DNA from: Gracilariopsis chorda
Taxonomy: Eukaryota; Rhodophyta; Florideophyceae; Gracilariales; Gracilariaceae
DNA: 64,000 bases
Direction of reading: 5' to 3'
Assembly (NCBI GenBank): GCA_003194525.1
Contig: NBIV01000098.1
Location: 186,001-250,000, forward strand
This document shows positions 1 to 64,000 of this stretch, one piece after another. The notes under the pieces are model-generated. The model was not told where the DNA came from, made no database searches, and saw only the letters and a program-made list of their open reading frames with translations. Both the position numbers and the translations under genes were made by a program. Numbering within the stretch: position 1 is the first letter of the stretch; the number at the start of each line of letters is the position of its first letter.

Positions 1-964
1 TAGTCAAACCGCTGGAGATGTTGGCGGATGACGAAGCGAGGGAGAGATGTTTTGGCGGCCTTTTGGTTTTGCGTGGAATCAGGATGCGCTGGAAGGCGTG
101 AATAGAACGCTACAAAGCTCTGTAGGCGTTTGGTGTGGGCGTCTTCTGCACGTGAAGATTGAAGATTTGGGGACCGGCAGTTACCCTTTCGTACCATCGA
201 TTGTAGGTGAGAGCGCTTGCAATGGACGAGCAGGTGCATGTATGTACCCTTCGTATGTCATGAGGAGGCGCTCGAATGCCATGTGTGGGGTTTCGTGTGG
301 ATCGTCACGTGACCCGGCATGACGCAACACAATACACCGCAAGTTGCTCGCCACACAAATGCTAGCAGAGTCGTACAACTGTTATTTGTCTAACAATTTG
401 CGAAATGCTGACGATCAGAACCGCCTCCCCCTTCAACACCCATCCAAGCAACACCCGTATGTACAGTATGTAGAGTTATCTAGCAGACGCAAGCTACAAA
501 ACTGTCGGGGCTAAGCCAGAAACCGTGCAGCCAAATCACCATTGCGCAGGTGTGCGCCGCGGCTTTGCACACGCTGGCATCAGCGTCGGTACTCAGTGTT
601 GTGAGAGAGGCGGTTGTGTAGATAGAACCCCAAGTCGATGACCATGACCATCGACCCATGGTAAATTGACTCCATTCACTGCTCAGTTTGAAGAGCAGTA
701 TGTAAACGGTACCCGTACTTGTATACTTTCAAAATGAAAAAGATAAAACAGAGAGCCGTTTTTAAACATGTTTGCAACGCTCCGCGTCAAGCGTTTAGAA
801 GGTACTCGCGCGGAGACCGCATCGCAAGAAGCATGTGGTATCGTAAACATATGTGAAACAGCGAGACTCGATTGCAAAATGCGTTCAACGGCGCGAACGC
901 GCACAAACCCGTGGCGCCACCGGAGAAGAAGAGAACACAAAAAGAAAAAAAAAAAGGGACACGT
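1..964. other. Left-edge region without a supported gene
   Basis: No ORF here resembles a known family. The frame open from base 3 to a TGA at 99-101 could be the last ~32 codons of a gene lying mostly left of the window, but this is too short to judge. The part next to base 964 is the 3' flank of the translocator gene. A GGGTACATACG-type motif (as TGTACCCTTCGTATG, 243-257) recurs elsewhere in the window. Confidence 0.4.
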
Positions 965-2179
965 TTACGCGCTTCTCTTCTTCTCTGGGAAGTAATTCTT
1001 GGTTACCGAATACAGCAGCACGCCTAGCAGCGCAACGGAAGAGCCAAGAGCATTGGCCTTGGTGATTGGGTTTTGGAAAACAAACACCGAGGTAACAATG
1101 ATGACCACCCTCTTAACAGTGTTTGCAACCGCGTGCGTAATAGGGTGCACCGAGTCGAGTGCCTTGAACGCCACCTCTTGATACAGATAAAAGAACAGTC
1201 CTGAAATAAAAATGTAGAGCATTAATTTGGGAGCGGTCACAACGGCGGCCGCTCCGACCGTAGCCGTGTTCCATGCACTCATGAGCTTGGCGGGGTGGTC
1301 AATGATGAGCGCAACCGGTGCGAGAAGGATTGTGGACATGATGGAAAGAACTGCAAACAAATTGGCGGGGTCCATGTTTTTGCCCTTGGGCTTGTTCATG
1401 GATAGCTTTGAGAACAGGTTTCGTGCGGTGAACGCAAAGTTGGAGGTCATTGCGGAGAGGAATCCCAGCCAGGTGAACGACACCTCTGAGACGGACGCCA
1501 TCACCACACCGGTGACTACGGGCAGCAGTGAGAGATAGACGGGCAGGGGAAAGACTGAGTTGAGAAAAAAGGCCGATCCGACCACATTCACGAACGGTTC
1601 CATGCTCTTGACGACGTGCGTGAACGATACGGCTACGGCGCCCAGTGAAACCACTGTGGACACGTGACCGACGATATGCCCGAGCGAAATCGGTAACATG
1701 GTCTTTAAAACTTGTTTGGGGACTGTTGGCGCGCGCCGAAGACGGAGCGCCCAGATCGGCAGCACGTATAAAACTCCGACCAGAAGTTGCACCCAGGAGA
1801 CGAACCATGGGACTGGAAACCAGTTGAGCACCCTCTTGTTTGAGATGTTGTACACGATATTAAACGCATACCACAGAAGAATGTACAGGCCAACCTTGAA
1901 ACGATTGACCTTCTTGGCGACGGGTTGTACATCGGGTGGCTGTTGCTGCTGCTGCTGCTGAGACGGCAGTGGCTTTGCGGTATCCGAAGCGCCAGACGCG
2001 CTAGCGCGTAGGCGGGGGGGAGTGACGGCAGTCAGGCGCGGTCGCAGTGGAGCGAAGAAGGCTGTACGCGCGCGGAACGGCTGACGTGAGGTGGGCGATG
2101 TGGGGCGACTAGAACGGGTATGGAAGGTTGGAACGGATGTGAAGGCTGCTCGCACTGCGGCGGAGGCGACGAACACCAT
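965..2179 (-). CDS. TPT: Plastid triose-phosphate/phosphate translocator
   Basis: 404-residue drug/metabolite-transporter-fold protein of the plastidic phosphate translocator family, which exchanges triose phosphate or 3-phosphoglycerate for phosphate across the inner plastid envelope. The first ~88 residues are rich in S, T, R and A with a seven-Gln run (74-80) and look like a plastid transit region; about 8-10 hydrophobic segments follow. From memory of the Galdieria TPT structure, substrate residues H185, T188, K204, Y339, K362 and R363 align with H172, T175, K191 (in THVVKSMEP), Y333 and the K356-R357 pair (in NTVKRVV). This supports a triose-phosphate specificity rather than PEP transport, though paralogues (GPT, PPT) share much of this. 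Start is a true ATG (CAT at 2177-2179). It is divergent from the MMADHC-like gene. Single exon. Confidence 0.9.
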   Translation of the reverse strand: MVFVASAAVRAAFTSVPTFHTRSSRPTSPTSRQPFRARTAFFAPLRPRLTAVTPPRLRASASGASDTAKPLPSQQQQQQQPPDVQPVAKKVNRFKVGLYILLWYAFNIVYNISNKRVLNWFPVPWFVSWVQLLVGVLYVLPIWALRLRRAPTVPKQVLKTMLPISLGHIVGHVSTVVSLGAVAVSFTHVVKSMEPFVNVVGSAFFLNSVFPLPVYLSLLPVVTGVVMASVSEVSFTWLGFLSAMTSNFAFTARNLFSKLSMNKPKGKNMDPANLFAVLSIMSTILLAPVALIIDHPAKLMSAWNTATVGAAAVVTAPKLMLYIFISGLFFYLYQEVAFKALDSVHPITHAVANTVKRVVIIVTSVFVFQNPITKANALGSSVALLGVLLYSVTKNYFPEKKRSA

Positions 2180-2548
2180 TGCGGGGGGAGGGGAGGCGGA
2201 TGGGGGGGCAGGCGGCTCTGTGCGCGCGCACGCAATGGGGGTGGGGGGGGGTCGGGGCGAGTCGGCAATTGTGGAGGCACTTTTATGAAGCTACGAGGTT
2301 TTGGAGAGCGGTGTGGTTTGTGGTGTCCGCAGGTTGCGGAGCATTTGGGCGAAGGAGCACGGCAGCCACACGCGTCGCGCGTCGAGCTGTAGCTGATCCG
2401 CGGCGATGATCTGCGGGGCGTGCGCGGTGGACGGCGTGGCATGCGTGGCCGAATCTTTGGCAAGAACGGTATGTAGCTGGGAAGCCATGGCGCTCGGGGG
2501 GGGGGGGGGGGGTTGGCAAGGGTGTTGCGTGCGTGTGGAAAGAGCGCG
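2180..2548. promoter_or_regulatory. Divergent promoter region TPT / MMADHC-like
   Basis: About 370 bases between two divergently oriented start codons, so it must hold both 5' regions. It is G-rich on the + strand and carries an unbroken run of 17 G (2496-2512). No clear TATA box was seen. Shared control of the two genes is only inferred from the arrangement. Confidence 0.45.
2496..2512 (+). repeat. Homopolymer of 17 G
   Basis: Seventeen consecutive G bases lie 36 bases before the ATG of the MMADHC-like gene. Such a tract can form a G-quadruplex and is hypervariable and error-prone in sequencing. If its true length differs, the ATG at 2487 could come into frame and add an N-terminal extension. 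Confidence 0.9.
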
Positions 2549-3091
2549 ATGGAGGACCGCGGAAGGGGACGTCGCGCGGCGGATACGGTGTTGCATCCAA
2601 CGCTTTCCGACGCTTTCGAGGGGCTGGAATACTCTGTACACGTGCCGGCGGCGAGCGTACGTCGGGAGTTGAAGACGGTGTTCCCCGGGACGGACGTGGG
2701 GCAAATACTGGTGGTGCCGACTGTGCAGCAGGCTCGGTGCTCGCTGCTAAGCTGGGGCGAGGAGCAGGCGGAGGAGAAGGACCGGCTGTTGGAGCGGTTT
2801 GTGAGGTGGTGCGAGGCGGTGAAGAAGGCGGTGTTGAAGCGCGAGACGGCGTGGATCGACGCGGTGGACCCGGCGTCCGGCGTGGCGCTGTGGGGAGGCG
2901 CGGCCGGCGTGTATAACGAGGTGGACGGTTTTGCGCGCACGCTCGGGTACGACGTGCAGCTTGTGGGGTCGTGCCCGATTCTGGAGCACCCCGCGTGGCG
3001 CTTCCGCTCGTACCCCGCGACGCTATTCTGCGCCGCGCGCCGAAATACGCTGTTGCACGCGCTGGCGGAGGTGAATGGCGCCACTTCGTGA
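2549..3091 (+). CDS. MMADHC (CblD)-like cobalamin trafficking protein
   Basis: 180 residues from the ATG at 2549; upstream codons in frame offer only TTG. The C-terminal two thirds resembles the MMADHC family (methylmalonic aciduria and homocystinuria type D protein), with the pattern ETAWIDAVDP near the middle followed by VYNEVDGFARTLGYDV and an HPAWRFRSYPATLF segment. In animals MMADHC works with MMACHC to hand processed cobalamin to cytosolic methionine synthase and mitochondrial mutase. Algal homologues fit use of external vitamin B12. The protein is shorter than the animal form (about 296 residues) and lacks its long N-terminal part. It lies 175 bases upstream of the PPase fusion on the same strand. 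Family assignment is by motif memory, not search. Confidence 0.75.
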   Translation: MEDRGRGRRAADTVLHPTLSDAFEGLEYSVHVPAASVRRELKTVFPGTDVGQILVVPTVQQARCSLLSWGEEQAEEKDRLLERFVRWCEAVKKAVLKRETAWIDAVDPASGVALWGGAAGVYNEVDGFARTLGYDVQLVGSCPILEHPAWRFRSYPATLFCAARRNTLLHALAEVNGATS

Positions 3092-3266
3092 CTGCTGGAA
3101 TACGTGGCTGCTGACATTAAAATATGTGGTGTTGGTGCCTCACCTGCGCCGCACGTGTCGCCCATCGCTTCTTTTCTTCTTCCACATTTACATAGCCATT
3201 CGCTGCCTCCCCCTTTCCTCCCATTCACCCCCCCTCCCCCACCCTAACCACCACCTTCTTCCAAAC

Positions 3267-5215
3267 ATGACCCACGCTACAGACCCTGAGCAGCCCCATC
3301 CAGACGCCCAGTACAGTCTTATTCGAGTCGAGGACCCCTCCGATAAGGACAACTCCGACTTCAAGTACTACTTTAACAAGGATGCGCACGGCGTCATCAA
3401 CCCCTTGCATGACATCCCCCTCTACGCAGATAAGGACAATGGTATCCTCAACTTCATCTGTGAGATCCCCCGATGGACCAACGCCAAGCTGGAACTGCAT
3501 ACCAAGAGTCCGCTCGCCCCCATCGTGCAGGACACCAAGAAGGGTAAGAAACGATTCGTGCACAACGTGTATCCGTACAAGGGATACATCTGGAACTACG
3601 GCTGCTTCCCGCAAACCTGGGAAGATCCTACTCAGGTCCACATGGAAACCGGCGCCCTGGGCGACGGAGACCCGCTCGATGTCTGCGAAATCGGAAGCAA
3701 GGCTTGTCGAATTGGTGAGGTTATGCAGGTGAAGGTTTTGGGAGTGCTTGGCATGATTGATGAGGGCGAAATGGATTGGAAGATTATTGTTGTCAATGTT
3801 GATGACCCTATTGCTCATGACCTTCACGATGTTGACGATCTCTACCGCGTCTTTCCGGGCTTGTTGCATGCTACCTTTTCCTGGTTCCGCACCTACAAGA
3901 TTCCGGACGGTAAGGCGCTCAACTTGTTTGCCTTCCGCGAACAGGTGCAGAGTGCCCCTTATGCCAGGGAGGTCATTGAAGAGTGTCATCACAGTTGGAG
4001 CAAACTGCTTTCTGCACAACTGGCGCACAACAACATCAACTGCCTTAATACCACCTTGAAGCAGTCCAACTTTTACACCTCGGTCGACAAAGCGCGCCAA
4101 GTCGTCGATCAGGCTATCAAGGACATGGAGGCCAATGCAGATGACCAACTGGACAACTCCATTGGCCGATCCAACTCTTGGCTGGACATGACTGTCATTC
4201 CGCCCCCGCACTTTGAGGAGAACGGCGCGTCAAACGTCAAGCCCATGTTGACCATCAAGAGGTTTTGCACCGAGTTGCAACGCAAGTTCCCGCACGGATC
4301 CAACGATCTCAGTCTGCTCATCACCGAGCTAGGCGTCGCCTTCAAGTGCGTTCGTGCGCAGCTTTGTGACGCGCCGAATGCCAGTTTTTCGTCACTCGCC
4401 GCATTTGCAAACTCTCAGATTCACGCCTCGCTCGCTTCGTCGGGTCTTTGCTGTCTTATCTTCAGTTCCATCTCCAATCAACCTATGGCGTTGGAGGCCG
4501 GCACGGATGTTGGCAATTACATCGTCGTGTATAACCCGCTGTGCGGCGTTCCTGGCGCGTCCATGGGCTCCATCTTTTCGGTGTATTACCGCAAATCGGC
4601 GCCTGGAAAGGAGGGAGACACTGCTGATTTGTTGCAGCGACCAGGCTTTGAACAGGTTGCGGCTGGCTATTGTATGTACGGCTCTTCTACGTACCTCACG
4701 TTCAGTATGGGGTATGGGGTGCATATCTTTACTCTGGATACGGTGTCAGGACATTTTGTGCTTTCTAAACAGCATGTGCACACGCCGCAATCGGGCGCGC
4801 TGTACTCTGTGGACACCTCTGTGTTGCCGAACGTTGTGGACGGCGTGAAGAAGTACGTGGATGAGCTTGAAAGTGAGGGCAGCGGAAGGAAGTTCAGGCA
4901 TTTGAACAACCTTGTTGCCAACTTTCATAACGTGCTTACGAAGGGGGTATTCTTATGCTGCCGGGTCCGCAGAAAAAGGACCTTGCCAAGTTCCTCTCTG
5001 AAGCTGCGCCGCTTGCGTTTGTGGCGAGGCAGGCGGGTGGTCGCGCTAGTGTGGGTAAGAGAACTCTGCTGGAATTGTCGGCGTGGAGCCTTGAAATGAG
5101 CGTTCCTTTGTTTGTTGGCTCGGCGAAGGACGTGGATCACTTGGAAGAACTTGTTTTGGGACATTCGATTGAAGAGAAGAACAAGGTGGATCCGAGTAAG
5201 AACCTTACGATTTAA
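3267..5215 (+). CDS. Soluble inorganic pyrophosphatase fused to degenerate FBPase domain (frame interrupted)
   Basis: Reads as a ~649-residue protein if a one-base frame break at 4943-4947 is bridged. Residues ~20-310 are a eukaryotic family I pyrophosphatase: CEIPRWTNAKLE (65-76), GKKRFV, the signature DGDPLDV (133-139), DEGEMDWK and YKIPDGK are all intact, so PPi hydrolysis is expected. Residues ~328-640 align along the whole length of fructose-1,6-bisphosphatase: TIKRFC near its start, AAGYCMYGSSTYL, LVANFHNVL, then after the break EAAPLAFVARQAGG. The metal-binding FBPase box DPLDGSSN is here NPLCGVPG (423-430), the acidic pair upstream is lost, and the YSINEG and RYVGS substrate positions are altered (YSVDTS, RHLNN). 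I infer a non-catalytic, perhaps ligand-sensing domain. Start ATG follows a pyrimidine-rich leader; the translocator gene is a near neighbour. Confidence 0.85.
4943..4947 (+). other. One-base frame break in a G run inside the FBPase-like domain
   Basis: The upstream frame reads Thr-Lys-Gly-Val-Phe-Leu and then hits non-homologous sequence, stopping at 5099. The frame one base back reads Thr-Lys-Gly-Gly-Ile-Leu and continues the FBPase homology to a TAA at 5213-5215. One extra G in GGGGG, or a -1 slip of the ribosome on GGG, gives the same joined product. A sequencing or assembly homopolymer error is the simplest explanation. Confidence 0.85.
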
Positions 5216-5228
5216 AGGCGTGTGCGTG

Positions 5229-5284
5229 TGCTGCTGCTGTTGCTGCTGTTGCTGCTGTTGCTGCTGTTGCTGCTGTTGCTGTTG
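5229..5284 (+). repeat. 9-bp microsatellite (TGCTGCTGT)n
   Basis: About six imperfect copies of a 9-base CTG-type unit directly after the stop codon of the PPase-FBPase gene, followed by a short GGT run. It probably lies in the 3' untranslated region. Confidence 0.9.
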
Positions 5285-5565
5285 AGGTGGTGGTGGTGGT
5301 TGCTGTTGTCGTGGTTGATGTTGTTGTGGGATGTAGCTTGCAGTGTCTTTGTTCTCTTCTCTCGCGGTTTGTATGAGTAGTGTTTCCTTTTTTCTTTTTT
5401 TTTCTTGTTTTGTTTTGTTGGGGGTTTTTTTTCTGAGATGAGTTTGAGAGATAGACGGTGCTGTACGGTGACCGCAGTTGGGGCGCTCGAGTGGCTGGCC
5501 TTCTTTTTGTGGTAAAGTTGTGTCTACGGTTGGCTGTCCGCGCTCTATAGTCTGTTGTTCAGCAC

Positions 5566-5571
5566 AATAAA
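5566..5571 (+). promoter_or_regulatory. Polyadenylation signal AATAAA
   Basis: AATAAA about 350 bases after the stop codon of the PPase-FBPase gene and on the same strand, after a T-rich stretch. It would give a long 3' UTR containing the CTG-type repeat. Confidence 0.5.
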
Positions 5572-6329
5572 GTTATGGTGGCTACCGTCGGTAGCTTTTG
5601 GGATTCGACTATGCTGCCATGGGGCGGAGATTGGTGGTTTGGTGTGCGGTGTGGCGCATTTGCATGATGGGAGTGTGTCTTAGAAAGGGTATGTATACAG
5701 TATGTACAGTATGTGGTGCGAGAGGTTTGGACGTTTTGTACTGTAGTGTGCAGGGCGTGTGATGCTACGTGGCAGGGGTGTGGAGCAGGTTGGGCTCCGG
5801 AAGGCGGCTTTCATTTGCTGATGAAAGGCGTTCGTGGTGGGCGGTGCTGAAGCGGGCTGGTTTGTGGGTATGGCGCGTGGATGAGTGTGGTGGTTTCGCT
5901 GAGCAGTGGAACGCGCATCGTTGCGCGCGCCACGGTTGAAGTGGGGCTTGGGGTGGGGCGGTTCGGGAGGTGTGCGGCGGCAAGCGGGGTGGGAGTCACG
6001 AGACATGTGTGTGGTGGTTGTGCGTGCAGCACCGCTCACTTTCGGAGAGATGACGGCGAGAGGCGTAGCGTCGTGGATGGGAGGCGATGTGATGTGGCGG
6101 CCACGACAGCAAGCGACGACTGATACAAGCTGCTAACTGTTAGCGCTGCACAAGAGCGGCGCCGAGAATATTTATTATTGTGTGTCTGTGTGTCCTCTTC
6201 TTCGAGTTCTTTGTGCAACCGATGGCAGTGAAGTAAACCTACTTATATGCTTCTCGGTTGTAACAGAAATCTTCCACGTGGCAAGTAGCTGGAGGGTTAC
6301 TTGCCATGCTACCCAATAAGATACGGAAT

Positions 6330-6360
6330 AGCAATGACATTGCTAACTTATGTCATTGCT
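6330..6360. repeat. Inverted repeat, 11-bp arms
   Basis: AGCAATGACAT (6330-6340) and its exact reverse complement ATGTCATTGCT (6350-6360) are separated by nine bases. A second short hairpin (GGCAAGTA/TACTTGCC, 6280-6305) lies just upstream. Confidence 0.8.
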
Positions 6361-6782
6361 GTCTTCACGTGTCTGACACGTATGACACTAACTTACACAC
6401 AGCCGCTTTCCAACTGGCGTGGCGCGCAGCGCGGGCGGCAGCCGAACACACTGGGGTAGAGTTGGACATGGTCGCGCTCGAGGACCTCTTCGTCAGCGCA
6501 CAGAAAGGGGAACGAGGAGCGATTGAATCTCTTCTTCGGCTTCTTGCCTTCGCTTCCCCGGGCCGGTTGGTCCGGCCCAATTTATTGAGTAGTCCAAGCC
6601 AAAAATGCTCCGAGTATCCTCCTCAGCAGCGCGAGCAGCGCCCGAGCTCACTGAACTACATCTGGGTAGTGATAGTGATCTTAGTGATAGGACTGTCTAG
6701 TAGGACAGGCTGTTACACACACTGCCCGAAGCAGCGGGGACCGAGCAAAGGGAAAGACAGTTGGAGTCGATTGGACGACGGC

Positions 6783-6837
6783 CGTTGTGTAAGCCTTGCG
6801 CCGTGCAACAGTTGGACGGCCTAAGGCTTACACAACG
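6783..6837. repeat. Inverted repeat, 15-bp arms
   Basis: CGTTGTGTAAGCCTT at 6783-6797 is matched by its exact reverse complement AAGGCTTACACAACG near 6823-6837, with about 25 bases between. It could be a small foldback element or an RNA hairpin. Confidence 0.8.
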
Positions 6838-7672
6838 GGCGTGTGCCACGTGGCGCGCGGCAACGAGCCGCGGTGACGTGTTGGCCGTGACGGCCGACGG
6901 GAGCGCATCAGCGCGTTGTGCGCAGTGCGACCGTTGCGACGCGTGTGGGCGGTGCTTTTGCTTCTGCTGCTGCCTTGGACTATATATCTAATCTGCAATG
7001 TAGTGCTGTGTGACTACAGTTTGCACCGACACGCAAATACGTGCACGTGAGCTCCGAATAATCGGATGCATAATGGCTACTGTAGAATCCGACCCTTCCG
7101 GACCAGCGGATACCTACCGGATACTATATAGAGGCAAGCAGTCTCTCCTTCCTTAAGCAATAAACTCAAAAAGACATACCGACACACTGATACAACAGAC
7201 ACTCGCCCGCTACCGCTGAATGCAGCAACACCATGACGAGCAGTCAACGAGGGGCGCGCAGAAAACAGCGCGCGCGTGTCACGCAGTGCGCAGTTGCGAG
7301 CCGCAAACTTTTTTTTCTACTGTTGGTGCCGAGCGCTGGCGCGCGCTGCTGACGTCACACACTCTGCTCTGTGCGCTCTTTCGCGTGCAGCAACGGCTCC
7401 ACTCGGCTGCGTGCAACCGACAACAAACGAACAACAGCGCGCTGTGTTTGTCAGTAGTACGCGTGAAAAACAACAAAGCCACAGTAGTTTTAACTTTATG
7501 TTATCCGATCGAAAACATGTGCAGTCTTTTATTTACTGTACAAAAACCACACTACGCGGAATTACAGTATGAACCGCAAAACAAAAAAGGAAAAACGCAC
7601 ACGGCCCACACACAGCGCGCACACCCCTCAGCACGCCGCACAAAGAAAAGAAAAAAAGGGAAACAAAAAAAC

Positions 7673-8674
7673 TCAAGTCTCACCGGTACGTTCCTTTTCG
7701 GCTTGCCTCACAAAGTACGGACCAATGGTTGTGACCATGAAGGCCAAGCCGGCGTGCAGCGCGGTGGCACCGTCAAGTGGCGCAGCTATTGTCAAGTCCT
7801 GTTGCGCCAACTGCGCGATCGAAAAGTTGAGGAACGCCATCAGGTACACGGCGCCAGACAGCATGTAGTACAACGACGGCACGCTCATTCCCGACGCAGC
7901 CACGCCCATTCCGGCCACGCCCCACAGCAGCATCGCCACGCCGGTGGCAATGGTGAATTCGGGCAGGGTGCCCACGTTTGGCGGCGACACGAAAAACTGC
8001 CCGTTCGGGAGCTTGCTCTGCACCATGGCGCCGGTGATGATTGTCCACAGCCCCGCAAACGCCATGTTGCCGTTCCAGAACATGGCGCGCATCTTGTTGC
8101 CGGACTGCTGCTTGAGGAAGTCGCGTCCCGTGGCAGCGCTCACCAGGCGCCCAAACAACAGGAACTGGCCGCCCTGCAGCGCGAGGCAGAAGTGGAACGA
8201 AGTGAGAATGCCGAGCGTCACAAAGAACCTGAACTCACCCTGAGTGAAGCCTGGGTTGGGCGGCATCGGCGCGTCACTGGAGGCGCGGAACGCGGGTTGC
8301 ACAAACACAAACACGATGAACACAAACCAGCCCATGGCGGACTGCAGCGCCATGCTCACCTTGGTGACGGAGGTGTTGTACCAGCGCAGCACGAAGGCGG
8401 CGGCTCCCACGAAGAAACCGATCAGTCCGAACGCCACCTCCAGAAGACCGCCGATGAAGAACAGCACCACCGGCGCGTTGTTGGGGTCGCGACGGGTGAT
8501 GCCGACTGACGGGTTGGATTGGGTGAAGCGAATTGCACCTTCGTTGATGACGAGCAAACTCCACAGCGTCAGCAGCGCGGCGGTTTCCATGAAGGCAAGC
8601 GTCTTCTTGTTGAACATCTGCTTGTCGTCGCCCACACCGGCCTCGACATCGTGTTGCTGTTCTGCGGCGTCCAT
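7673..8674 (-). CDS. Unrecognised 8-TM membrane protein, copy 1
   Basis: 333 residues from the ATG at 8674, chosen because this start gives the same short N-terminal tail as the paralogue at 13531-14553; an upstream in-frame extension to 8827 lacks that similarity. About eight hydrophobic segments are visible. Sequence shared with copy 2 includes LLT.WS.LVINEGA.RF, TSFHFCLALQGGQF, K.RAMFWN.N.AFAGLW and AFLNF.I.QL near the last helices. The N-terminus before the first helix is short, acidic and soluble. I do not recognise the family. Conserved polar positions inside the membrane (the NEG of helix 1, HFC and QGG of helix 4) suggest a transporter or enzyme-like membrane role rather than a simple anchor. 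Confidence 0.85.
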   Translation of the reverse strand: MDAAEQQHDVEAGVGDDKQMFNKKTLAFMETAALLTLWSLLVINEGAIRFTQSNPSVGITRRDPNNAPVVLFFIGGLLEVAFGLIGFFVGAAAFVLRWYNTSVTKVSMALQSAMGWFVFIVFVFVQPAFRASSDAPMPPNPGFTQGEFRFFVTLGILTSFHFCLALQGGQFLLFGRLVSAATGRDFLKQQSGNKMRAMFWNGNMAFAGLWTIITGAMVQSKLPNGQFFVSPPNVGTLPEFTIATGVAMLLWGVAGMGVAASGMSVPSLYYMLSGAVYLMAFLNFSIAQLAQQDLTIAAPLDGATALHAGLAFMVTTIGPYFVRQAEKERTGET

Positions 8675-9150
8675 AGTAGAAGAGAGAGAGGATACGACTT
8701 GCAGATTTTCGGGAGTGGGTGGAAAAGGGGGGGAAGAGTGCGATTTAAGTACAGGAAGCGGGGCGGGAAGGTGCGGGCGAAGGTGTAGAAACAGGGAATG
8801 GCGCGAGTTCATTGTATGCGCGCGCACACGTGTGGAAACGGCACGCGCGTGACGCGGCGGAGAAACGCGCCGTCACGCGGTGCGCGCAGCGCGTCTGACG
8901 TTTCGGCGCGCAGCGGCGGCACAGCAAGGCGCGGCCGCCTGCCGCACGCGCGCGCCGTTTCGACGCCGCGTCTTCCGTGCCATTTTCGCTCGTTGCCACC
9001 TCGCTCTCTCGCTCTCGCCGTAACGGCCGCTCCTTTGATGCGCCCGCCGTCGCTGAAAGCCGCGCTTGCATCTCGCCGCCCTCAATTCACACCTCATCAA
9101 CTTCAACAACAACAACTCATCTACCGTGTCGCTAAATCACTCACTCAACG

Positions 9151-9702
9151 TTACTTTTCTCCCTCCGCGCTACCGCCGCCGCCTTTGAAACGTGACCTTT
9201 GATCCCACTGCCGCCTGCCTGCGCCTCGCCACCCGCGCGCCGCCGCTGCCGTCTTTGCGCCCACGCCCTTTGCGCTTTCCACAGCCTTGTCAACTCTGTC
9301 CTCGCCTTGGCAATCGCTTCCTTCTCCGTGCGTTCGACCTGCTCGCCCTTCGAACGCCCTCACAAACTTCCCCTGCACCTGCTCGCCGTACGTTCTCACC
9401 GCCGACTGCGCCTCACTCACAGCCGTTGTACTGAACGTCAACGTTCCCTTTCCGTCCCAAATGTGCTCCGTTACGTGCTCCAGCTGTGACATGCGCACGC
9501 TGCACATTGAAATAGGCACATATCCCAGGTAGCTCAACTCCTCACCGTCGCCGTCGAGTACGTGTAGTACAAACGTTTCATTTTGCGGCTCTACAAGCCC
9601 TTGGCGTTGCCATTTTTCATAGTGCTCTGATAAGTCAATCACAAACGCTTCGTTCCATGCCACCTTTCGTCGTCCACCCTCTACGGCGCGCGTGCGGTGC
9701 AC
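9151..9702 (-). pseudogene. Possible C2-domain gene, 5' end missing or broken
   Basis: An open frame of 183 codons beginning at GTG. Its start has a C2-like pattern: KVAWNEAFVIDL, then FVLHVLDGDGEELSYLGYVPI, resembling the NPVWNE and D.D...D.LG strands of C2 domains. The N-terminal half of a C2 domain is missing, and an in-frame TGA lies just upstream; the nearest ATG (about 9726) is in another frame. A TATA-like CTATATAAAC is about 50 bases further upstream on the same strand. The C-terminal half is low-complexity, rich in G, R, A and K. Either an unseen short 5' exon exists or the gene is broken. Weak call. Confidence 0.35.
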
Positions 9703-9779
9703 TTCGCTGCAATAGCTGCTTGTCTGTCATGTTCATTACTCCTCTTCACCGACGTACTAGCCCGATTTGCACACGTTTA

Positions 9780-12700
9780 TATAGCACTCTGAAAGCTTCA
9801 ACCCCAACGCTGCGGTGCTTCTGCGGATGTGCCATGCGTGCTCTAAAAGGGGGCTGTTCGCATGAAAGAGAAGGCGAAACAGCATCGGGAAAAACATCAT
9901 CCACAAACCCCGACTACGTTCGTTACCATCAACCGATATGCTCCACTACATTCTAACTGAACAACCATACGGTTGTGTAAACCAATGTGCAGCCCATGTG
10001 CTGCAAACTGCTTTTGGCCGCATTTCTGTGTAGGAAAGCGCTATCCTTGCGCGGTAGCTACGCTCTCGCGGGCAAGTGCTTTCAACAGATACTATACGTT
10101 GGTGTCAATTCGACACACGCCTTTTTTTTTCTCTCTCGAATCGAAACTGATCGCTTTCGCTTGAGCACAGCGCTTGTGCGCACACTTTGTGAGCGACAGA
10201 GGGAACGCAAAGATGCCACTACTGTCTTGAGAAACAACGCAGACAAGAATGATAAAACGTAAGAGAGACGCCACAGTGGAATAATTGCAGTGCCACGTTA
10301 TAGCAAAACTGAGTTTCGACTGGTGGCCCCGCGTACGCTTGCATTTCATTGGCCCCTGTGGTACCTATTTCTCTCGTCCTTGTGTCCATTCCGTTCACAC
10401 AACTACAACCTTTTCTCCTCTTGTTTTCCACGCCATTATTGCGTGAGTGCCGTCGTACAAAACGTTGTCCGCACGGGTACTGTTGAAAAGATAGCTGCGT
10501 CCAGGGGACGGCTTTCTGGCCTCTCAATGAGGCGCTTAGGCACATATGGTTTGCGTTGCTTCTCCACTTCAATTTGTGACCAGTCCACATTTCACCTGCA
10601 CTGTGCGTTCGGCATTCGGACTGAAAAGCTTTATGGGGGACGCATATCAGCCATTATTCTATGAATGCGATGCATAAACAGTAGAAGGGTTAAAAAGATT
10701 AGCCCACTTTGAAAAACGGTTGCAGGGGTGGACGGCTACAATTATTCACCGGCACCCGTTTCTCGAGAAGCCTTTGTCGTAGAAGGGTACGCAGACAGCT
10801 GTCAACTTGGACGAACGCTTCATTTCTTCTTCTCTGCATACCTGTCAATGCGCTTTGTTCTTGTGAGGTAACACTCAGATACGTTTTGTGAGCACGCGAA
10901 GCACTACACAAGTAGTAACACACATTTCGAGTGAGAAAATAGTGATTGCATGTTCTTACCTCATGATTTTGAGTTCTTCTTTACCGGAAATTTGCACTGG
11001 TTCGATATCTGCAAGCTGCCCAGAATTTGGGACTTGGGTTTGTCGCATATTGGCCATGCCTGCGCTCTGACAATGTGAGAAAAGCTGTAAAGAAAAGAGC
11101 CCACAACAGCTAGTAGCAATCCCCCTTCTTAAACTATGTACAGAAAGAGCACATCAGTGCTTCGCCTGCAGAGCAGACATCATGTCTGTGAATGCAAAAC
11201 GAATTTCACTCAACCTAACTCATCTATATCACAGCGCTGTGACACACATGATCGCTGATACTTCCAGGAAGAATTAACTGATGCAAATTTGGATGTTTTG
11301 ATGCGTTATCCACTAAGCTAGCTGCAGTTTGCGACTACTGAAAGCCACAAAGGAGAGCAACACCGATACTTTCGTTCTCAAGTGTGACACATTGGCGTGC
11401 AGGGGCGGGCCTGCGCCCGTGTTACTAGTGTGTGGGCACTGCAGGACAGAACTGAAAGTAATAAGACTAAACGGAAAAGTGTTGCCCCGAACGGTCGGCC
11501 TCTTTGTAAAATGCTTTTCGGCAGGGGCGTGTTTGTGACTGGCTATTTTGGAACTGAGGTGGTCATTAGTCAACACTTTTCCAAAAATGGTGGTCAAAAG
11601 CCTTCAGGAATAATCAAAAAATTGAGTGTGGAATGGTGACCAATTCATTTGTCCAAGTAGTTAGTTATATTCCCCATTATGGCGAAACATCACTCACAAA
11701 TACGCCTCTGGTTTTTGGGCTGTAGCAATACTCGTTTTGTGCTCGAGAAAGAACATGTTGCTTTCAAGCGAGGTTACGAAAAGGTGCAGCTTAAGGTGGC
11801 AGCCGTACGCCCATGTGTTTGTTACGTGCTTCCTTGCGTTGTCGTTGAAGAGAACAAAGAGTGACATGGGTGTTTCACTGGCGGCTGGTGACAATCGCAA
11901 CAAGGTAAAGGTCGAGACGAACATACGTGGGGTGAACGTTTTCATGAGAACGGCGTGTAATAGCTAGAGGGGTGAGAATATGAATCTGTAAGTAGCACAG
12001 GTGCAAAGCACAGCGCGATGGCGGCAAAGACTGAATACAGCGGAGCGTGTAGGGTATTTGGGTTGTGATGACGATGATGCACATGAGAGAGCGTAGCTTT
12101 TGTATAGGATAACCAGTGGTGGTGGTTGAGATGTGGTGAGCTTAGAGGTGGTATCAGAAAGCTATATGAAAGGTGAAGTACGGTTTGCACTGCAGGCAGC
12201 TGTTTGCAGGTAAGGGTTAAAGTATAGCGGTACCGCTTACTATTTGAGAGCGTTTCCAAGATAAGGGCACTGAAGACGTCTGTATTTTTAGTGCTGATGG
12301 TGATTTGTGTTGCTGTCGATTTGCTGGGAATAAGAAAAGTAAGAGGTTTTGTGTTGACTGCGAAGCTGTAAATTCGCACAGAGATAAGGTTTCGGGCCGA
12401 GTTACTTGGGCAGCAGTGTGTAGGTTTGACGAATGAGATGTTCGCTGAAGACGAAGGTAGCTTGTTGTTCTTTTTTTGGAAACAGGGGGGTTTTGAGTGG
12501 AGACGAACAAGGGGGGAAACGAAATAGGAGGCGTGTTCTGATGTGATGTGAAATCTGCAGTAGCGGTTCGGAAACAATGCTGTTGCAGTGGTAAGGACGT
12601 TTTCCGTGCTCTGAAGCGGCATGTTTGAAAAGCTCTTCAACTCTCCTAGCTACGAGGCAGCAGAGATGGAACGGACAACAGACCAAGTTGTCAACAATGT

Positions 12701-13530
12701 GTACTGTACGGAGAGGCGTTTCGAATATCTAAGATATACTTAGCCTGATACGAAGGGTATCCGCAAGCGCACTTTACAGTTGTAGAACGAGTATCACTAT
12801 GGTCGTTCATGATGGCGTTGGGCGATTTCCACAGAGCTATTTTGACTTAGGGGAGTGGGCTCAGCACAGCGCTGGGTTCTGTACGTCCTTTTTCGTACAT
12901 CGCCATCAGTTTACTCGGCCTAACGCTAGGCCTTTGTATCAAAGCTCTGTGCCTGTTCGCGTTGGCGCTCGTACGCTTGCAGGGGCTCTCGTGCGATGCT
13001 AACAATCGCAAGGGTCTCTATAGACCGTTCAAGGCTGCATTTCAAAGGCTTCTTTGCATTTCACAGAGCCGTGCTGCTACTGCATTCACTCTGTAATTCA
13101 CAACAGTGCTGCAAAGGAGAACTGGTCACGGGCTGAGGGTGGCGCCGATGCGTGCGGCAGCAACAGCAGCAGCTGGCGACGACAGATGCCGCCGTCTCTC
13201 ACACCACCAACAATGCCGCCCCTCCGCCGTGTCATTCGTGCAGCCGTCCTGTATTGCCATCCACGTCACCGCATGCCTACCCTTGTTCATATATATTCTT
13301 GAGCACACATAACACTTTATGGCCAACTTGCTTCGCCGTATGGCTTGTGCATTTCCTTTTCACAACGTTTTTCTCCGCCTTCACAACTCGTACAGATCAC
13401 GCTGTTTCTCACCGCTTGCGGCGCGCCCAACTATTAAAGCAACCTCCGTGTTAGCGTCCGTCATTACCATGTGTCCGCCCCCCTACCTCGTCCCGCTCCG
13501 TCGCGCGCCCCCCAAAAACACGCGCCCACC
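9780..13530. other. 3.7-kb gap without a supported gene
   Basis: Only short or low-complexity ORFs are present; the longest (minus strand, 11942-12640) starts from TTG, is dominated by S, T, L and H, and has no recognisable motif. A GATACGAAGGGTATC motif lies at 12747-12761. TATA-like sequences near 13288 and 13430 may serve the membrane-protein gene that starts at 13531. Confidence 0.45.
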
Positions 13531-14553
13531 ATGAGCACCAACTCGTCTTCGGCCGATTTTGAAATCGGCTTGTATTACGAGCCGAACAAAAAACCATTAG
13601 CGCGCAGAGCAACCAATGCGCCCTTCAAACAAGCCGCAGCTCTGCTCACCATATGGAGTGTGCTAGTAATCAATGAAGGTGCCGTCCGATTCGTAACAAC
13701 AAATCCCTCCGTAGGCTCCTTGTTGAATGGACGCCCCGCCACATTGGTGCCGTTTCTCGCCGCCTTGTTCGAGGTCGTTTTCGGTTTTATTGGCCTCTTC
13801 GTGGGGCTGGCCGCCTTCGTGTTGAACGAACATAGCGTACGCGTGACAAAGGCCGCTATGCTCATTCAGAGCGTGTTGGGATATTATGTGTTCGCTGTGT
13901 TTGTGTTCCTGCTTCCGTCGTTCGCAATAGCAGACCTGGAGAAGCCGTTGATGAGCGGACTGAACTTGAGTCAAAGTCGATTTCTGTTGGTCATGTCCAT
14001 TTTCACCTCGTTCCATTTCTGTCTGGCCCTGCAAGGCGGCCAGTTTGTATGGATGGCGCGTTTAGTCAGCATTGCGTCCGCGCGGGATGTGCTTAGTGCA
14101 AAGTCGCGGCACAAGACAAGAGCCATGTTTTGGAACCTCAACTTGGCGTTTGCAGGCTTGTGGATCCTGCTTACTGGCAGCGTGATAAATGCCACAGTTG
14201 GAAGTGGTCGGCTACAAGAGCCGTTTGCGGTTGCACCCAACATCGTGGTGTTACCTGTGTTGACCATTGTGACGGGTATTGTCATGTTGAGTTGGGGCTT
14301 GTTTGGATTTCATCTGGCCAGAAGAGAGAGAGCGCCTTCTCCTTTGTATTTTGTGGTGTGCGCTGCGGTGTATGTGTTGGCGTTTTTGAACTTCACCATT
14401 GTGCAGCTTGGACTTGTTGATTCCTCTGCTGCGGGTGTTAGTGGCGCGGATGGGGCCGCGGCTGTGCACGCTGCTCTGATCTTTATGGTGACGACTATGG
14501 GCGCATATTTCGCGAATCTGGCATCGCGCGAGCGACGCGGACTCTCAGTGTAG
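13531..14553 (+). CDS. Unrecognised 8-TM membrane protein, copy 2
   Basis: 340 residues; the ATG at 13531 sits in a CCCACCATGA context typical of a strong start, and an upstream in-frame ATG at 13471 would only add a Pro/Arg-rich tail. It is a clear full-length paralogue of the protein at 7673-8674, in the opposite orientation and about 4.9 kb away, with the same eight hydrophobic segments and the same conserved blocks (LVINEGAVRF, TSFHFCLALQGGQF, AMFWNLNLAFAGLW, AFLNFTIVQLG). Loops and N-terminus diverge strongly, so the duplication is old or fast-evolving. The family is not recognised. Inverted pairs like this usually arise by local duplication. Confidence 0.85.
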   Translation: MSTNSSSADFEIGLYYEPNKKPLARRATNAPFKQAAALLTIWSVLVINEGAVRFVTTNPSVGSLLNGRPATLVPFLAALFEVVFGFIGLFVGLAAFVLNEHSVRVTKAAMLIQSVLGYYVFAVFVFLLPSFAIADLEKPLMSGLNLSQSRFLLVMSIFTSFHFCLALQGGQFVWMARLVSIASARDVLSAKSRHKTRAMFWNLNLAFAGLWILLTGSVINATVGSGRLQEPFAVAPNIVVLPVLTIVTGIVMLSWGLFGFHLARRERAPSPLYFVVCAAVYVLAFLNFTIVQLGLVDSSAAGVSGADGAAAVHAALIFMVTTMGAYFANLASRERRGLSV

Positions 14554-14925
14554 CAGATGTGACAGATAGCTTGAATTCATTGTAACATATATACATACCT
14601 GCATATGAAAGACGAAAGGCCGCGCTCTGTTTCGAACGCGTGTATGGTGCAGTATGAGCAGTCTATCCCTTCACATGCTGAGCCGCAACTCCGCCTCAAA
14701 GCTGTCAACGGCGCACGTCTCCCGCATGGCGCATATTGCGCGTGCACGGCGACACGCCAATGAAAACAGCAGTCGCCAGCTCAGCAATACGGCAGTCCAT
14801 GCGCGAAGAGCGCAGCAGCCAATCACGCCTCCGAACCGCGAAAAACGTTTTGCTCTCTGCGCACACATGTCACTACCCAGCGCACATCTCCGCCGTCACC
14901 ATCGAGCTCTGTCCAGTTCGTGGCC

Positions 14926-15010
14926 GTTTATATAGCGCCCTCCCGCGCGGTCGACCGTTTGCAGGTCAATCGGTCTGCTGTCTTTGCTGCAACCGACTCT
15001 TTATATATCC
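14926..15010 (+). promoter_or_regulatory. Tandem TATA-like elements before PEP carboxylase
   Basis: TTTATATAG near 14928-14936 and TTTATATATC near 15000-15009 lie about 115 and 40 bases before the PEP carboxylase ATG. The proximal one may be too close to the ATG for a normal leader, so the distal one is the better promoter candidate. Confidence 0.45.
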
Positions 15011-15047
15011 CCAGCCTGCTTTGCGCTTGTTCAGTTTCTGCTTTGCA

Positions 15048-17930
15048 ATGGTAGGCGCCGTGCCTCTCGCCATGAAGGGCGTTGCAAATCCACTGACGAA
15101 GGCTAGTCGAATTGATTCGGTCGACTTCATCTCCCCCTTGCAACAGGATGTCAACCATATGTGTGACACCTTGCTCGGTCTTATTGAGTCAAACCTATCG
15201 GCTAATGACATGGATATATTGGAGAATGTTCGAAGTCTGGCAAAGATTTACGATTCTTCCTTTAAGGATGATGTTTCCTTCACCAATCTCGCCGATCTTA
15301 TTGAGCACCTTGATATTTCACAGCTTACCGTTGTCGGGTCGCTCTTTTCCAACATGTGTAACCTCGCCAACTTGGCCGAGCATGTGCACCGTATTCGTCG
15401 TCGTCGCGCCTTTGAACGTGGCGAATCGTCGCTTCTCACCCACTTCTTCTTGCACGAGATTGTAGAGGAGATGGAACAAAAAGGCAAGTCACTCGAAGAA
15501 ATTCGAAATCAACTCACCTCTCAGACCGTGGAAATGGTGCTCACAGCCCATCCCACCCAAGCCGTTCGTCGTTCATTGCTTGCCAAACTTCACGTCATCG
15601 CTAGATGTCTGGAGGCCAATCATGATCAATATCTTACACCCCTCGAAAAAAGTCTCAATCAGGAGAAGCTAAAGGTGTCTCTTCTGGGGCTGTGGCGCAC
15701 CGATGAGGTCCGTCGTTTAAAGCCCAAGCCGCAAGATGAGGCCCGAAACATCATTCATGTCATTGAGGACACTGTATGGGATGCCACACCAGCTTATATT
15801 TCTCAGATGGACCGCTACTTGCAGTCGAGAGGATTGGATCCTCTTCCGCTCGATGCCCGACCCTTTCTGTTCGGATCATGGGCTGGAGGCGATCGAGACG
15901 GTAATCCGTTCGTCACTCCGGCTGTAACCCGTGAGGTTGTCGCCATTAATCGATACAGAGCTGCGTGTCTCTACCTCAATGAAATAGAGCACCTGCTCTT
16001 TGACCTTTCTTTGCACTATGGCTCGGACGAACTTCTCGAGTATAACAAGGCCATTGCGGCTAAAGTTGAGGATGCGAAGAAGCATATGCCCGGTCATTCT
16101 GTCCCGAATAAGATCCGATACAAGGAGTTTTGGAACCATGTGCCCCCGACTGAGCCTTTCCGCGTGTGCTTTTATCACATTCGTGATCGCATGACCGCTA
16201 CTCGCGACCACTGTGAAGCTCTTCTTGCTAATCAACCCTGCCCGCCCCCGAACCCTTTTGCTCCTATCTACACCACTAAGGATGAACTTCTAGAGCCTCT
16301 CATGATCATGTATCGTTCCCTGGTGGACACCGGCGATCAAATTCTAACCCAGGGAAAACTCCAGGACCTCATTCGAAGGGTGAACATCTTTGGTCTTACC
16401 CTTGTCAAGCTTGATATTCGTCAAGAGGCCGACGAGCACTCCAATGCCCTGTCGGTCATCACCGAGTACCTTGGCATGGGCAAGTATGAAGACCTCAAAG
16501 AGGAGGATCGCCTTGAGTTCTTGACCAAAGTTTTGGAGGGCAAACGCCCTTTAATTCCTCGCGTCAATCCGGCCACTGGGAAGGCGAAGAATGTCCTTGA
16601 CACTTTTGAAACCGTCTCGGAGCTGGGCTCGGAAGTGTTGGGAGCGTATATTATCTCAATGTGTATGCGCCCATCCGATGTGCTTGCTGTGGAGGTTCTG
16701 CAAAGGGAATGCTCTGCCAACGGTGGTGTTGATTCTCTCAGAGTTGTTCCTCTACTCGAGACCATTTACGCTCTACAGAACTCTACGATGGTGTTAAGCA
16801 CATTGTTCGAGAACAGGTGGTACCGAGAACATCTGCGAAAGCGTTTTGACTCGGTTCAGGAAGTCATGATTGGCTACTCAGATAGTGGGAAAGACGGTGG
16901 CCGCTTGACGTCTGCGTGGGAGCTTTACAAGGCGCAAGAAAGAATGGTAGAGTGTGCTGAGAAGCATGGCGTTACTCTCCGATTCTTCCACGGTCGTGGA
17001 GGCACTGTTGGACGTGGTGGTGGCCCACAGCATCTTGCTATTCTTTCACAACCACCGCGAACGGTGAACAAGTACCTGAGAGTAACCATTCAGGGAGAGG
17101 TTATGGAACAAGACTTTGGGCTTCCTGCACTTGCCCGGAAGACCCTAGAAGTGTACACCACTGCCGTATTGAAGGCAGACCTCAACGACCCGGTGCCTGT
17201 CAAGAAAGAGTATCGCGAGCTGCTAGACATGATGTCCGAAGTTTCATGCTCCAGGTATCGTGAAATTGTTCATGGAGATGATCGCTTTGTTGAGTACTTC
17301 CGTTCCGCTACTCCGGAACAAGAGCTGGGACTACTGAACATTGGCTCGCGACCGCAGAAACGTAAAGAAGGTGGCGTTGAGACCCTGCGGGCAATCCCGT
17401 GGGTCTTTGCATGGACTCAGACTAGACTGCATCTACCAGTATGGCTTGGTCTTGGTTCTGCTCTACAGGCTGGCATGAAAACAGAGGGAGGAACGCAGTT
17501 GCTTCGGGAAATGTACGAAAACTGGCCTTTCTTCCGCTCGTTCTTCGACTTGATTGAAATGGTTTTGGCCAAGGCAGACCCGCATATTTCAAGTCGTTAT
17601 GATGACATTTTGGTTCAAAAAGAAGATCAGAAACAGTTTGGAGTCATGCTGAGAGGCCTTTTGGTGGAGACGATAGATTTAGTTTTGAAGGTCGCCGGAG
17701 AGCAGAAGCTTTTAGACAAGGATCGTGTGCAGCAGCGGGCTATCAATACGCGACGTGAATGGCTAACACCGATGAACCTTGCTCAAGTGGAACTGCTCAA
17801 AAGGTGGCGATCGATCACTGTGAAAGGTGTGGTGAAGGAAGGGGTGGATCCGGATGAGGGCTCTGCCTTGGTAGATGCACTGATTATTTCTATGAAAGGT
17901 CTATCATCCGCCCTTCAAAACACGGGGTAA
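15048..17930 (+). CDS. PPC: Phosphoenolpyruvate carboxylase
   Basis: 960 residues, full length for the family. It carboxylates PEP with bicarbonate to oxaloacetate in the cytosol, feeding amino-acid synthesis and the TCA cycle. Visible family motifs: LTAHPTQ with catalytic His168, GGDRDGNPFVT, GYSDSGKDGGRL, the FHGRGGTVGRGGGP loop, and RAIPWVFAWTQTRL. The C-terminus is QNTG, as in plant-type PEPC, rather than the R/K-NTG of bacterial-type plant enzymes. The N-terminus lacks the acid-base-SIDAQLR phosphorylation site of land-plant enzymes, so regulation by PEPC kinase is not expected. The ATG at 15048 was chosen because upstream codons in the same frame are not PEPC-like. Single exon; convergent with the ferric-reductase-like gene, with 141 bases between stop codons. 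Confidence 0.96.
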   Translation: MVGAVPLAMKGVANPLTKASRIDSVDFISPLQQDVNHMCDTLLGLIESNLSANDMDILENVRSLAKIYDSSFKDDVSFTNLADLIEHLDISQLTVVGSLFSNMCNLANLAEHVHRIRRRRAFERGESSLLTHFFLHEIVEEMEQKGKSLEEIRNQLTSQTVEMVLTAHPTQAVRRSLLAKLHVIARCLEANHDQYLTPLEKSLNQEKLKVSLLGLWRTDEVRRLKPKPQDEARNIIHVIEDTVWDATPAYISQMDRYLQSRGLDPLPLDARPFLFGSWAGGDRDGNPFVTPAVTREVVAINRYRAACLYLNEIEHLLFDLSLHYGSDELLEYNKAIAAKVEDAKKHMPGHSVPNKIRYKEFWNHVPPTEPFRVCFYHIRDRMTATRDHCEALLANQPCPPPNPFAPIYTTKDELLEPLMIMYRSLVDTGDQILTQGKLQDLIRRVNIFGLTLVKLDIRQEADEHSNALSVITEYLGMGKYEDLKEEDRLEFLTKVLEGKRPLIPRVNPATGKAKNVLDTFETVSELGSEVLGAYIISMCMRPSDVLAVEVLQRECSANGGVDSLRVVPLLETIYALQNSTMVLSTLFENRWYREHLRKRFDSVQEVMIGYSDSGKDGGRLTSAWELYKAQERMVECAEKHGVTLRFFHGRGGTVGRGGGPQHLAILSQPPRTVNKYLRVTIQGEVMEQDFGLPALARKTLEVYTTAVLKADLNDPVPVKKEYRELLDMMSEVSCSRYREIVHGDDRFVEYFRSATPEQELGLLNIGSRPQKRKEGGVETLRAIPWVFAWTQTRLHLPVWLGLGSALQAGMKTEGGTQLLREMYENWPFFRSFFDLIEMVLAKADPHISSRYDDILVQKEDQKQFGVMLRGLLVETIDLVLKVAGEQKLLDKDRVQQRAINTRREWLTPMNLAQVELLKRWRSITVKGVVKEGVDPDEGSALVDALIISMKGLSSALQNTG

Positions 17931-18071
17931 AGGGGTAGTACAGTACCACAGCACAGGATGACCCGTCCAGCTTCAGGACCTTAGGTGTTTTTGTTTATGA
18001 ATCTTAAGCCTTTAACGCATGTGCTTTGTACATGAGTTGCGATGCTTTAGTCGGGATTTTCCGGGATAGAG

Positions 18072-19646
18072 TCAATAGAAATGCTCTAAATGCACATCGA
18101 AATGCACACCGTGCGTCGATGAACTTCTCGCGGTTCGCACAACATCTCTGGTCATAGCGCCTGGCCCGCAGCCGAGAACGGCTACTCTGCCCTTCCCGCA
18201 CATTGATTGGCGAACACTCTCGAATTCGTAACTAAAGTTTGCTCGTCCAGTGTTCCAGTGTACATTGACCAGTAGTCTATCTGCATCACTTTGTGTACTT
18301 TCCTCGCCGTCGGCATTTAGGAAAGTGATTACATCGGACTCTGGCCGGGTAATGTGGATTTTGGCTGTGAAGTCCTGTTCGGATACAACGTGAGGGTTCT
18401 CTGCATCTGCATTGTTCTCCCACCATTTGTTGTCTGAGGCGTCACTCTGAGCATACAACTGAGAGTCAAGCACATCTGTCGCAATGTCCTTATTTCTGAC
18501 AAGCCATATGAGTAACACCTTTCTAACGGGACGGCCGCGCATGGCTTGTCCCAATAGGTGGCGATAAAAGGATATGAGAGGTGTGACACCAATCCCTCCA
18601 CCTACTAGCAGAAAAGTTTGGTACTGCGACTGCGACTGCCAATCCAGTGCCACGCTCCCAATGGGGCCATGAAAGAATGCTCGTATCGGAGCATTAGATC
18701 CTTCATAATCAGGACTGTTTTGAATCCGTTTGCAGAGCTTTTTCGTCCAGCGTCCGTCTGGCTTTATGAGAACGCAAAGCTTGTCATCTGACGGGCAAGA
18801 AGCAATAGAAAATGCATGAAACTCAAAGTAAGAAACGGAGGGAATGTAGATGCATATGTATTGACCTGGAGAGAATGATAACGTTCTTGGAAACGACAAC
18901 CTTACAAAGCCCGATTTCAGCAGTGATACTTTTGCCTCTGATGACATGTTCTTGTACTTCCAGAGTGCTTGATATATATATCCAAACAATCTGTCGGCGA
19001 TGTAGATGGCAAATGCACCAACAACGATACCAGCACCATGTATAGCACACACAACGACGGCTGCGACAGCTAACACGTGATGCAGCCATAGCCACGAACG
19101 GCGAACGTAACGCCGTATAGGATGGATGGATGATACAATGGTAATGATCATGATAATGACAATAGCAGCACCCGTCCAAAACGAGCCCTTGTACTCCCCT
19201 CTGGAGAATGACTGAAATCCAAGCCCTTTTTGACTGCCGCCATCATCATCGAGGGGAGCCCAGTACATTGCGCTGACACCATGCCACACTGCGTATGCTA
19301 GGGCGAGCAAAGCAAAGTAAGCGTGCCAGAACATTGAACGCTCAAAGGACACTCCGAAGATAAGAGCTACTGGAGAACGATACATGATTAGAATGAAGAG
19401 GGGGATCCAGTAGAACTCGGCGATGTTCCCAGAGCTTTCAACCTCGACATCCTTCAGCAAGTAGCCAAGAACAGCTGTTCCTGCGGTTAACAGAATAGCA
19501 ATGGTGATTTCGACGATGGAAAGGCCTACCAAGTTAATGGAAGGAGCGAAGAAGCGGCGCTTTGATAGAACTGCCGGTATCAGTTTGAAGCGAATGCGCT
19601 CGAAGGGAAGCCATGAGTCTTCATAGGGTTTCCAGGGTTTTTGCAT
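18072..19646 (-). CDS. Ferric reductase / NADPH oxidase family flavocytochrome
   Basis: 524 residues with an N-terminal multi-helix ferric-reductase domain and a C-terminal FAD/NADPH domain. Two haem-ligand pairs are seen with 14-residue spacing: His108/His122 and His189/His203. The FAD motif FHAFSIAS (276-283) replaces the more usual HPF(S/T). NADPH-binding LLVGGGIGVTPLIS (346-359) and VLGCGPG near residue 490 are intact, and the protein ends in an aromatic HFY. It should move electrons from cytosolic NADPH across a membrane to ferric iron (FRO-type) or oxygen (NOX-type); no EF-hands or long N-terminal extension are present, and sequence alone does not separate these. True ATG at 19646. Single exon. 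Confidence 0.92.
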   Translation of the reverse strand: MQKPWKPYEDSWLPFERIRFKLIPAVLSKRRFFAPSINLVGLSIVEITIAILLTAGTAVLGYLLKDVEVESSGNIAEFYWIPLFILIMYRSPVALIFGVSFERSMFWHAYFALLALAYAVWHGVSAMYWAPLDDDGGSQKGLGFQSFSRGEYKGSFWTGAAIVIIMIITIVSSIHPIRRYVRRSWLWLHHVLAVAAVVVCAIHGAGIVVGAFAIYIADRLFGYIYQALWKYKNMSSEAKVSLLKSGFVRLSFPRTLSFSPGQYICIYIPSVSYFEFHAFSIASCPSDDKLCVLIKPDGRWTKKLCKRIQNSPDYEGSNAPIRAFFHGPIGSVALDWQSQSQYQTFLLVGGGIGVTPLISFYRHLLGQAMRGRPVRKVLLIWLVRNKDIATDVLDSQLYAQSDASDNKWWENNADAENPHVVSEQDFTAKIHITRPESDVITFLNADGEESTQSDADRLLVNVHWNTGRANFSYEFESVRQSMCGKGRVAVLGCGPGAMTRDVVRTARSSSTHGVHFDVHLEHFY

Positions 19647-20641
19647 GATGTTGTTCTTTTGAATGGCTGCCTATCTACTTGTCTTGGAGATGTGAGATGT
19701 GGGAGAGGAAGCTGTAGCGCAAAGAGGGGGAACAGGATGCACGACGATATCTCAAGGATGCCCAGTCCTCTACGCGGTATGTAAGTGATCGGGATACGAG
19801 TGGTAACCCTTTAACCCTTTACCGTCGATATGCGTCGTAATCAGGACACGCTAAGTACCCAGCCCCAGTGTCGTTTGAATGTTGGCAACAGATGAGGCCG
19901 TCAAACTTATAAATGACGGCCGGTTGAGTGGACTTAAATGGAGCGCCATATATTTGGGCCGGACTCCGTATTGTATTCATCTGCTTTCAAGCTGATGGCA
20001 CTGCTGGAACGAGTAGAGAGGTGACAAGGCCAGGGAGTATGGAAGAACTCTGTTCAGATTTAACCTCCATCTGGTTACACGCCGTACCCTTGGTACCAAC
20101 GGTACCAACGGTACCTATCCCTTGAAAGAACGAGCGAACGATTGCTGGTCCGGGGTTCTATGGGTGTCGAGGATACACCCTCGTTCTGGGTGTGGCGGGC
20201 GATGTACAATCCCTTGCATGCGCTTGCACTGCTGGTACGGGTTTCAAGTATCATACGATGAAGCCGAGACTGATTTGTAACGGAAGTCCACATGTACATA
20301 CTGTCCACGGTGACACGTGGGTCCCTGATTTGCATTTGAGCTCTGAAAATCGGCAAAGTGCTGACTATTTTAGCACCGTGGAGTAAGCTCTACCGTTGTG
20401 TCCCCTTGTACGAAGGGTATCATATCGACCGTCGGTACCGTTGTACCTTTGGGTACAAAGTATGATATGCACGACAAAACGCCTCTGCTCGCCGAATGCA
20501 AAAATTTATCGCGCTGGAGAGTTTGCGCACTTAAAGTCGCCGCCGCATCGCCCTCCATCGCCATCCGCGGCCACCACGTGCATCTTCAACCTCAAGCTTC
20601 GCTCAAACACAGTCGCCTATCAAAGTTCTTGCTACTCCACA
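19647..20641. promoter_or_regulatory. Divergent intergenic region with GTACC palindromes
   Basis: About 1 kb between divergent starts with no gene seen. It holds clustered GTACC/GGTAC motifs: GTACCCTTGGTAC at 20084-20096, three GGTACC boxes spaced by AAC to 20115, GGTACC at 20434, and GTACCTTTGGGTAC at 20443-20456, plus TACGAAGGGTATCA at 20409-20422. These may be binding sites; function is unknown. Confidence 0.5.
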
Positions 20642-21439
20642 ATGAACAGCGCTGTGCACGTATCCATTCTCCTCGCCCTCTTCTTTGCTGTCTTCACGGC
20701 CGCCCCCCTTCCGTCGCGCTCGGCGCACCACCCCCACGCACGCATCTCGCGCATTGAGAGCATCCACGCGCAACACCGCGCCATCTTGATGCGAGCTGCG
20801 CAGGCAGCGCCCGCAGCCGTTTCGCAACCGCCTGCTGACATTGCAGCTCAGCACCCCCCGAACGGCAAACATACTGAATCTGAGGATAAGAATCCCGGTT
20901 CAAAGCATGAGGAAGACCCTCGTGCCTCGGCCAACGAGGAAACTTCGCCTTCGGTCTCAAGCCCAACGCCAGCTGCCCAGACCGATAAATCCCAAGCGGA
21001 TACCACGCCCGCCACGCAAGCTCCGGCGTCCGCCCCTTCCGCTGCTTCTTCCGACCTACAGTCTAAGGGTGCGGACACCAAAGGTGCTTCCGGCGATGCT
21101 AATCAGTCGGAAGCTGAAAAACCTCCGACGGCCGCCGAATCCGCCGTGGCACCTTCTGCGGATCAACGGTTGAAAACCCCCATCAACCCCTCCGTTTCGA
21201 CCGTGGCAATTATCGGTGCGGCCATCACTGTGCTCATTGGGGTGTACGTCGTATGGTCAAAGTCGTCTCGAGGCGCGACCCAAGCCACCCAGTCCGACGA
21301 TCACACCTACCACCCCGTCGACACAGACCCCCGTGCGGACGGCGCGGCTGCGCCGAATGAGGCGGACGCAGATGGTTGGAACGCCGGTTGGGAAGATGAC
21401 GAAGATTGGGAACCGACCGCTGCAGCTAACAAGGTCTGA
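20642..21439 (+). CDS. Putative type I single-pass membrane protein with acidic Trp tail
   Basis: 265 residues from the ATG at 20642. The start has a signal-peptide pattern (hydrophobic core ILLALFFAVFTAA). About 150 residues follow that are rich in A, S, T, P, E and K without regular structure, like a mucin-type stalk, then one transmembrane helix (VAIIGAAITVLIGVYVVW) and a ~55-residue cytosolic tail ending in an acidic, Trp-spaced segment DGWNAGWEDDEDWE. Such tails often bind vesicle-coat or sorting proteins in other systems; that is inference. No enzymatic domain. The stop codon is only 26 bases from the stop of the convergent dehydroquinate synthase gene, so the 3' UTRs must overlap. Family not recognised. 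Confidence 0.75.
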   Translation: MNSAVHVSILLALFFAVFTAAPLPSRSAHHPHARISRIESIHAQHRAILMRAAQAAPAAVSQPPADIAAQHPPNGKHTESEDKNPGSKHEEDPRASANEETSPSVSSPTPAAQTDKSQADTTPATQAPASAPSAASSDLQSKGADTKGASGDANQSEAEKPPTAAESAVAPSADQRLKTPINPSVSTVAIIGAAITVLIGVYVVWSKSSRGATQATQSDDHTYHPVDTDPRADGAAAPNEADADGWNAGWEDDEDWEPTAAANKV

Positions 21440-21465
21440 GCTGGACCGCGTTATGCAAGAGGGGT

Positions 21466-22671
21466 TTACTTTTCGATCAGATCTTCTTCGATTGCCAATC
21501 CCACATGCCGGGCTTTTGTTTCGCTTTTCAGTAATAATCTTGTTCCTTCGTCAAGCGAGCTTATACTCTGCATGCCACCAGTGCCGTTATCGTTCACCGT
21601 CGCCAAACGCACTGTCTCTGCATTTTGGACAAAAAGTGTGCATTTCTTGTTGGAATCGGCTTCAACGAATGCCTCAATCATCAAGAGAGGTCGGCTCTCA
21701 ATTTTGGCACGACCCACTATCGCGGTTCTGGTGCTCGCACCATTATTGCTAACAATCATCACCTCGTCACCCGCACAAATCTCGGCAAGGTACTTTGTGT
21801 TTCCACCGGCTAGCATGCAGTACGAATGCACTGCACCTGCGTTGACACGGAACGCGCGACTCGGTACATAAGCCACTTTTGCTGCCTCGGAAAGAACGAC
21901 AAACATCGCCTGTGATGATGAACCCACTAATAATCCTTCATCCTCTCTGAGAATGGAACATGTATCAATACATACGCGCTCCCCTAGGTTAACTGGCGAT
22001 ATTTTTGTAATAGTAGCGTATGTTAAGCCGTCTATGGTTCCGCCTATTTTGTCTATCATCTGACTTTTTAAAGATGCGAAAGAGATTATTTCTTCAACGT
22101 TTTCGGTTCGAAGCACGCAGCCGTCTACACCGATTTGGAGCATTCCGAACATGGCCTTCGCTTCTTGGGTGGTGTTGACGACGGCGAAGATCTCTGTGTT
22201 GCTGTTCTGACATGTAGCTATCAGGTTTTCGGCTGGGATGATTTTCCAATCTGTAGAGTCCATGATGATTCGGTCGTACTTGTATGCGTTGTCGATTAGA
22301 ATGGATACGTCTTCAGCACAGGACACGCATGAGTACAATCCGTTGGTGAAGTGGCCGGTGGGATTGATCAGGGTCGCGTTAAAACGTCCTATCGAAGACC
22401 ATTCTTCGAATATAGATTCATCTGTGAAGATGAAGTCAGTGATGTTCTGTTCTAGAGAAGTTGTTAGGGCCATCTTGGATTGCGGCTGCACCCAGAATGC
22501 ACGCATGCAAATGGACACTTTGCCCAATCGTCGGGGGCGAGGGCTTGTCAGTGCTGGTTGCCATCGGAGAATGTTGCGCGTAGTGCCAATCGCGGTGCCG
22601 TTGCAGAACGCAAGAACGGCGAGGCATGAAGCTTTATGCGTTTTCCGCAAGTACCGCTGCTGCAATGGCAT
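21466..22671 (-). CDS. DHQS-II type 3-dehydroquinate synthase homologue
   Basis: 401 residues. From about residue 67 on it matches the DHQS-II family (archaeal AroB', also found in plants and algae), with GLLVGSSSQAMF (246-257), YVPSRAFRVNAGAVHSY (268-284), TKYLAEICAGDEV (292-304) and VGRAKIESRPLL (319-330). In archaea the enzyme makes 3-dehydroquinate from an aminodideoxyheptulosonate using NAD, an alternative entry to the shikimate pathway. The role of eukaryotic homologues is unsettled. The first ~66 residues are basic, hydroxylated and free of acid until late, fitting a plastid transit peptide. True ATG at 22671. Single exon, convergent with the membrane protein gene, divergent from the DUF3007 gene. 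Confidence 0.88.
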   Translation of the reverse strand: MPLQQRYLRKTHKASCLAVLAFCNGTAIGTTRNILRWQPALTSPRPRRLGKVSICMRAFWVQPQSKMALTTSLEQNITDFIFTDESIFEEWSSIGRFNATLINPTGHFTNGLYSCVSCAEDVSILIDNAYKYDRIIMDSTDWKIIPAENLIATCQNSNTEIFAVVNTTQEAKAMFGMLQIGVDGCVLRTENVEEIISFASLKSQMIDKIGGTIDGLTYATITKISPVNLGERVCIDTCSILREDEGLLVGSSSQAMFVVLSEAAKVAYVPSRAFRVNAGAVHSYCMLAGGNTKYLAEICAGDEVMIVSNNGASTRTAIVGRAKIESRPLLMIEAFVEADSNKKCTLFVQNAETVRLATVNDNGTGGMQSISSLDEGTRLLLKSETKARHVGLAIEEDLIEK

Positions 22672-22954
22672 CTTAGTTTTGGTGCAAACGGGCCTCGGGG
22701 GGCCTCTGGCAACTGACGCGTTGTCACTTGAGTTTCTTTGCGAACATTGAGGGGTTGCTCAACTTTTTGTGCTATAGCAGCTCTTCGGAGCTCAAGAAAG
22801 TGCATAGAGCGATTGCGCTGGAAATAGCAGCAGTAGATATAGAAGAAATCATCTAAATTTATGCCACAAAAAGGATCGCGCTGTCTGACCAGGAGTTCTG
22901 CAGCTCAAGATTGAGCCTGAAGATTGAGATAAGCAGTGAGGCGGACACCATAGA

Positions 22955-22972
22955 TACCTTTGGTACAGTACC
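22955..22972. promoter_or_regulatory. GTACC-type palindromes
   Basis: TACCTTTGGTA (22955-22965) runs into GGTACAGTACC (22962-22972), about 100 bases before the start of the DUF3007 gene and in the divergent space it shares with the dehydroquinate synthase gene. Same motif family as at 20084-20456 and 24927-24940. Confidence 0.5.
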
Positions 22973-23072
22973 AGTACACCTTCTACATCTACTTCTTGGT
23001 CGTGAAGACTCTCGTTTACTCAGCTGCTCCTTACGCCTGTGAGAAGCAATACCACAACTGTTAGTCTCCAGT

Positions 23073-23624
23073 ATGTGTTCACAGCTTGGCTTCTTGTGTC
23101 CCACACCATTCATTCGACCTGCTTTGACGAGCACATCCTTCACATCCTCTGCAAACGCTCTGAAACCCACCTTTCACACCCAGAAGTGCAGGCATGTGGA
23201 AAACGTACGCATAAGCCCAGTATGCATGGCAGAAGATGGTCAGAAGACAACACCAGAAAAGTTCGACGCCTCAGACATGCCCAAACGCCCGGAACCCCCC
23301 GGATTCTTTGGAATTCGGTTGAAAACGAATGGAGACGTTATCAAGTTCGGCTTTGTGGCCATAGCAATTGTGTACGCTATTAAGACAGGCATTCAACTTG
23401 CAGGAGTTCCCGATTTGTTGGCCGGGCAATTGACTACTGGCTTCGTATCGATATTCGCCTTGTTGGCATGGATCTCCACCTATCTCTTCAGAGTCGGTAC
23501 GAAGAACATGACTTACGCGCAGCAGCTAAGAGATTATGAAAATGCAGTTATCAAGAAGCGCTATGAAGAACTCTCGGAAGAGGAGCTCGCAGCACTTAGT
23601 GAGGAGCTCAGTGGTGATGCATAA
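23073..23624 (+). CDS. Plastid DUF3007-family membrane protein
   Basis: 183 residues. After an N-terminal presequence of ~50 residues (S/T/P-rich, few acids) comes a conserved core with two transmembrane helices (around VIKFGFVAIAIVYAIKTGIQL and LTTGFVSIFALLAWISTYLF) and the C-terminal family hallmark NMTYAQQLRDYENAV followed by KKRYEELSEEELAALSEEL. This is the DUF3007 pattern of cyanobacteria and plastids; the molecular role is not established, but distribution points to the thylakoid or plastid membrane. True ATG at 23073; an AATAAA signal follows at 23689-23694. Convergent with VPS22. Confidence 0.85.
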   Translation: MCSQLGFLCPTPFIRPALTSTSFTSSANALKPTFHTQKCRHVENVRISPVCMAEDGQKTTPEKFDASDMPKRPEPPGFFGIRLKTNGDVIKFGFVAIAIVYAIKTGIQLAGVPDLLAGQLTTGFVSIFALLAWISTYLFRVGTKNMTYAQQLRDYENAVIKKRYEELSEEELAALSEELSGDA

Positions 23625-23688
23625 ACTTGAGCCGTTCTACGCAATGATGAGATTAGATAAGCCACTTGGAGACCACCCATGAACGATA

Positions 23689-23694
23689 AATAAA
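23689..23694 (+). promoter_or_regulatory. Polyadenylation signal AATAAA
   Basis: AATAAA 65 bases after the stop of the DUF3007 gene, in a GATAAATAAAAAC context. Confidence 0.6.
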
Positions 23695-23798
23695 AACTTG
23701 ACCAAAGCCTTGGGTACGCGTTGCTAGCTTCAAAGTGTATGAAGCGTACTTTGTACCAGCAGTTTCGGAATCTCGTTGGCCAATATCGCATCATGAAC

Positions 23799-24634
23799 TC
23801 ACGTAAAAGTTGAAGAGCCTGACATTAGTCCGAGAATCCAGTATGTAGGCTCAGAAGTTTGAAGATCGAGCCATGCGATCTCATGCTCCAAGAGAAAACG
23901 AAGAGTAGTCATTATTCGTTCCTTTTCCCACTTCAGTTTCTCGCGAAGGGCGGAGGCGCTAATATATCCGGTCTCCTCCGATATTGCCAAGGCGTTGGTG
24001 TGATCTACTGAAAGCTCCACCGGCACGGATTGCACAACTTTTCGGTGACCAATCATCATAACCTTGAAACCTCCCTCCAGAACGTTGAGCTTCGCTAAAG
24101 CTCGCTCCACGTCATCACTGTGAACATCAGCATCGCATAGTCATGTTAGTCATGGAACCCAGTTGAAACAGTACAAGAGTCTCTCGCCTAATGTGAATGG
24201 TGCACATACCTTGAAACGTTCTCAGTGTATGTCGTTCTCCGGATACGCAGCGCAGAGACTAGTTCCCTCAACGAAATAATCCCTCCGTTCGTGGGCCGCG
24301 TCGCAACACAAACCTCGATGATACGCACAGCTAGTTCGTAATAGTAGTCACCGACTCCAAGCAAATCGGACCATTTACCTTTGCGAGATGTCAACGGGTC
24401 CACACCGATAGAGGCGCACATAGAATGAAATTTGGCCCGAAAAGCTGGGTCTCGTTGGATCTCGTCTTTGTGGTCAATGGCAAATTGCTCCAGCTTTGTC
24501 GAGAAGGTTCTCAGCTGCATTTTCATGTGCTGTGCAGTTTCCGCTGATATCATAGCTCCCCGTTTTGCCATTTCTTCCCTTCTGCGTACATCTTCGCGAA
24601 TAGATGCTCGTCCTGGTCTGCGGCCTGGGGGCAT
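23799..24634 (-). CDS. VPS22: ESCRT-II subunit VPS22 / SNF8
   Basis: Two exons, 24634-24210 and 24117-23799, encode about 247 residues, close to the ~250 of animal and plant SNF8. ESCRT-II helps sort ubiquitinated membrane proteins into multivesicular bodies. Exon 1 carries the N-terminal coiled coil and the family hallmark CASIGVDPL followed by [22 protein letters not shown]; exon 2 carries [15 protein letters not shown] and [26 protein letters not shown], the tandem winged-helix part. The join gives SerSerAspAspVal, which keeps the homology. The last residues (after YWILGL) are shorter than usual, and a GTGAGT donor-like sequence lies just before the stop, so a small third exon may be missed. 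True ATG at 24634. Confidence 0.9.
24118..24209 (-). other. Spliceosomal intron in VPS22
   Basis: 92 bases bounded by GTATGT and TTCACAG on the minus strand. Removing it restores the frame and the conserved sequence. It is the only intron I could support in the whole gene island. Confidence 0.85.
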
Positions 24635-24659
24635 GCTGAACTCTGTATTCTAAGAACAC

Positions 24660-27600
24660 GCTTCGATGGGTAGTTTTAAGAACGGCTTGTGATACTCGAT
24701 ATGCAACTGTGCGTTGTTAATTCTGCTTCGCTATGGCGAGAAACCCTTGTTAAGCCGTAGGTACTCTTGTGGGACGGCGTATTTCTGTTGTAGTGATAGC
24801 AGTCCGTGGCGGTTTCAAACAGCAAAAGTCGCTCAAAATTCTGATCATGCCAGGCGTCCGAGCCGGTTTTCCGCTCAAGTCGAGGGTTTCGGTCTCTTGC
24901 CAAGGGTAGCAAACTTTATCAACAAGGGTACCAAAGGTACACTCCCAACATCATGTTTAGCACCCGAACCAGTTGCCAAAATGTTCCAAACAGCACATCT
25001 TCGCCTTGTCCCTGAAAAGGTTTAATCTTCAGATCAAATTAAAAAAAAACAATACCGAGGGTACTGTATAATTCACCGTGTTCTTTAATTAATTACCGGA
25101 TGGTTATTCTTTCGCGCCATGACCCGCATCATTCGAGGCGCGCTGCGTAGCGGCCCTCGAACAAATGTTCTGTGAATGTGTTTCTACACGAAACAAGATG
25201 CACATACAGTCTTGTAACAATAATCCCTGTTATTCTTTCTTGCGGGAGGGTGAATCTGTGCATCGAAGTGCGCGGCCTAAACTTCATTTTGAAGCTACGC
25301 CTGTAACGAGGAAGTATCTCAAGACCGAGATGCTGATCCATTTTGCTTGCAAAAAGAATACAAAGCAGGCAATTCCTCATTACCCTTGTACTCCGATGTG
25401 CATCCATTACCACTATATAACAATTGGCCTAAAGAAACTGCTCGTGCGCAATTTTAGAGAGTTGCACGTGTCTCTTGAAAGGACCAATCCAACCTTAATG
25501 GAGTAGGGTTCGCAGTCGTGTGTTTCAGTTCAGAGATTTCCAAAATGATAATTAGAAAACCGTTAGATAAGCAGTTTATGAAGCGAGGCGCTGCGCCTTA
25601 GATGGGCTGCTAAAGGTAGACCGCTAACCCGTTACCCTAGCTAGTACGAAGGTAATTTTATGTGCTGCGAGAGTTCTTTAAGATATGCTTGTTCAACATA
25701 ATGCTTCTATTGTCGTAATTTCCGTTGTGGGCTAACGGCAACTCATTTCGATGTCATAGTAGAGTTGAGCAGGGGGCACATGCAGCGCACCATCTTTTGA
25801 TAAGCATATCTCGGTAAACGAGAGATTTGAAAAAGCAAAAAGGGTAGGCAGAAGGGTTTCTGATGGCAACCCAATACCAACCTGTAGCGTCGCCTTGATT
25901 GTCGAGAAAGTGGCTAGTTACTCTTCTTGCTTTCTTACCAAGACAATGTTTACAATTCTACAAAGTGACATCCCTTTTTTTCGGTATGAGAAACTCAGCA
26001 AACTGTGAGGATGAGAAAACCTGCCAGAAACCTTTAAGGTTCTTAAGAACACGTGGAGGCAAAACAAAGCTCATTCATTTACTAACATTGAATGCATCAA
26101 AACTCTTTATACTCACGCCCTTTGTTGTCTATCTCGATACTTTTGTCACGTTGAAGTGATGCACACCGTCATTCTTCCTGTACAGTCGACCGAAAATTGC
26201 TGGTCTCCGTGAGAGTCCCGATCGCCTCTCCATTTCGATTTCCCCGTTAGTGACGGGAAGACGGGCACACCTCGTGAAGGCCGATCGGCATGCAAGCTTC
26301 CGATAAAGTCATAGTAAATCTTCTCTGACCCAAGCATAAAGAGTCTCGGTCCGTATCGGATAAAGAGTGTGCTCTGTTGACTGTTTTGATTTGCTTTAGA
26401 ATAGTCAAGGTATAGAAAAAAGAATCTGTTACATGGCTGGTGTTAGCACTAACATATAATACCAAATGTGAGTACGTTGACGGCAGTCGAAGAATGCAAG
26501 TAATTTTAAGACACGTTGAAGTCAACAGTATCAGCTCAATATCAGCATTATTGCAAGCGTCGGTTGCAAACGTAAGTTTCAGTTGATCCAAACGACTTTC
26601 TTCTCTGCTTCTGTTATCTTCCGGCTTGCATATCAATCACACTGTAGAGAAGTTCGACTCCCATTGTCTCCTTGTCGCTGTCATCTTGTACTCCACTGAT
26701 TTCAGGATTGGATAAGGAAACCCGGCAGCCAAGGGCAAGCTCAGCGCTATACCCGTGAGGGCGCAATTTGCGTTGCCCCCTCGTCTGCCATAGATCTACT
26801 TCTAGTTCGGCAGCACGTTCCGCAGCGGCAGAAAGGTCACCTTCCAGTCTCTCTAGCTTTGCCAGGTTTCGTAACACTGCCTTTCGGATGTGTCGCTTAG
26901 CCTTGACAGCGTTCTGCCTGCCCCCAATCCGTTCTTGGTGGTCAGTTTTTCGCTCCTTAGGAACAGGAAAAGTATAAAGAAAGGTATTCCGGGCCTCAAT
27001 CGAAAACGCTGGCGCACGTCTTTGAAAACTGATAAAGAACTTGTCAAGCCGAAGATTACAGCCAGCCAACACATTTGAGCGGGCTGTAGGCAGTGTCCTG
27101 TTGCACTACTATATCTCTGATGCTAACCAAACAACAGAAAAAGAAAGCGAAACGTTCAGCCCCAGCTTTTCTTTTGACTTGCTTGATGGCGTGAACCCGA
27201 TACAAAGCAAACAAGAAAACGTCTTCTTCTTCTTCTTTATGGGCACACATTACCTGATTACGGCATTGTGGTAGAATCTAACACTACAGGGGAGCTTTTC
27301 TTCGTCTAGCATGCTAAACTCTATGTACGTAAAGCTCCTCGGAAAGAAAGCTTTTCTCTGTCCCGTAGTACCAAGCTCTATTCGTGTCCCCGGAAGGTAG
27401 CCGATGACTGCTGCTTGCTCTCACCTTGCAGCAGCCGTGTTGTGCTCACTAGCTACTATCTCGGAACATGGAAATATCAGCACCAAGCTTCTACGGGAAG
27501 ACCCGAGATCGGATCCATTTCGTTCTGACGCTGCTCGCCTTTTCAATTCTTTTCTCTGGTATTCCTTCCCTTTCCACCAGAGGACGTCAGCAACGGGCAC

Positions 27601-29108
27601 ACCACAACAAGGCGGATTCCAATGTGCCTCGTTTCGTCGTGTAGAAGCTCCAACGACGCTCTACCCACCCTTTCCTCTTTACCCTTGGCGATTTCGGGTA
27701 GTAAAACCGACCAAACACACATGCTTTCCTCCAATCCTGGCGTAGGTTCCGTAAGCATCCTGTAAAGCCATTCAGATCCCTGTACCGGCGGGCCTGTTTT
27801 CTTCCAGAATCCACGCGATGCTGAGATGCTGCGCGACCAAGAAAACTTAGCTGTTAGAGGTCGCAACATATGTAACGGGTCTAAGAGAAGACTTTATTGG
27901 CACTGAAAGTCATTTCATCGTGATGGAAGGCTGGTTTGTAGATAGTGAATGGAAAAGATAAAAGAACCTGACCAATTGCTCTCGAACGAATGTAAAGAAT
28001 GCAATAGTTTCCTCATGCATCGAACATATCATGCTTGCGGAACCTTAGCCGCTGATTTGGCGTGCGCAAAAGCAGTTTAGTGTACGATTGATGGAAAACA
28101 GCACAGACTACTCTTTTCCTTCATGGCGGACATGGTTCTCCTTCGGAGGTGCAATCGGAAACAATCTGGGCTTGAATCTCAGGAAAAGGGATGGACAGTT
28201 TGCGAACTATATACTGAAAAACAGGCAGCAGTGCATCTTTAAGACGTGGAAGTTACTTGCCGTCGGTATGTCGATTGCTACTTTCGCGATGGAACTGGAC
28301 GCCGAAAGGCTCTACTTTGCTACATTGCTGTTACACTCGAATCTATCGGTGACACACAGGACCACAATCAACAGCATGTAGAGCATGCTATTTCCCTTCT
28401 CGTTTACGTTTGTCCTCCTCTATAATGCAAATCTATATCGTTTCCCGTGCTTGGCGAGAGATATATGACCAGAACAGCAACTGATAGACAGCGACTCTTG
28501 AAGAACAGGCTGCTTGAAGCGGTCGGTACCAGAACTGCATGACACAGCTACCCGTGGTACTGTGTGGATCATCCAGGAACTGCCGGCGAGCCATATATAA
28601 CGCACACTTCAATAATCCACTGGCATTGATTTGCCATCTTTCCGGAAAGGCAGCGAAGGAGGAAACATTGCGCTGAACGACGAAGCTATATTGATCTAAG
28701 ATCACAGATGGAACCAATCTGAGGGGGAACGGATTGCAATCTCTCACGGCAATCTTCCATTAGATTGCAATCACATTGTTCACTTGCAATCTAATTGCAA
28801 TCTTCTTGCGAAATCCCAGTCCGATTGCAATTTTAGATTTCAAACAGCAATCCAAAGCAATCCAACCTTTTGGTTAAGGCGTCTTTCTTTTCTGACAAGC
28901 TCCAAGCTTAGATTTGTTGTACTTCAGAAACTTCAGGCTCAAAATAACAAAACAGTGATTCGAGCGGGCAAAGTGTGCAAATTTTTTTTTGTCCTTTTGC
29001 TTTTGCACATTGTGAATATGCATCCCAGTAGATATTCAAAGTTGTTGTTTGGTATATCGATAGTTCATTTTATTTGCGCATTTGCTTTGCATTTGTGCAG
29101 TTCGTTGA
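24660..29108. other. 4.4-kb gene-poor stretch
   Basis: Short ORFs only. The best (minus, 26614-27072, 152 codons) has a lysine/arginine-rich, possibly coiled-coil middle (RNLAKLERLEGDL) but no family resemblance. GGTACCAAAGGTAC occurs at 24927-24940. The right end (28735-28870) is studded with the palindrome-like word GATTGCAATC and variants. Confidence 0.5.
28735..28870. repeat. Cluster of ATTGCAATC words
   Basis: At least six copies of GATTGCAATC-like 8-10-base words occur within ~135 bases just left of the Harbinger element, and similar words recur near 33780-33790. They could be a degenerate short tandem repeat or termini of an unrecognised element. Confidence 0.5.
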
Positions 29109-29299
29109 GAGCATCTCCACCGGATGCGAAGCAAATAGGAAAAAGAGCAAACAGTTTGAGCAACTTGTAATGACGTGGTTGGCTGAACAAATGTTTTCTG
29201 TTATTCTGTCCTGCCTCAAATTAGCACATCCGCACCGGTGTCGGGAGTTCCTGTGAGACGGGAATGATCCTTTCAAGCCATGATTCTTCTCCACGAGCT

Positions 29300-30586
29300 T
29301 GTACACGATGACGAAGACGCTGCCTTGCTCCTTCTCGACGGCAGCAGCAGCGATAGCAGCGAAAGTGGTCTTCGTTGAGGCTCCCGTCCAGAAAAAGCAG
29401 CAAACGTACTGCGGGGCCGCATAGCGGCAGCTGTAGATCTGTACCGCGATTACTTCTCTACTCATCTGACATATATTTTTATCATGTTCACCCGCCGCTA
29501 CCGCATATCACCTGTAATGTTTCACTACATTGCTAGCGCAATCGTAGAGCACGACGTTTACTTCACGCAAACAACTGACGCAACGCACTTGCATGGCTTC
29601 AGTAATTTGCAAAATACAACTTTCGCGCCTTGCTTCTTGGCCTGTGGCAGTGCGGCTGACTGAATCGACGAATACGTTTGCATGGCGGAGTCTACGGCTT
29701 TGCAGTGCACGAAAAGCTTTGCAAAAGCAATTGTAGCCTGCTTTGGTGTCGAGTACCTACAAAGCCCTACCGAAGAGGGCATGGGCCATCTTATTCGTCA
29801 AGGGTAAGAGATTGGTTTTCCCGGTATGTCGGATTCCATAGGCTGTTGCAAATGGAAGTGGAAAAACTGCTCGACTGCTCATCACGGGCAATACGAAGGT
29901 AAAGAAGGCGTTCCAACGACCGAGATGGAAGCACTCGCTGATCGCCGTTTATGGATCTGGCATATGTTCTTTGAGATGCCTGGCTGCAACATTGACATCA
30001 ATATTCTTGATGCACCCCCACTGAGAAACAAAATGGCATCAGGCGCATACCCGCCGCCGGTGCAGTACGCAATTGCTCGTCAATTCCGCATCATATCCTA
30101 CTGTTTGGCGGACGGTATATACCCAAAGTGGCCCGTGTTTGTACAGACTGTGACGTTTCCGTCGACATGAAAGGAGCGTCTGATGGCTCTGTGCCAGGAA
30201 GCGGAACCGAAGGATGTAAAGCGTGCTATTGGGGTCCTACGAGGAGAGTGGCATATACTGGCGCGACCGAGTAGGCTCGGGAGGAAAGATGTGATGAAGG
30301 ATATTGTCAAATGCTGTGTTATCATGCACAAAATGATAATGAATGGCGAGGAGAAGGCTATATGGAGCAGGGCAGAGTTCAGAAAGATAACCATACGGTT
30401 GTGGGGGAAGGCGCTGCTCCCCTGTGGATTCTGGAAAGGCATGGTGAAGGCGACGCTTCCCCGGCTGAATCAATTGGTGCCATATATGGCCTGCACAGGT
30501 TCATGCGGAATGAGACAGAATATTACGAAACCAGGAGACTGGTAATGGAACACCTTTGGCGGCGTTTTGGTGAGGCGGAATCGTAA
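29300..30586 (+). pseudogene. Harbinger-type DDE transposase pseudogene
   Basis: In three shifting frames the sequence follows plant HARBI1-like transposases: an acidic Ser-rich start, MFTRRYRIS, STALQCTKSF, CKWKWKNC, EALADRRLWIWHMFF, the segment IDINILDAPPL, YCLADGIYPKWPVF and VKRAIGVLRGEW. Catalytic acids are damaged: the first Asp position reads Ile-Gly-Cys where Ile-Asp-Cys is usual, and the final Glu of (E)RAFGVLQ is Lys. The middle Asp is kept. Several stop codons and at least two frameshifts interrupt it. Confidence 0.85.
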
Positions 30587-30767
30587 AGAGCGCGAACTTC
30601 GCGTTGCCACCTGCTAAGGACTGGGGGTTTGGGGGCAGGGGCACCCAAATATTACGAGATCGTAGTTCGAAGAGCGTTCGTAAAGCTGTTGCAAAGGTAG
30701 TGGTGGCGTCAGAATGCCGGAACACGCTTTATTTTCAAAGCTACAAAAGAACTACGGTCTGAAAGGA

Positions 30768-31868
30768 TCAGGCAGCCTTCCGGCTTTCGATTGCATCCTT
30801 CGACACACTGGTTACCTCCTGTGGCACATCCGGCGAGGTCTTACGGAGCTCCTTCAGAGCCTTATAGGGCATAATGTTGAAGTATTCAACACATTCTGCC
30901 TGGTCACAACCTTCCGGAGCGCTCTTAAAAAGCAAAATCTCATAATGGCGCTTGAGGTCAGCGTAGGGCTCTATGTGGGTGGCAACTGACTCCTCCTCAA
31001 GACGCATGTTTTTCTCCGTTTGCTTCGACTTCCTTAAAAGCTCCTCCGCCTTTCTTCGTCCAGTGGGACGGATTTTCTGCTCAGCATCCTTTTCGTCGCT
31101 TTCCGTTTTATCTGAAAGGCTACCGTTTTCGAGTTTGATGATTGAGTCTTCAGGCGATGAACCCCGCACATTCCCGTCCCCTGTTCCACATTCTCTTTCC
31201 CCAACCATGGCATTTTCGTACGCACACTTGTATTTGTCCAAGTTGTGCAACACCTTCCAGGCCATGTAGTGCTTAAATGGAGGACCACAGTGCTTAAATG
31301 GAGGACCACAGTCCTCGCTGACGTGGTTCATGTTTATTCCGTTGGAGACAGCAGTGCTCATCTTGATGATGTCTTCGGGAGAAACACACGTGATGTCTTG
31401 GCGGACGAGGCGGGCGTTACATCCATTAAAGATCATACACTCCTTGTGTATGATCTTGCACCCTTACCGAAGAGACGGGGCGTTCCACTCTGTTTGCAGG
31501 CTTGAAAGTCTCATTGTAAAGCTCTGTGAAGGTGACATAGAAGGCATGGCCTTTTGCTGTGTGTCGACAATAAAGTTTTCCGATACTTTGGCCCAAGCTT
31601 TTGCAATAGCCTCATCTTCGGCTGGTGTGAAACTGGAACCACGCACAACCTTCTTTTTGGAAATGTCCGAAACAGCCATGAGAAGGTGGCAATACAAATC
31701 GCTCTTGTTACAGACAGGTGTTGAATGAAATATGAGCAAGATAGGTACTTCAGGAGGGTAGCGAGTGACTATGTACATCCTGGTTTGGGTATCTCCGTCA
31801 CTTGCCGCCATCCGCCAACAGGGGTTTCGGTTGCTACGTCTCTCTTGGCGGCAAAATGCAACGTCCAC
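30768..31868 (-). pseudogene. Harbinger Myb/SANT-like accessory gene, broken
   Basis: Two minus-strand segments (31868-31464 and 31436-30768). The first contains RGSSFTPAEDEAIAKAWAKV, the Myb/SANT-like DNA-binding start of PIF/Harbinger ORF1 proteins; the second has the RPTGRRKAEELLRK motif and a charged, coiled C-terminus. The break coincides with a perfect 12-bp inverted repeat with a 5-base loop (31429-31457). A 21-bp tandem duplication (GCTTAAATGGAGGACCACAGT, around 31269-31310) lies within. In related elements this protein helps the transposase enter the nucleus and bind the ends. Confidence 0.75.
31429..31457. repeat. Perfect 12-bp hairpin inside the Harbinger ORF1
   Basis: AAGATCATACAC and its exact reverse complement GTGTATGATCTT are separated by TCCTT. 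It sits where the ORF1 frame is broken, consistent with a template-switch or foldback-type mutation. Confidence 0.85.
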
Positions 31869-32397
31869 AATGAGCCAAGTGGAAGTTTTTTGCTCCAGCT
31901 TGCCGTGAGCAAAGAGCCAAATGGGTAAGATTTGCTCTCGAAATTCTGCGAAGACTTCTTTTCCTCCTGATTTTTAACCAGTGGGGTGGTCCTTGGATCA
32001 AAAATGACCAAAATTTACTGATTTGATTGTTTTATCGCTGCCGGTGGAGATGCTCTAAAACTCATTTACTGGGGTACTGTAAAAGTTGTTGCACAAGTAC
32101 GCATTTTTATACTAACAGATTTGATACATATCATTGCTTAGAAATAAAACAACAGCGGTAGTGTAAGGAGCCAAAGTCTAGCCGTCAGACAGGAATTCAT
32201 TTTTAAACATTTGATTTAGCCAAACTCGCTGTTTTCCGGTACTTTTTCTGCGCACGACGGTAATTTTCCGAAATTGAATTTCCAATAAAATGTACTCGAT
32301 TCTTAAGCCTCGTTTAATGTTCATGATCTCCCTCTCTAAACGGATTCCACTTTATATGTAGGTTGGTCAACACCATTGCAAAAAAAAAATTTCATAA

Positions 32398-32637
32398 TTA
32401 CGTTCTGCCCATCGATATTTCACAGAAAATAAAGCCCAAAAACTGCAAAAACTCCCAAAAAAACTCTTCCAAAGTTATTCTATCCGAAGATATATTTGTA
32501 TATCTTATATTTTCTTCGGCGTTTAGTGAGTGATGTGAAGGCTTTTTCTTTGGATGAATGAGACGAAGAAAATTTTCCCCATCTTGGTACCCTTTATCGG
32601 CGATAACTGCCCATTGTTCTTCATAATCCCCATGCAC
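32398..32637 (-). pseudogene. Fragment of a second DDE transposase
   Basis: A 79-codon piece with WAVIADKGYQDGENFLRLIHPKKKP and ISSDRITLEEFF, the C-terminal catalytic part of DDE_4-type transposases (usual form ADxGYQ ... SDRIIVENFFGR). The catalytic Asp (ADKGYQ) and a Glu pair are visible. The rest of the gene is not readable in the AT-rich DNA to the right. Confidence 0.6.
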
Positions 32638-34343
32638 TTCTCCTATGTCAACAGTGCTCTTTTCATCTTCTTTTTCTGAAGAGCTTGCCTATGAAAATCT
32701 ATATTTTCATAAAATATATCAATGTCGGATTCTGAGCCAGAATGATGATCTGAAACCCCAATTTACAAACCTTTCGGTAAGACAGAACTTCTGTTTTAAA
32801 TGCGTACAGTTCATGCTTCCCGCTATAAAACTTTTTCCTTAGTGTATATTTCCTGAAGGCCTATTGCGCTGCTGAAAGAACACATCGGTAGCGTAACGAG
32901 TGCATGTGAAACTTCAAAATAATTTCTTATCTCGAATTATCCTAGAAAAAGGGTATTTTCCATCATTCAGCAACACAAATGTATCCGTCATGTCGCCTGC
33001 AAAAGTCAGAAAAAAATTTGTAAACATTCTTTTGAACGAAGTGCCTTTTATTCGGAACATATTTGATAGAAATTCCTATTGGACACCGTGCTTGGGAGTT
33101 GTTAACGTCATAAGTAAAACATCTTTCGATGTTTAGGCAAAACGGCGACGTCGTCCAGCATCTCACATGGTTCGTATAATATTTTCTATCTTATTCTATA
33201 TCGCATGGAGTTCCATTGATGTACAACTGGTCATATTTTTAATGGTTTCATTATAACCATTTTCAAAAAACTATTCGTAGGGTGGCGCTAAAGAATCAAT
33301 TTCCAGGTCGCTTCCGTCAATTTCGGCGGTGCTTAAATAATTCTGCAAATCTTGTTGGTGATTTAACTGCGCTGGGGAAAGTCGTTTCGAGGCGTTCCTG
33401 GTATGCTCACGAGAATGATGGGGTTATGGAGCCATTGGTAGGGTTTGGAGTCTTGATGATGCAATAACTACGCAAACACTGAGTCACTGCAGAAGTCAGG
33501 CTTTATATAATGCTTTAAACATATTATCACTACATTTATTACGTCATTGAAATTGTTATCATATCACGGCAATGTAGAATTATGTTCTTAGTTGAGGAAT
33601 CGAAACATTGTTGGAAGTGAACAACTTGGAAGTCATGTAGATTTCTAGTAGAAATCGTATGCGTTTTATTATTTAAGTACAAAACTGAGTTCTAGTTGAA
33701 CCTTAATGACTACGTTCTAGTGCAAGCAGATATACCATAAAACCTCAATTGGAATCTGTAACTAAACCAGCAATCTCTAATTGCAATCTTTGGATAACGA
33801 AGAAATTGTAGAGCAATGTCTATGCGTACAATCTCTAGGCGAGGTGGATCATGAATAGGCCTCTTTCGATTTGGAACATTTCAAAATGTGCCAAAATTGT
33901 GCGAAATCCAATTTTCAATTTCGTCCAAATTGGCACGTAAATCTGGAAAGCAAACCGCACAATACAAATCGTAACAAAGAGGCATTGGCGAAGAAACATG
34001 ACCACTTTAAGCTCAATCAGATCATTCTAAAACTGATCAAACCAATGCACACACCATAGCAGTAAAAGAACCCCATTACAACCAACGGTTCAGCTTCAAA
34101 TTACTCCCAAATTCCAAAACGCTTTTTCACACTACAATGACGAAACGCCATGTCCTTCAATCCAAAAGTTAGATTGCATTCGGATTACATACATCCTCTC
34201 AGTATCTTTAAACTGCAGCAATTAGCTCTATCTTTTGCCGTTTTCGCATTATATTTGGACGCGATGAATACTCATATGTACGCCGAACTCCTTTTTGAGT
34301 TAACAAGATCTTTCGTGTGCTATTCCGAACAGATAATTAGTTA

Positions 34344-36237
34344 ATGCGCTTTCGGAACCACCAAAAGCTTACATTGGAGTTGTACCAGGCACTTTTTTAC
34401 GAAAGGAAACGTTGCTTTGACATTGAAGTTCCGCATGATGAAACAATTCAGGCTCATTTCGGACAAAATGACAAACTGTCGTTCTCCATCGAACCAAATA
34501 TTTTCAATGTAGTTTTTAATGATCTTTTTCTGGCTCATGAAGAAACCTCTCAGCAAATTGAAATAAACTGTCTGTTCTCATTTTATTTTGCTCATGATAT
34601 CTACAAGGTAAATATTAGCAAGGGTTCCCACTTCACAACGACGATTGGAAATGGTTTTCTTGGAATATATTTTCGTCAGGCCTGCAAATCTGTTCGAACT
34701 ACGAAAAATGTATGGGCTTTGGCCGCACTTTCTGGATTGTCGGAACGTATGGTGTCTCAGTACATACACGCCGTCATGGTCATAAATGTACAGAAATTTG
34801 CAGATCTTCTACGTGGAAGTGATTGCTGGGCCTATTCTCTCGCATTTGATGCTGCAAGAAATCATGGAACTTCCTCCATGATGTCTACATTCGTGTCTTT
34901 TTGAATGGGAAGGTCATAAATCTTCATGTTCTAGCTTTTTCTTTCTACGATTCTCGCACTGGCCAGGCTATTTTTAATGTTAGTTTAACTACTTTGAATG
35001 TAATGGTTGGTGAGATGTGTGCTAGAAAGCTACTGTCGGTAGCTATAGATGGTCCTGCGAATATGGTTCGTAGATACAGTATCAGGGTGCTGTGACTCGC
35101 ATTTCTGCAGTGGCTGGGACTGGTGTCTTTCGCAATTGATGTGCTGCTCAGCAGGTACATTTGGTGATTCAAGATGTGCTCACCGGGTCGCTGCCAGATC
35201 AGTTCTATGCAATTCCCTATCGCCTTATTTCCTTCCTCCGAAGGTAGAATAATGTGAGGAGTGAAATGAGGACTACACTTCCATTCTTAGCAACCACACG
35301 GTGGCAGTAATTAGGGAATATGCTTACATGGCTTTCAAAACACAAGTTAAAAGTGTGTGAGTATATTTAAAGCATTTCTACTAGTCTAATCGTGTTTGTA
35401 TCCCATTTGTGGTGGGCGCTGCTGTCTGGAATTTCACTCTTTATGTCGTGCGTCGACGTTTGCTCTCCGTCTATTCATGGGAAGGACATGTTGATATATG
35501 AACAGAACAGTCATTTCCGTGCTGTTTGCGATGATCTCCGTACCATTGGAGACATCAAAGGTCTTTTAAAAGGTATGGAAATGTTGATGACATTGTTTGA
35601 GATCGACGTTGCTGTCCAGAGTGGAAACCTTGTGTGGACGCTACTGCCGTCCCAAATTTCCTAATGGATATAAACTGGCAAGTTTTAAGTGACTCTACCT
35701 CTCTCTCATAAAACGAGAAACGAGAGGTTATTACCACTCTTGCATCTCTGTATCTGTCTGTCTACTTGCAGCTCTCTGTGCTAACTGCTGAATGGGACCC
35801 GAAAAATGCACCAAGCGAAGCGCGGATTTGACAACCTCTCCCGCAAAATCTTCCAAAAATACGCCCCCGAGAGTTCTTTGCCATTGTCAATTCACAGAGG
35901 TCGATGCTCTTATCACCCATAGTGAAGACGAAATCAATGATAACGAAGCCAATTTTTGTCGACTTAAAGGACACCATGCGTCTCGACTCTGCCGTCCGGC
36001 AACATTTAATCTGATGTTAATGATGACGTTCTTAGAGGTGGTAACGTGTTTGCGAAGTCGTGGCAATACTTTAAGCCTGATTTTAGGGAGCTGCGGGACT
36101 TCTGCGGGGGTTTGGCTACAGTTTTTCCTGGAACCGCAACAGTAGAGAGCACCTTGTCTGTTCCCGTATGGGAGAAAGATTATAACCGTCAAATTCTCAC
36201 AGATCCTGCTCTCGAAGATATTCTGCAATCAAAATAA
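34344..36237 (+). pseudogene. hAT-like transposase pseudogene
   Basis: Segments in different frames follow hAT-like transposases known from oomycetes: CWAYSLAFDAARNHGTS, then NLHVLAFSFYDSRTGQAIFNV, LLSVAIDGPANMVRRYS, WWALLSGISLF, and at the end LRDFCGGLATVFPGTATVESTLS with WEKDYNRQILTDPALEDIL, matching the C-terminal dimerisation region. The frame changes at least four times with many stops. The DNA from about 32.1 to 36.2 kb is clearly more AT-rich than the gene island. I did not find terminal repeats or an 8-bp target duplication. Confidence 0.75.
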
Positions 36238-36503
36238 TACGATCATCTAGAACTTTCTCGATTCCTGTAGAAGGGTGTAAGCTTGGAAACGAAAAAAGGA
36301 TTCAAGTCAGAAAGGCATGCTGAAGAGCTGCCCGGCGATTTCATACATCAAAGAACATTGTTTTGGGTTGCAATGGTCTGATTTTATGATACCATACTTC
36401 CCAGAAGTAAGATACAGTAAAGCTTTGCCCAACATGCTCACATCTGTTTGCCTTACTTTCCGAAAACCATCGGCAAAGAGGCGCACTTCACCGCAGCGCT
36501 CCA

Positions 36504-36694
36504 TGTAAGGGTACTCTGTCTGCTGCTGACAATTTAAGAGCGAAGGCTGTAAAGTGGCGCGAAGTAGTGGAAAGGTCGCAATTATGAAAATCAGTAGCGT
36601 ATATAACGCGAGAGTTCTCTTGTCTTGCCTCAACATATGACGCTCATCGACCTGTCAGAAGAACAGTCTTCATAAATTAATCCCAGTTGTTGCA
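36504..36694 (+). repeat. gypsy-1 5' LTR
   Basis: 191 bp, TGTAAGGG...GTTGTTGCA. Contains GCGTATATAACGCG, a TATA-type promoter also present in the 3' copy. The gag ATG follows only 16 bases after its end, leaving little space for a conventional tRNA primer site. Confidence 0.9.
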
Positions 36695-36709
36695 ATTGTA
36701 GCATTCGCT

Positions 36710-37498
36710 ATGGATAACCCGAACTCTTCTGTGTCAATCAACCTGAAGCCGAACAAGTTGCCAGTCTTCAGTGAAGCACGAGACTTTCTTGTTGTTAACA
36801 CGTGGCTGTATAAATTTGAACAGTACTTCCATGTTATCCGGCTTGCGAATTCAAATTTTAATTTGTCGGATGAGAATCGAATCTCATATGCCACCATCTT
36901 GCTCACGGACACTGCGACCATCTGGTGGTATACGGTTCTGAAATCTCGTGCGGGTCCTCAAACCTGGGAAGATCTCATTAGATTCATCTGTAAGTAGTTC
37001 GTTCCGGAAGATCATGAGCGGCGAGCGCGCAACGCTCTGTGTTCTTGCAAGAAGACATGATCTGTGGCTGATTACCTTTCGTGCTCTTGCAATAATGCTC
37101 TTGCCATTCCTGATATGAGTTCGAGCGAAACTTGGGACAAAGTTGTCAGTGTTCTGATGTCCAGGATTCAATTCAAGGTAGGAAAGGCCATCTGTCAAGA
37201 ATTTGCAGAAGCAACGAAGATCGCCATGCATGTTGAAGCAGCGTTTTCTGGAATATCCCTACTGTCTGCTGCTGCTGGTGTTTCACCTCTGCCGGACGTT
37301 GCAACCTCTCCCATCCCCGTGGAAATCAGTAACACACAACCCAGCAACAATATGCGGGGGAAGCAGCTCTTGAAAGATATTCGAAACAATGCGTGCGTTA
37401 CATGCCATAAAGAGGTTTGTCGCCCATGGAAACATCGTAAGAATGGAAATGCAGCGGAGGTTTCAGTGGCCAATATTGACTCGGCTTTAACATCATAA
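36710..37498 (+). pseudogene. gypsy-1 gag
   Basis: Starts MDNPNSSVSINLKPNKLPVF, then shows the retrotransposon Gag pattern (FEQYFHVIRL, TATIWWY, TWEDLIRFI). Interrupted by a TAG near 36997 and frame changes; a cysteine pair (CVTC) near 37390 may be the remains of a zinc knuckle. Confidence 0.75.
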
Positions 37499-37569
37499 GA
37501 GCATGATGGTCATGTAGATTCTGATACCTCGTAAACCTGAAAGGCCCTTCTAGAATGAATAAGAGCACG

Positions 37570-40500
37570 TTAGAAGGATATTTTCAATCAGACGTGTTGT
37601 TGCAAAACCATACTACTGTTTCTGCCAGATTGAAGTGTGTTCCATTTTTAGTCATTAATGGAACAATGAATGATATCCCAGCCCAGGTATTCAAAGACGA
37701 TGGCTGTACTGCGAATTTAGTTTCTCGGTAGTTTGCCAGAGCAAACCAACATGAATTGACTTTATCACCAGCGTTGGTCGACTTCAATCACTCAAAGAGA
37801 CGGGCCATTGAAAACGCATCGGAGATGATTGCGAATGGAACAATCCGTATTGGCATATATTCCTATATCGAAAACTGGGTTGTTGCGGACTGTCTCTATG
37901 ATGTGCTACTGGGCATGCCCTGTCACGTGGATGAACGTCTGCATGCTGATCATGTCGAGCGCAAATTGCTCGTCCAAGATCAGTTGCTGCGCGCTACTAC
38001 TGTTGCACGCTCTTCTCACCTGGAGGTTAGCAACTGGCAATTGAAACGCTTCAGAGGGCTACTGTGTCGTCCGAAGCAGGGCTTAGAGGTGTTTCGTGTC
38101 GTTGAAGTATGTTCCTCTAAAATGATTCCGCCTGCTGGAGCCAAAGCAGACTTATTGAATGAAGACGATGCTGAACTGCGTGCATTGCTTACGGAATTTG
38201 AGGAGGTCTTTCAGAAGGAACTACCTAGTGTCTTATGACCTAAGCGCGTCGTGGATCATGCTATTGAAATCTTACCTGGCAGTCCTACACCGCATCGCCC
38301 TTTGTATCAACTATAGCCTACAGAATTGGCCGATGCCCGCGATTACGTGGAAGAGCTGCTGCGGTCTGGTACGATACGTCCAAGTCGATCACCATATGGT
38401 TCTAATCTGTTTTTTGTGAAAAAACCGGGACGTCCCCTGCGTGTTGTGGTTGACTCTCTTGGCCTCAACCGTATCACGAAGCGCAACAATGCACCTTTAC
38501 CACGTTGTGATGAAATGTTTGACCGTTTAGGTAAGGCCTGCTATTTTCTAAGTTAGATCCGAACACAGGCTTTCATCAGATCCGTCTGCGACCTTCAGAT
38601 ATCGAGAAGACGGCCTTTTATTCGAATTACGGTCAATTCGAATACCTGCTCATGCCCATGGGTCTTTGAAACGCACCTGCAACATTTCAATCGTTGATGA
38701 ACCGTGTTTTCCACGACTGTGTTGATCGTTTCCTGCTTGTGTATACTGACAATATCCTATTATACAGTCATACCAGAGAGGAACATCTGGAGCATATTTG
38801 CCTGGTTCTGAGCCGTTTGAAGAAGCATTAACTCTATGCTTCACCTAAGAAAAGCGCGTTTACGAATGGGACAACAGAGTTTTTGGGTCTTGTTGTTGGT
38901 CGCGATGGACTACGCGTTCATCCTCGCAAAGTCGATTTCATCTGGAACTGGGCTCGTCCATTCAAATTGACAGAGGCTCGTAGTTTCATGGGGTTGGTGC
39001 AGTTCTTTCGCCGTTTCGTTTATAACTTATCTGCTCGCGCAGCGCATCTATATGGCTTTTTGCAGCAACGTGCGGGTCTACTTAATTTGGACGATTGTGC
39101 TCAAGACGCATTTGAACACTTGAAGTCTGCGCTGATTACTGCTCCTGTACTGGTTCCTCCAGAGTTGTCCGAGCCATTTCGCGTGCATGTCGATGCTTCG
39201 CAGATAGCGGTTTGGGCTGCATTGAGGAACATGGACTGCAACGGTCGTGACAGAGCCATAGCCTACACATCGAAGAAGCTTATGGCAGCAGAGCAAAACT
39301 ACACAGTCAATGAGAGAGAACTTTTGGCTTTTATTTTGGTGCTTCAACGGTTTAGGTGCTACTTGGAAGGTTCCATGTTCTATGTTCTGACCGATAATCA
39401 GATTTTGAAGGATTTGTTGAACAAGAAGTCCCTCAATCGACTTGGAGCACGCTGGGTGGATACCATTGCTTCCTTTAATATTTGAGAGATTAATCTAGTC
39501 CGCCGGAAGATTCATGTCCTCGGAGATTCTCTTTCCCGAAGCCCTGACCGCCTGTCCATTCAACAGGTGCAGTGCCGCACGCCAACTTTTTTGGAACTTC
39601 GAGAGGTTATTTGCCGTTATGAAGAGGAGCAGCAATTTGGCCCTATTATAGCCGCTTTTAATGGAACTTGGCCTGAGGGCCTGAGGATCGTAAGCAGAAA
39701 CGAAAATGTGAGAATTTGCAACCCTAGTTCTCTATTCGGGACTCGAAACTGTTTTACAAACACAAGCTATGTGTTCCCTCTCATGCGCGAAAACTGGTCC
39801 TTGAGCTCGCCCACGATTCCAAGCTGGCCGTTCACTTTGCGTTCGCCAAGACCCTAGCCCGGCTTAGTGAGTTTCATTGGAAACCTGAGAACAAACCGGT
39901 CCGTCAGTACTGTGATGGATGTTCGGTGTGTCAGCAGCAGAAAGATTTTCATGGCCAGATGTTGAATGGCCCTGCGTCCCTTCAAGTCCCTACCCGGCGA
40001 TGGCGACTGATGGCTACAGATTCTATTCTAAAGCTCTCACGAACTCCACGTGGTTACGATGCTATTTGGACTTGGTTTGACCGCGTATCTCGACGGGTGC
40101 GCTTTATGTTTTGTAAGGACACAGACAAAGCTTGTGATGTGGCACACTCCGTCCTCACCCACATTTTCCCCCATCATGGACTTCCAGATGACCTCATTTC
40201 TGATCGAGATCTGGAGCTTACATTCCAGTTCTGGGAGGAACTTATGAAGCTCTGTGGCGTTAAGCTTGGCATGTCGTCGGCGAAGCATCCACAGACTGAT
40301 GGTACTTTGGAGGTGATGAACAGAATGGCCGAGACCTACATTCGTTGTTTGTGCAACTATGAAAAGAATGACTGCGACCTGTTTCTCCCCTGTGCGCAGT
40401 TTGCGTATAACTCAGCGTTGTCTGAGGATCTGGTACTTTGGGCTTTTGAGGTCGATTTGGGATGGAAACCAACAGGCCCGCTGGATGTGGTCATTGGCAA

Positions 40501-41002
40501 GAAGAGTAAGCTGGAATCCTTTTCTGAATTTCGCGAACGCCTAGACTGCGTTATGTAAGATGCCCAATATGCTCACTGACTTGCGAAAGCAAAACAGAAT
40601 GCGGAGTCTAGTGTTCATTCTCGCAAGCCGTCGTATAAGGTGAAAGATCTTGTTTGGATATCTCACAAGCTGTTCAAAGACTCTAACAGCTATGCGCAGC
40701 AGTCTGCTAAGTTATCAGCTAGAAGGTATGGTCCGTTTAGGATCGTGGAATTGGTTGGGAGAAATGCCGTTCGTCTGACGCTTCCATCACATATTCGTAC
40801 TTATCCTGTAGTGCACGTCTCGTACAAAAAGGCGCACCGGAAGCAACCTGCTAGTCTTGCTCAGACAATACGAGCCACGCCTGTCCCATTCGACTCTACA
40901 GCTGCCGTGCTTCTTTTTGATGTTGATCGTATTCCTGCGCACAGCCAAAGAGGTCGAGGTTATCAATGGCTGACACTCATTACAACTTCGAGTACGCAAT
41001 AG
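37570..41002 (+). pseudogene. gypsy-1 pol
   Basis: Reverse transcriptase (RDYVEELLRSGTIRPSRSPYG, VVVDSLGLNRIT) is split by stops at about 38555, 38668 and 38829. The catalytic box reads Tyr-Thr-Asp-Asn (38742-38753) instead of YxDD. RNase H (VHVDASQ, LTDNQILKDLL) and integrase (HHGLPDDLISDRDLELT, SAKHPQTDGTLEVMNR) follow. The last ORF (40640-41002) carries YGPFRIVELVGRNAVRLTLP, the integrase C-terminal/chromo-type end. Confidence 0.85.
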
Positions 41003-41151
41003 GCACAATGGCAACGTACGGGAGATTTTGTCTATGATGATGATAAATTGACAGAGTCATTTCGCAACCACATTGTTCACAATAAGTAGCTTACTCATTT
41101 ACATTGTATGAATTGACGCGGACGTCAATACGAAGCGGGATGATAATATTG

Positions 41152-41341
41152 TGACGGGTACTCTGTCTGGCGGTGAAGATTGAAGAACGAACTCTTTAAA
41201 GGGGCGCGAAGTAGGGGAAAGGTCGCAATTATGAAAATCAGTAGCGTATATAACGCGAGAGTTCTCTTGTATGGCCTCAAGATATGACGGTCATCGATCT
41301 GCCAGAAGAACAGTCTTCATAAAGTTATTCCAGTTGTTGCA
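41152..41341 (+). repeat. gypsy-1 3' LTR
   Basis: 190 bp, TGACGGGTACTC...GTTGTTGCA, colinear with the 5' copy over its whole length but with many substitutions, especially in the first 60 bases. Followed by the target duplicate CTCCA. Confidence 0.9.
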
Positions 41342-41967
41342 CTCCAGATTTCCTACATTTGCGATAGAAACACCCGGCGTGAACATATTTTCCGCAAATG
41401 TTTCATATCAACCGCGTTATAAGGCAAAAATAGTGGTTTTTAGTCCATGCTAGCACTGAAACCACAGGACGTTCGCAAGAACTAGTCCGGATACTGCGCT
41501 TCCACTAACTCAAAGCGCAGTCTGAAGGTCTTATTCTGTCTTATACGCCTTCTCCTTGCGCATATCAAGCCCAAGAGAACCAAATCCTATACTTTTGCAT
41601 GACCTGACCCTACGCTTGGTCCAAAAGATTGACTACAAAATGTACGCTGTCATTTTATCTAACCCACATTCATAGTCTGCGAACGTTTGCAGAGGGCGGG
41701 AAGAACGGATTTTCAACCTTACGAATGGCTCCATTTAGCACAGAAACCACCACACCATGTTCACAGACCAGTACCGTTTTAAACCTCAAAGATTTCCCAA
41801 CAATGTCCGTCGTCGGCGTGCAGACTGTAGTTCAACGACATTTGCTAGAGCCATGTGATGCCAATTGAAGATACGCATGTACAGTGGACGGAATAAGTCG
41901 CCTATAGATTGGTGCTGACGGGGCAGTGCAGTAAGGAGCTGGGTGAGTGCCACTAGTTTGAACCCAT

Positions 41968-42028
41968 AGCCAAAGCAAAGCGCGTGCGCGCAACTTGCGC
42001 GCGCGATATGCTTTGGCTGTCGTCTGTG
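41968..42028. repeat. Imperfect palindrome with GC-rich centre
   Basis: AGCCAAAGCA (41968-41977) pairs with TGCTTTGGCT (42019-42028), and inside these TGCGCGCAA faces TTGCGCGCG. It forms a long hairpin. No gene is nearby. Confidence 0.75.
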
Positions 42029-42444
42029 TTTTCGGAACGATAGTTCTTTGGGCTAGTTTAGTAGGATTGAAATATATCGTCCAAAAATTTCTGCAGATAA
42101 TGACGGATCGCGAATGCAAAGGTAGTTTTTGTTAGTTATTAAGAGTGCCAGCTAGTTTTCGCATTCGATTCTAGCAAAGATTATTGCAAATTATGAATGT
42201 GAAATGAATGCAAAAGACGTCTCTAGGTTACAGTGGATGTTCGTATGTCATTCGCTAGATGTGAATGACGGGTGTGGAGCTTAACAACCTGTTACCAACC
42301 CATATCACGAGGATACCCCTCAAAACCACTCTCCACCGAGCGGTAACTGCGTCTCGGTATCCGGGAACGTCAGCTTGACGAAGTCGTCCCGTACGCTCTT
42401 CTCTTTATCGTTCTTCATCCTCTTCCCCCAATGTCCACCGCGCT

Positions 42445-43052
42445 TCACCTCATTCTTCTCATCATCCATCTCCCACTTCTCTTGCGCTGATCAACGAAGA
42501 TCCTTTCCGCCTCCCTCGCCACCTCTTCTACACTCTTGAGCCCACGATTCTCCATCCCAACGCTCTTCGTCGCCTCCTTCCCTCCACCCACTCCACGCTT
42601 ACCGCATCCTTTCCACTCCTCTCTGACATTCGGCCTCTTCTCTTCAACCCTCCCCTTGCACAACTTGTCCTCCTCCTCCTCGCTTTCCGCAGTCCTGGCC
42701 AAAAACCGTACATTCTCCTTCTCCACTTCCCATCAAACTCTCCTTCTCCAGGTCCAAAGCTTATCCCATCTTCTCTCACAAACCTAAAACCACACGCCAT
42801 CGCACCCCTTGGCGTCACAGGTGAGCCCTGCAGTCCACCATGACTCTCACCAACACCATCTCCCACCTTCACCAACTTCTCTACCTCCCGTAGCCGCGCC
42901 TGAAACATCTCCTGCTCCTCCCTCAACCCTCTACCCTCACGAACCACAAACGCTTCAATTATCTTCGCCATCCCACGCACACCCCTCTCCACTTCCTTCA
43001 CCACCTCTATCCCCATTGCCCTAGAGCACAATGCAAGCACTCCCTCCAACAC
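42445..43052 (-). pseudogene. Broken coiled-coil-type ORF, unidentified
   Basis: Two overlapping minus-strand frames (43052-42528 and 42726-42445) read as a charged, Glu/Lys/Arg-rich protein: VVKEVERGVRGMAKIIEAF, REEQEMFQARLREVEKLV, then after a frame change VEEVAREAERIFVDQRKR. Heptad-like spacing suggests coiled coils. No family is recognised; the opposite strand is also open because it is Pro/Ser/His-rich, so coding status is uncertain. Confidence 0.35.
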
Positions 43053-44184
43053 TTCCTTCTCCGCTTTCTCTTGGTCTGGCTTTTACCGCATCCCCACAGC
43101 CACTATTTACTCCATCTCCGCGAAGAACTGCCCCATCTGCACGATTCGGGGCTACTCTTCATCTAAAACACGACAGAGCTCAAAGGAAGCGGCAAAGATC
43201 AAAAGAAGTGGTAGAGATCGAAACCAATCGACAGCTCTCAGTGACAACCTCACCTGGCAGCAGCTCCCGCACATTCAATTCCCCGCTATTGTGCTCCTTC
43301 CAAACACCCTCAAACACTATATTTCAGAATATCTAGCACTTTCTGCTTTTACTTTCCAGTCTACCCCACCCAAGTACCTCTCTCATATCTTTGTCTCCTC
43401 TCTACACCCCAGATGTACCCTTTCAACGCCTATTATACTCATATTCTTCACCTCTGTGGGTGTCATGTTGCACTTTGTCACGACACCGGACGATGACAGT
43501 CCTTTTTGTATCCTTGTTCACTGGAGGACAGGTCAGAAATAGTATCTTAGCTCGAGAGTACCAGCACAGGCGTGCAATGCCAATGTAGTCAACAGAAACA
43601 AACTGCGTCAAATAACCAATTTATTACGTAGCAAGGGAACCAGGTAGTTATTGTATAACACAACTAGCAAACAAACTTGGAACAATGTAGCGAATAGACT
43701 GCACAAGCGGATAACCTACGCGATCAAAACTTAGATTTAGCGTAGTGTTGATGACAACTCCTAATATAGCACCACGGCCAACACGCACGACCAAGACTTT
43801 AGGTCTAGTACGCGGCCGAAGTGCACCGTGCCACAGAAGATAAGGCCAAGCAAGGGCGGTGTTAGTACAAGCACTTGTAAAGGTGCGGGAGACCAAACCG
43901 CACCAAGTGAAAGGGTAGGTGGGGAAAAGTGTGTTTGATGGCACGGAGGAGGAGACTGCTCTAAGAGAAGGTGGGGGTTGCCGAAGGGAGAAGAAGTGGT
44001 CTGCCCCGAGTTGGCTTGGAGACCACCGACCCCGGTCTTTTATAAACAATTAGGCTGTGCGCATAGTCCCTAGTTATTCATACTAGGTCTAGATAATAAC
44101 CCATAACAACCTGTCATGGGACACTTTCCTGACATGCAAAACCAGCTTGGCAATGGCACTGGCCTGCTTAGGGTATTTTTGTGT

Positions 44185-44192
44185 CTATATAG
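44185..44192 (+). promoter_or_regulatory. TATA box
   Basis: CTATATAG 54 bases before the ATG at 44246, in a well-placed position for the small gene that follows. Confidence 0.5.
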
Positions 44193-44245
44193 TATCTGGT
44201 GATCGCTGCAGATGATTCCAGCACCCTCGTGTCAACCAACTCGCT

Positions 44246-44611
44246 ATGTCCAAGCCTGCCACCACTGCCATCATTTGCAACATGACTGATGATTCCAGTA
44301 TATCAGGTCATTCCATTCCGTATTATACTTTCATCGATATGGAGGCGAAAGAACATGAAGAAACGCATAAACTGGCGCCGGCGGCTACTGAAGAAGACGC
44401 TACTAATGGATTCGCTTCCTACGTCAAAGGATTGGGTTTGTCTAAGGACTTATTATTGGAATTGGAGGAGATACTGCGTAGTATTTCTGAAAGCGAAATG
44501 AAATGGGAAGAAGCTGCTGTGGTACTGAATGAACTCATTGCCCAGGCACCGTATTTTAAGTGCGTGGGCTACTTCATGGTGCGGTGTTCTCTGCAAACTG
44601 TCGTCTTCTGA
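44246..44611 (+). CDS. Small acidic hypothetical protein
   Basis: 121 codons with a TATA box upstream and AATAAA (44666-44671) downstream, so it has the outline of a complete transcription unit. The protein is acidic and helical in its second half (LSKDLLLELEEILRSISESE, then WEEAAVVLNELI), with no signal peptide or membrane helix. No domain is recognised. It stands alone inside transposon-rich DNA, so it may be a host gene or cargo of a decayed element. The signals on both sides are the main support. Confidence 0.5.
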   Translation: MSKPATTAIICNMTDDSSISGHSIPYYTFIDMEAKEHEETHKLAPAATEEDATNGFASYVKGLGLSKDLLLELEEILRSISESEMKWEEAAVVLNELIAQAPYFKCVGYFMVRCSLQTVVF

Positions 44612-44665
44612 CTAACGTCGGCCCTATTCCACTCCTTCTGACTATGCTTGATACCCGTCTGGACA

Positions 44666-44671
44666 AATAAA
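44666..44671 (+). promoter_or_regulatory. Polyadenylation signal AATAAA
   Basis: AATAAA 55 bases after the TGA of the small gene at 44246-44611. Confidence 0.5.
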
Positions 44672-45171
44672 AGATATCTCATCTTCATTGTGATATTGGG
44701 GATGCTGTGTTGTGGTTGTCGCTGTACTGCCGGCACATGGCCCTAGTTTGTAGTATAACCAGTCGTGGGATCCTAAGACACAAACGGGTTATGGTGCACA
44801 CCAACTCACCTTCGCTTAACAGAGTCTCGTGCCATTTGTGGGGAGTCACTCTCGTCGGGTGTCCAGCGGTATAGACCACATATGCACCTGTAAGAACGTG
44901 TCCCTGTTGCTCAACATTGCTACCACTCGTGGCTGACACAGTTGGATGTGGAATGCCGTTTTTGCAGTCGGTTCACATGATGCCAAGGGCCTCGTGCGGT
45001 GACGGTTCGTGCGTGGGGCCTGGCGGAAAAGGGCGCTTTTCATGTCCGTTCATCATCATCACGGAGTCGACAGCTGCCCTTTCCAAACCATCAGCAGTGT
45101 TTGCACCGCACTCAAACCTAGTCCTCATAGCAGGAGCATAGATCAGGGAACTTCGGGCTTGGGTGGGTAGC

Positions 45172-45272
45172 GCAGGCGGCGGTTGAGGAAGTGCAGGCGG
45201 CTGCTGAGGTAGTGCAGACGGCGGCTGAGGTAGTGCAGGCGGCGGCTGGGGTAGTGCAGGCGGCGGCTGACA
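45172..45272. repeat. 21-bp minisatellite
   Basis: About four and a half tandem copies of GAGGTAGTGCAGGCGGCGGCT with few changes. On the minus strand each copy would encode Pro-Pro-Pro-Ala-Leu-Pro-Gln. The surrounding frame is open on both strands, but no gene is evident. Confidence 0.85.
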
Positions 45273-45865
45273 GGGGCACGAGGAGCAGCGACAGCAACAG
45301 CGACAGTGGCGGCGGTGGCGGACAGGGGCGAGGGGCGCGCTGGCCGGCTGTTGCGACTGCGGCCGTGGCGCAGGGCGTCGGAAGGGCGCTGCAGGTGGGC
45401 GGTGGGGAGAGCGGATGGTTTGCATGCTTACGCAGACGCATGGCTTTGCCATGATGGCTGGGAAAGGCAATTTGGGGCGCACGTCCTGCCATCATGGCAA
45501 GGCCATACCCCCAGATTCAAAACCTTTACAGCTATCTCGCAGCCCCCATTTACATAAACCTCATTTTTTTCATAAAACTTTCCCTCTTTTCCGCGCACAG
45601 TGTCGAACTCTTATACCACTTGTACAAGAAAGTTTTTTTCATCTATTTCGTCTCATGTCTCAATATGGTAAATTGAATATGAAAACAATCGCGTACAGAA
45701 CACATAAAACAACCGTTAGGTCCTGTACGTAATCTTCTTGCATCTAGTTGCTGTCATCTAGTTCAAATAAGCTATTCTGTTGCAAATAAATGCATACACA
45801 CCTTCCCATTCTCATTCTCTCCCGTCCGTCACCAAAAGTTCCGTCCTTGACCTCTCAGCTCTAGA

Positions 45866-46787
45866 AATGGTGTTCCAAAACTTTCGCTACCAAAAATACG
45901 TCGTCCTCCACAATAACGTTCGACCAAATATCACGTTCGACATTCTCCCCGACAAAACGTACCTTCGTTTCAACAATTGCTTGAAGCTATAGTACTGCAA
46001 GGACACAAAGAAGTCATATCTTCCAGGCGCAGCCTCCATTCTCATCGATGAAGTGAAAGCCGAAATGACAAACACCGACCAACTCCTCCACGAGAACCCC
46101 TCTGACTCCCGGTTCTTGCAAAATCACCTGCTACTACAAGACCTGGAATACCTTTGACGAATATCCAATTACATTCGCTCCTCTCAAATCCTTTTGAACA
46201 ATCCGTTTCATATGGCAAGTCTTCTTTCTCTACTAATTTTTGCCATCCACCTCTCCTTCGCCATCGGAACTCTCTACAGTCTTTTGAAACCAAGTGTCAC
46301 CAAATTTCTTCTATCCGGCCATTTTTCCTGTGAAACGGAGACTGGATACACCATACTCTACAGTACCATCGAGACAGTACTCCATGTTTTGCAGTTCGAC
46401 TTTTCATTCTTCCGTCACAAGGAGTTTTTCCGCCCCCTCTCTTTCTGCCCCATGAACCCCAATCAACATTATGGCAGAATGAGTACCATCAGCGCAAGAT
46501 TCACAGGATTTCCCATAGCTGGAGTCCTCGCCCTGAACGCGAAAATATTTACCGCTTACGAACTGCTAACAACGCCAGTTTCGCTAAGCTGTTCTATACG
46601 GAACGCATCCATCGCATTCATTCCGGTCGGATTCTTATTCGCCCTCACAGTCTACTTTGTCGACAGACTGGCCTTGTACGCCCTCACAGGCCACACGTTC
46701 AACAACAGAGTCCTTTCCCCATATTCGCCACACTATCTTTCCAACATCATACAAATGTTTACATCAACGGCCTGGAAATCTCATTAA
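45866..46787 (+). pseudogene. Degenerate ORF series, unidentified
   Basis: Starting at MVFQNFRYQKYVVLHN the + strand reads as protein-like sequence broken by two stops (about 45990 and 46156), then a 197-codon hydrophobic frame to 46787; a second + frame continues with NVYINGLEISLKSIVPG. No family is recognised. Minus-strand reading is not clearly worse, so strand and function are both open. Confidence 0.25.
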
Positions 46788-47253
46788 AGAGCATTGTTCC
46801 TGGAGCACATCGTGCTCTCCATTCACACCTTTCTTCGTCGACTTTTGCCCGTCTTCCTGGCGCAATTCACTTCGGAGTCCATCCATCTTTGTGCTTTTTC
46901 ATCCCACAGGTTCCCTCCACTAATGACTAACACTTTTTTCATTCTTGTACTGGTCCACTCCAGCGCTGTAGACTACGAAATCAAATATAGGTTGAAGCGA
47001 TATATTGCAGCTATCTGAACACATGTCCGCAAACCGCAACATTTTCTTCGGGTTTGAAGTCCTATCACCTTGCGCTTCAACAGTGCACCACTTAGCATTG
47101 TGCGCGTGACTTTCTTGAAGGCCACATTCGTCTCCTTCTCAATCGTTTTCATGAACGAATGAATGGAGTAGAGCTTGTCTCGAAATTACATCACTCAATC
47201 CGCAGCAACCGTATCATTCAGCGCGTTTCCAATCGAAATCAATGGAGACATGG

Positions 47254-48350
47254 TCATGGGCCGCCATCACGTCTTCTAAAAAACGATACACTGATCAGGG
47301 GACAGACATCCCGAAGTTTTCTGCTCGTTTGCCTGTGCTCGAGGAAAATATTCAAGCGGGGTAAGCCGTCAACCAGAGTATAGTCCACTACGATTCGGTA
47401 CCTTTGGAACAAGACTTCTCCCGGCTTCTTTGTACCGATAATAGTGACACTCAAATTCCCCACAGATCCCAAGATTCCGTAGAGCTCTATTTGCTGCTCC
47501 ACTTCTTTCTTGTGTCTTAGTTCCACTTCTTGCACACCGTCGTCCGGAGGCTTAATGAGGTCAATGTCCACAACATACGTACCGGTGTATAGTCGTTCAT
47601 CTCAAAAGAAAAATCCAGCATACGTTCTTCGATATCATCCGGAGGTAGCTCATCTCCCTTATCGAATAAGTCAACTTGGGCCTCCGAAGCAAACGCTCTA
47701 GAACCCAAAACTTGCACCTCATCATCATCACTTCCTTCCAATGACTCTCCAGGTTGCTCTGGGTATACAACCTCCTTGGTTGCGCTGCTTCTGGCCTCCA
47801 CATTTGCTTCCGCGGCTTGGGCCTGATGCGCTATTTGGCTATGACCACCACTGCATGTGGCAACTGCCTTGACGGCTTTTCCCCAAGTCATTGCCAACGC
47901 TTTCGGTGGGGAAGAAACGGCAGTCTGCGGTGTGTGTAATTGCGGCACACATCCTCCACTGCTCGCTTGGGGGTTCAGTGGGGGATTCGCCAGAGTGAAA
48001 AACGGATTCGCGCTGTTTCTTTTCTTCGGATCGCTCAGTCTGACCACACTCGCCTTCCCGGTGGAGGTGGTCGTCTTCACCCTGGAGCGCAACGCGCCCT
48101 TGTGTACTTCTTCGTCGCCGTTACTCAAGCTCATCAATTGTTTCAGATTCTTCGCCCTCGTCTTTCCTGTGGTGTTTGTTTTCACGTTCTTGGCAGACGG
48201 ATTCTTGGCCGCAGTGGGAGCCTGAATGGAGGACGGTTTCGCAGCGAGTGTGGACGATGCTCCACCAGAATTTTGCATCATTTTCACGTCCGAACAGTAG
48301 AAATCGTTGCTCTGCATATCTCCCAGGATGTTGGGCACGGTGTCACTCAT
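47254..48350 (-). pseudogene. Unidentified disordered protein gene with one frameshift
   Basis: From the ATG at 48350 a 260-residue frame is rich in S, T, A, K and P with an acidic stretch (LEGSDDDEVQVL). Near 47560-47590 a frame change leads smoothly into a more ordered part (DIDLIKPPDDGVQEVEL, KKPGEVLFQRYRIVVDYTL) that ends at 47254. Together this looks like one gene with a disordered N-terminus and a beta-rich C-terminus. No family recognised. Related debris continues to 48.8 kb. Confidence 0.4.
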
Positions 48351-49639
48351 TTCAAACTGATACGGCTACTGCATACCTTTCTCATCCTCAATCAGCACCT
48401 TTCATATAACGCCAAAGTCCTCCATCGGCTTCATCTCAGTTCGTCCTCATGCAACGTCCTCATCAAGTTTCCAGCCGGCTGCCCACCAGCACTATGCTCA
48501 CTTCTGGCATAAGCGTTTCGTACGCTCTTCTTCTCCCCATTCGGTAGACGGACCAACAGGGTCCCCTTCTCGCTTGTTTTCGGCTCCCAAAATGGGCCAC
48601 TAGGCTGCTTTGCGCCACTGTGCGTGGTGGGCATTGCGTTGGCTCACGGTGTTTCCTTCGCTTTCTGCACAGAGGCACTGGGTCTTGTAGACCTCCTATT
48701 GTGCCGCCTGTTGTCCACCTTTGCAGTCTTGCGCACCAAGATGTCACAAAACGTGAAACTGAGATACGAGACCTTTCGATACGCGACACGGAATAGCGTA
48801 ATCCGTTGCAGACGGTCACGAAAATCAGCGCGTGCTGAGAGCTGAATTCAAACCTGCGCGAAGGCGGAGCTTCTCTTTGTGTCCTTTTAGTCGGACCAGA
48901 TGCTAAGGTGGCACAAAGAAGTGGATTCGGTGAGTTTGCTCAGAGTTCTTTGCGGAGGAAGCATTCCGGTCGCCCTATTCACCTCTTCTCCAACACCCTT
49001 CCTACCTTGCGTAAACGCTTCAACGCTGGCACCCCCCGGGCCGTTGCGGCTGCAACTGGTGGTCGGTTTTGATATTTTCGGTCGATAATGTCAAGAACGA
49101 CCACCCTAAAGTTAAGCAGAAATCATCATTCTGGTGTTCTTCCTTTACATTCTCCGTCGACAATGTCAAGAAAGACCACCCGGAGCATCTGCGCCGCTAG
49201 GCTTACAACCTGAACTGTGAGAACAGCGACGATTTCTCCAAAGTTGCGCCTTCACTCTCCGTTCTGCACTGCCCAACTCCCTTATTCCCAACAAAATCCT
49301 TCGACGTTTCCCTCCCTGCTCAAGTACACATTTCGAAATCAAATATCTGTGAAGGTAGAGGCATGTGAATCATCAGAACAGGCGTCTTCGTTCCTCGATT
49401 GCCTGCCACGAATTATCGTTTGCGCAACCATTCGAACTCGAATGCAATCTTTCGTGCATCTGTGCATCTCCCTCCGAAATCCAGCCATGGCGTTCTCCTC
49501 CACGAAACGAACTTCAAGGAGTTCTTCAGGTGCAACAATGATAGGACCTACCGCTTCTACACATCCACACTTCGACATGAGCAATTAGGAGGGCTTCAAA
49601 ACCATCTGGAAGGTGTTTATGTCCGTCCGTGATGCGTAC

Positions 49640-50290
49640 GCGGAATCTAGAGGCTCTGTAGTCCCTTAACGCGAAGACAATTAAGGAGATCGTCGACTTT
49701 ATGCTCCAGAATCGTCGGGCGAATCCTGAAGTGGTCGGATTGTTGGAATGATTCCTTGGTTCCTTCCAAACCTCTTACCGCGACCGAGAGGTTACTACTT
49801 ATCTTTGCACATCTGTACAGGTTCCAACACAGTACGTCCAACAGGTTTATCGATAAGTGACGTTTTTCGATAAACAGTACGGGTAGAAAGACAGGGGTCT
49901 ACCGGATCTTTACGAGTAGACTATTGACGGGAGGCGCGAAGGGGGAACAGGGATAGTACAAAGAGTGTTCAACAATGAATTCTTCAAGACGTAATTCCAC
50001 AAAGCCACTACGGGGAAGGGAAGGGGAAGGTTTAGGACCGTTCCTGCTACTCGATTACAACAGCTGGTGTACCTGTCGGTGAAGGACATTGAGATTCTAC
50101 GCACAGATCAGAAACAGAAGCGACGCCTCGGACGGAGAAAGAAGGTAAAGGAAATGAAGTACGTGGAAAGTTTCCCCATTTCAAATCGCACGCACGGTCA
50201 GCATATGGCAAAAAGCGTACAGCAAGTTTGCCGGGCTTAGGACGCGTTCGCTGTCGTTCTGAATTTCAGGCACTGCAAGCAAATGTTGCT
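49640..50290 (+). pseudogene. Coding-like stretch with several stops
   Basis: One + frame reads AKTIKEIVDFMLQNRRANPEV, DREVTTYLCTSVQVPTQYV, then LQQLVYLSVKDIEILRTDQK and a basic end, interrupted by about five stop codons. The residue pattern is protein-like, but no family is recognised. Confidence 0.3.
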
Positions 50291-50969
50291 TCTCTATCTT
50301 ATTATCGACATGGACACTTTTAAGCTCACTTATATTCACTCCCAAACGGTTGTTTACAGCCCTAAAACCGCCTCGTACAGGCCGGGAGAAGAAATGAAGC
50401 CGATGGTATCCGAGCCCACTGTTGTTCCCTGGGCTACTGCTTTTTCGGACGACGTAGACCGTAATATGCGTATTCTGGCCCGAGAAGTCGTCTCCAAACC
50501 TCAGCTTATTGTATTGGACAACAAGATGTATGAGCTGGGTGAAACCAGGCAATGGCCAGTGCTATCTACGTTTAAGCGAAACGGCACAAAGCCTCCGGTT
50601 CGAGTTGACTCATTATTTGAGGATATTGTTAAATCAGTGAAAGACGGTTGTGCAAAGCACAATACTCGAACCGGAAAAGCTATGTCACGCCCTACGGATG
50701 TACATTCAACTTTAACCGCCGCTCCTGGGACCAAGAGCATCACGAAGAGCTTGGAGGCCGTTGCGGAGCAGCTCAGTAGGAGCTCCAATGGCTTCGGACA
50801 GCCAGATGGGAACAGTAGTAGCAGTTGTAGTACAGAAAGTACTATATATGCTCCTAAGGACCGACTGTTACAGAATATTCCTGACGGAGTCTCTGTATTT
50901 TCTAACTGGTGCCACGTAGCACACCAATCCAGAGGAATCGTTCCACCGTACTGTATGTCAATTAAGTAG
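50283..50969 (+). CDS. Hypothetical protein, unidentified
   Basis: Open for 228 codons without interruption, unlike its surroundings. Contains YSPKTASYRPGEEMKPM and a Ser/Asn-rich stretch (QPDGNSSSSCSTESTIYAP) but no known motif, signal peptide or membrane helix. It may be a host gene, or the 5' part of the gypsy-2 region that follows. Function unknown. Confidence 0.35.
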   Translation: MLLLYLIIDMDTFKLTYIHSQTVVYSPKTASYRPGEEMKPMVSEPTVVPWATAFSDDVDRNMRILAREVVSKPQLIVLDNKMYELGETRQWPVLSTFKRNGTKPPVRVDSLFEDIVKSVKDGCAKHNTRTGKAMSRPTDVHSTLTAAPGTKSITKSLEAVAEQLSRSSNGFGQPDGNSSSSCSTESTIYAPKDRLLQNIPDGVSVFSNWCHVAHQSRGIVPPYCMSIK

Positions 50970-51164
50970 AATAACCTAACTTAGATCTTTATAGGGTACA
51001 GTAGATAGTTTTCGTTGAGGTCAGCTCGCAGCACTGTGTATAGATCGCCGCTGGAGCTCCAGCTCCGGGGAAGTAAACCAAGCACCCTCGAGGCTTGTTC
51101 TAATTCGTCTGGTTCAACCTCGTGGTACTCACCTTCAGGTACACTATAACGTCATACTCTAGGT

Positions 51165-53040
51165 GTGGTTTCTAAGCCACCGATACCCAGCGCGTCTCAT
51201 AGCTGCGTCTGCGTGGCAGACGCCTTCTTGGAATGCGATGCTATTGTAAAGGTGATTACTGATACTATCCAAGCAGAGGTTCGTTCCCAAACCACGAAGC
51301 TACAACTGGTAGCCGCGTTTCAAAGTCCATCTTCCGTACAGGAGAGGTTCTCTCTATCAAGATTTGGGGTAACGCCGGGCAGAGAGGGACTGGATACTCC
51401 CATTGCTCGCACCTTAGAAGGACAGGATACCGCCTCAAGGAAACATGGAAGCCTTAGGAATACCACTATAAACCGTTAGGACCTGGCACCAAACGGAAGA
51501 GACCAGGATACCTGTCGCGACAAAATTCACCGTCGCAGAGGAGGACAGGATACTCCGTTCGTGAATCGCAATAACGGGGACAACTGCAAACCCCCAGAAA
51601 CTACTCAGGAAAGACGATGCAGAAAACGGAGAGAGAGAAGAAGAAATAGAAGACACTCCAATTGGGATAGTGGTACGGGCTCCGATTTCGAGAACATATC
51701 CGACTCAGAGGACAACGCACCTCTGCAGGAGAAACGACCAAGGGTCAGGAAATTCGTCCCGTTAAACGATCTATTCGCCAAAAGTGGTGGATTATGAAAC
51801 ATACAGGTTGAATCATCGATCCAACGTTTACGACGCGTGGGTCGCTAAACGACTTACGGAGATTCAGCGGCGAATGAATATTAAAATGAAAAAATACACC
51901 TTTTCAGGCAAAGACCCCATCTCAGTGCTGAACTTCCTTACAGGCTTCCGTTCGGCGTGTAACAACAAGGGCGTGCATATAGGTGCCGCCATGTCATGCT
52001 TTCAGTTCTACCTCCCTGGGCAGGTGCACTCTCTCGTGCAACCCCGCCTCACAGAAGAAAGCAGCATTGTGGATGATCCTGGAACGGAAACCCTGATGAC
52101 TTACCCCGAGGTTGTCAACTCCTTCTCAAACGGTACTCCAACAAAAGATGACTGCAGATGCCGACGCTTACGTCACCACCTACCGGTCGAACACGGGAAT
52201 AACCGACAGAGAGTTTTGCCAGAAACTGTGGAGTAATGGCTTAAGGTGCGGAAACGAGTACTCCGAACGGCGTTTAAAGTCGCTGTTCGTCGAGGGACTC
52301 CTCCGTTCGATACGCACGAGGGTGCGCAATCATTTGGCAACGCATCCTCGGACCAACTATACAGAGTTATCACGCTTCACGGAATCCTACGGAGACAACC
52401 AACGCGCTGCTCGGCGAAGCCACGCTCCACTTTTGGACAAACCCTCCGCCTTAAGGAATTGCACGGCTACGGCCTTTAACTTGGACAACAGCACCTCAGG
52501 AGATGCAGAAGATCTAAGGATCGAACAGGAGCAGGACTCACTTGCTCTCTGCTTGGCGTCACCCCAACAGGCACCGTCCGGTCACGGAAACCGTTGTCAC
52601 CCACATCATACACCTCAGTGGGATCCTTTAGGAACGACCGCTTCGCAAATCACCGAAGTTTCCCACCACCTTGTAGGATTTGTTTTTCCCGAGAACCAGT
52701 GCACTGCACCACTCTCATCCCATCAATGAGAGACGCCATCTTTCAGGAGAGGGAGATGAATATAAAGCCAGCGAAAGACACCTGTACGGAGAATGATAGT
52801 TGTCATAGCGCTTATGGCGATTTCCGTTCCCCTCAAGGTCGTTGTGGATACGGTACCCCATTCGGGAAAGCCGCTCCACCAGTCCTGGCACCACCTACGC
52901 AGGGAACGGCTGCCCCGGCTGCAGCTCATATCAGCTTGCAAGAGATCGCTGTGACCCCAGTTGCACCACTGCAACCAAACGCAGCGCCTGGAACGCCAAC
53001 ACCCTCCACTCAGGAAAACCCTCAGCACCTCGCATAGAGG
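51165..53040 (+). pseudogene. gypsy-2 gag
   Basis: Read through several frames: an Arg-rich, acidic-patch N-terminal part (RRCRKRRERRRNRRHSN, SDSEDNAPLQEKRPRVRKFV), then a Gag core (KKYTFSGKDPISVLNFLTGF, CFQFYLPGQV, EFCQKLWSNGLRC, RRLKSLFVEGLL). Frame changes and stops occur near 51795 and 52235. Confidence 0.65.
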
Positions 53041-53279
53041 CTCCACGTGGCTCCTTCTTGTCGAGCCTCAGTTCAACGGAAGTCACCTCTCGGAAAAGGG
53101 TGGAGTGCGTTTGCCAAGTTGGAATAGAATTGGTGGACCACCCACGCCAAAACGCAACGAAAGCACTGGATACCGCGGTTTCAGCGGACCCATCCACCAC
53201 CTTCGAAGAATCACTATATCTCCTCCGACGCAAGAACTACAAAGTATTTGTTTCCTTATGATGCTGTTCACTTGCATCC

Positions 53280-53755
53280 ACCACAGCACGTGCCATCTTG
53301 GACACAGGCGCCGATTCAAACCTGATACATGTAGACATGATCTCCAGGTCGGCCCTGAACTCCTTATGGATGGAAAAATTACCAACGGTGCGCGATGCCT
53401 CGTGGAGAATATTAAAAATCCTCTTGGCTCTGCCTTTATATCTCCGTGTCGGATACTTAAAGGTGAAAATGTGGTTCGTGGTGGTAAAAACGTGGCCGCA
53501 CGCTGTATACTGGGGACTTCTTTTGTGGACTGGTATGTGCGTGCCATCTACCCACGCCTATGGAAGGTGAAATTTCATAATGCCGCTCCTGTAGATATCG
53601 TGTCCGCATCTACGGGAACAGATGTAAATGCACGTCAAGTGCGTAGATTTTCAAAGCAGACGCAGTCGAACAAACTCCGCGCGGTGAAAAGTGTTCAGAT
53701 ACCCGCTGTAGTAGAATACTACGTCCTTTGGTCAACTGGAGTAGTAGTCTACTAG
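53280..53755 (+). pseudogene. gypsy-2 aspartic protease
   Basis: ILDTGADSNLIHVDMI contains the retropepsin DTGA active site. The remainder up to the copia insertion is degenerate. Confidence 0.65.
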
Positions 53756-53824
53756 GGGTTAGTAGGGGCAGAGAGCCAACCACTGTGGTGACAATCTACT
53801 GGGTGAATTAGTGACGCGAGCACC

Positions 53825-54050
53825 TGTTGACGGTAGTTGTTGACAGGTTACGTTCTATCAACTTTAGATGAATTGACGATTACGGGAGATCAATATCTTT
53901 CTCTGTTAGACTGTAATGACGGTATCTGAATTTTATCTGTGAGGTTTACAGAACATGTGTGAACATGAAGTCCTCACTTTTCTCTACTTAAGGCTCGCTT
54001 CGTGGTCTACTCAGAGTAAAAGTGAGAAGCTAAAGTTTTGATCTGGAAAA
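53825..54050 (+). repeat. copia 5' LTR
   Basis: 226 bp, TGTTGACGG...CTGGAAAA. Base 53896 is T where the 3' copy has C (58310); otherwise identical. Followed by GGTTACGGGCCC, the likely primer-site region, which does not start with the usual TGG. Confidence 0.95.
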
Positions 54051-54175
54051 GGTTACGGGCCCAGCCCTGCGTCAAACCTTTACTTTTGAAGCCAGAGAGT
54101 TTACTGCTAGCTTTGAAAGTCAGTTTTTGTTGCTACTGTTTCACTCACTAAGTGCGGTGTGTCTATCTTTTGAAG

Positions 54176-55324
54176 ATGAGTGAAGATGGGAACGATCAAT
54201 CGTCTCTTGTTGATGTGAACAAGATCCGCTTGCCACTTTTGAACTCCACAAACTACTTCCTCTGGTCTCGCAAGATGGAGTTGGTTCTCCGCAGCAAAGG
54301 ACTCTGGGATATTGTCAATGGTCTGGAGAGTGAACCGGAAGCCGGCAGTGATAACTTTGAGAAGTACATACGTCGCAAGGAAATCGCATTGCCAACGTTA
54401 TTGTTATTGGTTCACGATTCTTTTGTAGCCCCTGTCATGGATTTGCGCGACCCTGATGTCGTGTGGAGAGCTCTGAAAGAACAACACCAAGCAGTTTCTC
54501 AAGCAAGTAGAGACGGGTTGCTGGACCGGTACCAAGCAATGAAGATGAATCCACGTGAGACTGTCCTGCAGTTTAGGGCACGTCTGTCTGAGATTGAGTC
54601 CCAGTTAAGTGGCATTGGATATACGACTTCTGAAGCTGAACAACTTCGGGCACTACTACGTGGGCTACGTCAAGATTTTGAGATCACAGCTGCGGTTATT
54701 CGTGGAACTGATAAGTCTTTGTCTGAATTTCTTGCTCTGCTTATCTCAAAAGACGCGACGCTCTCAGTGAGCGTTGAAGTGAATAAAAGTCATGTGAGGG
54801 CTTTGAACATACGTCAAAAGTCAAAAAGGAAACTCAAGATCAAGTGTTATTATTGTGGCAGGTTTGGTCATAAGAAAGTTAATTGCTACCATAACCCAGA
54901 GAGCAAGAAGTACTGTCCCACGAAGAATGAAGGAAGTAGTCGTGGTGAGGACAGAGGTAATGTCTCCAATGTTATGAGAGCACTCTGCATTGCCAATGGA
55001 AGGAAGAGAACTACATCAATGTGGTTTATTGACTCCGGGGCTATGAATCATATGTGCAATGATAGGTCTCTGTTCTTGAATCTGGAGAACTCTGTTCTTG
55101 ACTTTGTTGAAGTAGGAGATGGCACTCTAATTCGCGTTCATGGAAGGGGAGATATTCATGCTACTACGGTGTCACATGGGAAGAAACACTTCGTCACTCT
55201 CAGGAACGTGCAGTATTTGCCGGACTTGAAGTTCAACTTCCTGTCTGTGTGTTGTATGAGGAAGAAGGATCTGTCTATAATGTTCAAAAGTGATGACGTG
55301 GTGGACATGGGACATGCATCGTGA
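54176..55324 (+). pseudogene. copia gag-protease part
   Basis: Begins MSEDGNDQSSLVDVNKI; Gag core LNSTNYFLWSRKMELVL and LLDRYQAMKM, one CCHC zinc knuckle (CYYCGRFGHKKVNC) and the protease site FIDSGAMNHM. The frame ends at a TGA (55322-55324) because of a shift around 55297-55310; the next frame carries on with VNDPETNDFCLLG. Confidence 0.9.
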
Positions 55325-56580
55325 ATGATCCTGAGACTAATGATTTTTGCCTCTTGGGCATAGAATGCAAGGGTACAGGACTGTATGAAGCACTGCTGAA
55401 ACCTTCTGGCCCTGTTGTTGGGTCGAAGGCCCTTTTGTCGAAGGCGAAGATACAAGAATCCACGCTGTGGCACAATTGTCTGGGGCACGTATGCGAAGAA
55501 TATCTCCGCAAAACTGTTCAAATTGTGGATGGTGTGTCCCTTAATGAAGTGACTACGTGGGGGATTTGTGACAACTGCAAGATTTCAACGTCCGTACGAG
55601 ACACCCAACTGGCAAGCCAGACCGGTAATGAATCTCGGGGGCCGGGAGACCTTGTACACACAGACGTTTTTGGACCTATGCGCATTTCATCTGTAGAAGG
55701 GGCTCGCTATTACATCACGTTGTATGAAGACCCGAGTGCGTACTCGATGGTAAGGTTTCTGCAGAGACGTTCTCAAGTACCAGAGTCATTGAAGCAGATG
55801 ATAACTGAGCTCGAAACTTCTTTGGGCAAGCGCATGAAGTCGATCAGGTTTGAAAACGCAAAGGAGTACCTCTCAAATGAGTTGCAGCATTGGCTGGCGG
55901 AACCAAGCACTAGTAGCAAACCTGTGGCGCCTTACAGCCCTGAATCGAATGGAAAGGCTGAGAGACTGAACCGTACGCTAAATGATGCTGCAAGGACTAT
56001 GTTAATGTCACTCTCACCGTTCACTGGAAGAGGAAGGCTCTGGGCTGAAGCCATGAATACAGCAAACTACTTGAGGAATGTTAAATACACGTCAGCATCT
56101 CAGAACAAACGTACTCCTCATGAGACAGTGTTCAAATCTCGTCCTGATCCTTCCCACATCAAAGTTTTTGGTGCCGTTGCGTATGTACACATCCCGAAGA
56201 AGAAGCAAGAAGGTAAGTTCAGTCCGAGAGCGAGGAAACGTATACTGGTTGGCTTCGAAATAGGCAACTCCTTCAGAATCTTCTATCCTGACAGTTGTAC
56301 CTTCCCTGTATCTCGGGATGTCCAATTTGATGAGTCCTGTCTTGGGAGGCCAACTAGTGACAAGCGAGATGAGAAGAAAAGTATTTCTGAGCTGTTCGGA
56401 GCAGCTGAAGAAGACACTGTTGATGCAGGTGATGATCATTGTCGCCAAGATGAGGAATTTGCTACTGCAAGCAAAGAGCATACAGCTGAAGTTGAGAATG
56501 AACCAATGGACTTGGAGTTTTTGGATGAGTTTGGGAATATTGATCCTGAAATGGTTACTCACTATCCGCCAGAACCATGA
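55321..56580 (+). pseudogene. copia integrase
   Basis: GAG-pre-integrase zinc region (LWHNCLGHV ... CDNCK), then the integrase core: VHTDVFGPM supplies the first Asp and PESNGKAERLNRTL the final Glu, but the second catalytic Asp is replaced (RFENAKEYL for the usual S-D-N-G). Ends with an acidic tail and an in-frame TGA at 56578-56580. Confidence 0.9.
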
Positions 56581-56628
56581 AAATCCAGTAGAACTCGCAG
56601 TGCTCCACAGAGATATACTCCAGATGCA

Positions 56629-57357
56629 ATGTTATCCATTCAACTTCGCTGTTTGATGGGAGCCAGTGGTTCAGGTTTGCCGTCCTCTTATGAGGAAGCC
56701 ATGTCAGGAACTGAGCGCAAGCAGTGGAATCAGACAATGAAAAATGAGATGAACAATCTGCGCCAAAGAGGAGTCATCGAACTTGCTGAACTACGTCACA
56801 GATCTCGCCCAATTCCGTGTAGATGGGTTTATGATCGTATGCTCGATAGGACTGGTCGCGTGACGAGACACAGGGCTCGTCTTGTGGCAAAGGGGTTCAT
56901 GCAGCAGTATGGTGTCGAGTACTCTGAAGTGTTTGCACCCATGACGAAGTATAATACTGTCCGAAGGACCTTGGCCCTTATTGTTGATCAGAGTATGTGC
57001 TTCATGAGGCTAGAAATCAAGGCAGAATTTCTGTATGGGACCCTGGATGAAGAAGTTTACATGCAGCAGCCACGTGGGTTTGAAGTTCAAGACAGTAGAG
57101 ACCTTGTTTACCGCTTACGAAACGCAATTTATGGTCTCAAGCAAGCGTCAAGGGCCTTTCGAAAGTTCTTGCACCCAATGCTCATCATTCTGGGTGCTGT
57201 ACTCTCTTCTAGCGATCCGTCTTTGTACTTGGTAAAGGAAGATGATGCTGTCGCATTGATACTGGTATTCTACGTCGATAATGTTCTCATTGCAGGGAGA
57301 AGTGCACGGAACTTGCGCACTTTCGTAGAAAAGTTATCCACGCATGTAGAGCTTTGA
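56629..57357 (+). pseudogene. copia reverse transcriptase
   Basis: Copia RT landmarks are present (CRWVYDRMLD, RARLVAKGFMQQYGVEY, EVYMQQPRGF, NAIYGLKQASRAF), but the catalytic YVDD is Tyr-Val-Asp-Asn (57271-57282). Same frame as the integrase; ends at an in-frame TGA (57355-57357). Confidence 0.9.
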
Positions 57358-57438
57358 GTCGAAACGGATGATAGAAAATTCTTTGGATTAGTCATTGAGA
57401 GATCTGCTATCGGATCAATTAAGATTCATAATGCTCCA

Positions 57439-58218
57439 TTGATCGAGGACGCTCTTATACGCTTTGGAATGTCGAATTGTTCACCTGTTGCCACACCTAT
57501 GGTTCCTGGCACAAGGCTACTGGCTGCAGACGTTGATGAACGACACACTGATGTCCCTTACCGTGAACGTGTTGGATTTTTATTGCATTTGAGTAACACT
57601 TGTAGACCGGGCATTTCGTTCGCAGTTGGTTACTTATCTCGCTTTCTGGACAAGTACGGAAGTGACCACTGGAAAGCAGCAAAGAGAGTGTTGCGATACC
57701 TCAAGGGAACGAAGTTTGTAGGACTTCTCTATCAGAAGACGGATGGTTTGCTTGTTGGATATAGTGATGTTAATTTTGCGGGCGATGTACTCGATCGAAA
57801 GTCAACAAGTGGTTTTGCATTTTTGTTCTCTGGTGCTGCTGTCTCTTGGAGATCGAAGAAGCAAAGCATCGTCGCGCAGTCTACAGTGGAAGCAGAGTAT
57901 GTGGCGATGGCATATGCAGTTAGGGAATGTCTCTGGCCGCGTAATCTTCTACATGAAATGGAGATTGGAAGTGACATTGATGTCATTATCTACGGCGATA
58001 ATCAAGGTATGCTTTCTCTCTCGCGGGAAAACTCTGGTAGTGAGCGAACGAAGCACATCGATGTTCGTTATCATCTTGTTCGCGATCATGTCGAGAAGAA
58101 GAATGTGACTTTAGAATACGAGTCAACTGATTCAATGGCTGCCGACGTAATGACAAAGAGTGTAACATCTTTGCTGCACAAACGTCATTGCAAGAAATTG
58201 GGAATCAATCTGTTGTAA
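57439..58218 (+). pseudogene. copia RNase H and C-terminus
   Basis: ATPMVPGTRLL, then RYLKGTKFVGLLY, the RNase H core (SDVNFAGDVLDRKSTSGF, AEYVAMAYAVRE, YGDNQGMLSLS) and TKHIDVRYHLVRD. Ends with TAA (58216-58218) shortly before the 3' LTR. The typical D-A-D-W core is Asp-Val-Asn-Phe here, another weakened position. Confidence 0.9.
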
Positions 58219-58238
58219 TGGTTTAGAACGAGAGAGAG

Positions 58239-58464
58239 TGTTGACGGTAGTTGTTGACAGGTTACGTTCTATCAACTTTAGATGAATTGACGATTACGGG
58301 AGATCAATACCTTTCTCTGTTAGACTGTAATGACGGTATCTGAATTTTATCTGTGAGGTTTACAGAACATGTGTGAACATGAAGTCCTCACTTTTCTCTA
58401 CTTAAGGCTCGCTTCGTGGTCTACTCAGAGTAAAAGTGAGAAGCTAAAGTTTTGATCTGGAAAA
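58239..58464 (+). repeat. copia 3' LTR
   Basis: 226 bp, one mismatch to the 5' copy. Followed by the target duplicate GCACC and the continuation of gypsy-2. Confidence 0.95.
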
Positions 58465-59269
58465 GCACCAAGTGGCAGCGAGGCGCAATGGGCGGGCACT
58501 ATTTCAAGTCCCTACAGGTCGGGAGAATGGTAGCGATGGCTTGGAAATCTTTGGAGTCCTACTGGCTGCATATGGCGGGAAGAAGACGGTGAGGGTGCTT
58601 GCCTTTACTCTTTGGAGATCGGCGGCACTCGAGCCAACCTATATAGCTGGCGAGGCGCTCTGACCTCCGGAAACTATCCTAAAAAATTAAATAAAATTAG
58701 GTACATAATAAAACTTGAGGCCACAGTGCCTTGGCATTCTCACAGTCCCATGGTATCCCCTGCCTTGGCACCCAGCTTGTCCACGTGGGATATTTAGGCC
58801 AGCAATGGTCTGACCTCTGCCAGCCCAGACCGCTGGTCACCTCACCACTCCACATGCCTGATGGTCATTCTCCTACACCCGCGAGGATCCAGGCTGAAGT
58901 CTGGGTGCAATCATCCACCTCAGGTTTGTCCTTCTTGCAAAGGGAGCCCTCACCTTAGTACGAGGCAACATTCCATGATTGCGAATGGTGTTATGGGAAT
59001 AGTGCCAACCATCCCCTTCAAGCTTGTCGTGGTCAACCTTAAGGAGTCTCATTTAAGATTTCACAAGGGCAACGTACTGGGATTGCTTTGCACGCTCCTA
59101 CAGGACTGGCCCAGATGCCACCAAAAGAATACCTCGCCGTACAAGACACTGTCACTGCAATGAGACTGATTCTTCTCTGTCGCCTCCTTAAGAGACACTC
59201 CCTGCCCCATGGCAGGAGAATCTCCGAATTGGCGAAGAATACGTAAATTATCGCCAAAGGATATTAGAA

Positions 59270-60508
59270 ATGTTATCCGCTTTTGAGGATATGTGGTCCG
59301 GCCATCTAGGCCAAGGGAACTGGACCAAGCACCTGATCCAGTTAACACCTGAGGCAAAAACGGTACATCATCGACCAAGGAAACCCGGACCCCATTCACG
59401 AGATATCGAGCGTGAGGAGATCCAACGCATGTTAGAAAAGAGCGCGATTGAGCTGTCTACCTCCGAATGGGCCTCTCCGGTGGTGTTTGCCAAGACGAAA
59501 GATGGATCACGAAGGTTTTGTATCGATTACAGGCGTCTAAATGAGGTAACCGTGCGGGATTCGTACCTGATACCCCGCATGGATGAATGTACCGACTCCT
59601 TAGGCAATTCGTCGGTATTTTCTACTCTGAACGCCAATCGTGGATACTGGCAAATCGAGATGGACGACGCCGATAAAGACAAAACAACGTTCACCACCGA
59701 CTGTGGCATAATCAGAATCCTAGGGATGCATTTCGGATTGAAAAACGCCCCCGCCACGTTCCAGTGGGCAGGGGACATAATCCTGTCAATGGTGAGGTGG
59801 CAATACGCCCTGTTATACATTGAAGATGTCATTATCAACTAACGTACCGTGGAGGAGCTCTCCGAACTTGTGAGACACGTCCTCCAACTCCTGAAGGATG
59901 CTGGCGTAACTCTGAAGCTAGAGAAATGTTTTTTCTTCAAGTCCTCAGTGGATTACCTGGGACAAGTAGTGTTTCTCGGTCGCTTACAGGTATCAAACGA
60001 GACCCAAGACGCTATCAAGCAAGCCAAACCACCCACAGACCAGACGGAACTACGTTCTTTCCTAGATTTGTGCAACGTCTTGTGCAGGTTTGTCCCTAAT
60101 TTCTCCCGAATAGTGGCCCCAATGAACCAAATTTTGGAGAAAGATAAACTGAAGCAAATTAGCACCTTAACGGGCGAGGAGCATGAAGCTTTCGACATCC
60201 TAAAGAGGAAGCTGATTAAACCACCGATATTGGTTCTTCCAAAACGGCACGGACGCATGGTTCGGGATACGGACGCCTGTAAGTACCAGCTGGGATGCGC
60301 TCTCCTACGGGAACAACTGGAAGGTAGACTGCAGCCAATAGGTTACTGGAGTCGTAGGCTCTCCCTGGCGGAGCGGAACTACTCCACCTCCGAGCGGGAA
60401 TGTCTCGCTATGTTGTTGGCATTACTAGTACTGCACCCCTACTTGGAGGTTACGCGCTCCACCTTGAAGACTGATCCTGTTGCATTGAATTATATATACT
60501 GTCCTTGA
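59270..60508 (+). pseudogene. gypsy-2 reverse transcriptase and RNase H
   Basis: RT landmarks: QRMLEKSAIELSTSEWASPV, DGSRRFCIDYRRLN, FGLKNAPATFQ, and a catalytic box Tyr-Ile-Glu-Asp instead of YLDD, followed at once by TAA (59840). After a restart at 59849: SVDYLGQVVFLGR, LRSFLDLCNVLCRFVPNFS, the RNase H start DTDACKYQLGCALL and RRLSLAERNYSTSERECLA. The preceding stretch 58470-59270 carries the linker (NGVMGIVPTIPF, LRFHKGNVLG). Confidence 0.85.
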
Positions 60509-61478
60509 ATGATGCCTCCAAACGCCTAGAACTTTGGAGGTTGCGCCTGCTGGAGTACGAGTTTGATATCGTCCACCGCCTAGGCATGAAACGCCAGGCA
60601 GCGGAAGCTCTGTCCCGTATATCCACCGATGAAAAAGATACAACCCCATTGGAGGATATCGGTATGTGCCTCACCTTATTTGACACGGAAAAAGGAAACG
60701 AACCTGCAGGAGACTCCGTGGAATGTAATAAACCCAGCGGAAAATATGCCGGTATTCTTGAGTTGATGGCCCTAGTTGAACAGGAGAAGGAAGTACTATC
60801 CATAACCATGGAAGAATTCGTGAAGAAGCAGAGCACGGACCCTTTCTGTAAGGAGAGCCTCGTTACTGTTGGACACCCCACATCCGTCTTCAATATAGAA
60901 CGGGATGGCGTGTTGGTGCGCAGCGCACCCCTTGACTGCGCATTCCAAAAACTGCTCCTGGGCAGTCTGTGGGCTAGGAATCTGTATCTTTGGCATTATC
61001 TACGCCTCGCAGGACACCACGGCGGTTCCCGTAGTATTTCAACATGAGGTGCGAGTTCTATTGGCCACACATAGCCAACAATGCTTTCCGAACAGTGGTG
61101 GACTGCCGTTGATGCACCACCACTAGGGGTACCATAAGGAAGCATAGCACCCCCTTAACCTTGTTTCCTCCTTCAGCTGCTTTAAAGTGTGTAGCCATGG
61201 ATATATTGGGCCATTTACCGAAGTCGGAGCGAGAATACTGTTATATTCTGGTTATCACCGACCGGTTTTCGAAGCTCACGCGCGCCAGTACTCTGGGGAG
61301 TACCACTGCTGGAGTTATTGCCGACGCCTTTCTGGAAAAATGGGTCTACCCGTACGGGATACGCCTGCTACTCCACACGGATAACGGTCCCCAATTCGCG
61401 GCGAAACTCTTCGGTGCCATCTCAGGAATGCTTGGGATGAAACAGCTGTTTACCACCGCCTATCGTGAGTTTTATTGA
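60505..61478 (+). pseudogene. gypsy-2 RNase H end and integrase, truncated
   Basis: RLELWRLRLLEYEFDIVHR and AAEALSRI are the RNase H end; DPFCKESLV starts the integrase zinc region. The core shows VAMDILGHLPKS and LLHTDNGPQFAAKLF (two catalytic Asp) and then FTTAYREFY, where the expected HPQTNGQVER is missing. The break at 61478 is a deletion or an insertion junction. Confidence 0.8.
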
Positions 61479-61479
61479 G

Positions 61480-62590
61480 AATGTTTTCTGGGACTGGCTA
61501 TCTATGGAGATCTGACACTTTCTTTTTTATTGATGCGAAGTGACCGAGATGGGAAATGGGTTTGAAAAGTGGTGGTTGTAAGGTGACTTTAAGTGCTAAT
61601 ATTATCAGGTATTGACTATAAACGGAGATCTGCCAAGTTTTTGGTTTCTGCTGCCAAACATTGTGGATAACATACTAGGTGATAAGGATTGGCTGGTTTT
61701 CTTTTGAGGTAAGTGCGGTGCCAAAGTTATTCTGGATTATTTATATGATGGAGATCTGACTTTTGTTTGTTTATTGATGCGAATGTGTGAGAGAGAAGTT
61801 GCAGAATGGGTGAAGTCTGATGGTTTCTAACGAGTGTTTGTTTGTGTTTGGTTATGTGTATCTTCTGCAAATGTGAATGGGGGGGTCGAAGGGAGAACGG
61901 GCAGCAAGGGGGATGTGCAGAGGCTTGAATGACGTAACCCGGCGGGTTCAACACAATTTGTGTTATTGGAGCAGTCTTGATAAAAGAAGGAACGCATTCT
62001 AACTTGTTTCTTTTGTGGTTTCGTTTTATGACGGATACAGGCCTGCATTTCAAGTCTATCGTGGAAGGGAGGCCGCTTTCATTGTCTCAATATGCTCCAA
62101 GCATATTGCGTCTGGAGCGAATTGAAACGACAATGAAAGCGATTTCCATTCCACGATAGACGGTGAGGGGAGGCCTGTACTGGTGCAGTATAGATTCAAG
62201 ATTACATACATTAGAAGAATTAAAATTGAATGAGTACCACATCCGAAACTTCCATGTCTGCTAGATTTCATTGCCAATGGTGAATGATCTGACACAAGAT
62301 GACAAACAGTCACCCCTTCACTGTGCGTAATGTTTATGCTCTAGTATGAATGAGAACTGAATGATAGACTGCTATTTTCTTACTGCTAGTATGAAAGTTG
62401 TTAGTTTTCTCACATTCAACCAGGCATTCATTTGAGCTAGTATTTTGTGCTAGATATACTAGCACAAAAAAATCCGAAATTTTTTTGAATGCCCACCATA
62501 GACTTTCTAGCACACCCAAACTAGAAAAACTAGCACTCAAACTAGCATTCCGAAAACACAGACGGTGCTGCTTTATTCAACTCCCTTGAT
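61480..62590. other. Non-coding spacer with repeats between gypsy-2 and gypsy-3
   Basis: No gene. The word GGAGATCTGNC occurs three times at roughly 120-base intervals (about 61506, 61625, 61749), two of them followed by TTTATTGATGCGAA, suggesting a decayed ~120-bp tandem repeat. A strong foldback lies at 62054-62161, and CTAGTATG/CTAGCACA-rich palindromic sequence at 62334-62540. Confidence 0.6.
62054..62161. repeat. 108-bp foldback hairpin with nested stems
   Basis: Outer arms GTCTATCGTGGAA (62054-62066) and TTCCACGATAGAC (62149-62161) are exact complements; inner arms CGCTTTCATTGT (62074-62085) and ACAATGAAAGCG (62130-62141) are exact too; a third small palindrome CAATATGC/GCATATTG sits near the loop. 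It may be a MITE-like foldback or a small-RNA precursor. Confidence 0.85.
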
Positions 62591-64000
62591 GCCAATTGGG
62601 GATAGTAGCAAGTTCGTATTGGAAATAAGGACTGCGACAAAACTACGTTTGTGTGTCACTTAGGATTAATATCGTTTTAAGCGAATGAGCTTCGAGTTGA
62701 AAAATGCCCCTGCTACGCTTCAAAGTGCCATACATATTCTATTGGCCTGGTTCAAATGGACAACCTGCTTGTTGTATACCGAAAATACAGACTTGTTCTC
62801 CAGCAACTTGGATTATCACATAACCCATGTGAAAAAAATCATGCATGTGATGCGAGATGCATGGATTGCACTGAAACTCAAGAAGTATCAGTTCTGTACT
62901 GACTAGGTGAAGTATATAGGACATATAGTCCGCTCCGGACAGCTCTGGATAGAGGATGTAAGAGTTATGTCATTAAGGACGCGACACAGCCAACTTCGCA
63001 AATGGAGCTCCCATCATTTCTCGCACTTTGTAACGTAAATTGTTGGGTTTTCCCGAATTTGACGGAGCATGCGACACATCTAAATACTCTCCTTAAGAAC
63101 GGACAAGAAGTTCTACTGGAACCTTTTGGCAACGTGGAAGTGTCTCCATTCACGGCTCTCATCAACACAGTGACGTCTCCGCCAATATTGATGTTGCCAA
63201 GTCTTGGTTGAACCTATGACGTGCATACTGATGCGAGTGATAAACAGGTCGTTTGTGCGTTATTTTAAATGAGGGAAGGCGTTGAGTGAGCCCCAATCGG
63301 ATATTGGTCTCTGATATTGAACGTGCATGAACGTAACTACTCGGTGTCGGAAAACAAGTGCCTCGCCGTTGTTTAGGCGCTTGCTAATCTTCGACCATAT
63401 CTTATGGAAATCCATTTTAAAGTACATAATGATCACTTCTGTCTCCGTTGGCTTATGGAGACTGCCAAAACCTCGGCGCGCCTCATGCGTTGGCGCCTCT
63501 CGCGCTCGGATTTCGACTTCAAAGTATTTTATATAAAAAGAACCCTTAACACGTAAGCCGACGCTTTATCCCGACTGGGAATCACTACAGAAGCAGAACC
63601 AGTCGACGTTCTCGAGATACCATGTTTTGTGGTTGACAACGATGATCAGAATACCAAGGTTTAGTCAGATGACATTTGTGACGATAGTCACGCTTCTGAG
63701 ACTTAGGAGCCCCCAAACGAATGCTTCTTTACGCCTATCACTCTGGAAGAGTTGATTCGCGAACAACAATGCGACCCATAGTGTACGCGGATTTGCGCTC
63801 GCCTCAATGCAGGTTATGAATTACCTTTTTCGACGGACGATCAGAAGCACCTTGTCAGGTTGATTAGTTCTTCCCCACAGAATGTGGTGCCCCACGCCTT
63901 ACAGAGACCGGATCTCCACCCTTCTCACTTTGTGAAAGTCGGAGCACACTCCGCGGGTAGAGAGTTGTATCTGGCTATCCTCAGAGATTATTTTTGGCCT
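62590..64000 (+). pseudogene. Third Ty3/gypsy pol fragment (gypsy-3), runs off the window
   Basis: RT (MSFELKNAPATLQ, catalytic box Tyr-Thr-Glu-Asn, LKLKKYQFC, YIGHIVRSGQLWI), connection (LPSFLALCNVNCWVFPNLT), RNase H (YDVHTDASDKQVVCALF, VHERNYSVSENKCLAV), and the integrase zinc region ending DYFWP at the right edge. Many stops. It is not the missing end of gypsy-2, because RT and RNase H are repeated and diverged. Confidence 0.85.

Follow-up and report, generated by a model that had tools for sequence, protein, structure and literature searches.

Textbook accounts of eukaryotes usually present the removal of inorganic pyrophosphate (PPi) as housekeeping that is not regulated. The catalytic domain of the CBS-pyrophosphatases (CBS-PPases) belongs to family II. 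These enzymes are inhibited by AMP and ADP and activated by ATP, according to the excerpted text of PMC11172384. A different pyrophosphatase (PPase) fusion, belonging to sulfate assimilation, is described in the excerpt of PMC2705460. Fructose-1,6-bisphosphatases (FBPases) of Leishmania and human are homotetramers (excerpted text of PMC5639204), and in the Leishmania enzyme the effector loop and helices H1-H3 join in a subunit interface that the loop locks.

Here we describe a gene of the florideophyte red alga Gracilariopsis chorda in which a family I PPase is joined to a relative of FBPase that has lost its catalytic residues. The initial annotation knew of no described protein of this kind. 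No paper on a PPase-FBPase fusion was found among the matches listed in the open-licence literature; databases already have names for it: "inorganic pyrophosphatase fused with fructose-1 6-bisphosphatase" is the name of a Gracilaria domingensis protein (P0038), and "fructose-1,6-bisphosphatase/inorganic pyrophosphatase" that of a JGI entry (P0036).

Results

A pyrophosphatase and an FBPase-like domain in one gene

The gene lies on contig C98 of an assembly of 91.3 Mb, within the window (the whole stretch of 64,000 nucleotides of DNA analysed; Table 1). It begins at ATG 3267, with no intron in the coding part read. Pfam recognises PF00719 (residues 64-244, 159.3 bits against a gathering score of 23.5) and, in the same frame, PF00316 (residues 329-501, 97.5 bits against 34.8), with PF18913 following in a second frame (50.1 bits against 27); nothing else, and no CBS domain, was found by Pfam in the window protein. 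The single-frame fusion first proposed for 3267 to 5215 therefore stands for the PPase and the N-terminal part of the FBPase-like domain but not for its end, as the PPase-bearing frame terminates at 5099 and the FBPase C-terminal part, in the other frame, at 5215.

Table 1. Features of the fusion gene; positions refer to the window.
Feature	Position	Strand	Remark
Open frame, PPase and most of the FBPase-like domain	3267..5099	+	610 aa
Family I inorganic pyrophosphatase domain, PF00719	3456..3998	+	catalytic residues intact
Linker between the halves	4059..4250	+	poorly conserved; 10-71% identity, 14 relatives compared
FBPase-like N-terminal part, PF00316	4251..4769	+	catalytic residues lost
Former AMP effector loop, PHGSNDLSLLI	4290..4322	+	PH[GD][ST][NS][DE]L[SA]LL in 50/50 fusion homologues
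Former metal box NPLCGVPG, replacing DPLDGSSN	4533..4556	+	
Conserved segment RKSAPGKEGDTADLLQR	4590..4640	+	pattern in 49/50 fusion homologues
G5 run, site of one-base frame break	4943..4947	+	
FBPase-like C-terminal part (PF18913) and C-terminus, another frame	~4940..5215	+	

From about position 4946 onward the window frame is out of register with its nearest homologue, P0002, which crosses the break region uninterrupted. A search of the whole genome with P0002 returned the same two pieces, with identities of 91% and 97%; the fusion was not found a second time. Since the tail in the other frame equals P0002 at 88 of 90 residues, we take the one-base break to be an assembly slip or a very recent change. 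PF18913 is present in 48 of the 50 fusions identified below and absent from the listing for P0027 and P0054. A programmed frameshift at the G run is conceivable and was set aside as unneeded: 17 of the 19 homologues inspected stay in one frame across this region, and the other two, P0049 and P0054, drop homology before the end.

The neighbourhood of the fusion includes a gene of the triose-phosphate transporter family upstream on the opposite strand (965-2179, minus; PF03151, 340 bits) and, directly upstream, an MMADHC-like open frame (2549-3091, plus; cobalamin trafficking, PF10229) that covers model positions 124-265 of 272. Elsewhere in the window, an open frame of 384 residues with hydrophobic stretches (7673-8827, minus) has no Pfam match at E 0.001.

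An intact pyrophosphatase half

Judged by its residues, the PPase half is a full member of the family I inorganic pyrophosphatases. The catalytic positions, which we take in yeast numbering to be E48, K56, E58, R78, Y89, Y93, E101, D115, D117, D120, D147, D152, K154, Y192 and K193, were placed on the homologues by motif; 15 of 15 are kept in the window PPase, and no sequence differs at a position that it covers, coverage being 45 to 51 of 51 sequences per position. None of the 60 solved chains listed, of 84 matched, spans both halves, each hitting either the PPase or the FBPase stretch alone. Four database proteins that score above plain PPases (P0050, P0051, P0052 and P0053) were considered as divergent fusions and rejected, each being a tandem double PPase with two PF00719 stretches in one polypeptide.

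An FBPase relative without an FBPase active site

Over the 227 columns that precede the frame break, the FBPase-like half is about 33% identical to L001, an FBPase of the alga itself, and P0002 falls below the NCBIfam equivalog cut-off for FBPase (215 against 368 bits). Site positions are given in human FBPase numbering, and all statements about sites rest on the alignment that transfers it. We take the metal ligands to be E97, E98, D118 and D121 and the 6-phosphate pocket to be N212, Y215, Y244, Y264 and K274. All four ligands are present in 37 of 37 canonical FBPases; among the 50 fusions, 49 keep none and one keeps a single ligand. D118 has become Asn, Thr or Ser in every fusion, Ser or Thr occupies position 97 in 49 fusions, and the residues at 98, 118 and 121 are variable. 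Both metal-box aspartates are absent throughout and DPLDG occurs in 0 of 50, so that the conserved DPLDG in relatives by which the initial annotation would have recognised a decaying copy was not encountered among them. The dynamic loop (human 50-72) is 9 residues long instead of 23 in 48 of 50 fusions (14 lost), and the D68 column within it is gapped in 49.

In the sugar pocket, K274 is replaced by Leu in 48 of the 50 fusions, Y264 by Leu or Met in 46, N212 by Asp in 43 and Y215 by Val in 38, and Y244 is retained in 11; E280 is retained in 42 and R243 in all 50. As the 6-phosphate pocket is mostly lost, together with the dynamic loop and the metal ligands of the box, in all or nearly all of the homologues examined, the domain should not hydrolyse fructose-1,6-bisphosphate (FBP), and ordinary binding of FBP or of fructose-2,6-bisphosphate (F2,6BP) is unlikely. 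By its Pfam matches this half belongs to the class I FBPase fold family; by its metal ligands, dynamic loop and pocket, it is predicted no longer to be the enzyme. The exchange of DPLDGSSN for NPLCGVPG and the altered substrate-contact positions, both read in the initial annotation, were confirmed residue by residue, and its picture of an intact PPase beside a non-catalytic FBPase relative stands.

The fusion occurs in red algae and, probably, glaucophytes

When 5.8 billion proteins were searched with the window protein, there were 982 matches, of which 120 were listed. Both PF00719 and PF00316 are found in 50 of these 120 (P0002-P0049, P0054 and P0071), and the join of PPase and FBPase is thus far beyond chance; relatives do have the fusion, whose absence from them would have counted against the initial annotation. 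Named sources are Agarophyton chilense, Gracilaria domingensis, Porphyridium, Rhodosorus marinus and Galdieria sulphuraria, together with a label of Galdieria phlegrea. Identifiers of the form "tig...", as in P0047, presumably denote Cyanophora paradoxa, and we take P0048 (MMETSP) to be from a glaucophyte; on this naming and their position in the tree, both are probable glaucophytes. MMETSP and EukProt labels presumably mark transcriptome or genome sets. Three both-domain matches (P0035, P0039 and P0048) bear labels of transcriptome sets, so one transcript can carry both parts, and the separate transcripts envisaged as a refutation were not encountered. No green plant, animal, fungal or bacterial name stands on any fusion among the 120 listed of 982 matches or among 50 matches to the FBPase-like part of P0047. 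Of the latter, 13 are known fusions, one is P0207, one (P0242) is a standalone dead FBPase, and in the remaining 35, all FBPases, both aspartates of the box are present. P0207, a Cyanidiococcus gene model of 401 residues, holds the FBPase-like part alone; because it bears linker sequence upstream of the domain and is annotated as an inorganic pyrophosphatase, it is probably a cut gene model.

The FBPase tree called for by the initial annotation was built from 66 proteins, including 20 of the 50 fusions, 25 of 52 standalone dead FBPases (see below) and 16 of 33 bacterial-type matches. The 20 fusion halves form a single clade (100/99), in which P0047 and P0048 are deepest, P0071, a transcriptome entry, branches between these probable glaucophytes and the red algae (99/76), and the Galdieria or cyanidiophyte-like sequences, Rhodosorus, Porphyridium and the rest follow. 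The 25 standalone proteins form a separate clade (100/100), and the canonical FBPases, including the G. chorda protein L003, stand apart from both dead families. An origin of the dead domain from the eukaryotic FBPase, put as a grouping of the fusions with the five eukaryotic rows (L001, L002, L003, human and spinach), is not rejected (p-AU 0.53), a placement that is unsafe given the long branches. A quick tree of PPases, without bootstrap, places the PPase halves of 19 fusions in a single clade apart from 26 unfused PPases (SH-aLRT 98; P0071, which is without most of the PPase, was omitted), with the same deepest split as the FBPase-half tree. Since each half is one clade with the same deepest split, a single fusion event followed by vertical descent is the simplest reading, and the fusion, by these comparisons, is an old and conserved feature of red algae and probably glaucophytes.

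A second family of dead FBPases in red algae

Dead FBPases also occur without a PPase. This standalone family comprises 51 database proteins (P0122-P0172) and L008 of G. chorda, encoded on C225; L007, encoded on C35, is represented by P0122, which is 100% identical to it over 86% of the query. Named sources are Gracilariopsis, Agarophyton, Gracilaria, Chondrus, Cyanidium and Cyanidiococcus, and several members are annotated as fructose-bisphosphatase. D118 and E97 are lost in 52 of 52 and E98 in 49 of 52, D121 is kept in 49 of 52, and Y113 is present in all 52 (the fragment P0177 was excluded from this residue table). The effector loop TGELV is conserved, its TGEL strongly. Among the standalone matches listed there is no Galdieria or glaucophyte label, although both lineages have the fusion.

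In two cyanidiophyte-type data sets, a fusion and a standalone dead FBPase list the same length for their longest contig (P0046 and P0170, 98852; P0207 and P0177, 1044797), which hints at possible physical linkage of the two genes there.

Conservation has shifted from the active site toward the former AMP effector pocket

Identity to the window was compared half by half for 14 of the 50 homologues; for the FBPase-like part, the comparison covers the roughly 230 columns that precede the frame break. That part (81-97%) exceeds the PPase (68-94%) in every one of the five closest pairs: 97 against 94% for P0002, 94 against 87% for P0003 (Agarophyton), 87 against 85% for P0009, 88 against 77% for P0022 and 81 against 68% for P0034. 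In the nine more distant pairs the order is reversed, from 69 against 71% for P0035 to 47 against 60% for P0048. On this evidence the dead FBPase domain is not decaying and is kept by selection.

Column conservation was then computed on 14 representatives, hand-picked for spread, of each of the fusions, the standalone dead FBPases and the canonical FBPases, with AMP-site positions taken from section 3.2 of PMC4822563. The AMP-site columns are unusually conserved in the fusions (0.718 against 0.519 for random columns, P=0.014; 8 of 318 circular shifts reach this value), and so they are in the standalone family (0.702 against 0.423, P=0.0014; 6 of 318), whereas in canonical FBPases they are not (0.391 against 0.480, P=0.84; 245 of 318). 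Another list of AMP-site positions gave, against all columns, 0.774 against 0.519 for the fusions (P 0.002), 0.682 against 0.423 for the standalone family (P 0.002) and 0.389 against 0.480 for canonical FBPases (P 0.86). The active-site columns, which reach 0.943 in canonical FBPases (0 of 318 shifts as high), are below average in the fusions (0.366, P(<=)=0.034) and, at 0.342 against 0.423, not significantly low in the standalone family (P(<=)=0.17). Divided more finely, the sugar-pocket columns of the fusions are about average (0.541 against 0.519) and the catalytic columns low (0.318), and in the standalone family the sugar columns are low (0.191) and the catalytic columns average (0.413). 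In both dead families, then, conservation has moved from catalysis toward the effector pocket, a shift that is cleaner in the fusions and not total.

Among the conserved fusion positions are the pocket-lining Y113, S27, N28 and D29, and the conserved segment listed in Table 1 comes right after the strand that bears AMP-site position 140. Two AMP-site residues are replaced: K112, a contact of the AMP phosphate in the human enzyme, by Asn in 49 of 50 fusions, and R140 by Tyr in 47 of 50. Plastid FBPases, which are not known to respond to AMP, are represented here by L002 and the spinach enzyme, and both have Asn at position 112 too. The Leishmania FBPase, with Asp112, still binds AMP, more weakly (excerpted text of PMC5639204), and its effector loop QPPHSRG resembles the FPHGSND of the fusion. 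Several of the listed AMP contacts are made by the main chain, so that side-chain conservation is only indirect evidence for an AMP site. Despite the replacement of K112 and R140, the conservation pattern favours sensing through the former AMP site.

Genomic setting of PPi metabolism in G. chorda

The genome holds two PF00719 loci, the fusion and L010. The latter has a long N-terminus, basic and serine-rich, that looks like a plastid transit peptide; as L010 thus looks plastid-targeted, the fusion would be the only non-plastid soluble PPase found in the G. chorda genome. FBPase relatives comprise the canonical L001 and L002, the DPLDGSSI-type L005 and L006, and the degenerate L003, L007 and L008. 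Of the phosphofructokinases, L018 and L020 carry GGDGT and L019 carries GGDDS, a motif that we take to mark the PPi-type enzyme. With such a phosphofructokinase alongside, PPi in this alga is probably not only cleared as a by-product but also spent as a currency.

L003 (C27, 937-2262, minus) sits on a long branch among canonical eukaryotic FBPases. Its box reads DPLTGLSD against DPLDGSSN, D121 is replaced by Thr and K274 by Arg, and E97, E98, D118 and most of the pocket are kept.

Discussion

We propose, with a probability of roughly 0.5, that the fusion carries a regulatory pseudo-FBPase that acts on the PPase through the former AMP effector pocket and the oligomer. The setting would be a cytosol in which UDP-sugars and starch are made, in algae that also possess a PPi-type phosphofructokinase. 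The dead FBPase domain would have been retained as a regulatory part, and a nucleotide or other phosphate ligand would bind at the former AMP effector pocket and its subunit interface; binding would shift the FBPase-type oligomer and with it the activity of the attached PPase. Energy status could in this way set the fate of PPi, either hydrolysis that pulls biosynthesis or sparing for PPi-dependent steps. In a bolder extension, which we hold less likely than not, the common ancestor of red algae and glaucophytes would already have had a nucleotide-gated cytosolic PPase with a dead FBPase, its AMP effector pocket by then the chief working site, as energy-charge sensor, with the standalone dead FBPases of red algae sensing or assembling via the same pocket.

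The main rival, somewhat unlikely in our estimation, holds that the domain serves as scaffold only, the PPase assembling with itself, with proteins of the L007/L008 type or with L001, beside the supply of hexose phosphate and without ligand sensing. The homotetrameric state of the Leishmania and human enzymes speaks for it, as does the existence of the second family, with its own conserved effector loop, in red algae. Arginine 243, an inter-subunit contact according to the excerpted text of PMC4822563, is retained in 50 of 50 fusions, and since the effector loop and helices H1-H3 also lie at the subunit interface, conservation of the loop could reflect assembly alone. The conserved positions, however, extend beyond the interface to the pocket-lining residues named above, and Galdieria and the probable glaucophytes have the fusion but no standalone protein labelled as theirs among the matches listed, so a partner may not be required.

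A role of the old active site as sensor, in which FBP or F2,6BP would still bind without being hydrolysed and so control the PPase, is improbable. Such sensing of a sugar phosphate, put forward in the initial annotation, would fit the biology of an alga with a PPi-type phosphofructokinase; R243 and E280 are largely retained, and the about average conservation of the replaced sugar-pocket columns means that the pocket could have a new ligand. Yet the replacement of K274, Y264, N212 and Y215, together with the loss of the box metal ligands, leaves sugar-phosphate sensing in the old site unsupported, and the pooled active-site positions of the fusions are less conserved than random columns.

Lower still we place the acquisition of a different catalytic activity by the dead domain. 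Segments atypical of FBPase, such as RKS..G..GD..D.L.R in 49 of 50 fusions, and the 87 columns conserved in at least 13 of the 14 fusion representatives would be in keeping with it, but no conserved acid replaces the metal ligands, position 97 having settled on Ser or Thr and the other three on nothing constant. A decaying gene or an assembly artefact, in which two genes were brought together by chance and the frame is broken, may be dismissed: the frame break in the window assembly and the lone FBPase-like part of the Cyanidiococcus model P0207 would suit it, and it is contradicted by the 50 homologous fusions, whose several sources include transcriptome sets, by one clade for each half and by high conservation.

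If the regulatory reading is right, the fusion is likely an example of an allosteric site that has outlasted the active site of its enzyme. As the only non-plastid soluble PPase found, in an arrangement kept across red algae and probable glaucophytes, it offers a testable control point between PPi, the synthesis of starch and UDP-sugars, and glycolysis in algae with cytosolic starch. It may also be a character that red algae and glaucophytes share.

Each part of the protein has a familiar counterpart. The PPase half scores 293-306 bits against the solved eukaryotic-type family I PPases 1m38 and 6c45 (yeast PPase), keeps the catalytic residues and differs from family I PPases by about 350 residues of attached FBPase-like protein. 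The FBPase-like half resembles class I FBPases in Pfam family, length and sequence and keeps the effector-loop region and R243, but it is without the metal box, E97, E98 and the K274/Y264 pocket, and its dynamic loop is shortened. With the L007/L008 family it shares the loss of D118 and E97 and the unusually conserved AMP-site positions, whereas that family is without a PPase, mostly keeps D121 and forms a separate clade. The nearest working analogue, by likeness of design, is the CBS-PPase (excerpted text of PMC11172384): the CBS-PPases are microbial and use CBS regulatory domains, of which Pfam finds none in the fusion, but the logic, a PPase with an appended domain under the control of adenine nucleotides, is the one that we propose for the fusion.
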